A DNA stretch of 64,000 nucleotides from a bacterium (GTDB taxonomy: Bacteria; UBP18; UBA7526). The notes beneath the pieces were generated by a model, which was given only the letters and a program-made list of their open reading frames with translations, searched no databases and was not told the DNA's origin. Made by a program: the position numbers and the translations under genes. Positions 1-64,000 of this stretch are shown here, piece by piece. The stretch lies in contig JAUXAI010000002.1 of assembly GCA_030619985.1 (NCBI GenBank), forward strand, positions 1-64,000, given 5' to 3'. Every line of letters starts with the position of its first letter. Within the stretch, counting starts at the first letter, position 1.

Positions 1-1
1 G

Positions 2-1126
2 GGGACTACCAGCTACTATGACGAACACACCATGATCATAAAGGATATCGTAGTCATCGATCATCACTTCCCCGATCTCCCCGAAGGACCTCCCAAGAAG
101 TGCCTCCTCTATAACCCTAATAGCAATCCTCAAGCAGAAGAGTATATCGGGTGTTCCACCTCACTTCTCACCCACATGATCGCTACGACCTTGGGTTTAA
201 AAGAGGATTATGATGACTTTCTATGCTTCATTGGGCTGAAGGGAGACTTTGCCATCGATCCGGCAACAGGAGAGGTGAGTAAATTCGCCCAATCCTTCTA
301 TGAGACATATGAGAAGAACTTCAAGAATCTGCTCACCCCCCTGAAGTCCCGACCCACCATGTTCGATATTACCCAGAGGGAGAAGACCTCTCTTCTTTCC
401 CGGATCACAGAACTCATCCATGGGACCTGTGGCGGGGGCTTCCAGTACTTCTATAACGATAGGGCGAAGTCTTTGAAGGGAGTGGACCAGGTAGACCTTC
501 TCTTCACCTCTTTGTCCAAGTATGGAAGAAGAAACCCTAAGATATCGAATCTAAAGAGGCTCGATCACTTCTTAGGAGAGATTCCCTATCGCTGGGTCAT
601 CCAGCAACTATACAAATATTATTTAAGGGATTGGGAGAGCGCTAGCCACCTCTTAGATTCCACCATCTCCATAGGGAAGATGGGTCGGGTGGCCATCCAG
701 CTCTTCATTGGAGAGAATGTTCCCTTGCTGCCCATGGTGGGCTCGGTGAAGCTCCATGATCTCACTAAGGAATCGAGTGAGAAGCATGTCCTCTTAGTCA
801 TGGTCAATAAGGAGCCTGATGGAGGAACCCACTTCTCCCTTCGTGCCACCTCGGATAGGATACACTGTGGTAAAATCTGCCATACCCTGGCCAGTAGGCT
901 GGTGAGGAAGTATGGCTTTCCAGACTTGATTACTGGAGGAGGCCATAGCCGGGCGGCAGAATGCAATACCCGGACAGCACCCGTTCCTACCCCCGCCGCC
1001 ATACTGGCCTTCTTCAGATTATATGAACAGTTAAGAGACCTCTCCTTAAGGGCAGACAAGAATGGACTTAGGAAGAGGGAGAGAGAGATCGCTATAGATC
1101 TGGGCCTGGATTATCTCAAGAGTTAA
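2..1126 (+). CDS. DHH/DHHA1 family phosphoesterase (5' end outside window)
   Basis: The frame is open to the left edge, so the true start lies outside the window; ATG 32 is internal. VIDHH, about 15 residues after the first visible codon, is the DHH metal-binding motif that names the family. Near the C-terminus TGGGHSRAAE matches the GGGH nucleotide-binding motif of the DHHA1 domain. The family includes RecJ nucleases, nano-RNases and cyclic dinucleotide phosphodiesterases. The N-terminal motif with the first aspartates is missing from view, so the substrate cannot be told. The middle 150 residues are unfamiliar to me. The stop is 12 bases before the next start. Confidence 0.8.
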   Translation, partial: GTTSYYDEHTMIIKDIVVIDHHFPDLPEGPPKKCLLYNPNSNPQAEEYIGCSTSLLTHMIATTLGLKEDYDDFLCFIGLKGDFAIDPATGEVSKFAQSFYETYEKNFKNLLTPLKSRPTMFDITQREKTSLLSRITELIHGTCGGGFQYFYNDRAKSLKGVDQVDLLFTSLSKYGRRNPKISNLKRLDHFLGEIPYRWVIQQLYKYYLRDWESASHLLDSTISIGKMGRVAIQLFIGENVPLLPMVGSVKLHDLTKESSEKHVLLVMVNKEPDGGTHFSLRATSDRIHCGKICHTLASRLVRKYGFPDLITGGGHSRAAECNTRTAPVPTPAAILAFFRLYEQLRDLSLRADKNGLRKREREIAIDLGLDYLKS

Positions 1127-1138
1127 ACAGAGGAAGAG

Positions 1139-1610
1139 ATGAGATCATTTTCAAAGATTATCTTGATAGTGGTTTTGGGTTGTCTTATCACCTCATCATC
1201 GTTCGCCAAAAGAAAGGTAAAGGAGGCTGTGGTAAAGATCTACACAGTATATAATGAACATGATTACTATGATCCCTGGCAGATGTCGGGTCAATTACTA
1301 CTATGAGGGGGAACCAACAGAGGAACGAAGAGAGGTGATTGTACTGGCGAAGGTCCTGGCTGATGAAGTCAATGTGGGCTATCACAACTGGAGGTATAAT
1401 GTGATCTCTTATGTCAATGGTAAGAAGATTTCTACTATGAAGGACCTGGTAAGGGCTTTTGAGGATTATGAAGGAAGATACCACACCATGGTAGATGAAC
1501 GGGGCTATGAAATAGTCTTGGAGAGAGACAAAGTCCAGGAAGCCAACCAGAGAATCTTAAAGAAGTATAAGATTAATTCTGATCGCTCGGAAAACTTGAG
1601 GAGTTTCTGA
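1139..1610 (+). pseudogene. HtrA/DegP-type serine protease remnant (internal deletion plus frameshift)
   Basis: ATG 1139, after a GAGGAAGAG ribosome site, opens a 55-codon frame with a signal peptide followed by VVKIYTVYNEHDYYDPWQ, which resembles the start of mature HtrA-like proteases; it stops at 1304-1306. In another frame, from about 1290 to 1610, comes a stretch resembling the C-terminal PDZ-like domain of the same family (VIVLAKVLADEVNVGY, VNGKKI, LERDKV). The trypsin-like core with His, Asp and Ser, and the first PDZ, are absent. The simplest reading is one large deletion that also shifted frame. It lies 1 base before mtnP and may still affect translation there. Confidence 0.75.
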
Positions 1611-1611
1611 T

Positions 1612-2472
1612 ATGGAGAAGATTAAGATTGGGGTGATTGGGGGAACGGGATTATATGATATCAAGGGCTTAGAGGATATAAAAGAGGTGAAGCCCTCTAC
1701 TCCTTTCGGTGAGCCCTCAGATAATATAATCACTGGTACTTTGGAAGGGAAGAGGGTGGCCTTTCTCCCTCGCCATGCCAGGGGGCACAGGATCATGCCT
1801 ACGGAACTAAATAATAAGGCCAACATTTATGCCTTGAAATCTCTTGGGGTAGAATGGATCATTGCTTTTTCTGCTGTGGGAAGCATGAAGGAGGAGATTA
1901 GGCCCCAGGACTTCTTCATCCCCGATCAACTATTCGATAGGACGAAGACCAGGGTCCCTACCTTCTTTGGGGATGGGATTGTAGCCCATATCTCCTTCGC
2001 CGACCCCTACTGTCCGACCTTGAGCAAGATACTATATGAGAGAGGCAAGGACCTGGGATACCGGATACATAAGGGCGGGACCTATCTCTGTATCGAAGGG
2101 CCAGCCTTCTCTACCCGAGCAGAGTCCAGGATATATCGCAGTTGGGGGGTGGAGGTCATTGGGATGACCAACCTCCCAGAGGTAAAGCTTGCCCGGGAGG
2201 CAGAGATCTGCTATACCACCGTGGCTCTGGTTACGGACTATGACGTGTGGCACGTAACAGAAGAGGTGAGCGTTGAGACCGTGATGAAGAATTTAGAGGC
2301 AAATACCTTAAAAGCAAAGGAACTGGTAAAGGCGGTCATTCCCAAAATACCAGATAAGAGGGAATGTTCCTGTGCCACTGCCTTAGCCAATGTCATTATT
2401 ACCCAGAAAGATGCCATACCAGAGAAGAGGAAGAAGGAACTGAATTTACTTATTGGGAAATACTTCAAGTGA
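1612..2472 (+). CDS. mtnP: S-methyl-5'-thioadenosine phosphorylase
   Basis: 286 residues, the usual length. It phosphorolyses methylthioadenosine to adenine and methylthioribose 1-phosphate in the cytoplasm (family knowledge). GVIGGTGLY at residues 8-15 is the phosphate-binding start, PRHARGHR follows near residue 53, and GMTNLPEVKLAREAEI is the signature that marks MTA rather than guanosine phosphorylases. The start is 1 base after the protease remnant. A purine nucleoside phosphorylase of the same superfamily lies at 60055, so this copy probably serves polyamine and SAM by-product recycling. Confidence 0.93.
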   Translation: MEKIKIGVIGGTGLYDIKGLEDIKEVKPSTPFGEPSDNIITGTLEGKRVAFLPRHARGHRIMPTELNNKANIYALKSLGVEWIIAFSAVGSMKEEIRPQDFFIPDQLFDRTKTRVPTFFGDGIVAHISFADPYCPTLSKILYERGKDLGYRIHKGGTYLCIEGPAFSTRAESRIYRSWGVEVIGMTNLPEVKLAREAEICYTTVALVTDYDVWHVTEEVSVETVMKNLEANTLKAKELVKAVIPKIPDKRECSCATALANVIITQKDAIPEKRKKELNLLIGKYFK

Positions 2473-2558
2473 GAAGTTTACAGTAACCAGCGAACAGTAA
2501 CCAGTATTTTTACTGTAAACTGGTTACTGGTTACTTCCCAAAAAACAAGGGGGGAGAG
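2473..2558. repeat. Paired word repeat, CAGTAAC family
   Basis: The left half repeats CAGTAAC/CAGCGAA in 7-base steps and the right half carries the complement (ACTGTAAACTGG, TTACTGG). The gap can fold on itself. The right arm ends about 20 bases before the next start. Confidence 0.7.
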
Positions 2559-3536
2559 ATGGTTAGGATTGGAAGGAACTTTACTAATCTATTGGAATTG
2601 GATTATGTAAGCGAGAAAGATAGAGAGAGATTTAAGAGAGGTGAGATAGATGTCCCGGATTTGGATGCCCTGGCTCAGATAAAGTTCAAGAGGGATATTC
2701 CTAAACAAATAGAAGTAGCAAAAGAAATCGGCCTGGACCATATAGAACTTGATGGCGGGGTGCCCAATCCCTTCTTGGAGATGAGGGAGGAAGAGATGGT
2801 AAGAGCAAGGCAAGCGGCAAAGGAGTGCGAGATCACTATCTCTTTACATCTCCCCTATACTTATGTGGGAGCAAGCACCTGTGCTTTCCAGGAGGTGGAC
2901 CGGGAATTGGCGGTTACCTTACAGAAGAGATACTTAAAGTTTGCTGAAGGAGTGGGGGCAATCAATGCCATCATGCATCCGGGGACCGTTCCCTTCTATC
3001 AGGCCGGCCCCCAGTATCAAGAGGATTTGAAGAAGAGCCTCATTAAGAGTCTGGTAGAATTGGCAAAGACCTCTAAAGAGTTGGAAATCTCCTTTCATGT
3101 TGAGAATAATACCACCTTTGATATCGTCTTCGTAGAGCCAGAGGAGATCTATCCAGTAATTGAGGAAGTGAAGAAGAAGGGGTTGGAGATTTATTACTGC
3201 TTTGACATTGGCCACTGGTTCACCAGGGCAGATGGAACTCCACCCAAGGAGATTCCAGATCCTCCAGAGAGTATTATGGAGAAGATTCCCGCGGAACTCC
3301 TAAAAGAGATCCATCTCAATGACTATATCCCCAAGATCAAGAAGTTCCACCCTCCCCTACATTACCAGAAGGGTCCCCTGAAGAGGAAGAACTTAGAGAG
3401 ATTTGCTGAAATTGTAAAGGAAAAGGGGGTGGAACTGGTTGTTGTTGAGACTGCGGTGAGGGATCCTGAAGAACTGTTAAATGCTCATAAGCTTCTCCGA
3501 GATGAGACAGACTATCTAAATAGTATTTTTAAATAG
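2559..3536 (+). CDS. TIM-barrel protein, AP-endonuclease-2/xylose-isomerase-like
   Basis: 325 residues. Strand-end motifs fit the sugar-isomerase-like TIM-barrel superfamily: HIELDGGVPNP (about 66), SLHLPY, IMHPGTVP, FHVENN, CFDIGHWF, HPPLHY and VVVET. The His and Glu residues in these motifs probably bind a divalent metal. A close paralogue is at 62520-63515. Function is not known to me; an epimerase, isomerase or phosphoesterase acting on a sugar phosphate is plausible given the neighbours. A GGGGGGAGAG site precedes ATG 2559. Confidence 0.7.
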   Translation: MVRIGRNFTNLLELDYVSEKDRERFKRGEIDVPDLDALAQIKFKRDIPKQIEVAKEIGLDHIELDGGVPNPFLEMREEEMVRARQAAKECEITISLHLPYTYVGASTCAFQEVDRELAVTLQKRYLKFAEGVGAINAIMHPGTVPFYQAGPQYQEDLKKSLIKSLVELAKTSKELEISFHVENNTTFDIVFVEPEEIYPVIEEVKKKGLEIYYCFDIGHWFTRADGTPPKEIPDPPESIMEKIPAELLKEIHLNDYIPKIKKFHPPLHYQKGPLKRKNLERFAEIVKEKGVELVVVETAVRDPEELLNAHKLLRDETDYLNSIFK

Positions 3537-3792
3537 CATAGAAGAAAGTAACCAGCAACTAGCGAACAGTAACCAGTGAAACTATAGATTATCAGAACAT
3601 CAGAGTATCAGAATGAGAATTCAGAATACCAGATTTAATTTTTCCAATCTGACCTTCTGGTATCTGTCCTTCTCCATCTGATGATCTGGTTATCTGATAC
3701 TCTTCTACTTTTTCGCTGTTAACTGTAAACTGGTTACTGTAAACTCCCGAACGGAGCCCTGAACCATACGGTTCAGGGCGGAGTGAAGGTTA
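3537..3792. repeat. Intergenic word repeats with a perfect hairpin
   Basis: 256 bases with no gene. CAGTAAC words flank an ATCAG-word block (ATCAGAAC, ATCAGAGT, ATCAGAAT) whose reverse complement follows (CTGATGATCTGG, TATCTGATAC). At 3757-3778 a perfect 9-bp stem, CCCTGAACC with GGTTCAGGG around ATAC, ends 14 bases before the next start. There is no U-tract, so it is not a standard terminator. Confidence 0.7.
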
Positions 3793-4440
3793 ATGGTTAA
3801 GAAGGAGTGCAGGAATATATTCATTTTGGGCAGGCCGGGATGTGGAAAGAGCGAGCTATATAGAAGGCTCACCCCGAGATTGAAGGAGGAGGGGTTTGCC
3901 CAAGAATTTGTCAGGGTAGATGACTTCCCAAAACTCTGGAATGTCTTTGTCAACGATAAGAATTTTAGGAGATGTAAACCGACAGAGGATGGGGGATATA
4001 AAGTCACCGATCCCAAGGTCTGGGATGACATCCTGAAAGAGGTGAATAGGGACGTCAAGAAACTGGATAAGGCGGGAAGGATTATCTTCATTGAGTTCTC
4101 CCGTTCAAACTATGTCCATTCCCTGAAAAACTTTGATAAGGGAATCCTGAATAAATCTCTTATTGTCTATATTGACTGTTCCTTTGAGACCTGCTGGAAG
4201 AGAAATGTGAGAAGGCATGAGACGGTCCTGGCTGCAGGAGTAGATAACCATCTGGTACCACGTGAGGAGATGGAAGAGACCTATCTTCACGATGATAAAG
4301 ATGAATTGCTAAGATTTGGAGAAGAATCAAAGATACCCATAGTAGTGGTCAATACCGATTATGAGGGAAAGGCCCACTATAAGGGAATAGTAGAAAGGAT
4401 CACGAAAGCAATAAAAAACTTTAAACGCAAACACGGATGA
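3793..4440 (+). CDS. P-loop nucleotide kinase-like protein
   Basis: 215 residues. FILGRPGCGKSEL near the N-terminus is a Walker A loop, and IIFIEFSR near residue 100 is a likely Walker B strand. KRNVRRHETV resembles an Arg-rich lid of small-molecule or nucleotide kinases. The substrate is unknown. The last residues (KRKHG and stop) are encoded by an intergenic repeat word, CAAACACGGATGA. Two genes downstream lies a polynucleotide kinase-like ATPase. Confidence 0.6.
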   Translation: MVKKECRNIFILGRPGCGKSELYRRLTPRLKEEGFAQEFVRVDDFPKLWNVFVNDKNFRRCKPTEDGGYKVTDPKVWDDILKEVNRDVKKLDKAGRIIFIEFSRSNYVHSLKNFDKGILNKSLIVYIDCSFETCWKRNVRRHETVLAAGVDNHLVPREEMEETYLHDDKDELLRFGEESKIPIVVVNTDYEGKAHYKGIVERITKAIKNFKRKHG

Positions 4441-4547
4441 ACACGGATAACAACACAGATTAGCACAGATTTAATCCGTGACAATCCGCGGTGTTTTTGC
4501 CCAAGCAGTAAGCAATACAAAAAATCCGTGTCAGAAGGAGGGAAGAG
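4441..4547. repeat. Paired word repeat, CACAGATTAA family
   Basis: Runs of ACACGGATAACA and CACAGATT are followed by the complementary AATCCGTGACAATCCG. Almost the same sequence recurs at 4989-5093, including the shared string AAGCAGTAAGCAATAC/AAGCAGTACGCAATAC. Confidence 0.75.
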
Positions 4548-4988
4548 ATGACCTTTCAGGAATCGGATTACCCTGGTCTAAAGAGGGAGATGGTAAATCT
4601 CATTCATAAGTATAAGAACCCAGCCCTGGTGGTTGAGGTATTGAAGGAGATCTGGGAGACCCATAAGCAGATCCCCATCTATCCTGGAATAATCTCCATG
4701 TGTCTGCCCAGTATGGTGAAAGAGAAGAAGATAGGGGAACTCAAGAAGGGAGAGAGGGTACTCATTAAGACGGGGACTTTAGAGATATTGGGTACTGTTA
4801 AATTAAAAAAGAAGGATAGGATTGTTTTAGAGAATTCAGAAGTATTGAAACGCCCCAAGAGTAGGGAAGTAAAGAATGAGGAAGTGAAGAAGGTTCTGAG
4901 TTTGGAGAGGGGGGTCCTGGAAAAGATATGGCCCACTTTAGTATTCAAAGACGCAGATGACCGCAGATCAAAACGCAAACACGGATGA
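4548..4988 (+). CDS. Hypothetical protein, 146 residues
   Basis: I do not recognise a family. The first 60 residues look helical (LKREMVNLIHKY, VVEVLKEIWETH), followed by a beta-rich stretch with RVLIKTGTLEILGTVKL that could be a small barrel. There is no signal peptide or membrane segment. GGAGGGAAGAG precedes ATG 4548. The last 12 residues (DADDRRSKRKHG) are encoded by an invading repeat and are probably not part of the fold. It sits between two P-loop proteins, but no function follows from that. Confidence 0.55.
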   Translation: MTFQESDYPGLKREMVNLIHKYKNPALVVEVLKEIWETHKQIPIYPGIISMCLPSMVKEKKIGELKKGERVLIKTGTLEILGTVKLKKKDRIVLENSEVLKRPKSREVKNEEVKKVLSLERGVLEKIWPTLVFKDADDRRSKRKHG

Positions 4989-5093
4989 GCACAGATACAA
5001 CACAGATTAACACAGATAAATCCGTGACAATCCGCGGTGTTTTTTGCCCAAGCAGTACGCAATACAAAAAATCCGTGTCAAAAGGAGAAAAGA
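4989..5093. repeat. Paired word repeat, CACAGATTAA family (near copy of 4441-4547)
   Basis: ACACAGATTAACACAGAT is followed by its complement-like arm AATCCGTGACAATCCGCGG. It matches the 4441-4547 gap closely, indicating copying of a whole intergenic unit. Confidence 0.75.
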
Positions 5094-6335
5094 ATGGAGT
5101 ATAAAGTAAAGAAAGGCGATATCTATATCCTGAAAGGGCCGGGAAAGGTGAGAGTAAAGAGGGGAAGAATGGAAGCGGTGGGAAAGAGTGTTGAAGAAAA
5201 TGAAGAGGTCTTTATTCCTCCGGGCAAGACCATTCCCTTAGAGGCCGAAGAAAAATCCACTCTTTCTATAGAAGTAAAGAGGCCCGGCGAGATAAGGAAA
5301 ATTAAAGAGAGAACCATCCCTTCCTCCTGGGATGATCTTATCTCCCGCATTGTAAAAGAAAAAGCCAGGACAATTCTCGTTTTAGGAGAGGTGGATACGG
5401 GAAAGACCTTCTTCGCTACCTATTTAGCGAATAAACTCCTGGAGAAGGGAGTAAGGCCGGCGGTCCTGGATGGTGACCCGGGCCAGAGCGACATCGGTAT
5501 CCCAGGGACTTTGGGATTGGCGGTTCTAAAGAAGCAGGTGGTCTTTTTAACTCAAGCCAAGATATCTGCCCTCTACTTCGTGGGCTCCCATTCCCCGGGG
5601 CTGCACTTTTTACCCACTATTGTGGGAACCAAGAGATTGGCAGAGGCTGGTCTGAAGAAAGCGAATACCGTCATTGTCAATACCACGGGTTGGGTACAGA
5701 GCGATGGAGGGAGAGCGCTCAAGAGATCAAAGATTGAGATTCTCTCTCCAGAGATCATCGTTCTTTTGCAGAGGAAGGATGAGTTAGAGCATCTGGTTAA
5801 GAGTTACGATCCCAAAAAGATTGTCCGAATCCATGTCTCAAAGAAGGCCTCCTTTACCAGTGAGAAGGAGAGGAAGAAGCTGAGGGAACTGCCCAGCACA
5901 AGGTATTTTAAAGGGGCCAGGAAGATTAGACTTCCCCTGGAGAGAATAGCAACTGATAGATGCTATTTCGGGACAGGAAGAGAGATGAAAATTCCCGGGA
6001 CTCTTTATGCCGAGAGACTATCTGGCTTTGAAGGAACATTGGTTGTTACCCAAAAGCCTCTTCCTCAAGAGAGATTGAATGAGCTGGGTAAAGAATTGGG
6101 AAATATCAGAAACATCGTTGCTGGCGAGGAGAAGGGAATACTGGTCGGCCTCTTGGATGAAAAAGGCGATACCTTAGGAATGGGGAGGATAGAAGAGATC
6201 GATTATAAGAAAAAAGGAATCTTTTTAACTACCCCGGTTAAAGATGGAGGGAGAATAAGGATCATCCAGTTTGGCTCCTTAAGGATTACTCCCGAGGGAA
6301 AAGAAGCGGGCTTTATCTCCCCTGGTTACTTCTAA
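5094..6335 (+). CDS. Clp1/Grc3-type polynucleotide 5'-kinase-like ATPase
   Basis: 413 residues from ATG 5094, chosen because AAAGGAGAAAAG precedes it and upstream in-frame codons fall in repeat sequence. The N-terminal 90 residues are beta-rich. GEVDTGKTFFATYLAN is a Walker A loop of the Clp1_P type and LDGDPGQSDIG a Walker B with the family's DxxQ/DPGQ pattern; NTTGWVQ follows. The C-terminal third resembles the beta domain of the family. Relatives phosphorylate the 5'-OH of RNA in eukaryotes and archaea; a bacterial copy is less usual. The activity here is inferred only. Confidence 0.75.
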   Translation: MEYKVKKGDIYILKGPGKVRVKRGRMEAVGKSVEENEEVFIPPGKTIPLEAEEKSTLSIEVKRPGEIRKIKERTIPSSWDDLISRIVKEKARTILVLGEVDTGKTFFATYLANKLLEKGVRPAVLDGDPGQSDIGIPGTLGLAVLKKQVVFLTQAKISALYFVGSHSPGLHFLPTIVGTKRLAEAGLKKANTVIVNTTGWVQSDGGRALKRSKIEILSPEIIVLLQRKDELEHLVKSYDPKKIVRIHVSKKASFTSEKERKKLRELPSTRYFKGARKIRLPLERIATDRCYFGTGREMKIPGTLYAERLSGFEGTLVVTQKPLPQERLNELGKELGNIRNIVAGEEKGILVGLLDEKGDTLGMGRIEEIDYKKKGIFLTTPVKDGGRIRIIQFGSLRITPEGKEAGFISPGYF

Positions 6336-6336
6336 A

Positions 6337-8118
6337 ATGGGGAGGAGAATGAAGATCAGTCTGGCAGGAAAGATTGCTGGATTTGTGATCTTGATCATTG
6401 TGATCATCATGTCCTTAGTGGCTGGTATCACTCTCAAAAGGGAGGAGAGGACAGCCACTGACCAGATGATCAAGAGGGCAAAGGATATTACCAATGCCCT
6501 GGCCACAACCTCCATCACTACCATCCTAGCCAATGATTACATCACCCTGGCCCAGATAGTAGAGGGAATAGATAAGAAGGGTGAGGATATCGATTATGTC
6601 ATCATTCTGAATGATATCTACCAAGTCATGGCTCATACAGATGAGAGCCTGGTGGGTAAGACCTTGAGTGATCCAATAAGTATCGAGGCCCAGAGGGCCA
6701 GGACAACCCTCTTACAGATTACCCCAGAGGAGAGGTATGATGTCGCCGTGCCCATCCTCTCCCAGGGAAGGAGGATCGGCCTGGTTCGGGTAGGCTTTTC
6801 ATCTCTACCCTTAAAAGCAAGGATTGCTGAGACCCGAGATCGCATCTTTCTTCTGACCATTGGCCTGCTCATCCTGGGGATTATCATCTCCTTGCTCCTA
6901 GCAGCCACCATCACCCGACCGATAAATAGGTTAGTTCAAGCTGCCAAGAAAATCGGCAAGGGAGATCTGGGAGCTAGGGTGAGGATTGCCTCTCGAGATG
7001 AGGTGGGAGAGTTGGGAGAGGTATTTAATGAGATGTCGAAGCGGCTCTCCGGAAGCTTTCGATCGCTTGAGGAGAAGAGCACTCTCCTATCCAGAGCAAA
7101 GGAGGAGCTTAACCAGAGGGTCCTGGATCTCCAGATGCTCCAAAGACTCTCTACAAAGATAAGTTCCAACCTGGAGAAAGAAGATCTCTTGAGGCTCATC
7201 GTAGAGCTGTTCATGGAGGTGGCTCAGGTGGAGAAAGGATCTCTCATGCTCTGGGACGAGAAGAAGAAGAGGCTTTCCATCGCTTACGGTATTGGAATAA
7301 GTGAGGAGGCCAAAAAGCGTCTGAGCCTAAAGAGGGGAGAAGGGATTGCTGGTAGCGTATTTGAGAAGAAGAAGTCCATGGTAATCAATGACACCTTAAG
7401 GGATCGGCGCTATAAGCCTCTGGAGACAGAGAAGAAATTACATAGGACAGAGACTTTACTTGCTCTTCCCCTGGTGGCCAAGGGAGAGGGGGTAGGAGTG
7501 ATTACCCTCTCCAATAAGGTCTCCCGCCAGCCATTCATTAGAAGGGATGAGGAGCTCTTGTCTACCTTAGCAAGCCATGCTGCGGTAGCCATCCAGAACG
7601 CTATGTTATATGAGCAAGCGATTCACGATGGATTGACCGGCCTCTACGCCCATACCTTCTTCCAGAATTACCTGAAGCAGGAGATGAGGAAGGCCAAGCG
7701 CTATGAGACCTCGTTATCCTTGCTCATGTTAGACGTCGATCACTTCAAGAGATTCAACGATACCTATGGTCATCCGGCTGGGGATACGGTTTTAGTGAAT
7801 ATCGCCCATCTCTTAGAGCAAGCCATAAGGGGAGTGGATATCGCTGCCCGCTACGGAGGAGAGGAATTCGCCCTTATCCTGCCTGAGACGGATGCCAAGG
7901 GAGCCTATCTCTTAGCAGAGCGCCTGCGGAAGAAGGTCCAGACATTTGACTTTCTGAAAGGAAAGAAGAAGAGAGTCAAGATTACGATGAGTATTGGGGT
8001 GGCCAGTTATAAGAAGGGTATGCGTAAGGAAGTACTGATCGGCCAGGCAGACCAGGCTCTCTATCGCGCTAAAAGAGAAGGAAGGAATAGGGTCTGCATA
8101 TATAAAAGTAACCAGTAA
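6337..8118 (+). CDS. Membrane diguanylate cyclase (sensor-HAMP-GAF-GGDEF)
   Basis: 593 residues. Two membrane helices (about 8-30 and 170-193) bracket a periplasmic sensor; a HAMP linker follows, then a coiled coil, a GAF domain (about 275-430) and a GGDEF domain. The active-site motif is GGEEF at 507-511, with an intact RxxD inhibitory site (RGVD, 498-501) five residues before it. This should make cyclic di-GMP with product inhibition. ATG 6337 starts 1 base after the kinase gene; ATG 6349 is an alternative, though GGGGAGGAG sits very close to it. The last residues (KSNQ) come from a repeat word. Confidence 0.9.
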   Translation: MGRRMKISLAGKIAGFVILIIVIIMSLVAGITLKREERTATDQMIKRAKDITNALATTSITTILANDYITLAQIVEGIDKKGEDIDYVIILNDIYQVMAHTDESLVGKTLSDPISIEAQRARTTLLQITPEERYDVAVPILSQGRRIGLVRVGFSSLPLKARIAETRDRIFLLTIGLLILGIIISLLLAATITRPINRLVQAAKKIGKGDLGARVRIASRDEVGELGEVFNEMSKRLSGSFRSLEEKSTLLSRAKEELNQRVLDLQMLQRLSTKISSNLEKEDLLRLIVELFMEVAQVEKGSLMLWDEKKKRLSIAYGIGISEEAKKRLSLKRGEGIAGSVFEKKKSMVINDTLRDRRYKPLETEKKLHRTETLLALPLVAKGEGVGVITLSNKVSRQPFIRRDEELLSTLASHAAVAIQNAMLYEQAIHDGLTGLYAHTFFQNYLKQEMRKAKRYETSLSLLMLDVDHFKRFNDTYGHPAGDTVLVNIAHLLEQAIRGVDIAARYGGEEFALILPETDAKGAYLLAERLRKKVQTFDFLKGKKKRVKITMSIGVASYKKGMRKEVLIGQADQALYRAKREGRNRVCIYKSNQ

Positions 8119-8208
8119 CCAGTGAACAGTAACCAGTGAACAATTGTTACTTATTCATTGTAAATTGTAAATTTCCCGACGAAGTCGGGGTAAGAGGAGG
8201 TGAAGAAA
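8119..8208. repeat. CAGTAACCAG word repeat with CCCGAC/GTCGGG hairpin
   Basis: CAGTAACCAGTGAA words pair with a later TTACTTATTCATTGTAAATT block. At 8175-8189 CCCGAC-GAA-GTCGGG is a perfect 6-bp hairpin just before the AGGAGG site of the shell gene. Confidence 0.65.
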
Positions 8209-8499
8209 ATGGAAGAAACAAAAGAAGCGTTGGGGATGATTGAGACCAAGGGACTGGTAACCCTTATCGAGGCTACGGATGCCATGATCAAGGCGGCCAA
8301 GGTGAGACTGGTTGGCTATGAGAAGATCGGTGCAGGCTATGTCACCACCTTAGTGAGAGGCGACGTTGCCGCCTGTAAGGCAGCCTGCGATGCTGGTGCC
8401 AGTGCTGCCCAGAAGGTGGGGGAACTGATAAGCGTTCATGTCATTCCCAGGCCTCATCCGGACCTGGAAGGGGTAATGCCTATCACTCCCGGTAAATAG
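8209..8499 (+). CDS. BMC shell protein, hexameric (BMC-H)
   Basis: 96 residues, a single BMC domain ([33 protein letters not shown]... family pattern, with [21 protein letters not shown] and HVIPRPH). Six copies form the flat hexamers of the microcompartment facets, with the loop around GAG lining the pore. ATG 8209 is preferred over GTG 8200 because AGGAGG at 8195-8200 is then spaced 8 bases. It is the only BMC-H gene in the window, so it should be the main facet protein unless others lie elsewhere. Confidence 0.95.
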
Positions 8500-8812
8500 C
8501 ACAGATCATCACAGATTATTTACAGATGGCCACAGATCGCAGATTATAAAATTCGAAATTCTAATATCGAAAGCCCAATGCGCTTTGCTTGCATTGGAGA
8601 GAGTATAAATTTTAAACTCTGACTAAACAATATCTAAATTCGAAATTCAAATAACCAAAACTGTTTTGAGTTTAGAACATTCGGATTTTGAATTTGTTTT
8701 GGATTTAGAATTTTGTGCTTAGGATTTTTTGGAATTTGGATGCTACTAAATATCTGTGATCTGTGTGAATCTGTTTCTTATCTGTGTAAATCTGTGTTTA
8801 GGGGGGGAGTTT
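8500..8812. repeat. Gene-free gap with three word-repeat families
   Basis: 313 bases. Outer arms are CACAGATT words (left) and ATCTGTG words (right). Inside are AT-rich words (AAATTCGAAATTC on the left; GATTTTGAATTTG and GGATTTAGAATTTTG on the right), again roughly complementary. CCAATGC and GCATTGG (8575-8597) form a hairpin around GCTTTGCTT. No gene is seen; an apparent in-frame extension of tpiA into it from 8756 is repeat sequence. Confidence 0.7.
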
Positions 8813-9568
8813 ATGCGCCGGCCAATAATTGCCGGGAACTGGAAGATGAATAAGACCATCGACCAGTCCCTGGACTTAGTGACTAAATTAAAGTCCGAGG
8901 TCGCCCAAGTCAACGATCTTGACATTGTAGTCTGTCCTCCTTTTACCTCTCTCTTTGCGGTGGGCAAGGCTATTCGGGGAACGAACATCTTTCTTGGTGC
9001 CCAGGATATTTACTGGGAGGAGAAGGGAGCCTATACGGGAGAGGTTTCACCAGGGATGCTTATTGATGTGGGCTGTAGATATGTCATCATCGGCCATTCA
9101 GAGAGGAGGCAGTTCTTCACTGAGACGAATCAATCAGTGAATAGGAAGGTAAAGACGGCGCTAAAGTTCGGCCTCACTCCTATAATGTGTGTAGGAGAAA
9201 GGTTAGAGGAGAGGGAGAGGGGAGTAACCGAAGGGGTGCTGAGAGAGCACATCACCCGGGGATTGGAGAGTCTACCTAGGGAAGAGGTGTTGAAGATAGT
9301 CATTGCCTATGAGCCGGTATGGGCCATTGGAACAGGAAAGACCGCTACTCCAGATCAAGCACAAGAGGTACATTCTTTCATTAGAAAGCTCTTAAGAGAA
9401 CTCTATGATGAGGTTACTACCTCTAAGGTCAGAATCCAATATGGAGGAAGCGTCAAACCAGAAAACATTTCTCTTCTAATGAAGGAAAAGGATATCGATG
9501 GCGCCTTAGTAGGGGGAGCAAGCCTCGATGCCAGATCCTTTGCCCAAATCATCAAATACGAAAGATAG
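8813..9568 (+). CDS. tpiA: Triosephosphate isomerase
   Basis: 251 residues, full length. It interconverts glyceraldehyde 3-phosphate and dihydroxyacetone phosphate. The catalytic residues are visible: Lys in GNWKMN, His in IGHSERR and Glu in [11 protein letters not shown]; the phosphate loop GGSVKPEN and the VGGASL end are present. ATG 8813 follows GGGGGGGAG. Its place within the BMC locus fits a role in removing the triose released by DeoC. It has no N-terminal targeting helix, so it probably stays outside the shell. Confidence 0.96.
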
Positions 9569-9730
9569 TAAGGGGTTTATGGTTGACGGTGTACGGTTCA
9601 CGGTAAAAGACGGTAAACGGTAAACAGTCCCGACGGATGTCGGAACAGGCAAATTGAATAATAATTATTCATCAGCGGGGCAAGTAAAACGCACCGCTCA
9701 ACGGCCAACGGTTCAGTAAGGAAAGAAGAC
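9569..9730. repeat. ACGGTTC word repeat and AT palindrome
   Basis: ACGGTGTACGGTTCACGG words in 7-base steps start the gap. TGAATAAT-A-ATTATTCA at 9655-9671 is a perfect inverted repeat. CCGACGGATGTCGG forms a short stem. Confidence 0.65.
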
Positions 9731-10378
9731 GTGTACGATGAGAAGTTAGTTCGTTCTATTGTGAAGGAAGTCTTAGATAAGTTAAGCCTTGCCCCTAGAG
9801 CACCTTCGGGAAAGATTCCAGTCGGCCTCTCCAATAGGCACCTACACCTTACCACAAAAGATTTGGAGATCCTATTCGGAAAGGGAGCGAAACTGACAAA
9901 ACTGAGGGACCTCTCCCAGCCAGGGCAGTTTGCTGCCAATGAAACCGTCACCTTAGTGGGACCAAAGGGAAGGATGGATAAAGTGCGCATCCTTGGTCCG
10001 GTAAGAAAAGAAACCCAGGTGGAGGTCTCAAGAACAGATAGTTATATCCTGGGGATCAAGCCTCCCGTGAGGATCTCTGGGGATATAAAGGGCTCAGGCG
10101 GAATAAAGATTATCGGACACAAGGGAGAGATTGACTTAAGGGAAGGAGTGATTATTGCCCAGCGCCATATCCATATGTCTCCAGATGAGGCAAGGGGCTT
10201 TGGGGTGAAGGATGGGGATATAGTAAAGGTAAAAGTAGCCGGCGAAAGAGCATTGATATTCGATAATATCATAATAAGGTCCGGACCAACCCATAAGTTA
10301 GATTTCCATATAGATATTGATGAGGCCAATGCCGCTGGTCTCTCCCAGGGAGACTTAATAGAGATCATAAAAAGTTAA
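9731..10378 (+). CDS. pduL: Phosphate propanoyl/acetyltransferase, microcompartment type
   Basis: 215 residues with a GTG start after AAGGAAAGAAG. PduL converts acyl-CoA and phosphate to acyl-phosphate and CoA, recycling CoA in the BMC lumen. Zinc-ligand pairs are seen as SNRHLHL (His37, His39) and QRHIHMS in the second half. Residues 2-20 (YDEKLVRSIVKEVLDKLSL) form an amphipathic helix followed by a Pro/Ala linker, the form of an encapsulation peptide. Acetate kinase follows, so the pair would make acetate and ATP. Confidence 0.95.
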   Translation: MYDEKLVRSIVKEVLDKLSLAPRAPSGKIPVGLSNRHLHLTTKDLEILFGKGAKLTKLRDLSQPGQFAANETVTLVGPKGRMDKVRILGPVRKETQVEVSRTDSYILGIKPPVRISGDIKGSGGIKIIGHKGEIDLREGVIIAQRHIHMSPDEARGFGVKDGDIVKVKVAGERALIFDNIIIRSGPTHKLDFHIDIDEANAAGLSQGDLIEIIKS

Positions 10379-10479
10379 GATAAAGAGCAACCAGTAACCA
10401 GCGAACAGTAACCAGTTTTTTTTACTGTAAACTGTTCACTGTAAACTGTTAACTAATACCAACCTTAAAGGGGGTAAGA
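10379..10479. repeat. Paired CAGTAAC/GTTTACTG word repeat
   Basis: Left arm CCAGTAACCAGCGAACAG, then a T-run, then right arm in 7-base steps (GTAAACT, GTTCACT, GTAAACT, GTTAACT). It can fold into one long imperfect hairpin. Confidence 0.75.
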
Positions 10480-11700
10480 GTGAAGACATTAGTACTAAAC
10501 TGCGGTAGTTCCTCTGTGAAGTATGAACTGATTGAGATTGAGAAAGAGTCTATCTTGGCCAAGGGGATTGTGGAACGCATCGGGATGAGCGGAGCCCTCC
10601 TTACCCATCAGGTTGGGAAGAAGAAGCCGGTAAAGACGGCAGCAGAGGTCTTAGACCATAGAGAGGCAATAAAATTGGCCCTGGATGCCTTACTCCATTC
10701 CAAGACTGGAGTCATTAAGGATAAGAAAGAGATTGTTGCTGTCGGTCACCGAGTAGTCCATGGGGGAGAGAAATTTGCTACTTCAGTCCTGGTTACTGAG
10801 GAGGTAAAAGAAGGTATAGCGGATTGCATAGAACTTGCTCCTCTACATAACCCCCATAACCTGAGGGGAATCATGGCCTGTGAGGAACTCCTTCCCGGGA
10901 TCCCCCAGGTAGCGGTCTTCGATACTGCCTTCCATCAGACCATGCCTAGATATGCCTATATCTATGGATTGCCTTACACTCAGTATCGTAAATATGGGAT
11001 AAGGAGATACGGCTTTCACGGGACTTCCCACCTCTATGTCTCCCAGAGAGTGGCTCATCTCGTGGATAGGCCCTTGACAGATTTAAAGGTCATCACCTGC
11101 CACCTAGGGAATGGAGTCAGTATTGCTGCCATTAAGGGAGGGGTATCCATCGATACCTCAATGGGTTTTACCCCCTTAGAGGGGTTAGTCATGGGAACCA
11201 GATGCGGGGATATCGATCCAGCTATCGTCTTGTATATCATGACTAATGAAGGATTATCCATAAATGAGGTAAATACCATGCTTAACTTCCACTCTGGTCT
11301 TCAGGGATTATCAGGAGTGAGCAGTGATATGTATGATATCCTGGAAGAGGAGAAGAAGGGGAATGACCGGGCAAGATTGGCCATAGAGATCTTCACCTAT
11401 CATATAAGAAAATATATCGCCAGTTATGCCGGAGTCATGGGAGGAGTGGATGCTATCGTCTTCACTGCCGGGATTGGCGAAAATGCTCCCAGAATAAGAG
11501 CCTTGAGTTGTGCTGGGTTGGAATTTTTAGGGGTGGTTATCGATAAGGAGAGGAACGAGAAGACAATAAAGAAGGAGGGGGAGATAAGCGCTCCCAATTC
11601 AAAGGTCAAAGTCTATTGCATTCCAACCAATGAGGAACTGGTTATTGCTCGGGATACCTACAGTGTAATTACTAGAGGAAGGAGGAGGAGGAAGAAATGA
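10480..11700 (+). CDS. ackA: Acetate kinase
   Basis: 406 residues, GTG start. It transfers phosphate from acetyl-phosphate to ADP, the energy-yielding step of the pathway. Family landmarks: LNCGSSSVKYEL at the start, GHRVVHGG, VFDTAFHQTMP, YGFHGTSH, CHLGNGVS and FTAGIGENA. It ends with an unusual basic tail (RGRRRRKK). Its last codons overlap the next gene (ATGA at 11697), so the two are translationally coupled. This is the ordinary AckA family, not PduW-like by any feature I can see. Confidence 0.96.
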   Translation: MKTLVLNCGSSSVKYELIEIEKESILAKGIVERIGMSGALLTHQVGKKKPVKTAAEVLDHREAIKLALDALLHSKTGVIKDKKEIVAVGHRVVHGGEKFATSVLVTEEVKEGIADCIELAPLHNPHNLRGIMACEELLPGIPQVAVFDTAFHQTMPRYAYIYGLPYTQYRKYGIRRYGFHGTSHLYVSQRVAHLVDRPLTDLKVITCHLGNGVSIAAIKGGVSIDTSMGFTPLEGLVMGTRCGDIDPAIVLYIMTNEGLSINEVNTMLNFHSGLQGLSGVSSDMYDILEEEKKGNDRARLAIEIFTYHIRKYIASYAGVMGGVDAIVFTAGIGENAPRIRALSCAGLEFLGVVIDKERNEKTIKKEGEISAPNSKVKVYCIPTNEELVIARDTYSVITRGRRRRKK

Positions 11701-11987
11701 TATTTGCTAAGGTAATCGGTACTGTTGTGGCCACCAGGAAGGATGAGAAGATAGAAGGGTGTAAGTTATTGGCGATTCAGCCCATAAGCATGGAAGGAAA
11801 AGAAGAAGGGTTTCCTCTGGTAGCCATCGATGCTGTGGGAGCTGGAATCGGGGAGGTGGTCCTGATCGCCAAGGGCTCCTCTGCCCGTCAGACAGTAAGG
11901 ACTAAGGATACTCCTACGGATGCGGTAATCATGGCCATTGTCGATACCATTGAGGCAGAAGGTAAGGTTTTATTTAGAAAATCTTGA
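11697..11987 (+). CDS. BMC vertex protein (EutN/CcmL family), copy 1
   Basis: 96 residues. IFAKVIGTVVATRKDEKIEG and LLAIQPI are typical of the pentameric BMC-P proteins that cap the twelve vertices of the shell; GAGIGEVVLIAKGSSARQ and AIVDTIE complete the fold. It overlaps ackA by four bases. Two more paralogues lie at 16599 and 17392. Confidence 0.95.
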   Translation: MIFAKVIGTVVATRKDEKIEGCKLLAIQPISMEGKEEGFPLVAIDAVGAGIGEVVLIAKGSSARQTVRTKDTPTDAVIMAIVDTIEAEGKVLFRKS

Positions 11988-12105
11988 ATGCGGATAGAAG
12001 GTTTACAGTTGACACCGTTTACGGTAAGAGACGGTTAACAGTAAACAGCGAGGCCAAAGGCCGAGCGGGTAAACTGTAAACTATCCGAGCGAAGTGAGGA
12101 TGAAG
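11988..12105. repeat. ACGGTTAAC leader element, copy 1
   Basis: About 105 bases that recur almost unchanged at 15610-15721. Shared blocks are GACGGTTAACAGTAAACAGC, AGGCCGAGCGGGTAAACTGT and the ribosome-site module TCCGAGCGAAGTGAGGATGA. Both copies precede genes whose products start with a probable encapsulation helix. Confidence 0.8.
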
Positions 12106-13533
12106 ATGGAGATCAGTCCAGAGAAGATAAGAGAAGTTGTTAAGGAAATTGTAGAAAGAGTGACCAAGGAAGAAGCCAAGCCTTCTGGTAAAGGAGAAAC
12201 AGAAGGCTTGGGGGTCTTTCCCAATGTAGAGGAAGCCATTGAGGCAGCAAGGGTTGCCCAGAGGGAGCTCTTCCGGGAGAGCCTGGAGAAGAGGAGTAAG
12301 TACATCGAAGCCATAAGGGAGGCCTCTATCCGGGAAGCAGAAAGCTTAGCCAGGTTGGCCTGGGAAGAGACCGGTATGGGAAGATGGGAGGACAAGGTCC
12401 AGAAGAATCTGTTAGCTGCCCAGAAGACCCCTGGAGTAGAGGATCTACATCCCGTTGCCTATACTGGGGATCATGGTTTAACCTTGGAGGAGAGGGCTCC
12501 CTTTGGAGTAATTGGTGCCGTGGCTCCTTCTACCAATCCTTCTTCAACCATAATAAATAATGCCATCTCTATTATCGCTGCCGGGAATAGCGTGGTTTTT
12601 GCTCCCCATCCAGCAGCCAAGAAGGTATCCCTGAAATCCATTCAGATTCTTAATGAAGCGATTATAAAAGCGGGTGGTCCAGCAAATTTAATGACCACTG
12701 CTGCCCAGCCCTCTATTGAAGAGGCCCAGACACTATTCAAGCATCCCAAAATAAAGCTCATCATGGTTACTGGTGGGCCAGCGGTTGTCAAAGCTGCCAT
12801 GGCCTGTGGGAAGAAGGTGATCGCTGCTGGACCGGGAAACCCCCCAGTAGTTGTGGATGAGACTTCAGACTTAGAGCATGCCTGTGACTCCATTATTAAG
12901 GGAGCAATGTTTGACAATGGTGTCTTATGTACTGCAGAAAAAGAGATCATTGCCGTAGAAGCCATTGCCGATAGATTATTGGAATTATTACGCAAGGATC
13001 CGCGGACCTACGAATTAAAGAAGGATGAGTTTGAGAGATTGACCAAGGCGGCCATATTGGAACCAGGTGGCCCAGGGAAGGAACCCAAAGTAAGCAGGGA
13101 ATACATAGGGAAGGACGCCACTTTAATCGCTTCCAAGATTGGAGTAAAAGTACCAGAGAGTACTAGACTCTTATTCTGTGAAGTGGACCGAAACCACGCT
13201 TTCGTCTGGACAGAGCAGCTCATGCCGGTCATTCCCTTTGTCAGGGTAAAGGATGTTGATGAGGCAATTAATTTTGCTGTAGAAGTTGAACAGGCCAATA
13301 AGCATACCGCTATCATGCATTCCTTAAATGTGGCCAATCTGACCAAGATGGCCAAGACCGCTCAAGTTTCCATCTTCGTTAAGAATGCCCCTTCCTATGC
13401 TGGCTTGGGCTATGAGGGAGAGGGATATGCTGCCCTTTCCATTGCTACCCCCACTGGTGAAGGCCTGATCAAAACCAGCAACTTCACCAGACCTCTAAGA
13501 TGTGTCCTAGTGGACTACTTCAGAATAGCCTAA
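12106..13533 (+). CDS. CoA-acylating aldehyde dehydrogenase (PduP/EutE family)
   Basis: 475 residues. It oxidises acetaldehyde with NAD+ and CoA to acetyl-CoA. The catalytic cysteine is Cys275 in NGVLCTAEKE; APSTNPSS and VTGGPAVVKAA belong to the nucleotide-binding region. The N-terminal MEISPEKIREVVKEIVERV is an amphipathic helix followed by a Lys/Gly/Pro linker, as in encapsulation peptides. ATG 12106 is preferred, with GAGGA five bases upstream; ATG 12100 and GTG 12094 are in frame. In this locus the aldehyde is probably made by DeoC. Confidence 0.94.
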   Translation: MEISPEKIREVVKEIVERVTKEEAKPSGKGETEGLGVFPNVEEAIEAARVAQRELFRESLEKRSKYIEAIREASIREAESLARLAWEETGMGRWEDKVQKNLLAAQKTPGVEDLHPVAYTGDHGLTLEERAPFGVIGAVAPSTNPSSTIINNAISIIAAGNSVVFAPHPAAKKVSLKSIQILNEAIIKAGGPANLMTTAAQPSIEEAQTLFKHPKIKLIMVTGGPAVVKAAMACGKKVIAAGPGNPPVVVDETSDLEHACDSIIKGAMFDNGVLCTAEKEIIAVEAIADRLLELLRKDPRTYELKKDEFERLTKAAILEPGGPGKEPKVSREYIGKDATLIASKIGVKVPESTRLLFCEVDRNHAFVWTEQLMPVIPFVRVKDVDEAINFAVEVEQANKHTAIMHSLNVANLTKMAKTAQVSIFVKNAPSYAGLGYEGEGYAALSIATPTGEGLIKTSNFTRPLRCVLVDYFRIA

Positions 13534-13615
13534 AATAGTTGATAAGTTGACTAGTTGACAAGTTAGTAAGTAAATTCTTCCTTGTCAACTTGTATACGTG
13601 TTTCCTTGTTAACTG
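13534..13615. repeat. Paired GTTGACAAG/CTTGTCAAC word repeat
   Basis: GTTGATAAGTTGACTAGTTGACAAG is mirrored by CTTGTCAACTTGTATACG and CCTTGTTAAC, giving a potential hairpin that ends at the next start codon. Confidence 0.7.
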
Positions 13616-14950
13616 ATGGTAGAGATGGATAGAAAAGAGATTATCGAAAAGGTAAGGGATGCGGGAGTAGTGGGAGCAGGGGGAGCGGGCTTTCCCACTC
13701 ATGTGAAGTTAGAAGCCAAGGTAGAGTATGTCATCGCCAATGGTGCGGAGTGCGAGCCTCTCTTGCGCATCGATCAGCAATTGATGGCTTCTCAAGCGAA
13801 TAAAGTGATCAGAGGATTAGAACTGGTAATGAAGGCCACCGGTGCCAAGAAGGGATTTATTGCTTTAAAAGAAAAATATAAAGAGGCCATCGCTGCTTTA
13901 ACATCCCACATCCCACATCCCACATCCCACATCGAACTATTTATCCTCGCCGATTTCTACCCCGCAGGTGATGAACAGATCCTGGTCTATGAGGTATTGA
14001 AAAGGATTGTCCCTGAAGGAGGGATTCCTCTTAATGTAGGAGTAGTAGTAGATAATGTAGGAACTCTTATTAATATCGCAGATGCTATAGAAAGAAAGCC
14101 GGTTACCCATCGCTATCTCACAATATCCGGGGCGGTAAAGGGAGCGAAGTCAGTGAAGGTTCCCGTGGGGATGAGTGTGGGAGAGGTAATAAGATTAGCT
14201 GAACCAAAGATAGAGAATTTCTCTGTCCTAGATGGCGGTCCTATGATGGGGAAACTGATTGAAGATCTGGATTCCCCAGTGATGAAGACCACCACGGGAT
14301 TGATCGTTCTTCCCAAAGACCATAATGTAATTATGAACAAGACCTTAGAGATGAGAAAAATCCTAAGGAAGACTATGCTCTGTATGCAGTGCACTGACTG
14401 TACCGAGCTCTGTCCCAGGTACTTAATCGGCCATTCCTTAAAACCCCATAAGATAATGAGGCACGTGGGATATGAGATGAGGAAGGAACTGAATGATATT
14501 ACTGCTGCCTTCCTCTGCTCAGAATGTGGTTTATGTAATCTATATGCTTGTCCTTTTGGACTATCACCACTCAGGGTAAATCAGGAGATTAAGAAGGAAT
14601 TAACAGAGGCCAAGGTTAAAAATCCCCATAAGGAGGCTCCGAAGGAAGCCCATCCCATGATAGAGTATCGCAGGGTTCCCACAGCAAGGATTATTTCAAG
14701 GATTGGGGTGGAGGAGTATAATGTTGACGCTCCCTTAGAAAAAAGGGGATATCGGACGAACCTTGTCAGGATTCCTCTCTCTCAGCATGTGGGAGCAAGA
14801 TCGGTCCCCATAGCGAAGTTGAATGACAAGGTAAAGGTGGGAGACCTAATTGCCGATATTCCCAGAGGGGCTCTGGGAGCCAGAATTCACGCCTCGATAG
14901 AAGGAAAGATAACCGACATCGAAGACTATATTACTATCGAAGCCCAGTAA
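13616..14950 (+). CDS. PduS-like flavin/Fe-S oxidoreductase (RnfC-related)
   Basis: 444 residues. GAGGAGFPTHVKL is the N-terminal RnfC/Nqo1-like FMN/NADH fold start, VIANGAECEPLL follows, and an SLBB-type region is next. Two ferredoxin-like clusters are visible: CMQCTDCTELCP and CSECGLCNLYACP. In PDU compartments PduS passes electrons and reduces cobalamin; with no B12 enzyme here it more likely moves electrons to or from the lumen. An in-frame array of five 7-base units (13901-13935) adds TSHIPHPTSHIE. ATG 13616 has no clear ribosome site; ATG 13625 is possible. Confidence 0.88.
   Translation: MVEMDRKEIIEKVRDAGVVGAGGAGFPTHVKLEAKVEYVIANGAECEPLLRIDQQLMASQANKVIRGLELVMKATGAKKGFIALKEKYKEAIAALTSHIPHPTSHIELFILADFYPAGDEQILVYEVLKRIVPEGGIPLNVGVVVDNVGTLINIADAIERKPVTHRYLTISGAVKGAKSVKVPVGMSVGEVIRLAEPKIENFSVLDGGPMMGKLIEDLDSPVMKTTTGLIVLPKDHNVIMNKTLEMRKILRKTMLCMQCTDCTELCPRYLIGHSLKPHKIMRHVGYEMRKELNDITAAFLCSECGLCNLYACPFGLSPLRVNQEIKKELTEAKVKNPHKEAPKEAHPMIEYRRVPTARIISRIGVEEYNVDAPLEKRGYRTNLVRIPLSQHVGARSVPIAKLNDKVKVGDLIADIPRGALGARIHASIEGKITDIEDYITIEAQ
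13901..13935 (+). repeat. In-frame heptamer array (ACATCCC x5) inside the pduS-like gene
   Basis: Four perfect ACATCCC units plus ACATCGA. The word also occurs in the gap at 46179-46275. Three frames of a 7-mer give a 7-residue peptide period, here TSHIPHP. Confidence 0.9.
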
Positions 14951-15057
14951 AGTACCCAGTTAATAGCAGTTAACAACAGTTAATAACAGTTGCTTTTTTA
15001 ATGAGGTAACCGATATTAACCGCATACTTGTTAACTTCCGAGTGAAACGAGGATGAA
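14951..15057. repeat. AACAGTTAAT word repeat and TCCGAG ribosome-site module
   Basis: AGTTAATAGCAGTTAACAACAGTTAATAACAG words are followed by partial complements and by TCCGAGTGAAACGAGGATGA directly before the BMC-T start. Confidence 0.65.
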
Positions 15058-15609
15058 ATGGTTAGAAATGCCATCGGCATGGTGGAAGTGAATAGCGTTG
15101 CCCGGGGATTTGAGGTCTGCGATGCCATGATGAAGGTAGCGGCGGTGGATTTGATTGAATCCTTTAGTATCTGCCCTGGTAAATATATCGTCTTGGTAAT
15201 GGGAGACGTGGCTAGTACCCGGTCTTCAGTCGATAAGGGGAAGGAAGTGGGGAAGGAGACGGTAATGGATAGCTTCGTCATTCCCAATGTCCATACCGAT
15301 GTCTTCCCGGCCATAATGGGAACCACAGTAATTAAGGAGTTAAAAGCAATTGGTGTAATAGAGACCTTCTCAGTATCGGCCATCATCCTGGCCGCAGATG
15401 CTGCCGTAAAAGCGGCCAAAATTGAACTCATCGAGGTTCGCTTAGCAAAGGGATTAGCAGGCAAGGGCTTCGTTACCTTAACGGGAGAGGTGGACGCGGT
15501 AAAGGCGGCCATAGATGCTGGCTGTAGGGAGATAGAGAAGGAAGGACTATTAGTGAACCGAACCGTTATTCCCAAGCCCCATGAGGCACTGAGAAAAGCA
15601 TTATTATAA
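15058..15609 (+). CDS. BMC shell protein with tandem domains (BMC-T, PduT-like)
   Basis: 183 residues with two BMC domains (NAIGMVEVNSVARGFEVCDAMMK... and QAIGVIETFSVSA-like second half). Three copies make a pseudohexamer. SICPGKY in the first domain matches the PduT position where one cysteine per subunit holds a [4Fe-4S] cluster in the central pore. The C-terminus (NRTVIPKPHEAL) also matches PduT. With the PduS-like gene upstream this suggests an electron path across the shell. GAGGATGAA before ATG 15058 is the ribosome site. Confidence 0.93.
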   Translation: MVRNAIGMVEVNSVARGFEVCDAMMKVAAVDLIESFSICPGKYIVLVMGDVASTRSSVDKGKEVGKETVMDSFVIPNVHTDVFPAIMGTTVIKELKAIGVIETFSVSAIILAADAAVKAAKIELIEVRLAKGLAGKGFVTLTGEVDAVKAAIDAGCREIEKEGLLVNRTVIPKPHEALRKALL

Positions 15610-15721
15610 TAGGTTTACGGTTCACGGTGTACGGTTTACGGTAAAAGACGGTTAACGGTAAACAGCGAAGCCAGAGGCCGAGCGGGTAAACTGTAAACTA
15701 TCCGAGTGAAACGAGGATGAG
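15610..15721. repeat. ACGGTTAAC leader element, copy 2
   Basis: Near-identical to 11988-12105: ACGGTTAACGGTAAACAGCG, then AGGCCGAGCGGGTAAACTGT, then TCCGAGTGAAACGAGGATGA. An extra run of 7-base words (CGGTTCA, CGGTGTA, CGGTTTA) precedes it. Confidence 0.8.
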
Positions 15722-15952
15722 ATGGATAAAGAGAAGTTGATTCAAATCGTTACTGAAGAGGTCCAGAAGGAGTTGGCTGAAAAGGGAAAAGTGGCTCCCC
15801 CCACAGGGAAGAAGATGCTTATTACCGAAGAGGAGATGCTCCAAGTAGCCAAAAGAGGGGAGAAGGAGTTGAGGGTTCCCAAGAATGCCATCATCACTCC
15901 CTTTGCCCGGGATAGGGCCCTGGAATTCAGAATCAAAATCATCAAAGAGTAA
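15722..15952 (+). CDS. Small BMC-associated protein with targeting helix
   Basis: 76 residues. The first 22 (MDKEKLIQIVTEEVQKELAE) form an amphipathic helix like those on the cargo enzymes here. After a Pro/Gly linker comes LITEEEMLQVAKRGEKELRVP and AIITPFARDRALEFRIKI, which recalls the N-terminal region of EutT-type proteins and other small BMC-locus proteins. No catalytic domain follows. It could be a scaffold or adaptor that binds shell and cargo; I cannot assign a reaction. The next gene is rpiB. Confidence 0.75.
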   Translation: MDKEKLIQIVTEEVQKELAEKGKVAPPTGKKMLITEEEMLQVAKRGEKELRVPKNAIITPFARDRALEFRIKIIKE

Positions 15953-16057
15953 AATGACAAGGGTGACAAGGGTGGCAATGGTAGCAAGGGCGACAAGGGT
16001 TTTAAACCCCTGTTACCCCTGTACCCCTTGTTCCCCCTGTAACCCCTGAGGTAAGGC
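15953..16057. repeat. Paired GGTGACAAGG/CCCCTTGTTCC word repeat
   Basis: Left arm GTGACAAGG, GTGGCAATGG, TAGCAAGGG, CGACAAGGG; right arm ACCCCTGTTACCCCTGTACC and following words. It resembles 23481-23571. A weak GAGGTAAGGC site precedes ATG 16058. Confidence 0.75.
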
Positions 16058-16591
16058 ATGGTTTCTGAAGATATCATAAAGAAGATTGCTGAAGAAGTGG
16101 CCACTAAGTTAAAGACTTCTGAAGTTCCTCCTAAGGATGAGAAGAGGATTGCCATGGGAAGCGATCACGGTGGGTTCCCCTTAAAAGAGGAATTGAGAAA
16201 GTATCTCGATGAATTAGGATATAAAGTAAAGGACTGCGGTCCCTATAGCCTGGAGTCCTGCGATTATCCCGATTATGCTCATCTGGTTGCCTCAGAAGTA
16301 GTAAAAGGAGAATGTTCTAAAGGAATAATGATTGATGGTGCGGGAATGGGCTCCTGCATCGTCTGTAATAAGGTTCCCGGAATAAGGGCTGCCTTAGCCT
16401 ACGATACCTTTACTGCCAAGATGGCCAGTGAACATGATGATGCCAATGTTCTATGTCTTGGGGGCCAGACCATAGGGATTGCTTTAGCAAAGGATATGGT
16501 TAAGGTGTGGCTGGAAACCAAGTTCGCTGGTGGTCGCCATGCCCGAAGGGTAGATAAGATCATGGGGATAGAAAAGAAGTATCTCAAATGA
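16058..16591 (+). CDS. rpiB: Ribose-5-phosphate isomerase B with N-terminal targeting helix
   Basis: 177 residues, about 30 longer than usual RpiB. The extension (MVSEDIIKKIAEEVATKLKT) is an amphipathic helix with a Pro linker, as in encapsulation peptides. The body has IAMGSDHGGFPLKEEL, CDYPDYAHLVASEV, GIMIDGAGMGSCIVCNKVPGIRAAL and the R-H-A-R-R end of the family. It interconverts ribose and ribulose 5-phosphate. Finding it as likely BMC cargo, together with DeoC, is the mark of sugar-phosphate-utilising loci. It lies 7 bases before a vertex protein gene. Confidence 0.94.
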   Translation: MVSEDIIKKIAEEVATKLKTSEVPPKDEKRIAMGSDHGGFPLKEELRKYLDELGYKVKDCGPYSLESCDYPDYAHLVASEVVKGECSKGIMIDGAGMGSCIVCNKVPGIRAALAYDTFTAKMASEHDDANVLCLGGQTIGIALAKDMVKVWLETKFAGGRHARRVDKIMGIEKKYLK

Positions 16592-16598
16592 GGAAGCT

Positions 16599-16877
16599 AT
16601 GAAATTAGCAAAGGTGATCGGAACCGTAGTTGCCTCTCAGAAGTATGAGACATTGGAAGGGGCGAAGTTACTCATCATTCAGCCTCTAACCTGGGAGGAG
16701 AAGAAGCCCATAGACAAGCCCCAGGTGGCTGTAGATACTGTCCAAGCGGGGATCGGGGATTATGTCTTCTATGTTGAAGCAAGGGAAGCTTCCCTACCCC
16801 TATTACCTGAGATTGCTCCGGTCGATGCGGGCATCGTAGGCATCGTGGATTCCGTAGACATCCATGAGGAAGAATAG
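16599..16877 (+). CDS. BMC vertex protein (EutN/CcmL family), copy 2
   Basis: 92 residues. KLAKVIGTVVASQKYETLEG, LLIIQPLT, VDTVQAGIGDYVFYV and GIVGIVDSVDI are the family pattern. It follows rpiB by 7 bases and shares AGGAAGC as ribosome site. It diverges in the loop after the third strand from copies 1 and 3, so the three may form different pentamers or mixed vertices. Confidence 0.94.
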   Translation: MKLAKVIGTVVASQKYETLEGAKLLIIQPLTWEEKKPIDKPQVAVDTVQAGIGDYVFYVEAREASLPLLPEIAPVDAGIVGIVDSVDIHEEE

Positions 16878-16926
16878 TCAGCCTCTTCGGCTGATCCACC
16901 GATAAGGTGGAAAAGGGGGTGATAGA

Positions 16927-17214
16927 ATGGGACGGAGACTTTTAATACTGGGCTTAGTAGTTGCTATTCTACTGGCTGGCTGCGCTGCGGTAACTACTAA
17001 GAAAATCCCGGCCAAGGTCTGGATCAAAGTGGGGCAAGCCAACATAAGAAGTACAGCTACAATCGAGAGTAAGATAGTTATTACTCTTAGACAAGGCGCT
17101 CGACTAAAGGTCTTGGAAGAGAGCAGAAACTGGTATAAGGTTAGACTACCCGATAAAAGAATGGGCTGGATTCACAAATCTTTGGTCACTCCAACCAAGC
17201 CCAGGCCTAAGTAA
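16927..17214 (+). CDS. SH3-domain lipoprotein
   Basis: 95 residues. The signal sequence ends in a lipobox (LLAGC, Cys at about residue 19), so the protein should be lipid-anchored outside the cytoplasm. The rest is a bacterial SH3 domain: QANIRSTATIESKIVITLRQGARLKVLEESRNWYKVRL and GWIHKSLV. Such domains bind cell-wall peptides. It is odd between BMC vertex genes, whose products are cytoplasmic; it may be an unrelated gene caught in the operon. The ribosome site is AAAAGGGGGTGAT. Confidence 0.88.
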   Translation: MGRRLLILGLVVAILLAGCAAVTTKKIPAKVWIKVGQANIRSTATIESKIVITLRQGARLKVLEESRNWYKVRLPDKRMGWIHKSLVTPTKPRPK

Positions 17215-17391
17215 AGCGAACAGTAACGAGCAGACTCTAGAGTAATCAGTAACCAGCCCGCCGAAGGCGAGGTCTCGCCCCTTTGGGGCGGACGAACAGC
17301 CCGTCCTCCGCAGTAGCAGACTACTGCTACGGAGGATGGATAACCAGTTTTTAATTACTGTAAACTGTTAACTCCCGAATGAAATGAGGGT
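17215..17391. repeat. CAGTAACCAG words with two strong hairpins
   Basis: CGCCCC-TTT-GGGGCG (17276-17290) is a perfect stem. At 17304-17335, CCTCC and GTAGCAG pair with CTGCTAC and GGAGG around ACTA. Neither is followed by a T-run. The gap ends with CCGAATGAAATGAGGG as ribosome-site module. Confidence 0.7.
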
Positions 17392-17667
17392 ATGATGATT
17401 ATTGCTAAGGTAACTGGGGTAGTGGTGGCTACTAGGAAGAATAAGCACCTGGAAGGGTATAGGCTTTTAATTGTCCAACCACTGGATAAAAAATTAAAGC
17501 CTGAAGGGAATTCTATGATGGCTGTGGATCAGAGTTATGCCGGTTTCGGGGAGACGGTTTTAGTCATTGATGAGGGAAATTCTGCCCGTCAGGTATTCGG
17601 CAATCCCGAGATCCCGGTGAGAACTTTTATCGCAGGAGTAATAGACCGCATCGATATTGAAAGTTAG
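17392..17667 (+). CDS. BMC vertex protein (EutN/CcmL family), copy 3
   Basis: 91 residues. IIAKVTGVVVATRKNKHLEGYRLLIVQPLD, GFGETVLVIDEGNSARQ and GVIDRIDIE are typical. Closest by eye to copy 1 (shared SARQ). ATG 17392 or 17395 may start it. Confidence 0.94.
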   Translation: MMIIAKVTGVVVATRKNKHLEGYRLLIVQPLDKKLKPEGNSMMAVDQSYAGFGETVLVIDEGNSARQVFGNPEIPVRTFIAGVIDRIDIES

Positions 17668-17752
17668 TTTACAGTAACCAGCGAACAGTAACCAGCAGAA
17701 AAGAAACTGTAAACTGGTTACTGGTTACTTCCCGAATATGAGGAGTATAGTT
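17668..17752. repeat. Paired CAGTAACCAG/CTGGTTACTG repeat
   Basis: TTTACAGTAACCAGCGAACA is mirrored by CTGTAAACTGGTTACTGGTT. It covers the gap and ends at the GAGGAG site of deoC. Confidence 0.75.
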
Positions 17753-18583
17753 ATGGCTGAGTTCGACGAACTAATAGATAGGATTACTAGGAATGTTATG
17801 AGGCGTCTTAGGGAAGAGGATCTTGAAGGTAAGATTAGTCTTCCTATAGCAAGCGTGAATCATATTATCTCCGCTGGGGCAGATAGAATAGGAGCTATTC
17901 TTGGAGCAAAAACAGACGAAGAGGAGATCGCCCGCACTATTGATCATACCTATCTTAAGCCAGATGCTACAGTAGAGAAGATTACTCAGTTATGTGAAGA
18001 GGCAAAGAAGTATAACTTTGCCACCGTCTGTGTTAATCCCAACTATGTTGCCCTTTGCTCTCAGCTATTAAAGGATACCCCAGTAAAAGTGACCTGTGTG
18101 GTAGGTTTTCCTTTAGGAGCCACGACCTCTACTGCCAAGGCCATGGAGACCAGGGATGCCATCGCCAATGGAGCGGATGAGATCGATATGGTGATGAATA
18201 TCGGGGCTCTGAAGTCAAAGAATTATGATTTGGTAAAGAAGGATATTCAGGCGGTGGTTAATGCCGCCAATGGGAGGACGGTCAAGGTAATCTTAGAGAC
18301 CGCATTATTAACTCAAGAAGAGAAGATAAAGGCCTGCCAGATAACCAAGGAAGCCGGAGCAGATTTCGTCAAAACGAGTACTGGCTTTGGTCCTAGTGGA
18401 GCAACGGTAGCCGATGTTGCTCTTATGCGTCGCATAGTTGGTCCCATTATGGGAGTAAAGGCCGCGGGAGGGATTCGTACCCTTGAGGATGTCCAGGCCC
18501 TGCTCAAGGCTGGAGCAACGAGGATTGGTGCCTCAGCAAGCGTAGCTATCATAAAGGGAACTCCAGCAGAAGCCGGCTACTAA
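17753..18583 (+). CDS. deoC: Deoxyribose-phosphate aldolase with N-terminal targeting helix
   Basis: 276 residues, about 55 longer than ordinary DeoC. It cleaves 2-deoxyribose 5-phosphate to acetaldehyde and glyceraldehyde 3-phosphate. The Schiff-base lysine is Lys207 in [13 protein letters not shown] and the second active-site lysine Lys236 in [10 protein letters not shown]. The extension starts with [19 protein letters not shown], an amphipathic helix like those of PduL, RpiB and the aldehyde dehydrogenase. ATG 17753 is chosen over 17738 because GAGGAG lies 8 bases upstream. It is the likely aldehyde source of the compartment; its substrate can come from the DeoB and phosphorylases at 57.7-62.4 kb. 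Confidence 0.95.
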
Positions 18584-18668
18584 ACACGGATAACAACACT
18601 AATACACACGGATTTATCCGTGATAATCTGTGTTCCAAATCCGTGATAATCCGCGTTGAGGAGAGTAG
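18584..18668. repeat. Paired ACACGGATAACA/TGATAATCTGTG word repeat
   Basis: ACACGGATAACAACAC, ACACACGGATT, then GTGATAATCTGTG and CCGTGATAATCCGCG. No regulatory RNA resembling a glycine riboswitch was seen before glyA. Confidence 0.7.
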
Positions 18669-19913
18669 ATGAGAAGTTTGAAGGATGTTGATCCTGAGAT
18701 CTATAAAGCGATAGAGGATGAGAAGCGAAGGGAGAAGGAATGCTTGGAGCTCATCGCTTCTGAGAACTTTGTCTCTGATGCGGTTATGGAGGCCCAGAAA
18801 TCGGTAATGACCAATAAGTATGCTGAGGGCTATCCAGGGAAGAGGTACTATGGAGGCTGTCAGTTTGTAGATGTGGCAGAGAGTTTAGCCATCGAGAGGG
18901 CGAAGGAGTTATTTGACTGTGAGTATGTCAATGTCCAGCCTCACTCCGGAACCCAGGCCAATATGGCAGTCTACTTCGCTTGTCTTGATATAGGGGATAC
19001 CATGCTCTCTATGAAGCTTTCCCATGGCGGCCACCTCTCTCACGGAAGTCCAGTCAGCTTCTCTGGAAAATACTTTAATGTTGTCTTCTATGGTGTAGAT
19101 AGGGAGACAGAAACCATTGACTATGATGAGGTGCTGAGGATTGCCAAGGAGTGTAAGCCGAAGCTCATCATCTGTGGAGCGAGCGCCTACCCCCGAATCA
19201 TTGACTTCGAAAAGTTTAAGAAAATTGCGGATGAGGTAGGCGCTTATCTTTTAGCAGACATCGCCCATATTGCAGGACTGGTAGCTGCCAAGCTCCATCC
19301 TGACCCTGTTCCTCACTGTGACTTCGTTACCACCACCACCCACAAGACCCTAAGAGGCCCTCGCTCCGGGATGATCATGTGCCAGGAGAAGCATGCCAAG
19401 ATGATAGATAAGATGGTTTTTCCTGGGATTCAGGGTGGGCCTTTCATGCATACCATTGCTGCCAAGGCGGTCTGCTTTGCCCAAGCCCTGAAACCAGATT
19501 TCAGGGAATATCAGAAGAGAATTATTAAGAATGCTAAAACTCTGGCAGAAGGACTAAGAGAAGAGGGCTTCAGGCTCGTCTCTGGGGGAACAGATAATCA
19601 CCTAATGCTCGTTGATCTCACAGATAAGAATATTACCGGTAAGGATGCCGAGGAAGCCTTAGAAAAGGCAGGGATCGTGGTCAATAAGAATACCATTCCC
19701 TTTGAGAAGAGAAGTCCCTTCATTACCAGTGGTTTGAGGATTGGGACGCCAGCCCTAACTACCAGAGGAATGAAAGAAGATGAGATGAGACAGATTGCTA
19801 AGTGGATTGGAAAGATCTTAAAGGACATAAAGGATGAGAAAGCAATTAGTGAAGTAAAAAGCGAGGTTAAAAAGTTGTGTGATAAATTTCCCCTCTATTT
19901 AGACGCAGATTAA
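18669..19913 (+). CDS. glyA: Serine hydroxymethyltransferase
   Basis: 414 residues, full length. It moves the hydroxymethyl group of serine to tetrahydrofolate. PLP lysine in [41 protein letters not shown] and QPHSGTQAN are family signatures. TTG/ATG choice: ATG 18669 follows GAGGAGAG. The last three residues (DAD) come from the GACGCAGATTAA repeat that supplies the stop codon. Confidence 0.97.
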
Positions 19914-20059
19914 CGCAGATGGCGAGGAGGCATACGGAAAATGGCCGCAGATGACCGCAGATTAAAATACAGATGACAATACGAATAAATACGGTTTATC
20001 TGTGATAATCTGTATCCTTTAATCTGTGCTAATCTGTGATTATAAGGAGGTTTACAAAG
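19914..20059. repeat. CGCAGATGAC/AATCTGTG word repeat and portable leader, copy 1
   Basis: CGCAGATGACCGCAGATT is mirrored by GTGATAATCTG and AATCTGTGCTAATCTGTG. The last about 60 bases, ending in AAGGAGGTTTACAAAGATG, match 41048-41113 with one mismatch that I can see. Confidence 0.85.
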
Positions 20060-21232
20060 ATGGAAAGAGAGATGATCGCTAAGAGGATGTCCAGGATTGG
20101 AACAGAGACCGCCTTCGAGGTCTTGGCAAAGGCCAAGGCCCTGGAAAGAGAAGGAAAGGAGATTATACACTTACAGATTGGGGAGCCGGACTTCGATACT
20201 CCAGAGAATATCAAGGAAGCAGGGATTAGAGCGATCAGAGAGAATAAGACCCATTATGGACCCTCTGCTGGATTGTGGGAAGCAAGGGAGTGCTTTGCCA
20301 AATATATCTCAAAAACCAGAAATATCCCGGTTGATCCAGAAGAGGTGGTGGTCACTCCCGGGGGAAAGCCCATCCTATTCTTCTCCATCTTAGCCTGTAT
20401 CGATGAGGGGGATGAGGTCCTATATCCCAATCCGGCTTATCCTATCTATGAATCGATGATCAACTTCGTGGGAGCCAAGGCGGTTCCTATTCCCATACAG
20501 GAGGAGAAGGGTTTTGTCTTCGATATCAAAGATCTGGAGGAGAGGATTACCAAAAAGACGAAGATGCTCGTTCTTAACTCTCCAGCCAACCCTACCAGTG
20601 GGGTCATCTCCAAGGAGGGCTTGGAAGAGATTGCCAAGGTCGCTGTGACCAATGATCTCTTGGTTCTATCTGACGAGATTTACTCTAGGATCATTTACGA
20701 AGGGGAGCATCATTCCATCGCCTCCTTTCCCGGAATGAAGGAGAGAACCATCATCTTAGAGGGCCACTCCAAGACCTATGCCATGACTGGTTGGAGATTG
20801 GGATATGGGGTGATGAATAGAGAGATTGCAGAAAAGGTAACCAAGTTAATGACCAACTCCAACTCCTGTACCGCAACCTTCACTCAGATTGCCGGAATAG
20901 AGGCTATCAATGGGCCACAGGATGCAGTAGACAAGATGGTGGCTGAGTTCAAAAGAAGAAGGGATGTTATTGTTAAGGGCTTGAATAAGATTCCCAAGAT
21001 TAGCTGTCGTAACCCCCTTGGTGCCTTCTATGTCTTCCCCAATATAAAGGAGACAGGAAAGAGATCTCAGGAATTGGCAGACTACCTTCTTAATGAAGCG
21101 GGAGTGGCAGTTCTATCCGGGACCTCTTTTGGTGAGTATGGAGAGGGCTATATTCGGCTCTCCTATGCTACCTCCATTGAGAATATTAAAAAAGGCCTGG
21201 AAAAAATTGAGGCTGGCTTAGCTAAACTTTAG
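20060..21232 (+). CDS. Class I PLP aminotransferase (aspartate aminotransferase-like)
   Basis: 390 residues from ATG 20060. HLQIGEPDFDTP, YGPSAGLWEARE, VTPGGKPILFFS, NSPANPTSG, SDEIYSRI and the PLP lysine in GHSKTYAMTGWRLGYG define fold type I. FYVFPNI and the C-terminal GYIRLSYA Arg for the carboxylate are present. It probably transfers amino groups between aspartate, alanine or aromatic acids and 2-oxoglutarate; the exact substrate is not fixed by sequence. The upstream codons MIIRRFTK are leader repeat, not protein. Confidence 0.9.
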   Translation: MEREMIAKRMSRIGTETAFEVLAKAKALEREGKEIIHLQIGEPDFDTPENIKEAGIRAIRENKTHYGPSAGLWEARECFAKYISKTRNIPVDPEEVVVTPGGKPILFFSILACIDEGDEVLYPNPAYPIYESMINFVGAKAVPIPIQEEKGFVFDIKDLEERITKKTKMLVLNSPANPTSGVISKEGLEEIAKVAVTNDLLVLSDEIYSRIIYEGEHHSIASFPGMKERTIILEGHSKTYAMTGWRLGYGVMNREIAEKVTKLMTNSNSCTATFTQIAGIEAINGPQDAVDKMVAEFKRRRDVIVKGLNKIPKISCRNPLGAFYVFPNIKETGKRSQELADYLLNEAGVAVLSGTSFGEYGEGYIRLSYATSIENIKKGLEKIEAGLAKL

Positions 21233-21283
21233 ACGCCGAAACGCTAAACCCCGATTTACATCGGGACGCAAAGGCGCAGAAAA

Positions 21284-22150
21284 ATGTATAGAATAGTGAC
21301 CAAGAAGAGATTAGCACCAGAGATCACTCTATTCCAGATAAAGGCGCCCTTGATCGCTAGAAAGGCCCTGCCCGGTCAATTCGTCATCCTGAGGATCGAT
21401 GAGCAGGGAGAACGGATCCCCTTGACCATCTATGAGGCGGATGGAGCCCAGGGCAGGATAACCATCATCTTCCAGGAGGTGGGAAAGACTACCAAGAAGC
21501 TCTCTACCCTGAAGGTGGGGGATTCCCTCCCGGATCTTTTGGGCCCTTTGGGGAAACCTACCTCTATAGAGAAGTATGGGGAGGTGCTTGCTATTGGAGG
21601 GGGCATCGGGATCATTCCCTTAGTTCCTATTGCAAGAGCGCTAAAAGAGGCTGGGAATAGGATTACCACCATCCTGGGAGCTAGAACTAGGGATCTCATT
21701 ATCTTAGAGAAAGAGATGAAGGATTTAAGCCGGGAGATCTATATCACTACTGACGATGGTTCCTATGGTGAGGAGGGCCTGGTAACTGATGCCTTGAAGG
21801 AACTGATCGCCCAGAAGAAAAGGATGGATCAGGTCCTGGCTATAGGACCTTTGATCATGATGAAGAAGGTCTGTGAGATCACTAAAAGGGAGAAAATTCC
21901 CACTATGGTAAGCCTCAATACCATCATGGTGGATGGCACTGGGATGTGTGGAAGCTGTCGTGTACGAGTAGGAGAAGAGAATAGGTTCGTCTGCGTCCAT
22001 GGTCCAGAATTCCCAGGAGAACTGGTAGATTTCGATGAGCTGTTGGCTCGGGAGAAGCGATTTGAAAGAGAAGAGAGGATAGCTTTAGAGAGATATGAGG
22101 AAGAACTTAAGGGTGAGAATGCCCAGGCAGAGGCCAGAGGAGAGGATTAA
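21284..22150 (+). CDS. nfnA: NADH-dependent ferredoxin:NADP+ oxidoreductase small subunit (NfnA-like)
   Basis: 288 residues. A ferredoxin-reductase-like FAD and NAD domain (PGQFVILRIDEQGERIPLTIY, AIGGGIGIIPLVPIARAL) ends in a [2Fe-2S] region, DGTGMCGSCRV then FVCVHGPEF. With the next gene it would form an electron-bifurcating transhydrogenase that couples NADH and ferredoxin to NADP+; SudAB sulfide dehydrogenase is the alternative. A CCCGAT-TTAC-ATCGGG hairpin (21250-21265) precedes it. It overlaps nfnB. Confidence 0.88.
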   Translation: MYRIVTKKRLAPEITLFQIKAPLIARKALPGQFVILRIDEQGERIPLTIYEADGAQGRITIIFQEVGKTTKKLSTLKVGDSLPDLLGPLGKPTSIEKYGEVLAIGGGIGIIPLVPIARALKEAGNRITTILGARTRDLIILEKEMKDLSREIYITTDDGSYGEEGLVTDALKELIAQKKRMDQVLAIGPLIMMKKVCEITKREKIPTMVSLNTIMVDGTGMCGSCRVRVGEENRFVCVHGPEFPGELVDFDELLAREKRFEREERIALERYEEELKGENAQAEARGED

Positions 22151-23480
22151 GAACTTCGCAGAGGTAGCCCTGGGATATAGCGCAGAAGAAGCGAAAGAAG
22201 AGGCAAGTAGATGTCTGGGGTGTTCCCCGGCACCCTGTAAGGAGGGATGTCCGGTAGGGATAGACATCCCGGGATTCGTCTTGCATATAAAGGAAGGAAG
22301 GTTCGATTCTGCCCTCAATCTCCTGTGGGAGAAGAATAACCTGCCCGCCATCTGTGGTCGGGTCTGCCCCCAAGAGACCCGGTGTGAGACCCTCTGTATT
22401 CTGGGCAAAAAAGGGGAACCGGTAGCCATCGGGAGACTGGAGAGGTTCGTTGCTGATTGGGGCAGGTCACAGGATTTTAAATTCCGAACCCCGAACCCCG
22501 AACTCCGAACTATGAAGGTAACGGTAGTAGGCTCTGGTCCGGCAGGGTTGACCGCAGCAGCCGACCTGGCCAACTTAGGATATAGAGTGACCATATTCGA
22601 ATCTTTGCATCTTCCGGGAGGAGTGCTTAGGTATGGTATCCCGGGCTTTAGGCTGTCCAAGCGAATTCTGGATTTCGAGATCGAGGGAATAAAGAGGCTG
22701 GGGGTAGAGATCCGGACAAATATGCTCATAGGTAAGGTATTTACTTTAGAGGATTTATTCGAACAAGGATATAAGGCCATCTTCATCGGCACTGGAGCCG
22801 GACTCCCTCGTTTTTTAAGCATCCCGGGAGAGAATCTGGCTGGGATCTATTCGGCGAATGAGTTTTTAACCCGGGTCAACCTGATGGAGGCCCACAGGTT
22901 CCCGGAGTACGACACCCCGGTTAGAAGGGGAAAGAAGGTGACGGTAATCGGGGCGGGAAATGTGGCCTTCGATGCCGCCCGGGTTGCTCGGCGCCTGGGA
23001 GCAGAAGAAGTAACCATCACCTATAGAAGAAGCGAACAGGAGATGCCTGCGCGTCGGGAAGAGATAGAGCATGCTAAGGAAGAGGGAGTGAAGATAAAAC
23101 TCCTGACCTTGCCCATACGCTTTCTGGGAGATGAACGAGGATGGGTGAAAGGGATGGAGTGTACCCGAATGAGATTGGGGAAGCCCGATGAGAGCGGGAG
23201 GAGGAGACCCTTACCCATTGAAGGTTCTCAGTTTATAATGGAAGTAGATACGGTAGTGGTGGCCATAGGCCAGGGGCCCAACCCACTGTTGCCTTCCTAT
23301 ACTCCGAACCTGGAGACCACTTCCAAGGGTCATATCCTGGTGGATAAGGATGGGGCCACCCCTATCCCGGGAGTCTTCGCGGGGGGGGATATAATACCGG
23401 GCGAGCCCACGGTGATCGATGCCATGGGCCATGGAAAGAGGGCCGCCCGGGCCATAGACAGATATTTGCGGCAAGGGTGA
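22119..23480 (+). CDS. nfnB: NADPH-dependent glutamate synthase beta-like subunit (NfnB-like)
   Basis: 453 residues from ATG 22119 (ATG 22095 also in frame). Two [4Fe-4S] sets are near the N-terminus (CLGCSPAPCKEGCP; CGRVCPQETRCETLC), then an FAD site VVGSGPAGLTAA and an NADPH site VIGAGNVAFDAA. It overlaps nfnA by 32 bases. The linker before the FAD fold contains an in-frame array of four CCGAACC/T heptamers (22484-22511) coding for FRTPNPELR, apparently an insertion between domains. Confidence 0.9.
   Translation: MPRQRPEERIKNFAEVALGYSAEEAKEEASRCLGCSPAPCKEGCPVGIDIPGFVLHIKEGRFDSALNLLWEKNNLPAICGRVCPQETRCETLCILGKKGEPVAIGRLERFVADWGRSQDFKFRTPNPELRTMKVTVVGSGPAGLTAAADLANLGYRVTIFESLHLPGGVLRYGIPGFRLSKRILDFEIEGIKRLGVEIRTNMLIGKVFTLEDLFEQGYKAIFIGTGAGLPRFLSIPGENLAGIYSANEFLTRVNLMEAHRFPEYDTPVRRGKKVTVIGAGNVAFDAARVARRLGAEEVTITYRRSEQEMPARREEIEHAKEEGVKIKLLTLPIRFLGDERGWVKGMECTRMRLGKPDESGRRRPLPIEGSQFIMEVDTVVVAIGQGPNPLLPSYTPNLETTSKGHILVDKDGATPIPGVFAGGDIIPGEPTVIDAMGHGKRAARAIDRYLRQG
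22484..22511 (+). repeat. In-frame heptamer array (CCGAACC x4) inside nfnB
   Basis: Units CCGAACC, CCGAACC, CCGAACT, CCGAACT with an exact 7-base period, placed in the linker between Fe-S and FAD domains. Confidence 0.9.
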
Positions 23481-23571
23481 CACGGGTAGCAAGGGGAACA
23501 AGGGTTTAATCCCCTGTTACCCTTGTAGCCCCTGTTCCCCCTGTAACCCCTGAGATAGGAGGTTTACAAAG
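23481..23571. repeat. Paired GGGTAGCAAGG/CCCTTGTAGCCCC word repeat
   Basis: Left arm ACACGGGTAGCAAGGGGAAC, right arm CCCTGTTACCCTTGTAGCCC and CCCCTGTTCCCCC. It is related to 15953-16057. It ends in the leader GGAGGTTTACAAAGATG. Confidence 0.75.
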
Positions 23572-23625
23572 ATGGAGAAGAAGTTAACCGTGAAGGAGAC
23601 TGGAAACCAAAGGAGGCGTTTATGA
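23572..23625 (+). CDS. 17-codon leader ORF
   Basis: ATG 23572 follows GGAGGTTTACAAAG and reads MEKKLTVKETGNQRRRL before a TGA that overlaps the next ATG (ATGA at 23622). A good ribosome site and stop-start overlap suggest it is translated and coupled. It could be a true leader peptide or the stub of a gene replaced by the block at 23622-25879. Confidence 0.4.
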   Translation: MEKKLTVKETGNQRRRL

Positions 23626-24299
23626 ACATCGCTTATGAATTGGAGATGAAGCTCCGGCCACCTCAAAAGGAAATGCTACCTTATCCACCAAAGTTTATTA
23701 CCCTGGCATCTGGAGAAAAAATGGTGATCCGGCAGGTAAAAAGAGAAGAAATTCCTTTACTTCTTGAAGTGATAGAACCTTTGATAAAGATAGAGAAGGA
23801 CTTCTATGATATTGTGGCGGCCCGCTTTTATGCCGAACTGTTGGGGTTCTTCCGTTACCGGGTTCGTGATGAGTATTGCCTTGTAGGAACAATAGATGGG
23901 GTTGTCACAAGTATCTGTAATGGACGGCTTGTCAATGATGATCTGGGTATGAGTTATCACACCATGACTATAAAGAGAGGCCTTCGCTGTGGAGCACAAA
24001 TGTTCGCTGCCAAGATGGAATACCACATAGAGATCCTGAATCAGAAAGAAGTGTTTATTGTAGCCGAAAGTCCTATCGGTTTTCGAAGATGGATGATCGA
24101 ATATCAACTCGTGCCCAGATTTCATGTGCAACACGAATTAGGAGGAGTTCCTACCTATATTCTGACCAGGGATCTTTATTTCGCTGCAAAGGAGAGACTG
24201 GTTACTGGAACCCGTCCGGTGCCAAAAGGACTTTTGGAAACATCAGATACTCTCATTCTCCCTGAAGAGTATCCCCAAATACCGGGGTGGCGCAGATGA
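23622..24299 (+). CDS. Hypothetical protein, possibly GNAT-like
   Basis: 225 residues. VIRQVKREEIPLLLEVIEPL, YCLVGTIDGVVTSICNGR and VFIVAESPIGFRRWMIEYQL weakly resemble an N-acetyltransferase fold, but I see no clear acetyl-CoA loop. There is no membrane segment. It overlaps the leader ORF and the thiolase-like gene (ATGA at 24296), so it is coupled to both. Its job is probably linked to the thiolase-like/DUF35 pair. AGGAGGCG lies just before the start. Confidence 0.5.
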   Translation: MNIAYELEMKLRPPQKEMLPYPPKFITLASGEKMVIRQVKREEIPLLLEVIEPLIKIEKDFYDIVAARFYAELLGFFRYRVRDEYCLVGTIDGVVTSICNGRLVNDDLGMSYHTMTIKRGLRCGAQMFAAKMEYHIEILNQKEVFIVAESPIGFRRWMIEYQLVPRFHVQHELGGVPTYILTRDLYFAAKERLVTGTRPVPKGLLETSDTLILPEEYPQIPGWRR

Positions 24300-25477
24300 G
24301 AAAAGTGGGAGTAGTAGGAATTGGACATACCAAATTCGGCAATCTTAGTGATTATGAACTGGTCGACATCATGGCCTATGCCTCGCTAAATGCCATGGAA
24401 GATGCTGGTATTGATGGGGGGATCGACCAGGTTATGGTGGGCAACATGGGAGCAGGTATGTTGAATCATCAGACAGGAATTGAATCTGCTCTGGTTTCTA
24501 CGCTTAATCTGGAACCGGCAATGGCTGAGTTAGTCAGCAATGGCCCGGCCTCGGGTTCATCAGCATTCAAGATGGGCTATATGGCTATCGTCTCTGGAAT
24601 GGCCGATGTGGTTCTGGTTACTGCGGGAGAGCAGATGCGAAGAATTACTGGTTGGGAAGCAACAGATTTCGTAGCCACATTATCTCATCCCGAAGTTGAA
24701 TATCCCTATGGCCTGACTTTACCAGCTTTTGCCGCCATGTTTACTAGAGCGTATATGGCTAAATATGGTCTGACAGAAAGACAGTTATCTTTGATTTCCG
24801 TAAAAGACCATCTAAATGCAGAAAAAAATCCTTTTGCTCATGTCCAATTACCAGTAACCATGGAAGGGATTGCAGACAGTTCCCATGCTTCTGTTGTCAA
24901 TTCTTACGTTTCAGAACCTTTACGCTTATATCATATGTGCCCTGTTTCAGATGGAGCAGCTTCTGTTGTGATGTGTGCTATGGATGGGGCTGCGAGATTT
25001 AAAAAGAAACCAGTACGAATTGCCGGTATTGGTTCAGCTACCGATACCCATTGCGTTCATAATAGAAAAGATCCTTTGGATTTGAAAGCTGTTCGCCTGG
25101 CCGCTGAGACGGCTTATAAAATGGCCGGTATCGGACCCAAAGATATCTCTTTTGCTGAACTTCACGATGCTTTTGTAATTTTGGAACTTTGTCTTGCTGA
25201 AGAGGTTGGTTTCTTTAAAAAGGGTAAGGCAATCGAAGCAATTGAGAAAGGTGAAACTGAAGTTTCCGGAAGATTACCAATTAATCCTTCCGGAGGATTG
25301 AAAGCCAAAGGTCATCCTGTGGGGGCCACCGGTATTTCTCAAATATATGAACTGGTAAAGCAACTGCGAGGTGAAGCTGAGAAAGGCCGTCAGGTTAAAA
25401 ATCCAAAATATGGTCTGGCGGTCAATTTTGGAGGATTTGGAAACAATGTCGTAGCTACCATTTTGGCAAAGGAGTAG
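24296..25477 (+). CDS. Thiolase-like protein lacking the usual nucleophilic cysteine
   Basis: 393 residues of the SCP2-thiolase type. GVVGIGHTKFG opens the fold. The region that normally reads NACASGS is NGPASGS, so Pro84 stands where the acyl-accepting cysteine is expected. ELHDAF, GGLKAKGHPVGATG and the C-terminal NFGGFGNN are kept. A thiolase condensation is therefore doubtful. Steroid-side-chain aldolases (Ltp2 with a DUF35 partner) are thiolase-fold enzymes without that chemistry and pair with the same kind of neighbour as here, so a retro-aldolase is a fair alternative. Confidence 0.85.
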   Translation: MRKVGVVGIGHTKFGNLSDYELVDIMAYASLNAMEDAGIDGGIDQVMVGNMGAGMLNHQTGIESALVSTLNLEPAMAELVSNGPASGSSAFKMGYMAIVSGMADVVLVTAGEQMRRITGWEATDFVATLSHPEVEYPYGLTLPAFAAMFTRAYMAKYGLTERQLSLISVKDHLNAEKNPFAHVQLPVTMEGIADSSHASVVNSYVSEPLRLYHMCPVSDGAASVVMCAMDGAARFKKKPVRIAGIGSATDTHCVHNRKDPLDLKAVRLAAETAYKMAGIGPKDISFAELHDAFVILELCLAEEVGFFKKGKAIEAIEKGETEVSGRLPINPSGGLKAKGHPVGATGISQIYELVKQLRGEAEKGRQVKNPKYGLAVNFGGFGNNVVATILAKE

Positions 25478-25480
25478 TAA

Positions 25481-25879
25481 ATGTATAAAATAGATAAAAA
25501 TGTCTATGCTTACAGATGCCCTAAATGCGGGCAACTCCATTATCCCGCCCCAATGCGCTGTAAAAAATGTGGATATCGGCGCTATCCTGAGCAGGAAATT
25601 GAACCGAATTTCCAGAAAGAAGGATATAAACCTTGGGAAAAGACCCCTTTAAAAGGTTCTTGTAAACTTCTAACTTATACTAGACTCTGGAACTTGCCAA
25701 TAGGATTTGACCAGCGCTATCTGGACTTTGGCCTGGTTGAGTTTGAGAACGGCATAAGAGCATCGGGACGATTATTGGTAGATAAACCAAAAATAGGGAT
25801 GAAACTGAATGTCAGGGTGGAAAAGATTAAAGAATTTTATGGCAAGGTTTGTTATGGTCTTCAATTTGTGAAACCCTGA
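25481..25879 (+). CDS. DUF35/OB-fold protein with zinc ribbon
   Basis: 132 residues. A rubredoxin-like zinc ribbon (CPKCGQ, then CKKCGY) is followed by an OB fold (LLTYTRLWNLPIGF, DFGLVEFENGIRASGRL, GMKLNVRV). DUF35 proteins bind acyl-CoA and act as partners of thiolase-like enzymes in archaea and actinobacteria. The start is 3 bases after the thiolase-like gene, so they should form one complex. Confidence 0.88.
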   Translation: MYKIDKNVYAYRCPKCGQLHYPAPMRCKKCGYRRYPEQEIEPNFQKEGYKPWEKTPLKGSCKLLTYTRLWNLPIGFDQRYLDFGLVEFENGIRASGRLLVDKPKIGMKLNVRVEKIKEFYGKVCYGLQFVKP

Positions 25880-25951
25880 TGGGACTGGCCAATAGAAGGG
25901 TTAAAGATGCAAAATAGAATAAAAAAAATTTCAGATACTAAGGAGGAAAAA

Positions 25952-27235
25952 ATGACTAGAGATTACCGGAAAGGAATGCAATTCTTAACCGATGCCCGGG
26001 AGCGGTTGGATATGGTGGCTAAGAAGTTAAGACTGGACCCAGGACTGGTGGATAAACTCAAGTTTCCCAAAAGAGCCCTAATTGTCTCCATACCAGTGAA
26101 GATGGATAATGGGCGTTTGAGAGTATTTACTGGCTATCGGGTGCAGCATAATGTAGACCGGGGGCCGGCCAAAGGAGGAATAAGATACCATCCCGAGGTT
26201 ACCTTGGAGGAGGTTACTGCCTTAGCCATGCTCATGACCTGGAAGTGCGCTGTAGTGAATATTCCCTTTGGGGGAGCAAAGGGAGGGGTATACTGTAACC
26301 CCAGGGAGATGTCTTTAAAGGAACTGGAGGGATTGACCAGAAGGTTTACTTACGAGATCATGATGATGATCGGTCCGGAGAAGGACATCGCGGCTCCCGA
26401 TGTTTATACTAATCCTCAGGTTATGTCCTGGATGATGGATACCTACAGTATGCATCAGGGATTCTCTGTTCCTGGGGTGGTTACCGGAAAGCCGGTCCAT
26501 CTGGGAGGCTCAAAGGGAAGGCTCGATGCTACGGGAAGAGGGGTGATGTTCATCACTCGGGAGGGATTGAAACACCTTGGGCTTTCTTTGAAAGGAGCAA
26601 CCATTGCCATCCAGGGATTCGGGAATGTGGGAAGCGCCTGTGCCAAGCTGTTGCATGAGGTAGGGGCAAGGATTGTAGCGGTCAGCGATATCAGTGGCGG
26701 TCTATTCAATCCTAAAGGGATAGACATCCCTTCTTTGATAAAACATGTAAAAAGAACTAAATATAAAGTTATTAAGGGCTTCAAGGGTCCGCAGTTCATC
26801 AGTGATTTTAAAAGAGCGAATGAGAAACTATTTGGATTAGAGGTTGATGTCCTCATTCCTGCTGCCCTGGAGAATCAGATCACAGAGGAGAATGCTGGGA
26901 TCATAAAAGCCAAGATGATTACTGAGGCGGCCAATGGTCCTATCACTCCAAGAGCGGATAAGATACTGGCCAAGAAGAAGATATTCATCATTCCCGATAT
27001 CCTGGCCAATGCCGCTGGGGTGGTGGTCTCCTACTTTGAATGGGTCCAGGATACCCAGGCCCTCTTCTGGAAGGAGGAAGAGGTCAATCGAAGGTTAGAG
27101 GAGATCATGACCGAGGCTTTCTATGATGTCCTGCGCGCTGCGAAGAAGCACAGAGTAGATATGAGGATGGCCGCCTATATGCTTGCTGTCTCAAGGGTAG
27201 CAGAGGCTACCAGGTTAAGAGGAATCTATCCCTAA
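25952..27235 (+). CDS. Glutamate dehydrogenase family protein, copy 1
   Basis: 427 residues from ATG 25952, after AAGGAGGAAAAA. GYRVQHNVDRGPAKGGIRYHP, MTWKCAVVNIPFGGAKGGV and the Rossmann start IAIQGFGNVGSACAKLL are the Glu/Leu/Phe/Val dehydrogenase pattern. It would oxidise glutamate to 2-oxoglutarate and ammonia or run in reverse. The paralogue at 38781 shares the C-terminal SRVAEATRLRGIYP exactly. Copy 1 has GFGNVGS and copy 2 GYGAAGA in the nucleotide loop, so cofactor use may differ. Confidence 0.93.
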   Translation: MTRDYRKGMQFLTDARERLDMVAKKLRLDPGLVDKLKFPKRALIVSIPVKMDNGRLRVFTGYRVQHNVDRGPAKGGIRYHPEVTLEEVTALAMLMTWKCAVVNIPFGGAKGGVYCNPREMSLKELEGLTRRFTYEIMMMIGPEKDIAAPDVYTNPQVMSWMMDTYSMHQGFSVPGVVTGKPVHLGGSKGRLDATGRGVMFITREGLKHLGLSLKGATIAIQGFGNVGSACAKLLHEVGARIVAVSDISGGLFNPKGIDIPSLIKHVKRTKYKVIKGFKGPQFISDFKRANEKLFGLEVDVLIPAALENQITEENAGIIKAKMITEAANGPITPRADKILAKKKIFIIPDILANAAGVVVSYFEWVQDTQALFWKEEEVNRRLEEIMTEAFYDVLRAAKKHRVDMRMAAYMLAVSRVAEATRLRGIYP

Positions 27236-27287
27236 AACGCGAATCATCGCGAATAAAGAAAGGACGCGAATCATCGCGAATAAAAAA
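27236..27287. repeat. Duplicated ACGCGAATCATCGCGAATAAA unit before hisF
   Basis: Two copies of a unit of about 25 bases (CGCGAATCATCGCGAATAAA) run from the gdh stop up to the expected hisF start. They seem to have replaced the native leader. Confidence 0.85.
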
Positions 27288-28052
27288 ACGTTAGTAAAGA
27301 GAATAATTCCCTGTTTGGATGTCAAGGATGGCCGGGTGGTTAAGGGGGTAAAGTTCGTTGATCTGAAGGATGTGGGAGATCCGGCCGAAATCGCCACCCT
27401 CTATGAAAAAGAGGGAGCGGATGAGTTGGCCTTCCTGGATATTAGTGCTACTGTGGAGAAGAGAAAGACCATGCTTCCCTGGGTGAAGAAGGTAGCGCAA
27501 GCGATAAATATACCACTCACTGTGGGGGGAGGAATTGGAAACCTTGAGGATATAGAAAAGATACTCGAAGCGGGGGCAAGTAAAATAGCCATCAATACCG
27601 CAGCGGTCAGAAATCCAGGTTTAGTAAAAGAGGCCTCTCAAAAGTTTGGTTCTCAGCGTATCATTGTAGCCGTCGATACCAGAAAAAATCCCAGTATGCC
27701 TTCAGGATATGAGGTGGTTGTTGAGGGAGGAAAGACCCCTACGGGCAAGGATGCTATCCAGTGGGCCAAAGAGGTAAAGAATTTGGGAGCAGGGGGGATT
27801 TTACCTACCAGTATTGATGCTGATGGGACAAAGAAGGGATATGACATCCATTCCATTCGTTTAATTGCTGAGGCCACTGGCCTCCCAGTCATCGCCTCTG
27901 GCGGTGCAGGGAACTTGGAGCACTTATATCAAGCCCTGACAGAAGGAAAGGCAGACGCTGTCTTGGCGGCTTCTATCTTTCACTTCCGGGAGTATACTAT
28001 AAGAGAGGCCAAGGAATACTTAAAGAAAAAGGGAGTAGCAGTTCGTTTATAA
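27288..28052 (+). CDS. hisF: Imidazole glycerol phosphate synthase subunit HisF
   Basis: Full TIM barrel, 254 residues if it begins at ACG 27288. The conserved start of HisF (LVKRIIPCLDVKDGRVVKG) is intact from 27291, and the catalytic aspartates are present (CLDV; PTSIDADGTKKGYD). No ATG, GTG or TTG lies upstream in frame before the gdh stop; TTG 27315 would remove the first strand and start one residue before the catalytic Asp. The expected initiator is ACG. Either a non-standard start is used or the start was mutated when the repeat entered. No other his gene is nearby. Confidence 0.85.
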   Translation, partial: TLVKRIIPCLDVKDGRVVKGVKFVDLKDVGDPAEIATLYEKEGADELAFLDISATVEKRKTMLPWVKKVAQAINIPLTVGGGIGNLEDIEKILEAGASKIAINTAAVRNPGLVKEASQKFGSQRIIVAVDTRKNPSMPSGYEVVVEGGKTPTGKDAIQWAKEVKNLGAGGILPTSIDADGTKKGYDIHSIRLIAEATGLPVIASGGAGNLEHLYQALTEGKADAVLAASIFHFREYTIREAKEYLKKKGVAVRL

Positions 28053-28064
28053 AAAGGTTTATCT

Positions 28065-29537
28065 ATGTATTATCCAAGCCTAAAAGAATTTATTCGGAAA
28101 TCTAAGAGAGGAAACCTCATCCCGGTCTATAAAGAAATCTTGGCAGACTTTGAAACTCCGGTCTCTGCCTTCACCAAGATCGATACTGGTGACTATGCCT
28201 ATCTCTTAGAGAGCGCAGAGAAGGGAGAGAAATTAGGTCGCTATTCTTTTTTAGGGAGCAACCCTTCTTTAATATTTAAGAGCAAAGGAAGAAGAGTAGA
28301 GATAATTAGCGAGGGAAAAAAGAAAATCCAAGAGGTATTCGACCCCCTCATTACTTTGAAGAAGTTAATGGCAGATTATAAGTTCGTAAAGGTTAAGGGG
28401 CTTCCCAGGTTCGTGGGAGGGATGGTGGGCTATCTCGCTTATGATATGGTGCGCTTCTTTGAAGAAATCCCGGACGAGAACCCGGATGACCTGAACCTTC
28501 CGGATGCCATCTTTCTCTTAGCCGATACCCTTCTCATCTTCGATCATTTAGAGCATAAGATAAAGGTGATCTCTAATGCCAGGATTAAAGAGAGCCCGAA
28601 GAAAGCCTACCAAGAGGCGATTGAAAAGATTAAGGATTTGATAGAGAAACTAAAGAAGCCTGTTAAAAAAGGGTTAAAGGTTAAGGGTCAAGGGTTAAGG
28701 TTTAGAGTAAGGTCGAATTTTACAAAAGAGGGATTTAAGAAAAAGGTAAGGAAAGCGAAGGAGTATATTAGAGCAGGGGATATCATTCAGGTCGTTCTCT
28801 CTCAGAGATTAGAGACTAAAATTACTGTTAATTCCTTTGATATCTATCGCGCACTACGAACCATCAACCCCTCCCCCTATATGTATTATCTGAAGTGTAA
28901 GGATTTGAAGCTGGTCGGTTCTTCACCAGAGATTTTAGTGAGGTTAGAGGAGGGAATGGTAGAAGTAAGACCCATTGCCGGGACCAGGCATCGAGGAAAG
29001 ACTTCAAAGGAGGACCAAGCCTTAGAAAAAGAACTCCTTGTCCACCCTAAGGATAGAGCAGAGCATATGATGCTTGTTGACTTGGGGAAGGAGGATGTAG
29101 GAAAAGTGTCAAGGCCCGGAAGCGTGAGAGTAAATGAACTCATGGTCATCGAAAAATACTCCCATGTGATGCACATTGTGAGTGACATTACTGGAAGACT
29201 ACGGAAAAATAAAGATTCTTTCGATGTCCTGCGCTCTAACTTCCCTGCCGGAACAGTTGTCGGTGCCCCAAGGAAAAGGGCCCTGGAGATTATTGATGAG
29301 TTAGAGCCAGTAAGAAGGGGACCCTATGCCGGAGCAGTGGGCTACTTTTCTTTTTCCGGGAATCTCGATACCGGCATTACCATTAGAACCATAGTCATTA
29401 AAGGAAACCAGGCCTATATCCAGGCAGGAGCAGGAATCATTGCTGAATCTATTCCAGAGAAAGAATATCAGGAGACCATAAATAAGGCAAGAGCGCTTGT
29501 AAGAGCGGTAGAGATGGCAGAGAGAGGCCTTGAATAA
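28065..29537 (+). CDS. trpE: Anthranilate synthase component I
   Basis: 490 residues. It makes anthranilate from chorismate using ammonia from a TrpG partner not found in this window. The feedback element LLES is seen in YAYLLESAEKG, and the chorismate-binding C-terminal half has RAGDIIQVVLSQRLE, GSSPEILVRLE, PIAGTRHRGK and GTVVGAPRKRA. Between the two halves is an in-frame array of 7-base units (28671-28705) that codes for a basic loop KGLKVKGQGLRFR. PabB is less likely given the LLES motif. Confidence 0.92.
   Translation: MYYPSLKEFIRKSKRGNLIPVYKEILADFETPVSAFTKIDTGDYAYLLESAEKGEKLGRYSFLGSNPSLIFKSKGRRVEIISEGKKKIQEVFDPLITLKKLMADYKFVKVKGLPRFVGGMVGYLAYDMVRFFEEIPDENPDDLNLPDAIFLLADTLLIFDHLEHKIKVISNARIKESPKKAYQEAIEKIKDLIEKLKKPVKKGLKVKGQGLRFRVRSNFTKEGFKKKVRKAKEYIRAGDIIQVVLSQRLETKITVNSFDIYRALRTINPSPYMYYLKCKDLKLVGSSPEILVRLEEGMVEVRPIAGTRHRGKTSKEDQALEKELLVHPKDRAEHMMLVDLGKEDVGKVSRPGSVRVNELMVIEKYSHVMHIVSDITGRLRKNKDSFDVLRSNFPAGTVVGAPRKRALEIIDELEPVRRGPYAGAVGYFSFSGNLDTGITIRTIVIKGNQAYIQAGAGIIAESIPEKEYQETINKARALVRAVEMAERGLE
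28671..28705 (+). repeat. In-frame heptamer array (GGGTTAA-type x5) inside trpE
   Basis: Units GGGTTAA, AGGTTAA, GGGTCAA, GGGTTAA, GGTTTAG, exact 7-base period, in the linker between the two TrpE regions. Confidence 0.88.
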
Positions 29538-29655
29538 AGTAAGCAGGTGAGCAGGTGGGAAAGTGAGCAGGTGAGTCGCGGGAAAAAATCTGTGTTAATC
29601 TGTGTTTTTTAATCTGTGCTAATCTGTGCATAAAGAGATTTACAAAGAGAAAGAG
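29538..29655. repeat. AGCAGGTGAG and AATCTGTG word repeats
   Basis: AGCAGGTGAGCAGGTGGGAA words, then AATCTGTGTTAATCTGTG words, ending in a degraded leader (GATTTACAAAGAG) before dapF. Confidence 0.7.
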
Positions 29656-30474
29656 ATGATTAGGTTTACTAAGATGTCTGCCAGTGGGAATGATTTCATT
29701 GTGATAGATAATCGAGAAAAGCAGATCCTGGATACTGGATCCTGGATGCTGGATTTTGTTAAAAAAATATGTAAACGTAAAATAAATATAGGTGCAGATG
29801 GCCTGTTGCTTATTGAAGGCTCAGAAAAGGCAGATTTCAAGATGAGGGTCTTCAATCCCGATGGGGGAGAGGTTGAGATGTGTGGTAATGGGGCGAGGTG
29901 CGTCGCCCTTTGGGCGAAATCAAAAATCAAAAATCAAAAATCAAAATGCAAAATTGAGACCGAGGCTGGGATTCTGGAAGCAGAGGTCGTCTCTGACAAT
30001 ACAGTAAAACTGAAGATGAGCGACCCTGTTGATACCAGATTGAATTTTAAGCTTTTAGTGGGAGATAAAGAATATGAGGTCCACACTATCAACACCGGCG
30101 TTCCCCATGTTGTTCTCTTTACAGAGGATTTAGAAAAAGCAAAAGTAAAAGAAATAGGAAAAAAAATCAGGTATCACCAGGAATTTGCCCCGGAAGGAAC
30201 GAATGTCAATTTTATAAGAGTAAGGGATGGGAACTCCCTTGACATCAGAACCTACGAAAGGGGAGTGGAGGATGAGACCTTAGCCTGCGGGACAGGAGCA
30301 GCTGCCTCTGCCATCATCTCCCATCTATTGGGCAGAACAAAAGCCCCCACTAAGATGCATACCAAAAGCGGTTCTATTCTTACAGTATACTTTGATTTTT
30401 CCCACTCTAAGATCACCGATCTTTATTTAGAAGGAGATGCGGAAATTATCTATCAAGGAGTTTTATATGGTTAG
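29656..30474 (+). CDS. dapF: Diaminopimelate epimerase
   Basis: 272 residues from ATG 29656. It converts LL- to meso-diaminopimelate for lysine and peptidoglycan. Both catalytic cysteines are visible: EMCGNGARC and TLACGTGAAA. SASGNDFIVID, FNPDGGEV and EFAPEGTNVNF are family motifs. Two in-frame heptamer arrays (29727-29754 and 29917-29951) add low-complexity loops. The last codons and stop belong to a sequence that recurs twice inside the downstream cassette array. DapL, its pathway partner, lies on the far side of that array at 37601. Confidence 0.94.
   Translation: MIRFTKMSASGNDFIVIDNREKQILDTGSWMLDFVKKICKRKINIGADGLLLIEGSEKADFKMRVFNPDGGEVEMCGNGARCVALWAKSKIKNQKSKCKIETEAGILEAEVVSDNTVKLKMSDPVDTRLNFKLLVGDKEYEVHTINTGVPHVVLFTEDLEKAKVKEIGKKIRYHQEFAPEGTNVNFIRVRDGNSLDIRTYERGVEDETLACGTGAAASAIISHLLGRTKAPTKMHTKSGSILTVYFDFSHSKITDLYLEGDAEIIYQGVLYG
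29727..29754 (+). repeat. In-frame heptamer array (CCTGGAT x4) inside dapF
   Basis: Units CCTGGAT, ACTGGAT, CCTGGAT, GCTGGAT, exact 7-base period, coding LDTGSWMLD between the first strand and the first helix. Confidence 0.9.
29917..29951 (+). repeat. In-frame heptamer array (AAATCAA x5) inside dapF
   Basis: Four perfect AAATCAA units and AATGCAA, coding KSKIKNQKSKCK just after the first catalytic cysteine region. Confidence 0.9.
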
Positions 30475-30517
30475 AAATAACCGTAATTGTAATTTCATTA
30501 GGCAGATAAACCTAATG
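30456..30517 (+). repeat. Left half-site L1, overlapping the dapF 3' end
   Basis: Contains the last dapF codons, GGTTAGAAATAACCGTAATT and CATTAGG-CAGATAAA-CCTAATG, a perfect 7-bp inverted repeat. The first cassette starts at G30517 (GTTAG). Confidence 0.8.
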
Positions 30518-30551
30518 TTAGATTTCATCGTGCAACGTTGAGGAAAAGAAG

Positions 30552-30959
30552 ATGAATATTTTCGACTTCCCATTTTCTCATCCAGTTATCTACTGGGGTA
30601 TAGCCTCACTTATGAGCCTGTATCAAGGAATAAGAGGGATATTTATTCAAAGGCATACCGTTGCCGTTCAAAATGTCGGGCTAGAAGCTGCCGACCCAAA
30701 ACGCCAACCATGGACATTGAAAGAGCAAATTATAGTTCATAGAATTCATGACTTCATTTTCAACTTCGTATGCTCAATTGCCGGATACATAGCGCTGTAT
30801 GCTATTTGCATAATTTTCCTCGACATAAATGACTTATCAAAAATAGAAACAGGCACAGGGATTATTCTAAGTTTATTGACTCTTGTATCTTTGGCTGGCA
30901 TATCCGGGGTACTTCCACCACTGTTACTTTTCGGAAAATTATTTGGAAAAGTAGGATAA
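30552..30959 (+). CDS. Cassette protein, membrane, unknown
   Basis: 135 residues. Three hydrophobic segments (about 10-30, 68-92 and 100-125) suggest an inner-membrane protein. I recognise no family. AGGAAAAGAAG precedes ATG 30552. The cassette begins at the GTTAG of 30517, 34 bases upstream, and a truncated attC-like start follows the stop. Confidence 0.55.
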   Translation: MNIFDFPFSHPVIYWGIASLMSLYQGIRGIFIQRHTVAVQNVGLEAADPKRQPWTLKEQIIVHRIHDFIFNFVCSIAGYIALYAICIIFLDINDLSKIETGTGIILSLLTLVSLAGISGVLPPLLLFGKLFGKVG

Positions 30960-30970
30960 AAAATAAAATC

Positions 30971-30996
30971 TAACAGTTGCTGTAGCTGACTCCTTA
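30971..30996 (+). other. attC-like half site (a), truncated
   Basis: TCTAACAGTTGCTGTAGCTG has the R'-like CTAAC box and a start like other sites, but no right box before the L2 repeat begins. Confidence 0.4.
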
Positions 30997-31002
30997 TTTT
31001 TG

Positions 31003-31064
31003 TAAGGATTTTAATGGTTAGAAATAGCCGTAATTGTAATTTTATTAGTACAGATAAACCTATG
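31003..31064 (+). repeat. Left half-site L2 with copy of dapF 3'-end sequence
   Basis: GTAAGGATTTTAATGGTTAG, then AAATAGCCGTAATTGTAATT and CAGATAAACCTATG. It matches 30456-30517 over about 60 bases, including the dapF stop region. Confidence 0.8.
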
Positions 31065-31108
31065 TTAGACGACTGTAACGCCTCATAGAGGCACACGGGA
31101 GGGCTCGC

Positions 31109-32197
31109 ATGGTACAGGAAGGATTAAGACTATTCTATTCCTATTCCCACGCAGACGAAGGATTCCGTAGTCAGCTTGAAAAACACTTGGCAATTCTCCG
31201 GCGAAAGGGGAGCATCAGGGACTGGAGCGATCGACGGATTGCTCCCGGAGCTGAGTGGAAGGAAGAAATTGACAATGCTCTAGAAGCCGCGGACATTATT
31301 CTACTTCTAGTCAGCGCTGACTTTCTTGCATCAGATTATTGTTACGACGTCGAGCTGGAACGTGCCTTAGCCCGCCACAAGAAGGGTGATGCATTGGTCG
31401 TACCTATAATTATCAGACCAGTGGATCTCGAAGACTCGCCTCTCGCTGGATTGCAAGCATTGCCGACTAACGCGAAAGCAGTCACAACATGGGACAACCG
31501 TGACGAGGCTTGGCTTAACGTCGCTCGCGGCATCCGTATCGCCTGCAGTAACATTCAGGAACTCAAACGGGGTTCCACAACAGAGAAGGCGGACTCAGCA
31601 ACCCAGGCACTACTCGAGGAAAAGAAGGCGGATTTTGGAATTTTGGATTTCAGCGCAGAACTCGAAGTCGCGATGCAGGTTGCCATCGACTGTCAAAATG
31701 CCATCACTAAACACACGGAAGAGGTCACAGAGGCACTCCAGTCAGGAACGACTAGAGCACTCCAATTGAAGTCCTCCACTATGCCTGGTAAGGCAACTAG
31801 ACTCCGGCAAATCGCTGGTTCAATGGCTGCCGCTCTAGCCGCATACGCAAAGAAAATAGAGAACACCGCCAGCGAGCTAGAGGAATCTTGGGACCGAGTA
31901 GACGAGTTCTTGCCTAAGCTACTTGAGCTCAGTGATGTCGAGAAGGAGCGAGAACACGTTCCCGAGTTGCGGACGACCATTCTAGGTGCGATGGACTCAG
32001 TTGAGGGTGCCAGAGAGAGCGCAATGGGGGCCGCGGAATCTCTGGCTGAGCTTGCAAAACTAAGTGCAGCCCTCAAGATAGGCGCGAATAGGGCCAAGAA
32101 GGGAATCCAGGCAGTTGTTGAACAGTACTGGCGGATTGAAAACTCAATGCGGCAGACATTGTCCAGACTGGATGACTTGTTCGGTATGAGCGACTAG
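31109..32197 (+). CDS. TIR-domain protein with coiled-coil C-terminus (cassette)
   Basis: 362 residues. Residues 6-140 are a TIR_2-type domain: LFYSYSHADEGFR, SIRDWSDRRIAPGAEWKEEIDNAL, ILLLVSADFLASDYCYDVELERAL with Glu82 as the probable NADase glutamate, then VPIIIRP. The C-terminal 180 residues are helical and rich in Ala, Glu and Ser, with likely coiled coils. Bacterial TIR proteins often deplete NAD+ or make signal nucleotides during phage defence. No partner gene lies next to it, so it would act alone or with another locus. It shows more balanced base use than the flanks. Confidence 0.85.
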   Translation: MVQEGLRLFYSYSHADEGFRSQLEKHLAILRRKGSIRDWSDRRIAPGAEWKEEIDNALEAADIILLLVSADFLASDYCYDVELERALARHKKGDALVVPIIIRPVDLEDSPLAGLQALPTNAKAVTTWDNRDEAWLNVARGIRIACSNIQELKRGSTTEKADSATQALLEEKKADFGILDFSAELEVAMQVAIDCQNAITKHTEEVTEALQSGTTRALQLKSSTMPGKATRLRQIAGSMAAALAAYAKKIENTASELEESWDRVDEFLPKLLELSDVEKEREHVPELRTTILGAMDSVEGARESAMGAAESLAELAKLSAALKIGANRAKKGIQAVVEQYWRIENSMRQTLSRLDDLFGMSD

Positions 32198-32231
32198 GAC
32201 AGACAACCCGCCGGCGAGCAGAAAGGAACCC

Positions 32232-32327
32232 GTCTAACTTTGCGTTAACCTGACGGTCGCCCCTGTCACAGTCCTTGCGGGGCAAGGCGGGCGCCAGGGT
32301 CGCCCGCAAGTTATGCCGACGTTATCT
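32232..32327 (+). other. attC-like site (b) after the TIR cassette
   Basis: CTAAC at the left and GTTATCT at the right, about 96 bases, with inner stem CCTTGC-GGG-GCAAGG and GGTCGCCC/GGGCG pairing. Confidence 0.65.
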
Positions 32328-32345
32328 GACATTTTACACCATCAG
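32321..32345 (+). repeat. Right half-site after the TIR cassette
   Basis: GTTATCTGACATTTTACACC followed by ATCAGAATTTGAATAGCTTT. Shared with 35858, 36453 and 37493. Confidence 0.8.
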
Positions 32346-32436
32346 AATTTGAATAGCTTTATCGCTGTAATCGTCTTTCAAAATCTCTGTAATCAGATTC
32401 CGAGCGTAGTGAGGATATCTTATAATTTTATTAGTC

Positions 32437-32450
32437 CAGATAAACCTATG
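32437..32450 (+). repeat. Left half-site L3
   Basis: CAGATAAACCTATG, preceded by TTTTATTAGTC as in L2 and L4. The cassette starts at G32450 (GTTAGCA). Further upstream the sequence differs from L1. Confidence 0.75.
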
Positions 32451-32473
32451 TTAGCAGCAATAAAAAAGGAGGA

Positions 32474-32863
32474 ATGACGATGTCACAATGGGACCAATTA
32501 CAAATGGATACAAAGGTCACGCAAATATTAAATGTTCAGTCACACGAACCAGGTCATCATTTTGGCAGACCTTTCTTAACTCCGTATCAAATTGCAATCA
32601 GCTTTCAACAACGATTTCCGCAAGATTTCCAAACAATTGGAAAACCAGTTGGAGGAAAAGGAACTGGACAACAAGACTCTCTTGCGCAATACATTGCCCT
32701 TGAACTTTCCAAACGCATTAAAGACAGGAAGATTACCAATATAGAGGGAAGATTTTTGCATCGTGCAAATCTTCATTCACTTGAATATGAAGTGAATAAT
32801 CAGATAATTGAATCATCATCGATACAGGCTTACGACTTGTCTATGTTTAGACTGATTGATTGA
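32474..32863 (+). CDS. Cassette protein, unknown, 129 residues
   Basis: No family recognised. It has HEPGHHFGRPFLTPYQIAISF near residue 25 and looks soluble, with mixed helix and strand. AAAAGGAGGAATGACG gives a strong ribosome site; ATG 32474 or ATG 32480 may start. An attC-like site follows 10 bases after the stop. Confidence 0.5.
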   Translation: MTMSQWDQLQMDTKVTQILNVQSHEPGHHFGRPFLTPYQIAISFQQRFPQDFQTIGKPVGGKGTGQQDSLAQYIALELSKRIKDRKITNIEGRFLHRANLHSLEYEVNNQIIESSSIQAYDLSMFRLID

Positions 32864-32873
32864 AAATTGAGCT

Positions 32874-32944
32874 GCTAACAAAACGCTGCACCTGACCGCT
32901 ATTCCGCTGAGCTCCATAGTGGCAGGTGAGATTGGTCATTAGGT
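32874..32944 (+). other. attC-like site (c)
   Basis: GCTAAC ... ATTAGGT, 71 bases. GCACCTG-A-CC pairs with GGC-AGGTG, leaving an unpaired base as in known attC sites. Confidence 0.75.
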
Positions 32945-32953
32945 GTAATAAAG

Positions 32954-33520
32954 ATGATTGAAATACTTACAGCTATACTTGTCATAGTTACTGGATTTTA
33001 TGCTTGGGTAACTTTTAAAATTTTAAAGGCAAATGAGTCAGTTCTTAAAGAAATGCGTGGCCAACAGGAAGCGCTATTTAGGCCATACATCTCTATTTCT
33101 CCTGTTGTATACACTGATAATCCAATATTTTTTCTTAAGGTTCACAACACGGGGCGATCATCAGCTGACAATTTGAGTTTAACAATTGACAAAGATTTTT
33201 ACCAGTTTGGCGAAAAGAAAGATGACAGAAACTTACGTAATTTCAGTGCATTCTCTAGCAAAATAGATAGTTTTGTTCCTAATGCTCAGATGCTTTTTTA
33301 CTTAGCCCAAGGATTTGTGATTTTCGGTAAAGATGCAAAAAAAGATATAACTCCAAGTATATTTACTGTTACTGCGCAGTATGAATTTTCAGGGAAGTCA
33401 GTACAAGAGCAAACCGTTATTGATCTTAGACCATACTTCAAGAGTGCTATACCACAAGACCCTATTGTGTCGAAGTTAAAAGATATAAAGAAAAGTATTG
33501 ATAAAAAGAAAATCACCTAA
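32954..33520 (+). CDS. Cassette protein with N-terminal membrane helix, unknown
   Basis: 188 residues. One N-terminal hydrophobic helix (IEILTAILVIVTGFYAWVTF), a short coiled stretch, then a soluble beta-rich domain (FRPYISISPVVY, FFLKVHNTGRSSADNLSLTI). It would be anchored with the domain in the cytoplasm or outside; the topology is uncertain. The stop codon lies inside the CCTAAC box of the next attC-like site. Confidence 0.5.
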   Translation: MIEILTAILVIVTGFYAWVTFKILKANESVLKEMRGQQEALFRPYISISPVVYTDNPIFFLKVHNTGRSSADNLSLTIDKDFYQFGEKKDDRNLRNFSAFSSKIDSFVPNAQMLFYLAQGFVIFGKDAKKDITPSIFTVTAQYEFSGKSVQEQTVIDLRPYFKSAIPQDPIVSKLKDIKKSIDKKKIT

Positions 33521-33600
33521 CAATGGTATCAATCTGGCAGCTTGGCTTGCAGCCAAGTGCCCTCGTTTCTGTCGGCTGCAGCTTATACCTGTCGTTAGGC
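33516..33600 (+). other. attC-like site (d)
   Basis: CCTAAC ... GTTAGGC, 85 bases, with inner stem CTTGGCT-TGC-AGCCAAG and outer GGTAT/ATACC. The right box is a canonical GTTRRRY. Confidence 0.75.
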
Positions 33601-33628
33601 ACACATTAAAATAGATTGCGAGGTTCGT

Positions 33629-34087
33629 ATGAAAATAATTCCTCACAACTTCAGGCATGCCAGAGACATTGTCGCATCGAAAGGATTACATGACGAAGTG
33701 GATACCATCATAAAGGAGCTGCATCGTGGATGGTTGAAAAAAAAGACTGGCCTTCTTGCTTTTCAAAAGGAAATCCTCAACAAGTACCGGTGGACACCTG
33801 AATATTCCATCGGTATTGAAAATCGAAGATATGCCTATGATGGATTCAAGGAAGGTCTTGCATTTGAGATTGAATGGAATGTTTCAGAAAAAATACTTGA
33901 AGTCATACTAAAAATGCAATTTGGTTTTGTGACAGGCCAGGTCGAAGCTGGCTTGATTGTGAACGTACGAAGCGATGCGAAGAATTCGCCCATACCACCA
34001 GAAGAAGCCGGTGGTGCAAAAGAGATCGAAGAAATGAAATGCATAATTACTGTGCCACTTTATTTAGTTGTATTTGGAAAGGATTAA
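33629..34087 (+). CDS. Cassette protein, possible BglII-type restriction-endonuclease fold
   Basis: 152 residues. KKKTGLLAFQKEILNKYRW, then YAYDGFKEGLAFEIEWN with a possible E-x-E active-site pair, then FVTGQVEAGLIVNV. This order resembles the core of BglII-like endonucleases, where an acidic strand follows a helix and a sheet continues. No methyltransferase is adjacent, so if it is a nuclease, its control is unknown. The match is by eye only. The cassette starts at GTTAGGC 33594. Confidence 0.4.
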   Translation: MKIIPHNFRHARDIVASKGLHDEVDTIIKELHRGWLKKKTGLLAFQKEILNKYRWTPEYSIGIENRRYAYDGFKEGLAFEIEWNVSEKILEVILKMQFGFVTGQVEAGLIVNVRSDAKNSPIPPEEAGGAKEIEEMKCIITVPLYLVVFGKD

Positions 34088-34111
34088 TACGCATCAAGTG
34101 AAAGTGTGGTG

Positions 34112-34196
34112 CCTAACAGTCGCGTGCAGCAGATGACTATGGCTGTCATGCCGGGGCACGCCAGCCTTGTCACTGCTGAAGCGAAGATCGTTAAAG
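34112..34196 (+). other. attC-like site (e)
   Basis: CCTAAC ... GTTAAAG, 85 bases. GCAGCAG-A-TGAC pairs with GTCA-CTGCTG. The right box deviates from GTTRRRY and no right half-site follows. Confidence 0.65.
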
Positions 34197-34263
34197 AATG
34201 TATATGAAATAACAAAAATGCCCAGTAGCAGGACTTCTTTTATCCGCAAACCGTTATGGTCTT

Positions 34264-34327
34264 CGTAAGGATTTTAATAGTTAGAAATAGCCGTAGTTGT
34301 AATTTTATTAGTATAGATAAACCTATG
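34264..34327 (+). repeat. Left half-site L4 with copy of dapF 3'-end sequence
   Basis: CGTAAGGATTTTAATAGTTAG then AAATAGCCGTAGTTGTAATT and TAGATAAACCTATG. About 60 bases match L1 and L2. Confidence 0.8.
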
Positions 34328-34353
34328 TTAGGCGATAAAAGGAGTAGATAACA

Positions 34354-34797
34354 ATGGTCACATATGGAATAAATTGGGTTGCTATAGTTGGCATCATTGG
34401 AACTTTGGCTGGAGTCTGTGTGGGCGCATTTGTCACTTGGAAGATTCAAGAAAGGCAGTTTAAACATTCTGATGCCACACGGTTTCAAAAAGATAGACTT
34501 GATACTTATGCACAATATACAGGTGCCGCCAACCTTGCAGTATCTTATTGGATAGTCAACCAACAAAATCCAGATGCCACTGAAAAGTTTATCGACTTAT
34601 TTGAGAGGGTACGGTTGGTGGCAACAGATGAAGTTATGAAACACGCCAATTTATTGCATGAGAAATTTGGTGAGATTCAAAGACTAGGAAGTGAGACAAA
34701 AATACCTGAGAAGAATTTATTAGAATTCAATCTAATTGTTGGAAATTTCGTAAATGCGGCAAGAAATGAGTTGCGAATCAGGGAAAACAACTCCTAA
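34354..34797 (+). CDS. Cassette protein with N-terminal membrane helix, unknown
   Basis: 147 residues. A membrane helix at residues 7-30 (WVAIVGIIGTLAGVCVGAFVTW) is followed by a helical cytoplasmic domain (QERQFKHSDATRFQKDRLDTYAQY). The layout of one helix and a charged helical tail is common among small phage- or cassette-linked proteins of unknown role. AAAAGGAGTAG precedes ATG 34354. The TAA stop is in the CCTAAC box of the next site. Confidence 0.5.
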   Translation: MVTYGINWVAIVGIIGTLAGVCVGAFVTWKIQERQFKHSDATRFQKDRLDTYAQYTGAANLAVSYWIVNQQNPDATEKFIDLFERVRLVATDEVMKHANLLHEKFGEIQRLGSETKIPEKNLLEFNLIVGNFVNAARNELRIRENNS

Positions 34798-34858
34798 CCA
34801 GTCACTGCACCCGACCAAAAAACTGGCGCTTTTTGGCGGGTGAGCTTGGATGTTATCT
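34793..34858 (+). other. attC-like site (f)
   Basis: CCTAAC ... GTTATCT, 66 bases. CACCCG-A-CC pairs with GGC-GGGTG and CCAAAAA with TTTTTGG in the loop. Confidence 0.75.
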
Positions 34859-34914
34859 GCAGATCGTATATTCTGCCGGACTTTGGGTATTCTCTCTGCC
34901 CGGACTTATTAGTA

Positions 34915-35156
34915 TGCACAAGAGCCTTGATAATTTCGCAATTCCAAAAGTCAATTTTTTGGTTTATGGGGGATTTTCATTTTTAGTAGTAATCCTTGCA
35001 ATTCTTACTACAATAAATTTTTTCGTTTCTCCGTATAAATCGATATGGAAATTAATAGGTGAGAATGTTTGGACACCTATCCTAATATTTCTTGGTATCC
35101 TTGTAGTTGGTAACATCGGAAGAGTAGCTGTCATGTCTAAATTTATGAAAAAATAA
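34915..35156 (+). CDS. Cassette protein, two membrane helices, unknown
   Basis: 80 residues from ATG 34915. Two hydrophobic segments (VYGGFSFLVVILAILTTI and WTPILIFLGILVVGNIG). The frame is open further upstream through 34833, but that would run back across the attC-like site, so a start inside the cassette (after 34852) is preferred. No ribosome site is obvious. Confidence 0.4.
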
Positions 35157-35161
35157 TTTCT

Positions 35162-35215
35162 CATAACAAGGCGCTACACCTGACTGTTACCCACCGCTAA
35201 TTTCGAATGTTAAGT
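35162..35215 (+). other. attC-like site (g), short
   Basis: CATAAC ... GTTAAGT, 54 bases. GCGCTACACCTGAC matches the left arm of site c, but the right arm is degraded. Confidence 0.5.
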
Positions 35216-35238
35216 GCTCAGAAAAGAAAGGATTAAGG

Positions 35239-35796
35239 ATGTCATTGCTGAAATTGCTTTTCTCACGGAAGTTCAGAACCCTGAGAAAATTACTGTTTGA
35301 AGTCCGAATGTTTTGGCCACCATCCCAAGCTGATGATTTTCTCAGCAAACTCCGATTCTTCTCATTCCTTTTCTACAGTCACGGATTTCTGGGTGTGAAT
35401 CAAATTCCTGCATTTCCCAATGCATACAAAAATATCACCCCTGATGTGTTTAGAAAAACGTACATCGTTCTGCCGTTCTACTTTGCCCTACGGTCGGGAC
35501 TACAAGACTCTAGCTTGACTTCGGTTGAACAGCTAGTAGTCACGCTCTCTCAAAAGTACCCGACTCTAGACGCTGACATTCTGCAACGACTTTCGTCGGA
35601 ATGGCAAGACGCGAATCGTGAGGAACTGGATAGACTTCTGTATGAGCAATTCAAAGCTCAAGGGGTTTTTCGCAAGGTCTTTACTGCAACGGATGCCGAA
35701 GTTGAAAAGTGGTTTGGGAATTTCCTCAACCAAACATTTGACCACGCCATGCAGTTTTCAGTTTCAAGAAGTTCAGCGTCTGCGAATAACACCTAA
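35239..35796 (+). CDS. Cassette protein, unknown, 185 residues
   Basis: No family recognised. The first 25 residues are basic and hydrophobic (SLLKLLFSRKFRTLRKLLF), the rest soluble and helical (SLTSVEQLVVTLSQKYPTLDADILQRLSSEW). It ends with a Ser/Asn tail whose TAA stop abuts the CCTAAC box. AAGGATTAAGG precedes ATG 35239. Confidence 0.5.
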   Translation: MSLLKLLFSRKFRTLRKLLFEVRMFWPPSQADDFLSKLRFFSFLFYSHGFLGVNQIPAFPNAYKNITPDVFRKTYIVLPFYFALRSGLQDSSLTSVEQLVVTLSQKYPTLDADILQRLSSEWQDANREELDRLLYEQFKAQGVFRKVFTATDAEVEKWFGNFLNQTFDHAMQFSVSRSSASANNT

Positions 35797-35864
35797 CTAG
35801 AGCATTCAGGCGACTTGGTGTTCCGCGCTGCCCCACACCAAGCGCCTTATTCCGAGCGTTATCT
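35792..35864 (+). other. attC-like site (h)
   Basis: CCTAAC ... GTTATCT, 73 bases. GGCG-A-CTTGGTGT pairs with ACACCAAG-CGCC, one of the clearest stems in the array. Confidence 0.78.
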
Positions 35865-35882
35865 ACTATTTTACAACATCAG
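35858..35882 (+). repeat. Right half-site
   Basis: GTTATCTACTATTTTACAAC then ATCAGAATTT; diverges afterwards. Confidence 0.75.
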
Positions 35883-35927
35883 AATTTAGGATTTTGCCAA
35901 AATATTGTAAGGTCTAGCTTGTTAGTA

Positions 35928-35941
35928 CAGATAAACCTATG
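35928..35941 (+). repeat. Left half-site L5
   Basis: CAGATAAACCTATG preceded by TTGTTAGTA. The cassette starts GTTAGGA at 35941, 59 bases after the previous right half-site. Confidence 0.75.
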
Positions 35942-35985
35942 TTAGGATTTCATTGATAGAATTAATTCAATCCAAGGAGGTTGAG

Positions 35986-36372
35986 ATGGTTACGGTAGCA
36001 GATATTATGACTCGGGAAGTTGTTACCATCCAAGCAAAAGCACCTTTACGAGAGGCTTTATTCAAGCTGGTCCAAAATAAGATCAGCGGTCTGCCGGTGG
36101 TTAACCAAAAGAATGAGCTGGTGGGAATTATTACCGAGAAGGATATGTTAAATTTCATTCTCAGTGGCAGTCTGCCTCAGACTGTGGTAAAAGAGGCCAT
36201 GACCAAAGAGGTGATATGCTTCCCTCCTGACACACCCTATGAAAAGCTTTGCCTCAGCTTGATTGAACACAACTTCCGGCGCATTCCGATTGTGGAGGGG
36301 AAAAAAGTGGTGGGAATCGTAGCCAGGAGAGATTTGCTCCGCGAAATTTCTCGATTTTATGGTCAGAAGTGA
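35986..36372 (+). CDS. CBS-domain pair protein (cassette)
   Basis: 128 residues from ATG 35986 after CCAAGGAGGTTGAG. Two CBS domains: VADIMTREVVTIQAKAPLREAL with GLPVVNQKNELVGIITEKDML, then VKEAMTKEVICFPPDTPYEKLCL with RIPIVEGKKVVGIVARRDLLRE. Stand-alone pairs bind adenosine nucleotides and signal energy state. It is unlike its neighbours in having a clear housekeeping-type fold and flank-like codon use, so it may have been captured from the host chromosome. Confidence 0.9.
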   Translation: MVTVADIMTREVVTIQAKAPLREALFKLVQNKISGLPVVNQKNELVGIITEKDMLNFILSGSLPQTVVKEAMTKEVICFPPDTPYEKLCLSLIEHNFRRIPIVEGKKVVGIVARRDLLREISRFYGQK

Positions 36373-36393
36373 AGGATTTGGTTATAGACAAAT

Positions 36394-36459
36394 CCTAACC
36401 CATCGCTCCACTCGACCGTGACTGCTCCGCTGCCCCGGCGAGTGAGATTATTGTTATCT
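36394..36459 (+). other. attC-like site (i)
   Basis: CCTAAC ... GTTATCT, 66 bases. CACTCG-A-CC pairs with GGC-GAGTG. Confidence 0.75.
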
Positions 36460-36477
36460 GCCATTTTGCAGCATCAG
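36453..36477 (+). repeat. Right half-site
   Basis: GTTATCTGCCATTTTGCAGC then ATCAGAATTTGAATAGCTTT. Followed by AATCTGTG words and a GCACCGAAC-type inverted repeat (CCGCACC ... GGTGCGG). Confidence 0.8.
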
Positions 36478-36603
36478 AATTTGAATAGCTTTATCAGTGC
36501 TAATCCGTGTCATTTAATCTGTGCTAATCTGTGAAGATTGCCGAACCCCGCACCAGAACAAGTTCGGTGCGGGACAGGCTCCGTGAGGCTTATCTTATTA
36601 GTA

Positions 36604-36617
36604 CAGATAAACCTATG
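36604..36617 (+). repeat. Left half-site L6
   Basis: CAGATAAACCTATG preceded by TTATCTTATTAGTA. The cassette starts GTTGGGC at 36617. Confidence 0.78.
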
Positions 36618-36663
36618 TTGGGCAATCAACCGACGCACAATAGCACAACGGAAAGGAGGAGGT

Positions 36664-37074
36664 ATGAAGAGACCTACAGTGATTATTGCCGTATTGATGA
36701 TGCTGACTGTTGGAGTATCATTCCTTGGCTGTTCAAAGCGGGAACAAGGAGCCGTGTTGCTTCAGGAGGAGCTTGGCACGAGCAAACAAGAAGCCCTAGC
36801 CACAAGCGCAAAGGAAGTTGGTGAGTCCGCGCGTACGACAAAGACCAGCGCGGAATTTGTTCTCAAAAACAAAACTTCATTCTGGTTGACGCTATCTATT
36901 GATGGGGAGAAGAGCTGTTCAGCGCCTCCAGGCGATCAATGCGTCGATCTTGTTACCCCTGGATGGCACAACCTGAAGGCCGAGGAAACATTAAATCCTG
37001 AAAATTATGTCACCAGGACTGCTGATATTCCACCTGAGGGCGCAATATGGACAATTACTGAAAAGAAAAAGTAA
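36664..37074 (+). CDS. Small lipoprotein, unknown (cassette)
   Basis: 136 residues from ATG 36664 after GGAAAGGAGGAGG. The signal peptide ends in a lipobox (SFLGC). A helical linker rich in Glu and Ala is followed by a compact beta domain (AEFVLKNKTSFWLTLSIDGEKSC, GWHNLKAEETL). Two cysteines (KSCSAPPGDQC) could form a disulfide. No family recognised. It shares the cassette with the next ORF. Confidence 0.65.
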   Translation: MKRPTVIIAVLMMLTVGVSFLGCSKREQGAVLLQEELGTSKQEALATSAKEVGESARTTKTSAEFVLKNKTSFWLTLSIDGEKSCSAPPGDQCVDLVTPGWHNLKAEETLNPENYVTRTADIPPEGAIWTITEKKK

Positions 37075-37137
37075 AAATTTGTGACAAAATAAGACGAAGG
37101 AATTCAATAAGAACTCGTTTAGAAAGGAGGTAATGTG

Positions 37138-37374
37138 ATGTCCACCGTTTCGATTATCTTCGGGATCTTGGCAGTATTAGGTTACTTTGTGTTCGTTTTG
37201 AGTTGGGGCCAACCGTCCTGGGTTTTCTGGGGGTCGATCGCGGCCAGCGCGATTGCCATCGTCACAGGCTTCTTGACCAGGACCGCTCGCCGCGGAAAGA
37301 TCGGGCTCATTCTAGGAGCTTTTGGCGTGGTCGTTGGGATCCTCATGATTCTGTATTTCACTTTTACTGTCTAA
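37138..37374 (+). CDS. Small membrane protein, unknown (cassette)
   Basis: 78 residues from ATG 37138 (GTG 37135 in frame). Three hydrophobic segments separated by a basic TRTARRGKIG loop. AGAAAGGAGGTAAT is a strong ribosome site. The TAA stop is in the CTAAC box of the following attC-like site, so the lipoprotein and this gene form one two-gene cassette. Confidence 0.6.
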   Translation: MSTVSIIFGILAVLGYFVFVLSWGQPSWVFWGSIAASAIAIVTGFLTRTARRGKIGLILGAFGVVVGILMILYFTFTV

Positions 37375-37499
37375 CAAGTCGTTGCAACGGACCCTAAACC
37401 ACGTCGGGTTTAGGGCTCATGCTGGCGAGGTTATAATCTTTCGGCATTGTCATGTACCCAACGTGGTACATGAGAGCCACTGAACTCATTTCGTTATCT
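37370..37499 (+). other. attC-like site (j), long
   Basis: CTAAC ... GTTATCT, 130 bases, with two internal stems: CCCTAAACC/GGTTTAGGG and TCATGTACC/GGTACATGA. The length is in the upper range of known attC sites. Confidence 0.65.
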
Positions 37500-37517
37500 G
37501 CCATTTTACACCATCAA
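37493..37517 (+). repeat. Right half-site, last copy, chromosomal border
   Basis: GTTATCTGCCATTTTACACC then ATCAAAATTTGAATAGCTTT. Beyond it come ordinary ATCTGTGC words and dapL, so this is probably the original right flank of the insertion point. Confidence 0.78.
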
Positions 37518-37600
37518 AATTTGAATAGCTTTATCTGTGCCCATCTGTGCTTTAGAATCTGTGCTCATCTGTGCAGATGGCCGAGCCCCGCGAGGACATA

Positions 37601-38764
37601 ATGATTAAAAGAGCCCGAAGGATAGAGAAACTACCCGTTTACCTCTTTGCCCAGATCGATAGGGCGAAGAGAGAAGCCATTGCCAAAGGTGTGGATATCA
37701 TTGACTTCGGAGTGGGGGATCCCGATCTCCCTACCCCTAATCATATCATTGAGGCATTATACAGAGCCGCCCAGGACCCTAAGAATCATAGGTACCCTTC
37801 TTATGAAGGAATGCTCAAATTCCGGGAAGCGGTTGCTTCCTGGTATAAGAAGAGATTTAATGTAGAACTGGATCCAGAGAGAGAAGTCCTTACCCTGATC
37901 GGAGCCAAAGAGGGGATAGGTCATCTTCCTTTAGCCTTTATAAATGAGGGAGATATCGCCCTCATTCCCGATCCGGGTTATCCCGTCTATCGGGCGGGAG
38001 TGACCTTTGCTGCTGGAATTTCCCATCCCATGCCTTTATTGAGGGAAAATGATTTCCTACCAGATTTGGGGACCATTGATAGAAAGATCGCTAAGAAAGC
38101 AAAATTAATCTTTCTGAACTATCCCAATAATCCCATCTCTAGCGTAGCGAATAAAGATTTCTTCAGGAAAGTGGTTACATTCGCTAAGGAGAATGATGTT
38201 ATCGTCTGTCATGATGCCACCTATTCCGAGCTGGGCTACGAGGGCTATAAGCCACCCAGTTTCTTGGAGATAGCAGGAGCGAAGGAGGTGGGAATAGAAT
38301 TCCACTCCTTGTCTAAGACCTATAATATGACCGGCTGGAGAATAGGCTTTGCCGTTGGCAATAGTGATATCTTGGCTGGGTTGGGAAGCATAAAGACCAA
38401 TATCGATTCCGGGGTCTTCCAGGCCATTCAGTATGCTGGCATTGAGGCCTTGACTGGTCCCCAGGAGTGCATCGAAAAGAATGTTGACACTTATAGGGAG
38501 AGAAGGGATATCTTGGTAAATGGATTGAATAGACTGGGTTGGGATGTTCCTCTACCAAAGGTAGCCTTCTACGTCTGGATTCCCGTGCCCAAAGGATATA
38601 CTTCAGCCAAAATCTGCGAAACTCTTTTGAATAAATGCGGAATCGTCATGACCCCGGGGAACGGTTTTGGTAAATCTGGCGAAGGTTATATTCGGGCGGC
38701 TCTCACAGTCGATAAGTCAAGAATAGAAGAAGCGATAAAAAGAATAGAGAATTTAAAACTTTGA
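37601..38764 (+). CDS. dapL: LL-diaminopimelate aminotransferase
   Basis: 387 residues from ATG 37601. It converts tetrahydrodipicolinate to LL-DAP in one step, upstream of DapF. FGVGDPDLPTPNHIIEAL, YPSYEGMLKFREAVASWY, NYPNNPISSVA, HDATYSELGYEG and the PLP lysine in HSLSKTYNMTGWRIGFAVGN match the DapL/MalY-like class. The gene is separated from dapF by the cassette array, so the array split a lysine gene pair. The upstream GTG 37571 frame is repeat. Confidence 0.9.
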   Translation: MIKRARRIEKLPVYLFAQIDRAKREAIAKGVDIIDFGVGDPDLPTPNHIIEALYRAAQDPKNHRYPSYEGMLKFREAVASWYKKRFNVELDPEREVLTLIGAKEGIGHLPLAFINEGDIALIPDPGYPVYRAGVTFAAGISHPMPLLRENDFLPDLGTIDRKIAKKAKLIFLNYPNNPISSVANKDFFRKVVTFAKENDVIVCHDATYSELGYEGYKPPSFLEIAGAKEVGIEFHSLSKTYNMTGWRIGFAVGNSDILAGLGSIKTNIDSGVFQAIQYAGIEALTGPQECIEKNVDTYRERRDILVNGLNRLGWDVPLPKVAFYVWIPVPKGYTSAKICETLLNKCGIVMTPGNGFGKSGEGYIRAALTVDKSRIEEAIKRIENLKL

Positions 38765-38780
38765 TAAGGAGATTATAGAG

Positions 38781-40031
38781 ATGGAAGAGAGATTGAATTC
38801 TTTTCAGATTGGACTGAAATTACTGGATAGGGCAGCGGAAAAACTTAAACTCGATCCCGGCTTGCATAAGAAGCTCAGGTATCCCAAGAGACAGCTCATT
38901 GTCTCCATTCCAGTGAAGATGGACGATGGTTCCTTAGAGGTATTCACTGGTTATCGGGTACAGCATAATGTGGATCGTGGCCCGGCAAAAGGGGGGATAA
39001 GATATCATCCCACGGTTACCCTGGATGAGATAAAGGCCCTGGCCATGGCCATGACCTGGAAGTGCGCTGTAGTGGGCATCCCTTATGGAGGAGCAAAAGG
39101 AGGGGTGAAGTGCAATCCAAAGGAGATGTCTCTGGGAGAGATAGAGAGACTGACCAGGAGATATACCTATGAGATCTCGGTCATCATCGGACCAGAGAAG
39201 GACATTCCGGCACCCGATGTCTATACCGATTCCCAGACCATGTCCTGGATGATGGATACCTATTCCATGGCCCAGGGTTTTACTGTTCCTGGGGTAGTGA
39301 CTGGGAAGCCACTGGCGCTGGGTGGTACCAGGGGTAGAAAGGATGCTACCTCCTGGGGAGTGGTATTTGTTATCCAACAGGCCATTCAACATCTTGGTCT
39401 AAACCTTAAAGGGGCAACCATAGCAGTCCAGGGATATGGTGCAGCCGGTGCTGGAATAGTCCGGATCTTAGGAGAGAAGGGTGCCCGAATAATCGCTGTT
39501 TCTGATTCCCGGGGAGGGATCTATAATGGGAAAGGCCTCGATCCTACTAAACTCGCGGAATATAAGAGTAGAACCGGCTCGGTGAAGGAATATGAAAGAG
39601 GAGAAGCAGTCTCCAATGAAGAGCTTCTGGAACTGAAATGTGATGTTTTGGTCCCCGCCGCCTTAGAAAACCAGATCACAGAAGAGAATGTGGAAAGAAT
39701 AAAGGCTAAGATTATTGCCGAGGCGGCCAATGGGCCGACTACTCCTGGAGCGGATGAGATACTGGCTAAGAATAAGATATTCGTCATTCCGGATATCTTA
39801 GCCAATGCTGGTGGGGTAACGGTCAGTTATTTTGAATGGATGCAGGACCTTCAGTCCCACTTCTGGACAGAGGAAGAGGTGAATGCTCAATTAGAGAAGG
39901 TGATGGTGAAGGGTTTTCAGGATGTCTTGAAGGTTTCTCGAGAAGAGCGCGTAGATATGAGGACCGCTGCCTATATGTTAGCCGTTTCTCGAGTGGCAGA
40001 GGCTACGAGGTTAAGGGGAATCTATCCCTGA
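38781..40031 (+). CDS. Glutamate dehydrogenase family protein, copy 2
   Basis: 416 residues. Same pattern as copy 1 (GYRVQHNVDRGPAKGGIRYHP, CAVVGIPYGGAKGGV, AEAANGPTTPGADEIL), with the nucleotide loop VQGYGAAGAG. AAGGAGATTATAGAG precedes ATG 38781. It starts 17 bases after dapL. Having two divergent copies suggests one for assimilation and one for amino-acid fermentation, but which is which is not visible. Confidence 0.93.
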   Translation: MEERLNSFQIGLKLLDRAAEKLKLDPGLHKKLRYPKRQLIVSIPVKMDDGSLEVFTGYRVQHNVDRGPAKGGIRYHPTVTLDEIKALAMAMTWKCAVVGIPYGGAKGGVKCNPKEMSLGEIERLTRRYTYEISVIIGPEKDIPAPDVYTDSQTMSWMMDTYSMAQGFTVPGVVTGKPLALGGTRGRKDATSWGVVFVIQQAIQHLGLNLKGATIAVQGYGAAGAGIVRILGEKGARIIAVSDSRGGIYNGKGLDPTKLAEYKSRTGSVKEYERGEAVSNEELLELKCDVLVPAALENQITEENVERIKAKIIAEAANGPTTPGADEILAKNKIFVIPDILANAGGVTVSYFEWMQDLQSHFWTEEEVNAQLEKVMVKGFQDVLKVSREERVDMRTAAYMLAVSRVAEATRLRGIYP

Positions 40032-40136
40032 ACGCAGATGACCGCAGATCCAAACGCAGATGATCGCAGATATCTGTGCCAATCTGTATCTTTTAATCTG
40101 TGTTAATCTGTGTGCCGACTAAAAGGAGGCAAGAAG
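40032..40136. repeat. CGCAGATGAC/AATCTGTG paired words
   Basis: CGCAGATGACCGCAGATCC on the left, CTTTTAATCTGTGTTAATCT on the right, then AAAAGGAGGCAAG. Confidence 0.75.
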
Positions 40137-41003
40137 ATGGAGAAGAAAAAGAGACCGGATATTAAGGAACTAGAGAAGGAAGCAACAGAGATCAGAAAGG
40201 ATATCATCAAGATGCTGGGTGAAGCAGGGAGCGGCCACCCCGGCGGCTCATTATCATCTGTTGAGATCCTGACCGGGCTTTACTACTATAAACTGCGCTA
40301 TAATCCCAAGAAACCTGATTGGCCAGATAGGGATAGGTTCATCCTCTCCAAAGGGCATGTTTGTCCCAGTCTATATACCATTATGGCCAGATGTGGCTAC
40401 TTCCCAAAAGAGGAATTAATGACCTTAAGGAAGTTACATTCCCGGTTGCAGGGACACCCCCATATGCTCTACCTTTCTGGCTTGGAGACCTCCTGCGGCT
40501 CTTTAGGCCAAGGGCTATCCATCGCCAATGGTATTGCTTTGGGAGCTCGGATGGACAAGAAAGACTACCGGGTCTATTGTTTATTAGGGGATGGGGAGAC
40601 GGATGAGGGACAGGTCTGGGAGGCGGCCATGACCGCCAGTCATTATAAGCTGAATAATCTCTGTGCCATCATCGATCGGAATAGACTGCAGATCGATGGC
40701 TTCACTGAGGATGTTATGAAATTAGAATCAGTAAAGGAGAGGTGGGCATCCTTCGGCTGGCATGTCATCGAGATCGATGGTCATAATATAAAGGAAGTGA
40801 TGGATGCCTATGATGAGGCGGAGAGGACAAAGGGGAAGCCCACCATGATTATTGCCCATACCATAAAAGGGAAAGGGGTCTCCTTCATGGAGGATAAGGC
40901 AGAGTGGCATGGTGTGGCACCCAAGGGAGAGCAGATAGAACTGGCCTTAAAAGAACTAAATATGAAACCAACTAAGGAACAACTGGAAGAGGCAGAGGGG
41001 TAG
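40137..41003 (+). CDS. Transketolase, N-terminal subunit
   Basis: 288 residues from ATG 40137. It carries the thiamine-diphosphate phosphate-binding half: GEAGSGHPGGSLSSVEIL, SKGHVCPSLY, HPHML, and GDGETDEGQVWEAAM with N-like ending IDRNRLQIDG. With the next gene it forms split transketolase, moving two-carbon units between pentose and triose/hexose phosphates. It links ribose from nucleosides to glycolysis. Confidence 0.94.
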   Translation: MEKKKRPDIKELEKEATEIRKDIIKMLGEAGSGHPGGSLSSVEILTGLYYYKLRYNPKKPDWPDRDRFILSKGHVCPSLYTIMARCGYFPKEELMTLRKLHSRLQGHPHMLYLSGLETSCGSLGQGLSIANGIALGARMDKKDYRVYCLLGDGETDEGQVWEAAMTASHYKLNNLCAIIDRNRLQIDGFTEDVMKLESVKERWASFGWHVIEIDGHNIKEVMDAYDEAERTKGKPTMIIAHTIKGKGVSFMEDKAEWHGVAPKGEQIELALKELNMKPTKEQLEEAEG

Positions 41004-41110
41004 GACGCAGATGACCGCAGATAATATTGACGCAGATGACCGCAGATTATCTGTGATAATCTGTATCCTTTAATCTGTGTTAATCTGTGATTATAAGGAG
41101 GTTTACAAAG
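41004..41110. repeat. CGCAGATGAC/AATCTGTG words and portable leader, copy 2
   Basis: The last about 60 bases match 19997-20062 with one visible mismatch, through AAGGAGGTTTACAAAGATG. Confidence 0.85.
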
Positions 41111-42055
41111 ATGACAGAGATGAAAGCGACGAGGGACGGATATGGAGAGGCATTGGTAGAATTGGGAAAAACCAATCCCAAAGTGGTTGTCTTAGGTGCG
41201 GACTTAACCGATTCTACCCGGACATTGTGGTTTGCTGAGAAGTTTCCGGATCGGTTCTTCGAGATCGGGATTGCCGAGCAGGATATGCTCAATACTGCGG
41301 CTGGATTAAGTTTAACGGGCAAGATTCCCTTTGTCTCAACCTATGGGGTATTCATTGCCGGAAGGGCCTGGGATCAGATAAGGACTACCATCTGCTATGC
41401 TAACTTGAATGTCAAGATCGGAGGGGCCCATGGTGGGGTGAGCGTTGGCCCGGATGGTGCCACCCACCAGGCATTGGAGGAGATCACCTTGATGAGGGTA
41501 TTGCCCAATATGAAGGTCATCGTCCCCTGTGATGCCATCGAGACCTATAAGGCGACCATGAAGGCCGCAGAGATTAAAGGTCCGGTATATATCCGCTTTG
41601 GAAGGGAGAAGATACCAGTGATTACTAAGAAGGATACCCCTTTCAAGCTCGGAAAGGCGGCTACTTTCAGAGAAGGGAAGGACGTCTCTTTGATCGCCTG
41701 TGGCTATATGGTCTGTGAATCATTGAAGGCGGCAGAGAAGTTAGAGAAGAAGGGAGTAAGTGCCAGAGTAATTAACCTTCATACGATAAAGCCCATTGAT
41801 AAGGAGGCAATTATAAAGGCAGCTAAAGAGACCGGAGCCATCGTCGCCTGTGAGGAACATCAGATCATGGGAGGGTTTGGGAGTGCTGTAGCAGAGGTAG
41901 TAGTGGAGAACTATCCCGTCCCCATGAGGTTCATTGGCATTCAGGATAGGTTTGGAGAGTCGGGAACACCCGAGGAACTGATCAAAGAGTTTAACCTCGA
42001 TTCTAGCGATATCGTAAAGGCAGTAGAAGAAGTCCTGAAACACAAACACGGATGA
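41111..42055 (+). CDS. Transketolase, C-terminal subunit
   Basis: 314 residues from ATG 41111. VVVLGADLTDSTRT, FFEIGIAEQDMLNTAAGLSL with the catalytic Glu of the pyrimidine-binding half, GAHGGVSVGPDGATHQALEEI and the C-terminal fold (VINLHTIKPID). The last residues (KHKHG) and the TGA are supplied by the repeat word CAAACACGGATGA, as in two genes near 4.4 and 4.9 kb. Confidence 0.94.
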   Translation: MTEMKATRDGYGEALVELGKTNPKVVVLGADLTDSTRTLWFAEKFPDRFFEIGIAEQDMLNTAAGLSLTGKIPFVSTYGVFIAGRAWDQIRTTICYANLNVKIGGAHGGVSVGPDGATHQALEEITLMRVLPNMKVIVPCDAIETYKATMKAAEIKGPVYIRFGREKIPVITKKDTPFKLGKAATFREGKDVSLIACGYMVCESLKAAEKLEKKGVSARVINLHTIKPIDKEAIIKAAKETGAIVACEEHQIMGGFGSAVAEVVVENYPVPMRFIGIQDRFGESGTPEELIKEFNLDSSDIVKAVEEVLKHKHG

Positions 42056-42152
42056 GCACAGATTTACAAAAACGGATGGGCACGGATTAAATCAGTGCTA
42101 ATCAGTGTAGTAAAATCAGTGCAAATCTGTGATTAAGAAGGAGGAAAAAGAG
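42056..42152. repeat. GCACAGATT/AATCAGTG paired words
   Basis: GAGCACAGATT and GGGCACGGATT on the left; AATCAGTGCTAATCAGTG and AATCAGTGCAAATCTGTG on the right. AAGAAGGAGGAAAAAG is the ribosome site. Confidence 0.7.
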
Positions 42153-43796
42153 ATGCCAGTCTTTAAAAGGATTAAAGAGGTTCTGAAGAAAAAGTTGAAG
42201 AAGGAAGTGGTGAAGAAACTTCTTAAAGTGGAGGTGATACCCAAGGCCACCATAGCCCAGAAGATGGCAGAACTCAAAGAGAAGAGGGAGAAGATCCTCC
42301 TGGGAGGTGGAAAGGAGAAGATCGAGACCCAGCATAAGAAGGGAAAGCTCACGGCAAGAGAGAGGATCGATCTTTTGTTGGATGATGGAAGCTTTGAGGA
42401 GACGGACATCTTCGTTGAGCACCGGGCAAAGGAATTAGGGATGGATAAGAAGGAGCTCCCTGGTGAGGGAGTAGTCACCGGCTATGGTCATATAGATGGA
42501 AGAAGGGTCTGTCTCTTTGCCCAGGACTTCACAGTTGCTGGGGGTTCCTTAGGAGAGATGCACGCCCAGAAGATATGTAAGGTCATGGACCTGGCCATGA
42601 AGATGGGCGTTCCTCTAATTGGGATAAATGACTCTGGAGGAGCAAGGATTCAGGAAGGGGTGGATTCCCTAAAAGGTTATGGAGATATATTCTATAGGAA
42701 TACTATTGCCTCTGGAGTAATTCCCCAGATCTCGGTCATCTTAGGCCCCTGTGCCGGAGGGGCGGTCTATTCCCCGGCCATCACCGACTTTACCTTTATG
42801 GTGAAGGGGATTAGCAGGATGTTCATCACTGGCCCGGATGTGGTAAAGACCGTCACTGGTGAGGATGTTAGTCAGGAGGAGCTGGGAGGGGCCATGGCCC
42901 ATAACCAATTATCCGGGGTAGCCCACTTTGCCTGCGAATCTGAGGAGGAGGCCTTCAACCTCTTGAAGAAACTCTTAAGTTATATCCCTTCCAATAACCT
43001 GGAGGAGCCGGCCATCGTCGATCTTGGTGATGATCCCAATAGGCAGGATGAGACCTTAGCCAATCTGGTCCCCACCATCCCCAAGAAGCCCTATAATGTG
43101 CGGGATGTGATTGAGAAGGTGGTCGATGCTTCCGAGTTCTTCGAGATCCAGTCCTATTTCGCCCCCAATATGGTCATCGGCTTTGGAAGATTGAACGGTT
43201 ACTCCGTAGGCATTATTGCCAATCAGCCTAAGGTTCTGGCTGGGGTCTTGGATGTCAACTCCTCTGATAAGGCAGCCAGGTTTGTCAGATTCTGCGACTC
43301 TTTTAATATCCCTCTGGTTACCTTTGTCGATGTCCCAGGATACCTGCCCGGAACGGATCAGGAACACGGGGGAGTGATTAGGCATGGAGCAAAGCTCTTA
43401 TATGCCTACTCGGAGGCCACAGTGCCCAAATTAACCGTCATCCTGAGGAAGGCATACGGAGGGGCCTACATCGGGATGTGTTCTCGACACTTGGGAGCGG
43501 ATGCCGTCTATGCCTGGCCCACAGCAGAGATCGCGGTCATGGGCCCTCAGGGAGCAGCAGAGATCGTATATAAGAAGGAGATCGCCTCAAGCAAAAAGCC
43601 TCAAGAGATCCTCGCTCAAAAAGTGGCGGAGTATACAGAGAAGTTCGCCAATCCCTATGTTGCTGCCCACCGGGGATATGTGGATAAGGTCATTGAACCC
43701 TATGAGACGAGACCACAACTCATCAAGGCTCTTGAGATGTTCTCTTCAAAGGGAGAGTCCCGACCCCAGAAGAAGCACGGGAACATCCCGTTGTAA
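42153..43796 (+). CDS. Acyl-CoA carboxylase carboxyltransferase subunit
   Basis: 547 residues from ATG 42153. The first 35 residues are strongly basic ([20 protein letters not shown]). [63 protein letters not shown] and [29 protein letters not shown] identify the propionyl-CoA/methylmalonyl-CoA family. It moves the carboxyl group between biotin and an acyl-CoA. With the two carriers and biotin carboxylase downstream it should be an ATP-dependent carboxylase; a decarboxylase role cannot be excluded. Confidence 0.93.
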
Positions 43797-43912
43797 AAGT
43801 AACCAGAAGTTAACAAGTTACAAGTTAACAAGGATATAAGTTAACACGAAACTTACTTATCAACTTGTCAACTTATTAACTTGTTAACTAATTCCGAGTG
43901 AAACGAGGATGA
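43797..43912. repeat. Paired GTTAACAAGTT/AACTTGTCAACTT repeat
   Basis: AAGTTAACAAGTTACAAGTT on the left, ATCAACTTGTCAACTTATTA on the right, then TCCGAGTGAAACGAGGATGA as ribosome-site module. Confidence 0.78.
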
Positions 43913-44185
43913 ATGGCAGGTTTTCCTATTCCCAGGGTACCCATTATTACTCCCCACCAGATTATTGTTATTGCCCCCATTACGGGAATAATCATGGAGA
44001 TTAAGAAGAGGGTGGGTAATAGAGTGAAGGCCGGAGATACGCTCCTTATCCTAGAGGCTATGAAGATGGAGAATGAGATTGTAACCCCAGGATTAGGAGT
44101 AGTAAAAGAGATAAGGGTTAAGAAGGGCCAGAAGGTTAAGACTGGTGCTCCCCTAGTAGTCATTACCCCTTTAGGGAAAAAGTGA
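43913..44185 (+). CDS. Biotin carboxyl carrier protein, short
   Basis: 90 residues: a biotinyl domain alone. The biotin lysine is in [13 protein letters not shown], with [26 protein letters not shown] before and [13 protein letters not shown] after. Its TGA overlaps the ATG of the biotin carboxylase gene. A second carrier follows that gene, so the complex may have two interchangeable carriers. Confidence 0.9.
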
Positions 44186-45699
44186 TGTTCAAGAAGATAC
44201 TGATCGCCAATCGGGGAGAGATTGCGGTAAGGATCATCAGGGCCTGCCGGGAACTGGGCATCCAGACCGTGGCTATCTACTCCTCAGTTGATAGAGCAAG
44301 CCTCTACGTCAAGCTGGCGCACGAGGCCTATTTATTAGGAGGACCCCAACCCAAGGAGAGCTACCTCAATATGAAAAAGATCATCGAGATCGCTAAGTCA
44401 AGTGGGGCCCAGGCCATCCATCCGGGATATGGCTTCTTGGCAGAGAATCCAAAGTTTGTTAAATTATGTGAGAAGAATAGAATAAAGTTCATCGGCCCAG
44501 ATTCCCTCACCATGGAGAGGGTGGGGAATAAGCTCTTGGCCAGAAAGATTGTGGAGGAGGCCGGGGTTCCTATAATACCGGGTTCAAAAGAACCGATAAA
44601 GAGTAATAAGGAGGCCCGGGATTTGGCCCGAAGATTAGGGCTTCCGATAATAATCAAGGCCGCCTTTGGTGGAGGAGGGAGGGGGCTGCGCCGGGTGAAT
44701 AAGTTAAAAGAGTTGCCTGGTGCTTTGAAAGTGGCACGCCTTGAAGCCCGGGTCTCCTTTGATGACCCTTCTCTCTATATTGAGAAGTATATCAGGAATC
44801 CCAAGCACATCGAGGTTCAGATATTGGCCGATGAGCATAATAATATGATTCATCTTGGGGAGAGGGACTGCACTATACAGAGAAGGTATCAGAAACTTTT
44901 AGAGGAGACGCCCTCTCCAGTGGTCGATGAGAAATTGAGAAATAGATTGGGAGAGGCAGCGCTAAAGGCCGCAAAAGCCGTGGAATATACTAATGCTGGG
45001 ACGGTAGAATTTATCTTAGATGAGAGAAAGAACTTCTACTTTATTGAGATCAATGCCAGAATCCAGGTGGAGCACTCTGTTACTGAGAGAGTAACCGGGG
45101 TGGATCTAGTTAAGGCTCAGATAAGATTGGCCACTGGTGAGAGGTTACGTTTCAGGCAGAAAGATATTTCCTTAGATGGATGTGCTATGGAGTGCCGAAT
45201 AAATGTTGAAGATCCCTTGAATGACTTTACTCCTTCTCCAGGAACGATCAGAAACCTGAGATTCCCAGGAGGGCTGGGAGTAAGGGTAGATAGCTCTATC
45301 TATTCCGGGTATACCATTCCTCTATACTACGATACCCTGATCGCCAAGCTCACTGTCTGGGGGAAGGACAGGGAAGAGGTGATAAGAAGGATGGGAGCGG
45401 CCTTGAATGAATTCATTATCGAAGGGGTGAAGACCACTGTTCCCTTACATAAGGCCATTCTCTGTGAAAGGGATTTTCAAAGGGGAAGGATAAGCCTCTC
45501 CTTCATTGAGAGGCATAGGTTACTTAAGAGGTTAAAGGTGAATAATCGGGCCTCAGAGAAGATAGCAGTCATTGCCGGCTGTCTCCTCGCCTATCGGAAC
45601 TGTAAGAAACCCCCTCTAAAAAGGGAGAAGAAGAGAGAGAATCTCTGGAGGAGAGGGTTCGCCGAAAGCAAGTGGCAGAGAGGATTGAAGAAGATATGA
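44185..45699 (+). CDS. Biotin carboxylase
   Basis: 504 residues. [36 protein letters not shown], the ATP-grasp loop [41 protein letters not shown] and [14 protein letters not shown] are canonical. It carboxylates biotin with bicarbonate and ATP. About 55 residues beyond the usual AccC end form a basic tail ([18 protein letters not shown]). Its TGA overlaps the next ATG at 45696. Confidence 0.95.
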
Positions 45700-46178
45700 G
45701 ATTCCGGGTCGCTGTTGGTAACGATCACTATCAGGTAGAGGTAAAGGAACCGGGGATGATCGTCGTGAACGGCAGGCCATATCATGTCGATTTGAACCAG
45801 GACTCCCTTCTGGTCAATAACCGCTCCTATGAGATATCCTCTTTGGAGGAGGAGAATGGCCTTCCTACCCTGATCTCTGTCAATCAGGAGATCTATCGTT
45901 TAGAGATAGAGGAGGCAGAGAAGCTTGCTGGCCGACGAAAGATAGAGAGATTAGAAGGAAAAGAAGAGGGAACCATTATCTCACCCATGAGTGGCCAGAT
46001 AATAAGTGTTGAGGCCCATGAAGGAGATCGGGTGGAGAAGAACGAGGTCATCCTCATTTTGGAGGCCATGAAGATGGAGAGTGAAGTCTTTAGTCCCAAG
46101 GAGGGAAGAATAAAGGAGATCCAGGTGGCCAAGGGGGATATGGTAAATACCGGAGATGTCTTAGCAATCATAGAATAA
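45696..46178 (+). CDS. Biotin carboxyl carrier protein, long
   Basis: 160 residues. The N-terminal 90 form a beta-rich domain like the non-biotin part of acyl-CoA carboxylase carriers (VVNGRPYHVDLNQD, INQEIYRLEI-like). The biotinyl domain has ISPMSGQIISVEAHEGDRV and [15 protein letters not shown] with the biotin lysine. It overlaps the carboxylase gene by four bases and resembles the end of fused acyl-CoA carboxylase alpha chains, here a separate gene. Confidence 0.92.
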   Translation: MRFRVAVGNDHYQVEVKEPGMIVVNGRPYHVDLNQDSLLVNNRSYEISSLEEENGLPTLISVNQEIYRLEIEEAEKLAGRRKIERLEGKEEGTIISPMSGQIISVEAHEGDRVEKNEVILILEAMKMESEVFSPKEGRIKEIQVAKGDMVNTGDVLAIIE

Positions 46179-46275
46179 GTAGTGGATATGGGATGTGAGT
46201 AATGAGATGTGAGATTGAAAATCCCAAATCGCAGATCACACATCCCACATCGCTTTCGTCTATTGGGGAGGAAGG
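46179..46275. repeat. Paired GGGATGTGAG/CACATCCC repeat
   Basis: ATGGGATGTGAG words on the left, CACACATCCCACATCG on the right. The same heptamer word (ACATCCC) forms the array inside the pduS-like gene. Confidence 0.78.
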
Positions 46276-47463
46276 GTGAAGAAGCCGTTAAAGGGAATTA
46301 GGGTCTTAGACTTTACCAGAGTTTTAGCTGGACCTTACTGCGCCATGATGCTCTGTGATATGGGAGCAGAGGTGATAAAGGTTGAGAGACCCAGAACTGG
46401 TGACGATGCCCGCTTCTTCGGTCCCTTCATTAAAGGGGAGAGCGGCTACTATATGAGCCTCAATCGGGGGAAGAAGTCCATCACTTTAAACCTGAAGCAT
46501 GAGGAAGGAAAGAAGATTGTAAGAAGATTAATAAAGAAGGTAGATGTTATCTTGGAGAACTTTCGACCAGGGACTATGGATAAACTAGGCTTTGGTTACG
46601 AAGATGTTAAGAAGATAAATCCCAGGGTAATCTATGCCTCAACCTCTGGCTATGGCCAGACCGGGCCCATATCCCGGATGGCAGGATATGACATCGTTGC
46701 CCAGGCAGTGGGCGGAATAATGTCCATCACCGGCTCTCCCGATGGTCCTCCTACCAGGGTGGGAACCTCCATCGCTGATATCTTAGCCGGGATGTTCACC
46801 GCTTATGGAATAATGATCGCTCTCTATAATCGAGAACAGACGGGGAAGGGTTCCCGGATCGATGTGGCCATGGTCGACTCCGTAGCCTCTGTTTTAGAGA
46901 ATGCCATCATAAGATACTTTGCTACGGGAAAATCACCCACGCCCATTGGATCGAGACATCCTTCTCTGGCGCCCTTTGACATGTTTAGGGCCAAGGATGG
47001 CTATATGGTAATCGCCATCGGCAATGAGAATCTATGGTATCGTTTCTGTCAAGCGATAGGGAAAAAGGAACTCCTCAAGGATCCCAGGCTTGCGAATAAT
47101 AAAAAGAGAGTGAAGAATGAAAGGATTCTTAAATCCCTGATTGAGAGATGGACAAAGAAAAAGACGGTTAAAGAACTTTTAATTATCTTTAATAAACGGG
47201 GTATTCCCTGCGGCCCGGTGAATAGCATGGAGAGGATGGTGCGCCATCCTCAGATTCTATTTCGCAACATGATCCAAGAGATCAAACATCCTGCAGCGGG
47301 AAGGATCAAGATGGCTGGAATTCCTCTAAAGATGGCTGGATTCTCAGACAAAATTCCTGGACGACCCCCCTTATTAGGAGAGCATACAGAAGAAATCTTA
47401 AGAAAGTATCTCAGGTATAGCCCAAAAAGAATTAAAGCATTAAAGAAAGAGGGAGTAATTTAA
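46276..47463 (+). CDS. Class III CoA transferase (CaiB/BaiF family)
   Basis: 395 residues, GTG start after GGGGAGGAAGG. GIRVLDFTRVLAGPYCAMMLCDMGAEVIKVE is the family's opening, GPFIKGESGYYMSLNRGKKSI follows, and SGYGQTGPISRMAGYDIVAQAVGG precedes the catalytic region. It moves CoA between carboxylic acids. The substrates are unknown; the carboxylase set before and aldehyde oxidoreductase after suggest an acid or CoA ester made in the pathway. Confidence 0.92.
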   Translation: MKKPLKGIRVLDFTRVLAGPYCAMMLCDMGAEVIKVERPRTGDDARFFGPFIKGESGYYMSLNRGKKSITLNLKHEEGKKIVRRLIKKVDVILENFRPGTMDKLGFGYEDVKKINPRVIYASTSGYGQTGPISRMAGYDIVAQAVGGIMSITGSPDGPPTRVGTSIADILAGMFTAYGIMIALYNREQTGKGSRIDVAMVDSVASVLENAIIRYFATGKSPTPIGSRHPSLAPFDMFRAKDGYMVIAIGNENLWYRFCQAIGKKELLKDPRLANNKKRVKNERILKSLIERWTKKKTVKELLIIFNKRGIPCGPVNSMERMVRHPQILFRNMIQEIKHPAAGRIKMAGIPLKMAGFSDKIPGRPPLLGEHTEEILRKYLRYSPKRIKALKKEGVI

Positions 47464-47562
47464 ACGCGGATTCATACGGATTGATTACGGATTCATACGG
47501 ATTTATCTGTGCTCATCCGTGTCATAATCAGCGCTAATCTGTGTATAAAGAGGTTTACAAAG
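47464..47562. repeat. ACGGATTGATT/AATCTGTG words and portable leader
   Basis: CATACGGATT words on the left, ATCTGTGCTCATCCGTG on the right, ending in AGAGGTTTACAAAG before a TTG start. Confidence 0.72.
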
Positions 47563-49395
47563 TTGAATTACGGGTATCAAGGAAAGATACTGGAAGTCGA
47601 TCTCACCGCTCAGAAGATATCCCAAAGAGAAGTAAGTGAGGAGGATGTTGAGAAGTACCTCATGGGAAGCGGCCTATCAGCCAAGATATTATCTGAAGAG
47701 TCTGATCTATCCCTTGACCCCTTCGATCCGCGTAATCCGTTGATCTTTATGGCTGGCCTTTTGACTGGAACCATGGTTCCTACTGCCTGTAAGTTAAGCG
47801 TCTGTAGTAAGAGCCCTCTGACTGGGATATGGAATGAGTCCACAGTAGGGGGTCACTGGCCCGCCCAGTTCAAATTCACAGGATATGATGGAATAATCAT
47901 TAGAGGAAAATCAGCGAAGCCGGTCTATCTCTGGATTAATGATGAGAAATGCGAAATGCGGGATGCGGAAGGCGTTTGGGGAAGAGATACTTTTGAGACG
48001 AATGAGATATTGAAGAAAGAGACGGATGAGAAGGCACTTGTGGCCTCCATCGGCCAAGCGGGAGAAAACCTATCTAAGATTTCCAGCATTGTCTTCGATG
48101 GAATGAATGCCCGGAATGCTGCCCGAGGTGGACTGGGAGCAGTGATGGGCTCCAAGTTCCTGAAGGCCATTGTGGTAAGAGGAAAGAAGAGACCAGAGGT
48201 TAAGGATCGGGAGGCCTTAAGAGAACTATTGAAGAAGGAGATTCCAGCAATAAAGGAGAAGGCAGAGGGATTGAGCGCATTCGGAACATCAGGTGGCGCA
48301 GTAGCGGTTGAATCCTTCGGTGACCTACCAATAAAAAACTGGCAACTGGGCTCCTGGGAAGAGGGGATTAAGAGAATATCTGGACAGAAGATGAGGGAAA
48401 CGATCTGGGTGAGGCACTACCACTGCTTTGCCTGTCCCATAGGCTGTGCCAAGATTGTCAAAGGCGATGGGAAGTATGGAAAATTCTATGGCCACTATCC
48501 AGAATATGAGACGGTGGCCCTGCTGGGGGCAAACTGTTTGAATAATGATTTAGAACTCCTGGCCTATACAAATGAGTTATGTAACAGATTCGGACTGGAT
48601 ACCATCTCTACGGGAAATACTTTGGCCTTTGCTATGGAGTGCTATGAAAAAGGAAAGATTACCAAAGAGGACACGGATGGTCTTGAGATAAAGTGGGGAG
48701 CGCCAAAGGCCATGATTACTCTCATAAATCAGATTGCCGAGAAAGAGGGATTCGCTGGAGAATATCTAATAGATGGCCCAGTCTTTGCAGCGGAAAGAAT
48801 TGGCAAAAGAACGATGGAGTTTGTTTCCCAGACAAAGGGCCTTGACTACCCCGCCCACGATCCTCGAGGACACTTTAGTATGGCCCTCTCCTATGCTACG
48901 TCAGTAAGAGGTGCCTGCCACTTAGAGGGATTGACCTATTTCCTCGATCGGGGACTAAAGATAGAAGACTTTGGGTATGTAGAACCACCCGATCAGTTTA
49001 AAGAAGAGGATAAGCCGGAGATCGTCTATAACCTACAAAACTTCTTATCTATCTATAACCCCTTAGGTATCTGCAAGTTCCTGATGGGAAGGGCAGAGCC
49101 CTCCCAGGTCGCAAGGTGGGTTAATAGGGTCACCGGCTTTGAGATGGATAAGAGAGAACTCTTGAAGGTCGGGGAAAGGTTATTCAATCTTAAGAGACTC
49201 TATGATATAAAATTAGGAATCTCAGGTAAGGATGATACTTTACCCCAACGCTTATTAACTGCTAAGCCGGATGGCAAGGCAAAGGGAAAGGTCCCTGATC
49301 TGAAGAAGATGCTTCCTGAATACTATAGACTTCGGGGCTGGAATGAAAAGGGAATCCCCACCAAGGAGAGGTTAAAGGAACTAGATTTAGTATAA
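47563..49395 (+). CDS. aor: Aldehyde:ferredoxin oxidoreductase (tungsten type)
   Basis: 610 residues from TTG 47563, set by GAGGTTTACAAAG and by the family start NYGYQGKILEVDLT. It oxidises aldehydes to acids with ferredoxin, using a tungsto-bispterin. CFACPIGCAKI (CxxCxxxC) with Cys in LGICKF binds the [4Fe-4S] cluster; FDGMNARNAARGGLGAVMGSK and the GLDTISTGNTLAFAMECYE region are typical. An in-frame heptamer array (47946-47973) lies in the first domain. It may consume malonate semialdehyde or acetaldehyde from neighbouring pathways. Confidence 0.94.
   Translation: MNYGYQGKILEVDLTAQKISQREVSEEDVEKYLMGSGLSAKILSEESDLSLDPFDPRNPLIFMAGLLTGTMVPTACKLSVCSKSPLTGIWNESTVGGHWPAQFKFTGYDGIIIRGKSAKPVYLWINDEKCEMRDAEGVWGRDTFETNEILKKETDEKALVASIGQAGENLSKISSIVFDGMNARNAARGGLGAVMGSKFLKAIVVRGKKRPEVKDREALRELLKKEIPAIKEKAEGLSAFGTSGGAVAVESFGDLPIKNWQLGSWEEGIKRISGQKMRETIWVRHYHCFACPIGCAKIVKGDGKYGKFYGHYPEYETVALLGANCLNNDLELLAYTNELCNRFGLDTISTGNTLAFAMECYEKGKITKEDTDGLEIKWGAPKAMITLINQIAEKEGFAGEYLIDGPVFAAERIGKRTMEFVSQTKGLDYPAHDPRGHFSMALSYATSVRGACHLEGLTYFLDRGLKIEDFGYVEPPDQFKEEDKPEIVYNLQNFLSIYNPLGICKFLMGRAEPSQVARWVNRVTGFEMDKRELLKVGERLFNLKRLYDIKLGISGKDDTLPQRLLTAKPDGKAKGKVPDLKKMLPEYYRLRGWNEKGIPTKERLKELDLV
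47946..47973 (+). repeat. In-frame heptamer array (GAAATGC-type x4) inside aor
   Basis: Units GAAATGC, GAAATGC, GGGATGC, GGAAGGC, 7-base period, coding KCEMRDAEG. Confidence 0.75.
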
Positions 49396-49407
49396 AAGGA
49401 GGTAACT

Positions 49408-50316
49408 ATGGCAAAAGTAGTAAGAGGGGGATTAATTCAGGCCAAGAATGTTGTTCCGCCAACCAAGGATACTTCCAAGATGAGTGAGAAGAAAATCAAG
49501 AAGGAGATTGATGAAATTAAGGAGGCCATGTTAGAGAAGCATATTAAGATGACAGAGAAAGCAGCAAAGAAAGGGGTTCAGGTCTTATGCTATGAGGAAC
49601 TCTTCAACGTTCCTTACTTCCCGGCAGAGCATCATATGAGATGGTACTATGCCGCAGAGCCCATCCCTGGACCAACCACAAAAGAGATCGCAAAATTGGC
49701 CAAGAAACATTCTATGGTCATCGTGGTTCCTATCTATGAAAGGGCCATGGCCGGGGTCTATTACAACTCGGCAGCGGTCATCGATGCTGATGGCAAGTTA
49801 TTGGGAACTACCAGGAAGATGCACATCCCCCATGTCCATCCCGGATTCTATGAGAAGTATTACTTCAAGCCGGGAAATACAGACTATCCTGTCTTCCAGA
49901 CTGCCTATGCCAAGGTTGCGCCTTACATCTGTTATGATAGACATTTCCCTGACGGAGCGAGGATCCTGGGATTGCATGGATGTGAGATTATGTTCAATCC
50001 TTCTGCCACTACGGCCGGGGTTTCGAAATATCTTTGGGAGTTAGAGCAGCCGGCCCATGCCGTGGCCAACGGTTACTTTGTGGGAGCAATAAATAGGGTA
50101 GGGACGGAGAAGCCCTGGAACTGGGGAAGGTTCTATGGCTCCAGTTACTTCTGCAATCCAAAGGGAAAGATCATTGCCCAGGCAAGTGAGAACAAGGATG
50201 AATTGGTAGTAGCCGATCTTGACCTGGATGAGATCGAAGAGATAAGGCAGGCCTGGCAGTTCTATAGAGACAGAAGACCAGAGACCTACGGAGACCTGAC
50301 GAAACTTTTACCGTAA
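49408..50316 (+). CDS. Beta-ureidopropionase-like nitrilase-superfamily amidohydrolase
   Basis: 302 residues. The catalytic triad is visible: Glu in CYEELFNVPYF, Lys in TTRKMHIPH and Cys in PYICYDRHFPDGAR. It should release beta-alanine, CO2 and ammonia from N-carbamoyl-beta-alanine, the third step of reductive pyrimidine breakdown; N-carbamoylputrescine is the main alternative substrate. Dihydropyrimidinase, an aminotransferase and dihydropyrimidine dehydrogenase follow, which favours the pyrimidine role. AAAAGGAGGTAACT precedes ATG 49408. Confidence 0.9.
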   Translation: MAKVVRGGLIQAKNVVPPTKDTSKMSEKKIKKEIDEIKEAMLEKHIKMTEKAAKKGVQVLCYEELFNVPYFPAEHHMRWYYAAEPIPGPTTKEIAKLAKKHSMVIVVPIYERAMAGVYYNSAAVIDADGKLLGTTRKMHIPHVHPGFYEKYYFKPGNTDYPVFQTAYAKVAPYICYDRHFPDGARILGLHGCEIMFNPSATTAGVSKYLWELEQPAHAVANGYFVGAINRVGTEKPWNWGRFYGSSYFCNPKGKIIAQASENKDELVVADLDLDEIEEIRQAWQFYRDRRPETYGDLTKLLP

Positions 50317-50395
50317 ACGCAGATAATTTAGTTCGGAGTTAGGAGATCAAGCCATTACTTTCACGAAGAACGAGGAAAGGAGAAAATGAATAAAG

Positions 50396-50875
50396 ATGAA
50401 GAAATTATTGATTATTGGGGTTTTAGCAGCGGTGGGAGTAGTTTATTTGGGTTGTGCAAAGGAAGAGGCCGGGCGCAAATTTCCAACACAAATAGAAGAG
50501 TACTCTAAAAAAGCAATTACTAATCTGCCATTATGTCCGAGTATGGAATCTAGTATTATGATAACTTATACTGGCCGTCGAGGTTGGGCAGTTGTATTTT
50601 ATGGAGCATATAAAACTGAAGAAGCGGCTAAGATAGAGTACAATAAGGCAGAAGAAAACGGACGTAAAAGGTACGAAGTGGGAGACATCGAAGGTAGGTA
50701 TAAGACTTCATTTTTGCATAATACGGTTAATGTATCTTTTGGCTGGCGGGAAGGAAAAATTTTTAAAATCGTAACCATTAGTAAACAAAAGCAGGCAAAC
50801 GAAAACATTGATGATATTGAAGAACAATTAAAAGAAAAATTACCCTTGTTTATTGACGCATTTAAGGGATTATAA
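50396..50875 (+). CDS. Lipoprotein, unknown
   Basis: 159 residues. Signal peptide with lipobox (VVYLGC). The mature part is a mixed fold (IMITYTGRRGWAVVFYGAYKTEEAAKIEYNKAE) with a lysine-rich end. No family recognised. It and the next two genes interrupt the pyrimidine set and have more A/T-rich third positions. Confidence 0.65.
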   Translation: MKKLLIIGVLAAVGVVYLGCAKEEAGRKFPTQIEEYSKKAITNLPLCPSMESSIMITYTGRRGWAVVFYGAYKTEEAAKIEYNKAEENGRKRYEVGDIEGRYKTSFLHNTVNVSFGWREGKIFKIVTISKQKQANENIDDIEEQLKEKLPLFIDAFKGL

Positions 50876-50991
50876 AGTAGTTATACCGCTTGGGGGTACA
50901 ATTTTAGCTCGTCCACACTCATTCCATTCCCGGTCGCTTAATGGAGAGTTATCGAAAATTGCTTTAGAACGAATGTAGGAAATAAAAGGAC

Positions 50992-51477
50992 ATGAAAGTA
51001 AATGAGTATACTAGAAACTATTTTAAGATAATCATCGCGGTCGCGGCCATCTGTTTGTTTATCATAGGATGTGGTAGAGGAATGGACCCCTCAGCAGAGT
51101 ATGATGGGATAATTAATGTAGATGATGAAAATTTTGGTGAAGTGGTTTTACATTCTGAATTGCCGGTGTTCGTTTATTTTTACGGTGCAGGCTGCAAACC
51201 AAGTTGGCGTGAGATGCCCCGTGTGAAGAGGTTAGCGAATAGGGCTAAAGGAAAACTGAAAGTCTGTAAGATTGAAGTTGCTACTGTATATATTTTGCAA
51301 GCACAAGACATACCCAATCCGATTATTTCCAAAAGATATAGGCTTGGGTGCTTGCCAATAGTAATAGTTTTTAATGATGGGAGAGAGGTTGTCCGAGACT
51401 TCAAGGGTGTTCATCCTGGTCTTCATTATGTGGATATTAATCCGATTTTGAAGAGGTTAACAGGAGAAAGATTCTGA
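50992..51477 (+). CDS. Thioredoxin-fold lipoprotein with single-cysteine motif
   Basis: 161 residues. A membrane/lipobox start (FIIGCGRG) is followed by a thioredoxin fold: [25 protein letters not shown] and the cis-Pro region [15 protein letters not shown]. The active site is CKPS (Cys68-Ser71) where thioredoxins have CxxC, so a monothiol or non-redox role is likely. It would act outside the cytoplasmic membrane. Confidence 0.75.
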
Positions 51478-51502
51478 ACGGAAAAGGAGGAGGTGGAAAG
51501 AG

Positions 51503-51826
51503 ATGATTGTAACCACCACACCTACTATTGAGGGAAAGAAGATCCTGAAGTATCTGGGCATCGTTACTGGGGAGGCCATCATGGGGGCCAACATCTTCAA
51601 GGACTTTTTTGCCTCCATCACTGACATCGTTGGAGGAAGAAGTGCCACTTATGAAAAGGAGCTTAGGCGGGCACAAGAAATAGCAACAAAGGAGATGGAG
51701 GAGAGGGCTCAGGAGAGAGGAGCAAATGCCATCATTGGGGTGGATCTTGACTATGAGGTACTTGGAAAATCGGGTAGTATGCTTATGGTTACCGTGAGCG
51801 GCACTGCGGTTCAGATTGAATATTAA
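51503..51826 (+). CDS. YbjQ/UPF0145 family protein
   Basis: 107 residues, the usual length. [51 protein letters not shown] and [15 protein letters not shown] are the family pattern. These proteins form pentamers of unknown function. AAGGAGGAGGTGG is the ribosome site. Confidence 0.92.
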
Positions 51827-51858
51827 TGGCGATTTAGGATAAGGTAAGGAGGTAAAGG

Positions 51859-53235
51859 ATGGATCTTTTAATTAAGAATGGAAAGATAATAACAGCCTCT
51901 GAGGCCTATCGGGCCGATGTCGGTATCAGGGGAGGAAAGATCGTAGCAATTGGCAAGAACCTAAGGCCAAAGAAAGGAACTCAGGTCATCGATGCCCGGG
52001 GGAAGTTAGTCATGCCGGGAACCATTGACCCCCATGTCCACTGTGAGCTCCCCTTTTGTGGGACGGTCTCTGCCGACTTCTTTCTTGAGACGGCCTCTGC
52101 TGCGGCAGGAGGAATCACCACCATTATTGATTTTGCCATTCAGGCAAAAGGAACGAGCATGAAAGAGACCGTTAGGGCCAGGAAGAAATTAGCAGATCCC
52201 AAGGTGGCCATTGATTATGGGCTTCATGTAGGGATTACCGATTGGAAGAATAAAAGGACTCAGAAAGAATTGCCCGAAGTCATCAAGAGCGGCATCCCAA
52301 CTTTTAAGATGTTCATGATCTACCGGGGGGAGGGATGGATGAGCGACGATGCTGACCTCTATGAGGCCTTAAGTTTAGTCAAGAGATACGGAGGAAGGAT
52401 TGGAGTCCACGCAGAAAATGTTTATGTCACCGAAACCTTAACGGAAAAATATTTAAAAGATAAGAAATTCGCTACCTATAACCATGCCCTCACCAGGCCG
52501 AACTTCACTGAAGGAGAAGCCATTCAGAGAGCCATCACCTTAGCCGAAGCAGCCCAGGGTTCTCTCTACATCGTCCATATGTCTACCAAAGAGGGGTTAG
52601 AAGCGGTAAGGGAGGGAAAAAAGAGAGGAGTAGACGTCTATGCCGAGACCTGCCCCCAGTACCTCTTCCTGACCGATGATCTATTCAAGAAGAAGAACGG
52701 GCACTGGTATGCCACCTGCCCTCCGATTAGAAAGAGAGCCGATTGTCTTGCTCTCTGGGAGGGGCTGGAGGAAGGGACGATACTCAACATGGGAACTGAT
52801 ACTTGCACCTTTAATACCAAGCAGAAGGCCCTCTGGAAGGGGGTCTTTGCCAAGATTCCCTTTGGCATGCCGGGATTGGAAACCTTCCTGCCCATGATGT
52901 ATACCGCTTGTGTGAAGCGAGGATGGAGCATTAATGACTTAGTAGCGATCACTTCCACCAATAGCGCCAAGATATTCGGTCTCTATCCTAAGAAGGGAAC
53001 CATCGCCATCGGTTCTGATGCCGATCTGGTGATCCTCGATCCTAAGAAGCGGGTGACTATTTTACCCAAGAGGCTGCAGTCCACCTGTGACTGGAATCCT
53101 TATACCGGACGGAAGTTAGTGGGCTATCCAGTGATGACTATCTCCCGGGGAAGGATTATCGCTAAGGATGGCAAGTTTGTGGGAGAAAAAGGTTGGGGCC
53201 GATTTGTTCCCAGGAAGGCCTACGGCCGCATATAA
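51859..53235 (+). CDS. Dihydropyrimidinase
   Basis: 458 residues. It opens dihydrouracil and dihydrothymine to N-carbamoyl-beta-amino acids. The binuclear metal site is visible: IDPHVH at the start, the carbamylated lysine in TFKMFMIY, His in GRIGVHAEN, His in LYIVHMST and Asp in MGTDTCTF. Hydantoinases share the fold; the flanking genes point to the pyrimidine pathway. AAGGAGGTAAAGG precedes ATG 51859. Confidence 0.94.
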   Translation: MDLLIKNGKIITASEAYRADVGIRGGKIVAIGKNLRPKKGTQVIDARGKLVMPGTIDPHVHCELPFCGTVSADFFLETASAAAGGITTIIDFAIQAKGTSMKETVRARKKLADPKVAIDYGLHVGITDWKNKRTQKELPEVIKSGIPTFKMFMIYRGEGWMSDDADLYEALSLVKRYGGRIGVHAENVYVTETLTEKYLKDKKFATYNHALTRPNFTEGEAIQRAITLAEAAQGSLYIVHMSTKEGLEAVREGKKRGVDVYAETCPQYLFLTDDLFKKKNGHWYATCPPIRKRADCLALWEGLEEGTILNMGTDTCTFNTKQKALWKGVFAKIPFGMPGLETFLPMMYTACVKRGWSINDLVAITSTNSAKIFGLYPKKGTIAIGSDADLVILDPKKRVTILPKRLQSTCDWNPYTGRKLVGYPVMTISRGRIIAKDGKFVGEKGWGRFVPRKAYGRI

Positions 53236-53437
53236 ACGCAGATGACCGCAGATCAAAACGCAGATGCCGGATGCGCTTCGCTGGCATCCGAGAGAGCATC
53301 AAATTGATTAATATTTGATCATCAACGGCGGAGAACGAAGTGCGCCGTTTAATATTAAGCAATGGCCGCAGATTTATCTGTGATTATCTGTACCTTTAAT
53401 CTGTGAAGATCTGTGTTTGAAAAAAGAGGAGAGTGAA
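53236..53437. repeat. CGCAGATGAC/ATCTGTG words with nested hairpins
   Basis: GATGCC ... GGCATC, GATCATCAA and ACGGCG ... CGCCGT stems enclose loops with GCGCTTCGCT or AACGAAGTG. Outer words are complementary as elsewhere. Confidence 0.7.
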
Positions 53438-54781
53438 ATGACCAAAACAGAGGAGATGGTTAAGGCATTAACAGAGCATACCTATGGTACCTGGAGACGG
53501 CAGGAGGGATGGAAAACACCACTATTTATCAAGGATGCCGAAGGGGTTTATATCTACGATGAGAAGAATAGGCCCATCCTCGATTTTTCCTCTCAACTGA
53601 TGTGTTCCAATCTGGGCCATAAGAATAAGGTAATAATCGAGGCCATAGTAAAACAAGCGGAGAAGATGCCCTACATAAGTCCGGGCTTTGCCTGTGAAAT
53701 AAGGGCAAAAGCAACCGCGGCCCTACTCACTGTATTGCCTAAAGGCTTGGACCAAATCTTTTATTCTACCTCTGGCACGGAAGCCAATGAAGCAGCAATG
53801 AAGATAACCAGGCAATATATGTTTCCTAACTTCAAGGTCATCTCCAGATATCATTCCTATCATGGGGCTACCGCGGTAGGGGTCTCTTTGACCGGAGATA
53901 CCAGAAGATTCTATGCCGAGAGGGCAAGATGTACTGTACCGGGCATCGTCTTTGCTCCCGATGTCTACTGTTATCGCTGTCCCTTTGGATTAAAATATCC
54001 TGATTGTAATATCCAGTGTGTGGAATATCTGGACTATATGATTAAGGAAGAGGGGAATGTAGCAGCCATCTTTATAGAGCCGGTAGTGGGTACCAATGGT
54101 AAATTAGTTCCTCCCAAAGAATATCTTCCTCGATTAAAAGAGATCTGCGATGAGAATGGGATATTGCTCATTGCCGATGAAGTAATGAGTGGTTGGTATA
54201 GAACAGGCCCGGCCTGGGCTTTAGATAATTGGAATGTCAAGCCCGATATATTGACTACCGCCAAAGGATGTTCTGCGGCCTATGCTCCGGTGGGAGTTAC
54301 GGCAACTACCAAAAAGATCAAGGACCATTTTGAAGATAAAGTCATGTGTCATGGCCATACCTATGCCATGCATCCCCTGGTCTTGGCAGCCATCCCAGCA
54401 GCAATAGCAGAGTATAAGAAACTCATGGCGAGTGGGCTTCCTAAGAAAGTCAGCAAGCATATGGAGAAGAAATTATCTGAATTGAAAAAGCGTCACGAAT
54501 GCATCGGAGATGTAAGAGGAATCGGTCATTTCTGGGCCTTGGAATTAGTGAAGAATAGGAAGACGAGAGAGCCCTTCAATGTGAAGGCTGATAAGTTCAC
54601 TACCAAGCCCATTATGACTGACAAGGTAGCAGCAGCAGCGTTGAAAAAGGGGCTATACATCGTTAGCTGGTATGACCACCTCTGTGTTGCCCCTCCTTTG
54701 ATTATTACAGAAAAGCAAGTAGACGAAGGGATAGCAGTGCTTGATGAGGTATTGAAGATTGGGGATCAAAACGCAGATTGA
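53438..54781 (+). CDS. Class III aminotransferase, probably beta-alanine aminotransferase
   Basis: 447 residues from ATG 53438. YSTSGTEANEAAMKITRQY, YHSYHGATAVGVSLTGD, LIADEVMSGWYRTG and the PLP lysine in TTAKGCSAAYAPVG identify omega-amino-acid transaminases. Beside the pyrimidine genes it most likely takes beta-alanine to malonate semialdehyde; taurine or GABA are alternatives. The C-terminal DQNAD and stop are encoded by an ACGCAGATTGACGCAGAT repeat. Confidence 0.85.
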   Translation: MTKTEEMVKALTEHTYGTWRRQEGWKTPLFIKDAEGVYIYDEKNRPILDFSSQLMCSNLGHKNKVIIEAIVKQAEKMPYISPGFACEIRAKATAALLTVLPKGLDQIFYSTSGTEANEAAMKITRQYMFPNFKVISRYHSYHGATAVGVSLTGDTRRFYAERARCTVPGIVFAPDVYCYRCPFGLKYPDCNIQCVEYLDYMIKEEGNVAAIFIEPVVGTNGKLVPPKEYLPRLKEICDENGILLIADEVMSGWYRTGPAWALDNWNVKPDILTTAKGCSAAYAPVGVTATTKKIKDHFEDKVMCHGHTYAMHPLVLAAIPAAIAEYKKLMASGLPKKVSKHMEKKLSELKKRHECIGDVRGIGHFWALELVKNRKTREPFNVKADKFTTKPIMTDKVAAAALKKGLYIVSWYDHLCVAPPLIITEKQVDEGIAVLDEVLKIGDQNAD

Positions 54782-54974
54782 CGCAGATGGCAAGGAGATT
54801 AAACGCAAAAGGACGCAGATGATCGCAGATTAAGGCACAGATAACAACACTGATACACACGGATTTATCTGTGCAAATGCTTAATTATTTATGCTCTCTA
54901 GGATGCTAACGAAGTGCATCCTGTAATCTGTATCCTTTAATCTGTGCTAATCTGTGATTATAAGGGAGTATAAA
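54782..54974. repeat. CGCAGATGAT/AATCTGTG words with AGGATGC hairpin
   Basis: AGGATGC and GCATCCT form a stem around TAACGAAGT (about 54900-54922). The final CTTTAATCTGTGCTAATCTG block matches those at 20 kb and 41 kb. Confidence 0.75.
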
Positions 54975-57593
54975 ATGAAATCTGCCAAAAGGAAGACTAA
55001 TAAGATAGAAAACATTTTAGATATGGAGAAGGGTTTTGACCTTAGTCAGGCTATTATTGAAGCTTCAAGATGCTTGTTGTGTTATGATGCTCCCTGTAGT
55101 CAGGAATGTCCGGCTGATACTGACCCGGGAACTTTTATCAGAAAATTGCGATTAAGAGATATTAAGGGGGCGGTAAGGACCATTAAAGAAAACAATATTT
55201 TAGGGGGTATATGCGGGATTGTCTGTCCCAATGAAAAACTGTGTCAAAAGGCCTGCAGTGCAACTGAAATTGACCGACCCATTGAGATAGGAAAATTACA
55301 GAGATTCCTGGTGGAATACGCCTGGCAGACAGGTTTTAATCCCCTGGAAAAAGGTTCCAAGAGAAAACAGAAAGTTGCCATTGTGGGCTCCGGGCCTGCG
55401 GGATTATCCTGCGCTGCTGAATTAGCCAAAGAAGGGTTTAACGTGACTGTTTTTGAATCAAGAGAGAAACCGGGTGGAGTGCTGCGATATGGTGTTCCGG
55501 AGTTCAGGTTGAACAGTGAATTTCTTGATAGAGAAATGGAAGATGTTAAGAAGCTTGGCGTTAAAATTAAATGTAATTCTCGAATAGGAGCTAAAGGTGT
55601 TGATAATCTTATTAAAAAAGGATTTAAGGCGGTATTTATAGCGACCGGTCTCTGGAACCCCTATAAAATCAAGATACCGGGTTCTGACTTAAAAAACGTT
55701 ACCACGGCTACCGAGTTTTTGAAAACCGTTCGTAATGGAAACAAAGGTAAGATTACCCGAATGGTCAAGAATAAGAACGTGGCTATTATTGGAGGCGGTT
55801 CGGTAGCAATGGATGTTGCCAATACCTGCAAAGGACTTGGCGCAAAAAAGGTATATTGTATATGTCTGGAAAGTTTGATAGAGATCCCTGCTGCTAAAGA
55901 TGACCTCGAAATGGCAAGAGATAATTTCGTTATTATTAAACCCCAATGTCAGGTAACGGAAATAATCGGGGAGAGGGGCCGGGTTGCGGGAGTAAAAGGG
56001 AACGAAACGGAATGGGTCAAACCAAATTTATTTATACCAGCAAATGCTCGGTCGGTATCAGGTACAGAATTCGATCTCAAAGTCAATACGGTTGTTATGG
56101 CAATTGGTTCAGGTCCGGAGGCGGGAATCAGGGATTTATCTTCAAAAATTAAGTATAAAAGGAATAACCTGATAAACACGAAAAGGGACGGCATATCCAC
56201 TGCGCATAAAAAGATTTTTGCCGGTGGAGATATAGTCAGGGGAGCGGCACTTGCCGTAGAGGCCGTGGCGGATGGAAAGGAAGCGGCAAAGAAGATAATC
56301 AGGAGTTTGAGTAAAACAAACATGCAGCTTACCGAAAGGATAAAAATGGCTAAAACGAAAGATCTAAGTATTGAGATGTGCGGGGTCAGGTTTCTCACAC
56401 CGTTTTTATTATCTTCTTCACCGGTATCTAATACCGGGGAGATGATTGGAAGGGCGTTTGACCACGGGTTTGGCGGTGTTGCCTATAAAACCCTTGGCTT
56501 TGATAAAATAAAAATAATACATCCATCTCCCAGAATGGCAAAATACAATTATGGAAACGAAAAATTAGTTGGTCTTCAAAACGTTGAACAGATAACGGAT
56601 AGACCGCTTAAAGATAATCTTCAGGATATTAAATACCTGAAGAAACACTGGCCAAAACACGTTGTTATAGCAAGTCTTATGGGTTTTTCAGAATATGAAT
56701 GGATTGAACTGGCAAAGATGGCTGAAGGAATTGGCTCAGATATGCTTGAACTGAATTTTTCCTGCCCCCACATGACAGTGGAAGGTGCAGGTATGAAGGT
56801 AGGGCAGGCGTTCGATCTTATAGAAAGGTTTACTGCTGCGGTAAGAAATGTTGTTAAAATACCGATACTGGCAAAAATGACCCCCAATATTACTGACATG
56901 ATTGAGCCGGCATTATTCGCTAAAAAAGGTGGGGCAGATGGTATCACTGCAATTAACACTGTTCGCGCTCTTACTGAGATTGGACTGAACGATTATGTTC
57001 CTGAACCCAATATTGCCGGGAAGGGCGCAATAAGCGGATATTCGGGTCCGGCGGTTAAACCAATTGGTTTGAGGTTTATTGCGGAAATGGCCCAGTCTTC
57101 CGAATTAAATTTACCTCTTGTAGGTTGCGGGGGAATAGAGACCTGGATTGATGCGGTTGAATACCTGTTATGCGGGGCTTCTGTTGTTCAGATGACCACC
57201 GGTGTTATACATTATGGTCACCGGATTGTTGAAGATATGTGCGAGGGCCTTTCCGATTTTATGGAGGAAAAGGGGTATAAGAAAGTTAAGGATATTGTTG
57301 GCAAAGCATTGCCTCATATTCATCCCACAGATGCCTTTGATTTGAAACGTCAGGGAATTGCAGAATTTGACCTTGACCGCTGCATTGGCTGCGGCCAGTG
57401 TTATATTGTCTGCCAGGATGCTGGGGGACAATCTCTTGAATGGGATGGTGAAAAACGAAGACCAATTCAGGATGAAGAAAAATGTTTAAGCTGTATGATC
57501 TGCTCTTTTATATGTCCGGTAGATAATCCACCTATGATAACTTATAAAGAAGTTAAAAATAAAAAACCGGTTGTTCCACCTGTGTCAAAATAA
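54975..57593 (+). CDS. Dihydropyrimidine dehydrogenase, single-chain (PreT-PreA fusion type)
   Basis: 872 residues from ATG 54975. Domains in order: N-terminal [4Fe-4S] (CLLCYDAPCSQECP; CGIVCPNEKLCQKAC), FAD fold (VAIVGSGPAGLSCAAEL), NADPH fold (VAIIGGGSVAMDVANTC), an FMN barrel with the catalytic Cys597 in ELNFSCPH, and a C-terminal double ferredoxin (CIGCGQCYIVC; CLSCMICSFICP). This is the domain plan of mammalian DPD, whereas E. coli uses two chains. It reduces uracil and thymine. Codon use is more A/T-rich than its neighbours, a hint of transfer. Confidence 0.92.
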   Translation: MKSAKRKTNKIENILDMEKGFDLSQAIIEASRCLLCYDAPCSQECPADTDPGTFIRKLRLRDIKGAVRTIKENNILGGICGIVCPNEKLCQKACSATEIDRPIEIGKLQRFLVEYAWQTGFNPLEKGSKRKQKVAIVGSGPAGLSCAAELAKEGFNVTVFESREKPGGVLRYGVPEFRLNSEFLDREMEDVKKLGVKIKCNSRIGAKGVDNLIKKGFKAVFIATGLWNPYKIKIPGSDLKNVTTATEFLKTVRNGNKGKITRMVKNKNVAIIGGGSVAMDVANTCKGLGAKKVYCICLESLIEIPAAKDDLEMARDNFVIIKPQCQVTEIIGERGRVAGVKGNETEWVKPNLFIPANARSVSGTEFDLKVNTVVMAIGSGPEAGIRDLSSKIKYKRNNLINTKRDGISTAHKKIFAGGDIVRGAALAVEAVADGKEAAKKIIRSLSKTNMQLTERIKMAKTKDLSIEMCGVRFLTPFLLSSSPVSNTGEMIGRAFDHGFGGVAYKTLGFDKIKIIHPSPRMAKYNYGNEKLVGLQNVEQITDRPLKDNLQDIKYLKKHWPKHVVIASLMGFSEYEWIELAKMAEGIGSDMLELNFSCPHMTVEGAGMKVGQAFDLIERFTAAVRNVVKIPILAKMTPNITDMIEPALFAKKGGADGITAINTVRALTEIGLNDYVPEPNIAGKGAISGYSGPAVKPIGLRFIAEMAQSSELNLPLVGCGGIETWIDAVEYLLCGASVVQMTTGVIHYGHRIVEDMCEGLSDFMEEKGYKKVKDIVGKALPHIHPTDAFDLKRQGIAEFDLDRCIGCGQCYIVCQDAGGQSLEWDGEKRRPIQDEEKCLSCMICSFICPVDNPPMITYKEVKNKKPVVPPVSK

Positions 57594-57724
57594 AAAAGAT
57601 GGAGATAGATATCTGCGGTTATCTGTGTATTCCATCTGTGATCATCTGTTTCTTTTAATCTGTGCTAATCTGTGAAGATTGTCGAACGGTAGTGAGACTT
57701 ATCTTGACCATTGAGGAGACGGGT
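57594..57724. repeat. ATCTGTG words
   Basis: ATCTGCGGTTATCTGTG and TTAATCTGTGCTAATCTGTG, then a GAAGATTGTCGAAC module resembling that at 36532-36550. Confidence 0.65.
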
Positions 57725-58903
57725 GTGGGTGAGATTAATAGGGTTGTCTTAATTGTCCTGGATAGCGTGGGAGTAGGCGAGCTTCCCGATGCTGATAAGT
57801 TTGGGGATAAGGGTTCCAATACCTTGGGTCACATCGCCCAGGCGGTAGGGGGATTGTCCCTTCCTAACCTGAGGTGGCTAGGGATAGGGAACATCATAGA
57901 TATCAAAGGGGTTCCTCCCGTAGATAAACCCTGGGGAGCCTATGGAAAGATGGCTGAAATGAACCATGAGAAGGCTACCACCTCTGGTCACTGGGAGATT
58001 GCGGGTCTCATCCTGAGGAAGAGATTTCCTACCTATCCTAAGGGTTTTCCGGAGGAGGTCATCAAGGCCTTCTCTAAGAAGATTGGCAGAGGAATTTTAG
58101 GGAATAAGAAGGCCTCGGGAACAGTAATCATTGAGGAGTATGCCTCAGAGCATATCGAGACCGGGAAACCAATTATCTATACCTCTGCGGATAGTGTCTT
58201 CCAGATCGCTGCCCATGAAGAGGTCATTCCCGTAGAGAAGCTCTATGAATTCTGTCGCATCGCAAGGAAGATGTTGACTGGGAAGTATAGTGTAGAAAGG
58301 GTTATCGCCCGACCATTCGTTGGTGAACTAGGATACTTAGTAAGAACAGATAGGAGGAAGGACTTCTCCGTTCCTCCTCCAGAGGCTACCCTTCTCGATC
58401 GCTTCAAGGAAAAGGGTTATCAAGTGATGGGGATCGGGAAGATCGGGGACATCTTCGCTGGTAAGGGATTGACAGAAGAGATTCACACCAAAGGAAATAT
58501 GGATGGGGTGGATAAGCTGATCTCGGCTATGAAAGAGAAGAGCAGAGGCCTTATCTTCATCAATCTTGTGGACTTTGATTCTCTCTATGGCCATCGGAAT
58601 AACCCCGAAGGGTATGCCAATGCTTTAGAGGCCTTCGATGCCCGCTTACCTCAGATCGTAGCCAATCTCAGGGAGGACGATCTATTGATTTTGACTGCAG
58701 ACCATGGCTGTGATCCCACCTTTCCCGGAACAGACCATACCAGGGAGTATGTTCTCCTCTTGGTTTATGGCCAGAGAGCAAAGGGGGGCATAAACCTAGG
58801 GATCAGGGAGACCTTTGCCGATATCGCCCAGACCATCGCTGAGCTATTCGCTTTTGAACTCTTTAAAATAGGGAAGAGCTTCAAGAAGGAAATATTAGAA
58901 TGA
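57725..58903 (+). CDS. deoB: Phosphopentomutase
   Basis: 392 residues from GTG 57725, chosen because GAGGAGACGG lies just upstream and [23 protein letters not shown] matches the family start. It interconverts (deoxy)ribose 1- and 5-phosphate. The alkaline-phosphatase-type metal sites appear as [18 protein letters not shown] with the phosphothreonine, [12 protein letters not shown], and [20 protein letters not shown]. It links the phosphorylases downstream with DeoC and RpiB in the BMC locus. Its TGA overlaps add. Confidence 0.96.
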
Positions 58904-59940
58904 GGAGGATCTCGCCCGCTCTGGTCCATAGCCTTCCCAAGTGTGACCTCCACGTCCATCTCGATGGCTCGGTGCGGGTGGGGACCATAAGGGATGCTGC
59001 GAATAAGATGGGGGTCAGGCTCCCTACTCAGGATTTGAAGGAATTGACAAAATATGTCCAGGTCCCGCCTGATTGCCGAAGCCTCTCCGACTTCCTTAAA
59101 GCCTTTGAGGTATTCTATCCTGTCCTGAAGGACCCGGAGATCTTGGAGAGGATCTCCTATGAGTTATGTGAGGATGCTAGTAAAGAGAATATAAGGTATA
59201 TGGAGGTGAGATTTGCTCCCGTGCTTCAGGTGAAGAAAGGCTTTCCTATGGTGGAGGTGGTCAAGAGCGTCCTTAAGGGTCTCAAGAGAGGAGAGAGGGA
59301 TTTTAAAATAAGGACCCTCCTTTTATTATGCTGCTATCGCTCAGAACCTCCTATCACCTCCATCCAGACCGTTAATCTCGCCTTAAAGTATAAAGAGGAT
59401 GGAGTAGCCGGGATTGACCTGGCAGGGGATGAAGCCCACTTCCCAGTGGGGGAAAGGAAGGAGGCCTTCCTCATCGCTAAGAAGAATGACCTCCCGGCCA
59501 CGGTCCACGCGGGAGAGGCGGGAGGAGCGGAGAATATAAGGTTTGCCCTGGAGGCCCTGGGAGCCAGGCGCATCGGCCACGGGGTTCGCCTAAAAGAGGA
59601 TCCCGATCTGTTAGAAAAAGTAAAAAGAGATAAGATCCCTTTGGAGATGTGTCTCACTTCCAATGTCCAAACCCAGGTAGTTAAAGAGTATGACCTTCAC
59701 CCTTTTAGGGAATACTATGATCTGGGAATTCCGGTCACTATAAATACTGATGATCGAAGCGTATCCAACATCACCCTGACCAGCGAGATAATAAGGGCCA
59801 TCGAGTACTATCAGCTCTCTTTAGAGGATATTAAGAGAATAACTTTAAACGGCATAGAGTATGCTTTTACCACTGAGAAAGAAAAGGGGGGTTTGAAGAA
59901 AAATTTTGAGAGAGAGTTTCAGGAGTTGGGAATAGACTAA
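58900..59940 (+). CDS. add: Adenosine deaminase
   Basis: 346 residues. [13 protein letters not shown] carries two zinc histidines; TVHAGEAGG has the His and catalytic Glu, RIGHGVRL the next His, and NTDDRSVSN the Asp pair. It turns adenosine and deoxyadenosine into inosines for the phosphorylase at 60055. It overlaps deoB by four bases (ATGA). Confidence 0.95.
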
Positions 59941-60054
59941 AGCAGGCAGGTAAGCAAGTGATGAAACGGAGATGCGGAGACACGGAGAAACGGGGAAGAT
60001 CTCCGGTTCACCGGTTCCCCGATTCACCGTGTCATCTTCACGAGGAGAGAAAGT
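59941..60054. repeat. Paired ACGGAGA/CCGGTTCACCG repeat
   Basis: GAAACGGAGATGCGGAGACA on the left and CCCCGATTCACCGTGTCATC on the right can pair. ACGAGGAGAGAAAG is the ribosome site of punA. Confidence 0.75.
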
Positions 60055-60855
60055 ATGGGAAAGATAGAGGAGAGTGTAGAATTTATTCGTGGGAAGACGG
60101 ATGTGAAGCCAGAGATTGGGATCATTTTGGGCTCTGGCCTGGGTTCATTGGCAGATGAGATGGAGGGGGTTAGCATACCCTATAAGGATATTCCTCACTT
60201 TCCAGTATCAAGGGTTCCGGGACATAAGGGGAATCTGGTCATGGGAGAACTGGAAGGGAAGAAAATAGTAGCCATGCAGGGAAGAAGCCACTTCTATGAG
60301 GGCCATTCTCTAGATGAAATCACCTATCCCGTTAGGGTGATGAGGGAACTGGGAGCGACAGTCTTGCTGGTGACCAATGCTGGCGGAGGAATAGATAAGG
60401 ACTTCAGACCTGGGAATTTAATGCTCATCATCGATCATATCAATTTCATGGGAGCAAACCCCTTGAGAGGAAGGAAAGAATTCGTTGATCTGACCTTCGC
60501 CTATGATAAAGAATTAATAGAACTAACAGAGCGAATAGCTAAGGATCAAGGAATCGAGATTAAGAAGGGGGTCTATATCGCAGTCCCTGGACCGAGCTAT
60601 GAGACCCCTTCAGAGATCAAGGCTTTTGAGAAATTAGGGGCAGATGCCGTGGGTATGTCTACCATTCCTGAGGTCATCGTTGCCAAAAGCTTGGGGATGA
60701 GGGTTCTGGGCATCTCCTGTATTACCAATATGGCCGCTGGAATCTTGAAAAAGCCCCTAAGTCATGAAGAAGTTATTGAGACCACCAAGAAAGTAGAAGC
60801 CAAATTTAAGAAGTTAGTGAGAAAAATTATCACTAAAATACAGTTAACAAGTTGA
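60055..60855 (+). CDS. punA: Purine nucleoside phosphorylase, trimeric
   Basis: 266 residues. GIILGSGLGSLAD, PVSRVPGHKGNLV, GRSHFYEGHSL, VTNAGGGI and GVYIAVPGPSYETPSEIKAF with MSTIPEVIVA are the PNP class I (trimeric) motifs. It frees hypoxanthine and guanine and yields (deoxy)ribose 1-phosphate. The C-terminal QLTS is encoded by a GTTAACAAG repeat. Confidence 0.95.
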   Translation: MGKIEESVEFIRGKTDVKPEIGIILGSGLGSLADEMEGVSIPYKDIPHFPVSRVPGHKGNLVMGELEGKKIVAMQGRSHFYEGHSLDEITYPVRVMRELGATVLLVTNAGGGIDKDFRPGNLMLIIDHINFMGANPLRGRKEFVDLTFAYDKELIELTERIAKDQGIEIKKGVYIAVPGPSYETPSEIKAFEKLGADAVGMSTIPEVIVAKSLGMRVLGISCITNMAAGILKKPLSHEEVIETTKKVEAKFKKLVRKIITKIQLTS

Positions 60856-61044
60856 CAAGGATACAAGTTGACAAGATTGTCCAAAGCCGTTAGTAGTTGG
60901 ATAAGGGTTAGGTGTTTAAAGACCAACTACCTAACCTAACAACCAAACTAACAACCTAACCTTAGCCCTAACCAAATGTTTTTTTATTCACTTATCAACT
61001 TATTGACTTATTAACTTGTCAACTATGTTTATTAGGAGATAAAA
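60842..61044. repeat. Nested inverted-repeat element, copy 1
   Basis: Outer arms GTTGACAAGGATACAAGTTG and AACTTGTCAAC; inner arms GGGTTAGGTG and CTACCTAACC around TTTAAAGACCAA. It is partly repeated at 63490-63675 including the non-palindromic GACAAGATTGTCCAAAG. Confidence 0.8.
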
Positions 61045-62373
61045 ATGAGGGTTTATGATATTATTCTGAAGAAGAGGAATGGAGAAAGATTAAGTAAGGA
61101 AGAGATCAATTTCATGATCGAGGGCTACTGCAAAGAAGAGATTCCCGATTACCAGATGGCGGCCTTCCTGATGGCGGTCTACTTCCAGGGGATGTCTCCA
61201 GAGGAGGCAACGGATCTCACCATGGCCATGGTCAACTCTGGCGATAGAGTAGACCTGAAAGCGATCGCGGGTTTCAAGGTCGATAAGCACTCCACAGGAG
61301 GAGTAGGGGATACCACGACCCTAGTGCTTGGTCCTATAGTTGCTGCTGCGGGAGGGAAGGTAGCCAAGATGACGGGAAGGGGACTGGGCCATACCGGAGG
61401 AACAATAGATAAGTTGGAATCCATCCCGGGATTCAGAACCTCCCTTACTATGGAAGAGTTTACAGAGAATGTGAATAGAATTGGTTTGGCTTTGATGGGT
61501 CAGACAAAGGAATTGGCACCCGCAGATAAGAGAATCTATGCCCTGAGGGATGTCACAGCGACTGTGGACTCCACCCCCTTAATTGCAGGAAGCATCTTGA
61601 GCAAGAAACTGGCTGCCGGGTCAGATGGGATTGTCCTGGATGTCAAGACTGGATCCGGGGCCTTTATGGTGAAGTATGAGGATGCCTTAGCCTTAGCAGA
61701 GGCCATGGTCGCCATTGGTGAGGGAGCGGGAAAGAGGATGGTGGCTCTCATTACCAGTATGGAGGAGCCCTTGGGTCAGGCAATAGGCAATGCCATTGAA
61801 GTCAAAGAAGCCATAGATACTCTGAAAGGAGAAGGCCCTAAGGATTTAGAAGAGTTATGCATTGAACTGGGAGCGAACATGCTCCTAATCTCTGAGGTGG
61901 TGAGGAATCTGAAGGAAGCCAGGGAAAGGTTGAGGGAAGTAATTGAGAATAGAAAGGGTCTGGAGAAACTGAAGGAGATGGTCAAGACTCAGGGAGGGGA
62001 TCCAAAGGCAATCGATGATCCTTCTCTCCTTCCCCAGTGCAAAGAAAGGATAGAGGTAGAGAGTCTAGGAGAAGGATATGTCCAGAAGATAGATGCCTTC
62101 TCCGTGGGAGTAAGTTCCCAGGTCTTGGGTGCCGGAAGGCAGAAGAAGGAGGATGTCATCGATTCCAGTGTAGGGGTCCTCTTGAAGAAAAAGATAGGCG
62201 ATAAGGTAAAGGCAGGTGAACCCTTAGCCATCTTTCATACCGATGGCGATAGGAAAAAGATAGAGAACGCAAAGGAGAAGTTCTTAGCAAGTTACTCCAT
62301 AGGAAAAGAGAAGGTTAAGAAGCCTAAGTTCTTCTATGCCCGGGTGACGAAGAAAGGAGTAGAGGAACTCTAA
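61045..62373 (+). CDS. pdp: Pyrimidine-nucleoside phosphorylase
   Basis: 442 residues. GYCKEEIPDYQMAAFLMAVYFQGM, DKHSTGGVGDTTTLVLGPIVAAAG, KMTGRGLGHTGGTIDKLESIPGF and SDGIVLDVKTGSGAFM identify the DeoA/Pdp family. Length and the C-terminal domain fit the uridine/thymidine enzyme. It frees uracil and thymine, substrates of the reductive pathway at 49-57 kb, and supplies sugar 1-phosphate to DeoB. GAGATAAAA lies before ATG 61045. Confidence 0.95.
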   Translation: MRVYDIILKKRNGERLSKEEINFMIEGYCKEEIPDYQMAAFLMAVYFQGMSPEEATDLTMAMVNSGDRVDLKAIAGFKVDKHSTGGVGDTTTLVLGPIVAAAGGKVAKMTGRGLGHTGGTIDKLESIPGFRTSLTMEEFTENVNRIGLALMGQTKELAPADKRIYALRDVTATVDSTPLIAGSILSKKLAAGSDGIVLDVKTGSGAFMVKYEDALALAEAMVAIGEGAGKRMVALITSMEEPLGQAIGNAIEVKEAIDTLKGEGPKDLEELCIELGANMLLISEVVRNLKEARERLREVIENRKGLEKLKEMVKTQGGDPKAIDDPSLLPQCKERIEVESLGEGYVQKIDAFSVGVSSQVLGAGRQKKEDVIDSSVGVLLKKKIGDKVKAGEPLAIFHTDGDRKKIENAKEKFLASYSIGKEKVKKPKFFYARVTKKGVEEL

Positions 62374-62519
62374 ACAACAATGCAAAGTGGGAAAGTGAGC
62401 CCCGAACCAATCCCTTTGGGATGCTACGGGGCAGGCAGGTGGGACGGTGAAACGGGGATCTGTGATCTGTGGCCATCTGTAAATAATCTGTGATGATCTG
62501 TGGTTAAAAAGGAGATGAT
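62374..62519. repeat. Hairpin and ATCTGTG words
   Basis: GCCCCG ... CGGGGC (62399-62432) encloses ATCCC-TTT-GGGAT (62410-62422). ATCTGTGATCTGTGG words follow, then AAAAAGGAGATGAT. Confidence 0.7.
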
Positions 62520-63515
62520 ATGGAGCTGGGTCGAAATTTCACTAACACCTTTGTCTTGGATGAGTTGAGTAAAGAGGATCAAAGGAAGGTCTTAAAAGGA
62601 GAGTATGATCTCTTTAGCATGAATGCCTTGGGATTGGTTAAGTTTAAGAAAGACATTTTTTTCCAGATTAAATTGGCCAAGGAGTTGGGTCTGGACCATA
62701 TCGAACTGGATGGCGATGTCCCTAATCCTTATCCAGATTTCAGTAGGGAAGAGAGAGAAAAGGTGAAAGAAAAAGCAAGGAAAGAGGGGATTTCATTATC
62801 CCTTCATCTCTCCTATTCCAATGTGGGTTCGAGCGTCTGCAGTTTACAAGAGCTGGACAGAAGAAAAGCAGTGGAATTACAGAAGGTATACATTGATTTT
62901 GCTTCTGATATCGGAGCGAGGTATCTTATTATGCATCCGGGAAGCGCTCCCTTTTATATGGTCTCTAAACTTTATCTTGAGAAGTTGAAAGAGGCCTTAG
63001 TCAAGACTTTAGTAGAGTTAGGAAGTTATGCTCAGGAGAGGGATTTGCTTTTGCATTTAGAGAATAATGTCGCCTTCGATAACATCTTCGTTGAGCCCGA
63101 GGATTGCATTGGGGTGGTTGAGGAAGCAAGGAAGAAGGGGGCAGAGGTCTACTTTAACTTCGATATTGGACACTGGTTTACCAGAGCAGATTGTGGGAAA
63201 GATATTCCTGATGAGCCAGAAAGGGTGATGGAAAAAATCCCTAGGGAGCTGGTAAAGGAACTCCACCTCAATGACTATGTTCCTGGGAAAAAGACCTTCC
63301 ATCCACCGTTACATTTGGAGACTGGGCCCTTAAAAAGAAAAAACCTTGAGAATTATTTTGAGATCGTAAAGAAATTAGAGCCGGAACTCATCGTCCTGGA
63401 GACGGCCTATAAGTATCTCGATCAGGTGAAGAATAGGAAAAAGATTCTGGAAGAGGAAACAGCCTACATCAAAGAGTTGTTGGCGAGTATACAAGTTAAC
63501 AAGGGAACAAGTTGA
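62520..63515 (+). CDS. TIM-barrel protein, paralogue of 2559-3536
   Basis: 331 residues. It shares GRNFTN near the start, LGLDHIELDG, SLHLSY, LIMHPGSAPFY, LHLENN, FDIGHWFTRAD, LHLNDY, HPPLHLETGPLKRKNLE and VLETA with the gene at 2559. The conserved His and Glu residues suggest a metal-dependent sugar-phosphate enzyme. The two copies bracket the nucleoside/BMC region. The end (IQVNKGTS) is repeat-encoded. Role unknown. Confidence 0.72.
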   Translation: MELGRNFTNTFVLDELSKEDQRKVLKGEYDLFSMNALGLVKFKKDIFFQIKLAKELGLDHIELDGDVPNPYPDFSREEREKVKEKARKEGISLSLHLSYSNVGSSVCSLQELDRRKAVELQKVYIDFASDIGARYLIMHPGSAPFYMVSKLYLEKLKEALVKTLVELGSYAQERDLLLHLENNVAFDNIFVEPEDCIGVVEEARKKGAEVYFNFDIGHWFTRADCGKDIPDEPERVMEKIPRELVKELHLNDYVPGKKTFHPPLHLETGPLKRKNLENYFEIVKKLEPELIVLETAYKYLDQVKNRKKILEEETAYIKELLASIQVNKGTS

Positions 63516-63675
63516 CAAGATTGTCCAAAGTCGTTGGTAGTTGGGTTAAGACAAAGTAGTGAGTTTAGTAGTTGGGTAAGGGTTAGGTGTTTAAAGACCA
63601 ACTACCTAACCTTAACCCTAACCAAATGTTTTCTTATTAACTTATCAACTAATCAACTTGTCAACTCTTGCGGGA
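63490..63675. repeat. Nested inverted-repeat element, copy 2
   Basis: Same order as 60842-61044: GTTAACAAGGGAACAAGTTG, GACAAGATTGTCCAAAG, GGGTTAGGTG, TTTAAAGACCAACTACCTAA, then ATCAACTTGTCAACTC. It carries an extra block (AGACAAAGTAGTGAGTTTAG). It overlaps the end of the TIM-barrel gene. Confidence 0.8.
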
Positions 63676-64000
63676 ATGGCTATGGCTAAGAAAACGAAAG
63701 AGAAGATCGTCTGTGTCATCGATACTGAGACCACAGGAAGAAGGAAGAATGGAGGGGAGATCATCGAACTGGGAGCAATGAAGTACTCCTATAAGAATGG
63801 AAAGGCTAAAATCCTGGAAAGGTTCTTTAGGCGCATCAGGCCCAAGACAGATTACTTCAATCCCCAGGCCTTAGTAGTGAATGAGATAAATCCTGAGACC
63901 CTGAAGAATAAGCCTCCCATAGAAGAGGTCCTCCCCGAATTTTTAAATTTTATAAAGGGGAGCATCCTGGTCGTCCATCGGGCGGGATTTGATATTGATT
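63676..64000 (+). CDS. DnaQ-like 3'-5' exonuclease (3' end outside window)
   Basis: 108 codons are visible. IVCVIDTETTGRRKNGGEIIELGA is the Exo I motif (Asp and Glu metal ligands) and LVVHRAGFDID the Exo II motif of DEDDh exonucleases. NPQALVVNEINPETLKNKPP is the usual linker. It could be a proofreading subunit, part of a larger DNA polymerase III alpha chain or a stand-alone exonuclease; the cut end prevents a decision. ATG 63676 or 63682 starts it. Confidence 0.85.
   Translation, partial: MAMAKKTKEKIVCVIDTETTGRRKNGGEIIELGAMKYSYKNGKAKILERFFRRIRPKTDYFNPQALVVNEINPETLKNKPPIEEVLPEFLNFIKGSILVVHRAGFDID

Follow-up and report, generated by a model that had tools for sequence, protein, structure and literature searches.

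In most descriptions, an attI is a lone site adjacent to its integrase. Clusters of attC sites that lack an integron integrase are termed CALINs in IntegronFinder usage, and CALINs can be mobilised by IntI in trans (PMC9668308, PMC12444791). Most archaeal integrons are CALINs (Ghaly et al. 2022, PMC9668308). In Xanthomonas, chromosomal integrons have a fixed position by a housekeeping gene and progressively lose intI, leaving CALINs (PMC12444791). In class 1/2 integrons, ΔattI-type cassettes carry a partial attI of 14 nt and longer with the core AAACAAAG/TTRRRY or AATAAAATG/TTRRRY (slashes in sequences mark the crossover or a junction), lie within arrays, and are recombined by IntI1 (PMC12901181).

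Here, we analyzed a 64-kb stretch of DNA (the window) from one of six MAGs (53-93% complete) that make up our sample of the phylum. The window contains an array of cassettes between dapF and dapL that resembles CALINs in its one-direction attC cassettes, its small, mostly orphan genes, and the absence of intI nearby and in the genome as assembled, but differs from them in that it keeps six tandem attI-like sites, with copies at other loci too. As in Xanthomonas, the array has a fixed chromosomal position beside a housekeeping gene without intI; the account of that system puts the ancestral platform at one unchanging locus and mentions no dispersed attI copies (PMC12444791). While archaeal attIs adjoin an intI (PMC9668308), copies of the window type are mostly apart from intI and numerous per genome. 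The closest precedent is the ΔattI-type cassettes: in the window, too, GATAAACCTATG/TT is the minimum that the partial copies retain, and in one case attI stands in for the lost part of an attC. However, in ΔattI-type cassettes, attI replaces attC at the cassette 3' end in mobile integrons with known intI and attI (PMC12901181), whereas the ~56-nt sites in the window stand at the head of new runs of cassettes, no intI accompanies them, and the site is spread over many loci and several phyla.

The cassette array between dapF and dapL

In G003, a genome from another genus of the same family, the dapF-dapL gap is only ~60 nt and has no array, whereas attI-like sites and cassette-like inserts separate the two genes in the genome containing the window and in G001, G002, and G004. 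Thus, the pair was split, as the preliminary description had proposed, and profile matches bear out dapF and dapL as the flanks of the array (Table 1). The last codons and the stop of dapF now lie within attI-like copy 1, and the junction reads CAAGGAG/TTTTATATGGTTAG in the window versus GGCGAGCTATAA or GGAGAGCTAGTTTAG in relatives. The alternative of a conserved operon fails because gene content differs in every genome: no stable operon shared with relatives was found, G001, G002, and G004 having different genes here and G003 none.

Table 1. Features of the dapF-dapL region in window coordinates; all are on the + strand. R1, R2, and R3 are the models described in the text.
Feature	Coordinates	Evidence
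dapF, left flank	29656..30474	TIGR00652 E=6.7e-79
attI-like copy 1, somewhat diverged, with one nt inserted ahead of crossover	30462..30521	R3 52.8 bits, E=1.1e-14
ORF, 135 aa, membrane-like by eye (predicted)	30552..30959	no Pfam match
attC left arm ATCTAACAGTTGCTGTAGCTGAC, joined directly to attI-like copy 2	30968..30990	sequence
attI-like copy 2, complete	31010..31068	R3 65.2 bits, E=1.4e-18
ORF, 362 aa, TIR domain	31109..32197	PF13676 1e-15; PADLOC Thoeris ThsB 1.8e-55
attC, degenerate	32232..32327	R2 19.9 bits, E=0.011 filters off
attI right half (TTATCTG...), upstream of attI-like copy 3	32321..32363	
attI-like copy 3, partial (35 nt, reaching crossover)	32420..32454	R3 37.6 bits
ORF, 129 aa, without family	32474..32863	
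attC	32873..32944	R2 68.4 bits; 86% identity over 58 nt to WOR-3 attC
ORF, 188 aa, stop in attC left box	32954..33520	
attC	33515..33600	R1 28.5 bits, E=1.3e-6; R2 43.9 bits
ORF, 152 aa, weak BglII-endonuclease likeness	33629..34087	PF09195 E=7e-4, 19.7 bits, below cut-off 26
attC	34111..34196	R2 34.6 bits
attI-like copy 4, complete	34273..34331	R3 54.9 bits
ORF, 147 aa, stop in attC left box	34354..34797	
attC	34792..34858	R2 56.5 bits; R1 E=0.13 (at 34795)
5'-truncated cassette gene	34852..35156 (ORF 34833-35156)	85% identity over 334 nt, L067/G098
attC, degenerate	35161..35215	R2 22.4 bits, E=0.002 filters off
ORF, 185 aa, stop in attC left box	35239..35796	
attC	35791..35864	R2 46.1 bits
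attI right half	35857..35887	
attI-like copy 5, partial, 27 nt	35919..35945	R3 28.2 bits
ORF, two CBS domains	35986..36372	PF00571 1.5e-34
attC	36393..36459	R2 51.7 bits
attI right half, running into dapL-leader copy	36453..36495	
attI-like copy 6, partial, 36 nt	36585..36620	R3 33 bits
ORF, 136 aa, lipoprotein-like	36664..37074	
Second ORF of last cassette, 79 aa, stop in attC left box	37135..37374	
attC, degenerate, last of array	37369..37499	R2 19.7 bits, E=0.012 filters off; R1 E=2.9
attI right half (TTATCTGCCATTTTACACCATCA...), adjoining dapL	37493..37535	
dapL, right flank	37601..38764	TIGR03540 1.7e-188

For the attC sites, we used two models, R1, which was built solely from 12 class-1 integron attCs, and R2, an in-lineage model; because the training of R2 included some of the window sites, R1 serves as the independent test. 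The array contains nine attC-like sites, all on the + strand, of which six are good and three (at 32232, 35161, and 37369, outside the R2 training set) are degenerate. All five attCs that had been listed at 32874, 33516, 34793, 35792, and 36394 matched R2 with 43.9-68.4 bits, and the top R2 match outside the array within the 64 kb scored 11.5 bits. On related arrays, the better R1 matches had E values of 1e-3 to 2e-7. In the attC alignment, the L''/L' helix is paired in 90.9% of cells, and cells changed on both sides number 37 over the whole structure versus 15 expected. The helices were better than those of local shuffles at 32873, 33515, 34111, 34792, 35791, and 36393, while no such advantage was seen at 32232, 35161, and 37369. 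Also as had been claimed, a TAA within the attC left box ends ORFs, namely the four with stops at 33520, 34797, 35796, and 37374. Together, the model matches, the excess of paired changes, and these stops confirm the proposed integron-like cassette array. The count of ten units was roughly right; we find 11 ORFs, nine recognisable attCs, and one attC left arm (at 30968). The cassettes are mostly promoterless with single ORFs, often with the stop within attC; one ORF is 5'-truncated. An Rfam scan of the window gave no match. A home-made attC descriptor was dropped for poor discrimination, since GTTATCT, the sequence of many right boxes in this array, fails GTTRRRY.

Several observations bear on the movement of cassettes between genomes. 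The loci of G001, G002, and G004 have only one cassette in common with the window, the block at 36592-37386, which is 96.7% identical to that of G002, while the flanking genes are 86-88% identical; this difference indicates that cassettes moved after the split of the sister species. The truncated gene at 34852..35156 becomes homologous to a WOR-3 cassette gene, which is complete, from the G/TT crossover onward, and a junction alignment shows a WOR-3 cassette gene joined to a window attC at G/TT.

The attI-like site in the array and in other genomes

The preliminary description was right about the array and its CALIN nature but overlooked the main feature, i.e., six full or partial copies within the array of a ~56-nt attI-like site ending in TTAGTACAGATAAACCTATG/TTAG. 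Using R3, a model of this site, we found that matches in the genome containing the window are confined to the array and to contig C34, where a copy between recO and glyS is followed by a single cassette with its attC; outside the array, this copy accounts for all attC and attI matches in that genome. The right half of attI recurs in the array as well, and the left half together with the right half beside dapL gives the inverted core CAGATAA-ACCTATG-TTATCTG, the joined sequence being TTAGTACAGATAAACCTATGTTATCTGCCATT. In unit 1, the attC left arm is fused to attI copy 2 (30968-31068), which resembles the 3' end of a ΔattI-type cassette, with a like junction in one G002 unit, and the remaining units retain an attC. 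With three of its six attI copies incomplete and three of its attCs degenerate, the array may be fossil in parts. A hairpin, GGTTA-NNNN-TAGCC, in the attI-like site was rejected because it lacked supporting covariation.

Outside the phylum, WOR-3/Stahlbacteria have the site, as do bins with the labels Atribacterota, Zixibacteria, and Thermoplasmatota. The Thermoplasmatota bin is perhaps misbinned, an archaeal host being doubtful because the contig has genes for peptidoglycan-binding and CHASE2-domain proteins. Neither IMG/VR, searched for the exact pattern, nor plasmid and phage records yielded the site. Across 33 distinct copies, conservation amounts to ~1.3-2 bits per column from approximately −24 to the crossover, a stretch selected in part by the search core, is ~1 bit at +3/+4 (the RRRY of the cassette itself), and is mostly 0-0.4 bits beyond. 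Thus, cassettes join at G/TT with a conserved region upstream, putatively the integrase-binding part of an attI. In 53 copies examined, all attCs at the same locus share the strand of the attI-like site, and none is opposed.

Integrase remnants and the origin of the array

For the integrase search, we used the integron-integrase profile TIGR02249 with a cut-off of 265 bits, to which IntI1 as the positive control scored 508.6 bits. In agreement with the earlier claim that no integrase was in view, neither the genome containing the window nor its five relatives in the phylum had an intI over the cut-off; since these MAGs are incomplete, intI could be missing from each of them. No complete integron, i.e., a functional intI with adjacent attI, was found in the genome containing the window, and with attC cassettes present in a single orientation (at least two sites) and no intI above the cut-off, the dapF-dapL array is a CALIN by definition.

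In WOR-3, full-length intI was not found at E 1e-40, a strict threshold at which no control genome matched and which does not establish absence; IntI1 at full length scores E=7e-153 on its own. Full-length intI was likewise not found in the Atribacterota, Zixibacteria, and Thermoplasmatota bins with the attI-like site, nor was an intact integrase matching this site. The XerA-like recombinases of G098, G101, and G105 are IntI-related, yet score below the integron-integrase cut-off. Decayed intI precedes four WOR-3 copies (G105:C49 twice, G103:C273, and G197:C325) on their own strand by 109-143 nt, and two of these four remnants have the IntI-specific stretch. The copies in the window adjoin neither intI nor an IntI remnant. 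The end of conservation at G/TT, the lack of opposed attCs, and the four copies near decayed intI support that the 56-nt site is, judged by its sequence, an attI that has become separated from the integrase it once served.

We consider it likely that the array arose as an integron in which an integrase no longer encoded in the genome as assembled inserted cassettes at the G/TT crossover of attI, giving six tandem units, each headed by the same attI in complete or incomplete form. The ancestral platform would have consisted of intI followed ~110-140 nt downstream, in the same direction, by attI. intI would then have been lost while attI, sometimes with a promoter, kept spreading within and between genomes, and each copy could found or restart an array if integrase were supplied in trans. 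Cassettes would still have been gained after the sister species had diverged. Besides the partial attI copies and degenerate attCs, it counts against this explanation that approximately half of all attI-like copies do not start at G/TT and that promoter scores of the window copies do not exceed those of shuffled sequence.

We infer the route by which the attI copies multiplied. An account that we regard as plausible, although not as probable, is that of an ordinary CALIN, in which an old integron lost intI and the attI repeats arose when slippage or unequal crossing-over, rather than site-specific recombination, duplicated the dapL leader in tandem together with attI. Because dapL-leader sequence lies in the spacer ahead of copy 6, such duplication explains part of the repetition without a recombinase; in G004, the same leader precedes a second copy, and the only Y-recombinases found in the genome containing the window are of the XerC and XerD types. 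Tandem duplication cannot, however, yield copies at other loci in the phylum (recO-glyS and an intergenic site, G001:C29), those in other phyla (up to 13 per genome on several contigs in WOR-3), or those that begin at attC crossovers (three in G098, and two promoter-attI modules in G105 that start at G/TTATACCCC immediately after attC), all of which counts against this account. We tentatively raise the possibility that attI itself is a non-autonomous mobile unit, such that an integrase acting in trans would move attI or promoter-attI modules bounded by G/TT like cassettes, founding arrays at new loci and crossing phyla in lineages that lost intI.

It is improbable that the 56-nt repeat is a promoter, a regulatory element, or a MITE end found ahead of cassettes by chance. 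In favor of this are its dispersal as a repeat and, in some WOR-3 copies, a perfect TTGACA-17-TATAAT promoter that precedes the crossover by ~96 or 180 nt; yet, the window copies have none, conservation reaches the cassette boundary and ends there at G/TT, four copies have decayed intI upstream at a nearly constant spacing, and the right half beside dapL completes the inverted core. Least likely of all, host XerC/XerD would recombine cassettes at a dif-like site with no integron integrase ever needed in the phylum, in line with the recombinase inventory, the empty integrase search in the six genomes, and the two-arm core of the joined site but at odds with the attC hairpins with extrahelical bases and G/TT ends, which are integron features, and with the IntI remnants near the site in WOR-3.

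The 56-nt site as modelled in R3 provides a handle for finding array starts that attC- or intI-based searches leave unreported and for locating the missing integrase. Its recurrence in other phyla points to a spread of the docking site that did not involve the gene for its enzyme. If this multicopy, multilocus, multi-phylum attI without integrase is genuine, an acceptor site can spread alone, and genomes lacking intI could therefore still take part in the cassette pool each time an integrase is at hand.

The dapF-dapL cassette array and its attC sites

A preliminary description of this DNA, made from sequence alone, had proposed an integrase-less, integron-like cassette array between dapF and dapL. 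The identities of both flanking genes were confirmed, and between them lie 11 ORFs, every one on the + strand, of which four have their stop codon within the left attC box. The attC covariance model R1, trained on only 12 class-1 integron cassettes from annotated plasmids, matched the window at 33515-33600 (E=1.3e-6), 34795 (E=0.13), and 37369 (E=2.9) and detected attC sites in related arrays with E values down to 2e-7. Model R2, whose training set comprised 14 sites from this lineage and from relatives together with 4 mobile sites, identified nine window sites, all on the + strand and confined to 32.2-37.5 kb. These sites scored at least 19.7 bits, compared to 11.5 bits for the best window match outside the array; R2 training included six strong window attC sites and excluded those at 32232, 35161, and 37369. 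In the R2 alignment, 90.9% of the cells in the L''/L' helix are paired, with many compensatory changes. Across the window's own genome (G000), R2 matches were confined to this array and a single site on contig C34. Based on the confirmed flanks, the matches to both models, and the stop codons within the left attC box, the proposed array stands.

The search for an integrase likewise came up empty. The integron-integrase model, which gave 508.6 bits for plasmid IntI1 as a control, detected nothing above the cut-off in the six species genomes of the phylum; because these are only 53-93% complete, absence is probable rather than proven. G000 has two Y-recombinases of the XerC and XerD types, and the other phylum genomes have one to three Y-recombinase matches each. 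By definition, the array is a CALIN, i.e., an attC cluster without an integron integrase.

Apart from a TIR protein, for which scanning of the cassette proteins revealed no ThsA partner, the cassettes encode a two-CBS protein, a lipoprotein-like protein with a small protein, and orphans; one gene has weak similarity to BglII.

Coordinates of array features, attI-like copies, and repeats (window positions unless a contig is named)
Feature	Position	Remark
TIR protein cassette	31109-32197	Matches Thoeris ThsB
attI-like copies 1-6 (starts)	30462, 31010, 32420, 34273, 35919, 36585	Three partial
Other attI half, TTATCTGCCATTTTACACCATCAGAATTTG	32321, 35857, 36453, 37493	3' of last attC in most units
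attI copies 3' of decayed intI, same direction	G105:C49 (two), G103:C273 (one), G197:C325 (one)	Distance 109-143 nt
Short repeat ATCTGTGTTAATCTGTG...	29588-29628, 36493-36533, 37533-37573	Intergenic, upstream of genes; also in relatives' intergenic regions
AGTTAACAAG-type near-palindromic stretches	43823-43889, 60842-60913, 63494-63588	Mimic attC boxes

A putative attI site repeated through the array

The preliminary description missed a repeated attI-like site: one common sequence, with the full form (G/A/T)TTATAYGGTTARNAWTAGCCGTRATTGTAATTTTATTAGTACAGATAAACCTATG|TTAG, opens each array unit. Joining its two halves gives CAGATAA-ACCTATG-TTATCTG, a two-arm core that resembles known attI sites. 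A seventh copy in G000 lies with a single cassette in the recO-glyS interval on contig C34.

Three observations support that this site is attI. First, among 33 distinct copies, conservation is high as far as the crossover, drops to about 1 bit at +3/+4, and is close to zero further on; copies were chosen partly on the core at the crossover, whereas the drop past it and much of the upstream conservation played no role in that choice. Second, none of 53 copies in about 30 loci has an opposite-strand attC. Third, copies in three WOR-3 genomes closely follow a decayed intI, and the G105 remnants retain an IntI-specific stretch; in archaeal integrons, attI lies directly 3' of intI (PMC9668308). We refer to the site as a putative attI, for which IntI binding and recombination are predicted. 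Several other copies keep, upstream, parts of the DNA intervening between remnant and attI, and this persisting DNA reads as a graded series of intI loss. Because the two G105 remnants are 89% identical and have a common downstream truncation point, the broken module was probably copied after breakage. A perfect sigma-70-type promoter lies 5' of some WOR-3 copies but of none of the window copies.

Partial attI sites in arrays are already known from DeltaattI-type cassettes of class 1 and 2 integrons, which are functional with IntI1 (PMC12901181), and loss of intI with retention of arrays is known in Xanthomonas (PMC12444791). In the open-access literature, we came across no account of numerous attI copies scattered over intI-less genomes.

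Distribution in relatives and other phyla

G001, G002 (the sister species), and G004 have the attI-like site and cassette-like inserts of differing gene content 3' of dapF, while G003, from another genus of the family, has no array and a dapF-dapL gap of ~60 nt. In G004 (L057, 4062-4184), an attI-like copy runs straight into a cassette-like unit of ~95 nt that lacks an ORF and gives a weak attC match.

A 21-base pattern of the site, run against public genomes, matched MAGs of WOR-3 and Stahlbacteria as well as bins labelled Zixibacteria, Atribacterota, and Thermoplasmatota. Matches in Winogradskyella, Flavobacterium, Lacinutrix, Thermoanaerobacter, and Clostridia lack the upstream conservation altogether and were dismissed as chance. 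The archaeal bin may be contaminated; its contig L181 bears CHASE2, WD40, and peptidoglycan-binding genes, and misbinning is possible. The 60-position model R3 detected as many as 13 copies in a single genome. It matched 18 of the 147 WOR-3-phylum genomes. Three attI-rich WOR-3 genomes (G101, G105, and G098; stretches L101, L102, and L103) have in common an IntI-related tyrosine recombinase under the IntI cut-off; none of the arrays examined had it nearby. In two WOR-3 genomes, similar attI copies (L177, 8326; L179, 2056) have upstream DNA and the cassette start in common, which suggests recent transfer.

Cassette movement and the proposed spread of attI copies

In integrons, IntI joins attI to the attC of a cassette at G|TT. 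For one window cassette gene, homology to a complete WOR-3 gene begins only at G|TT, where the gene is joined to an attC, and an attC crossover is the start of three attI copies in G098 and of two promoter+attI modules in G105. At the sequence level, traces of G|TT joining are thus visible at these junctions. Between G000 and G002, the block at 36592-37386 shows 96.7% identity, compared to 86-88% for the flanking genes, which argues that cassette movement was fairly recent. The attC sites of these same cassette genes (window 37369-37499; L054, 2571-2628) are alike for ~18 nt and unrelated from there on, which looks as though the hairpin had been exchanged. The attI copies would have moved in part by the G|TT reaction of an IntI acting in trans and, because the spacer 5' of copy 6 holds dapL-leader DNA, would have multiplied in part by local tandem duplication.
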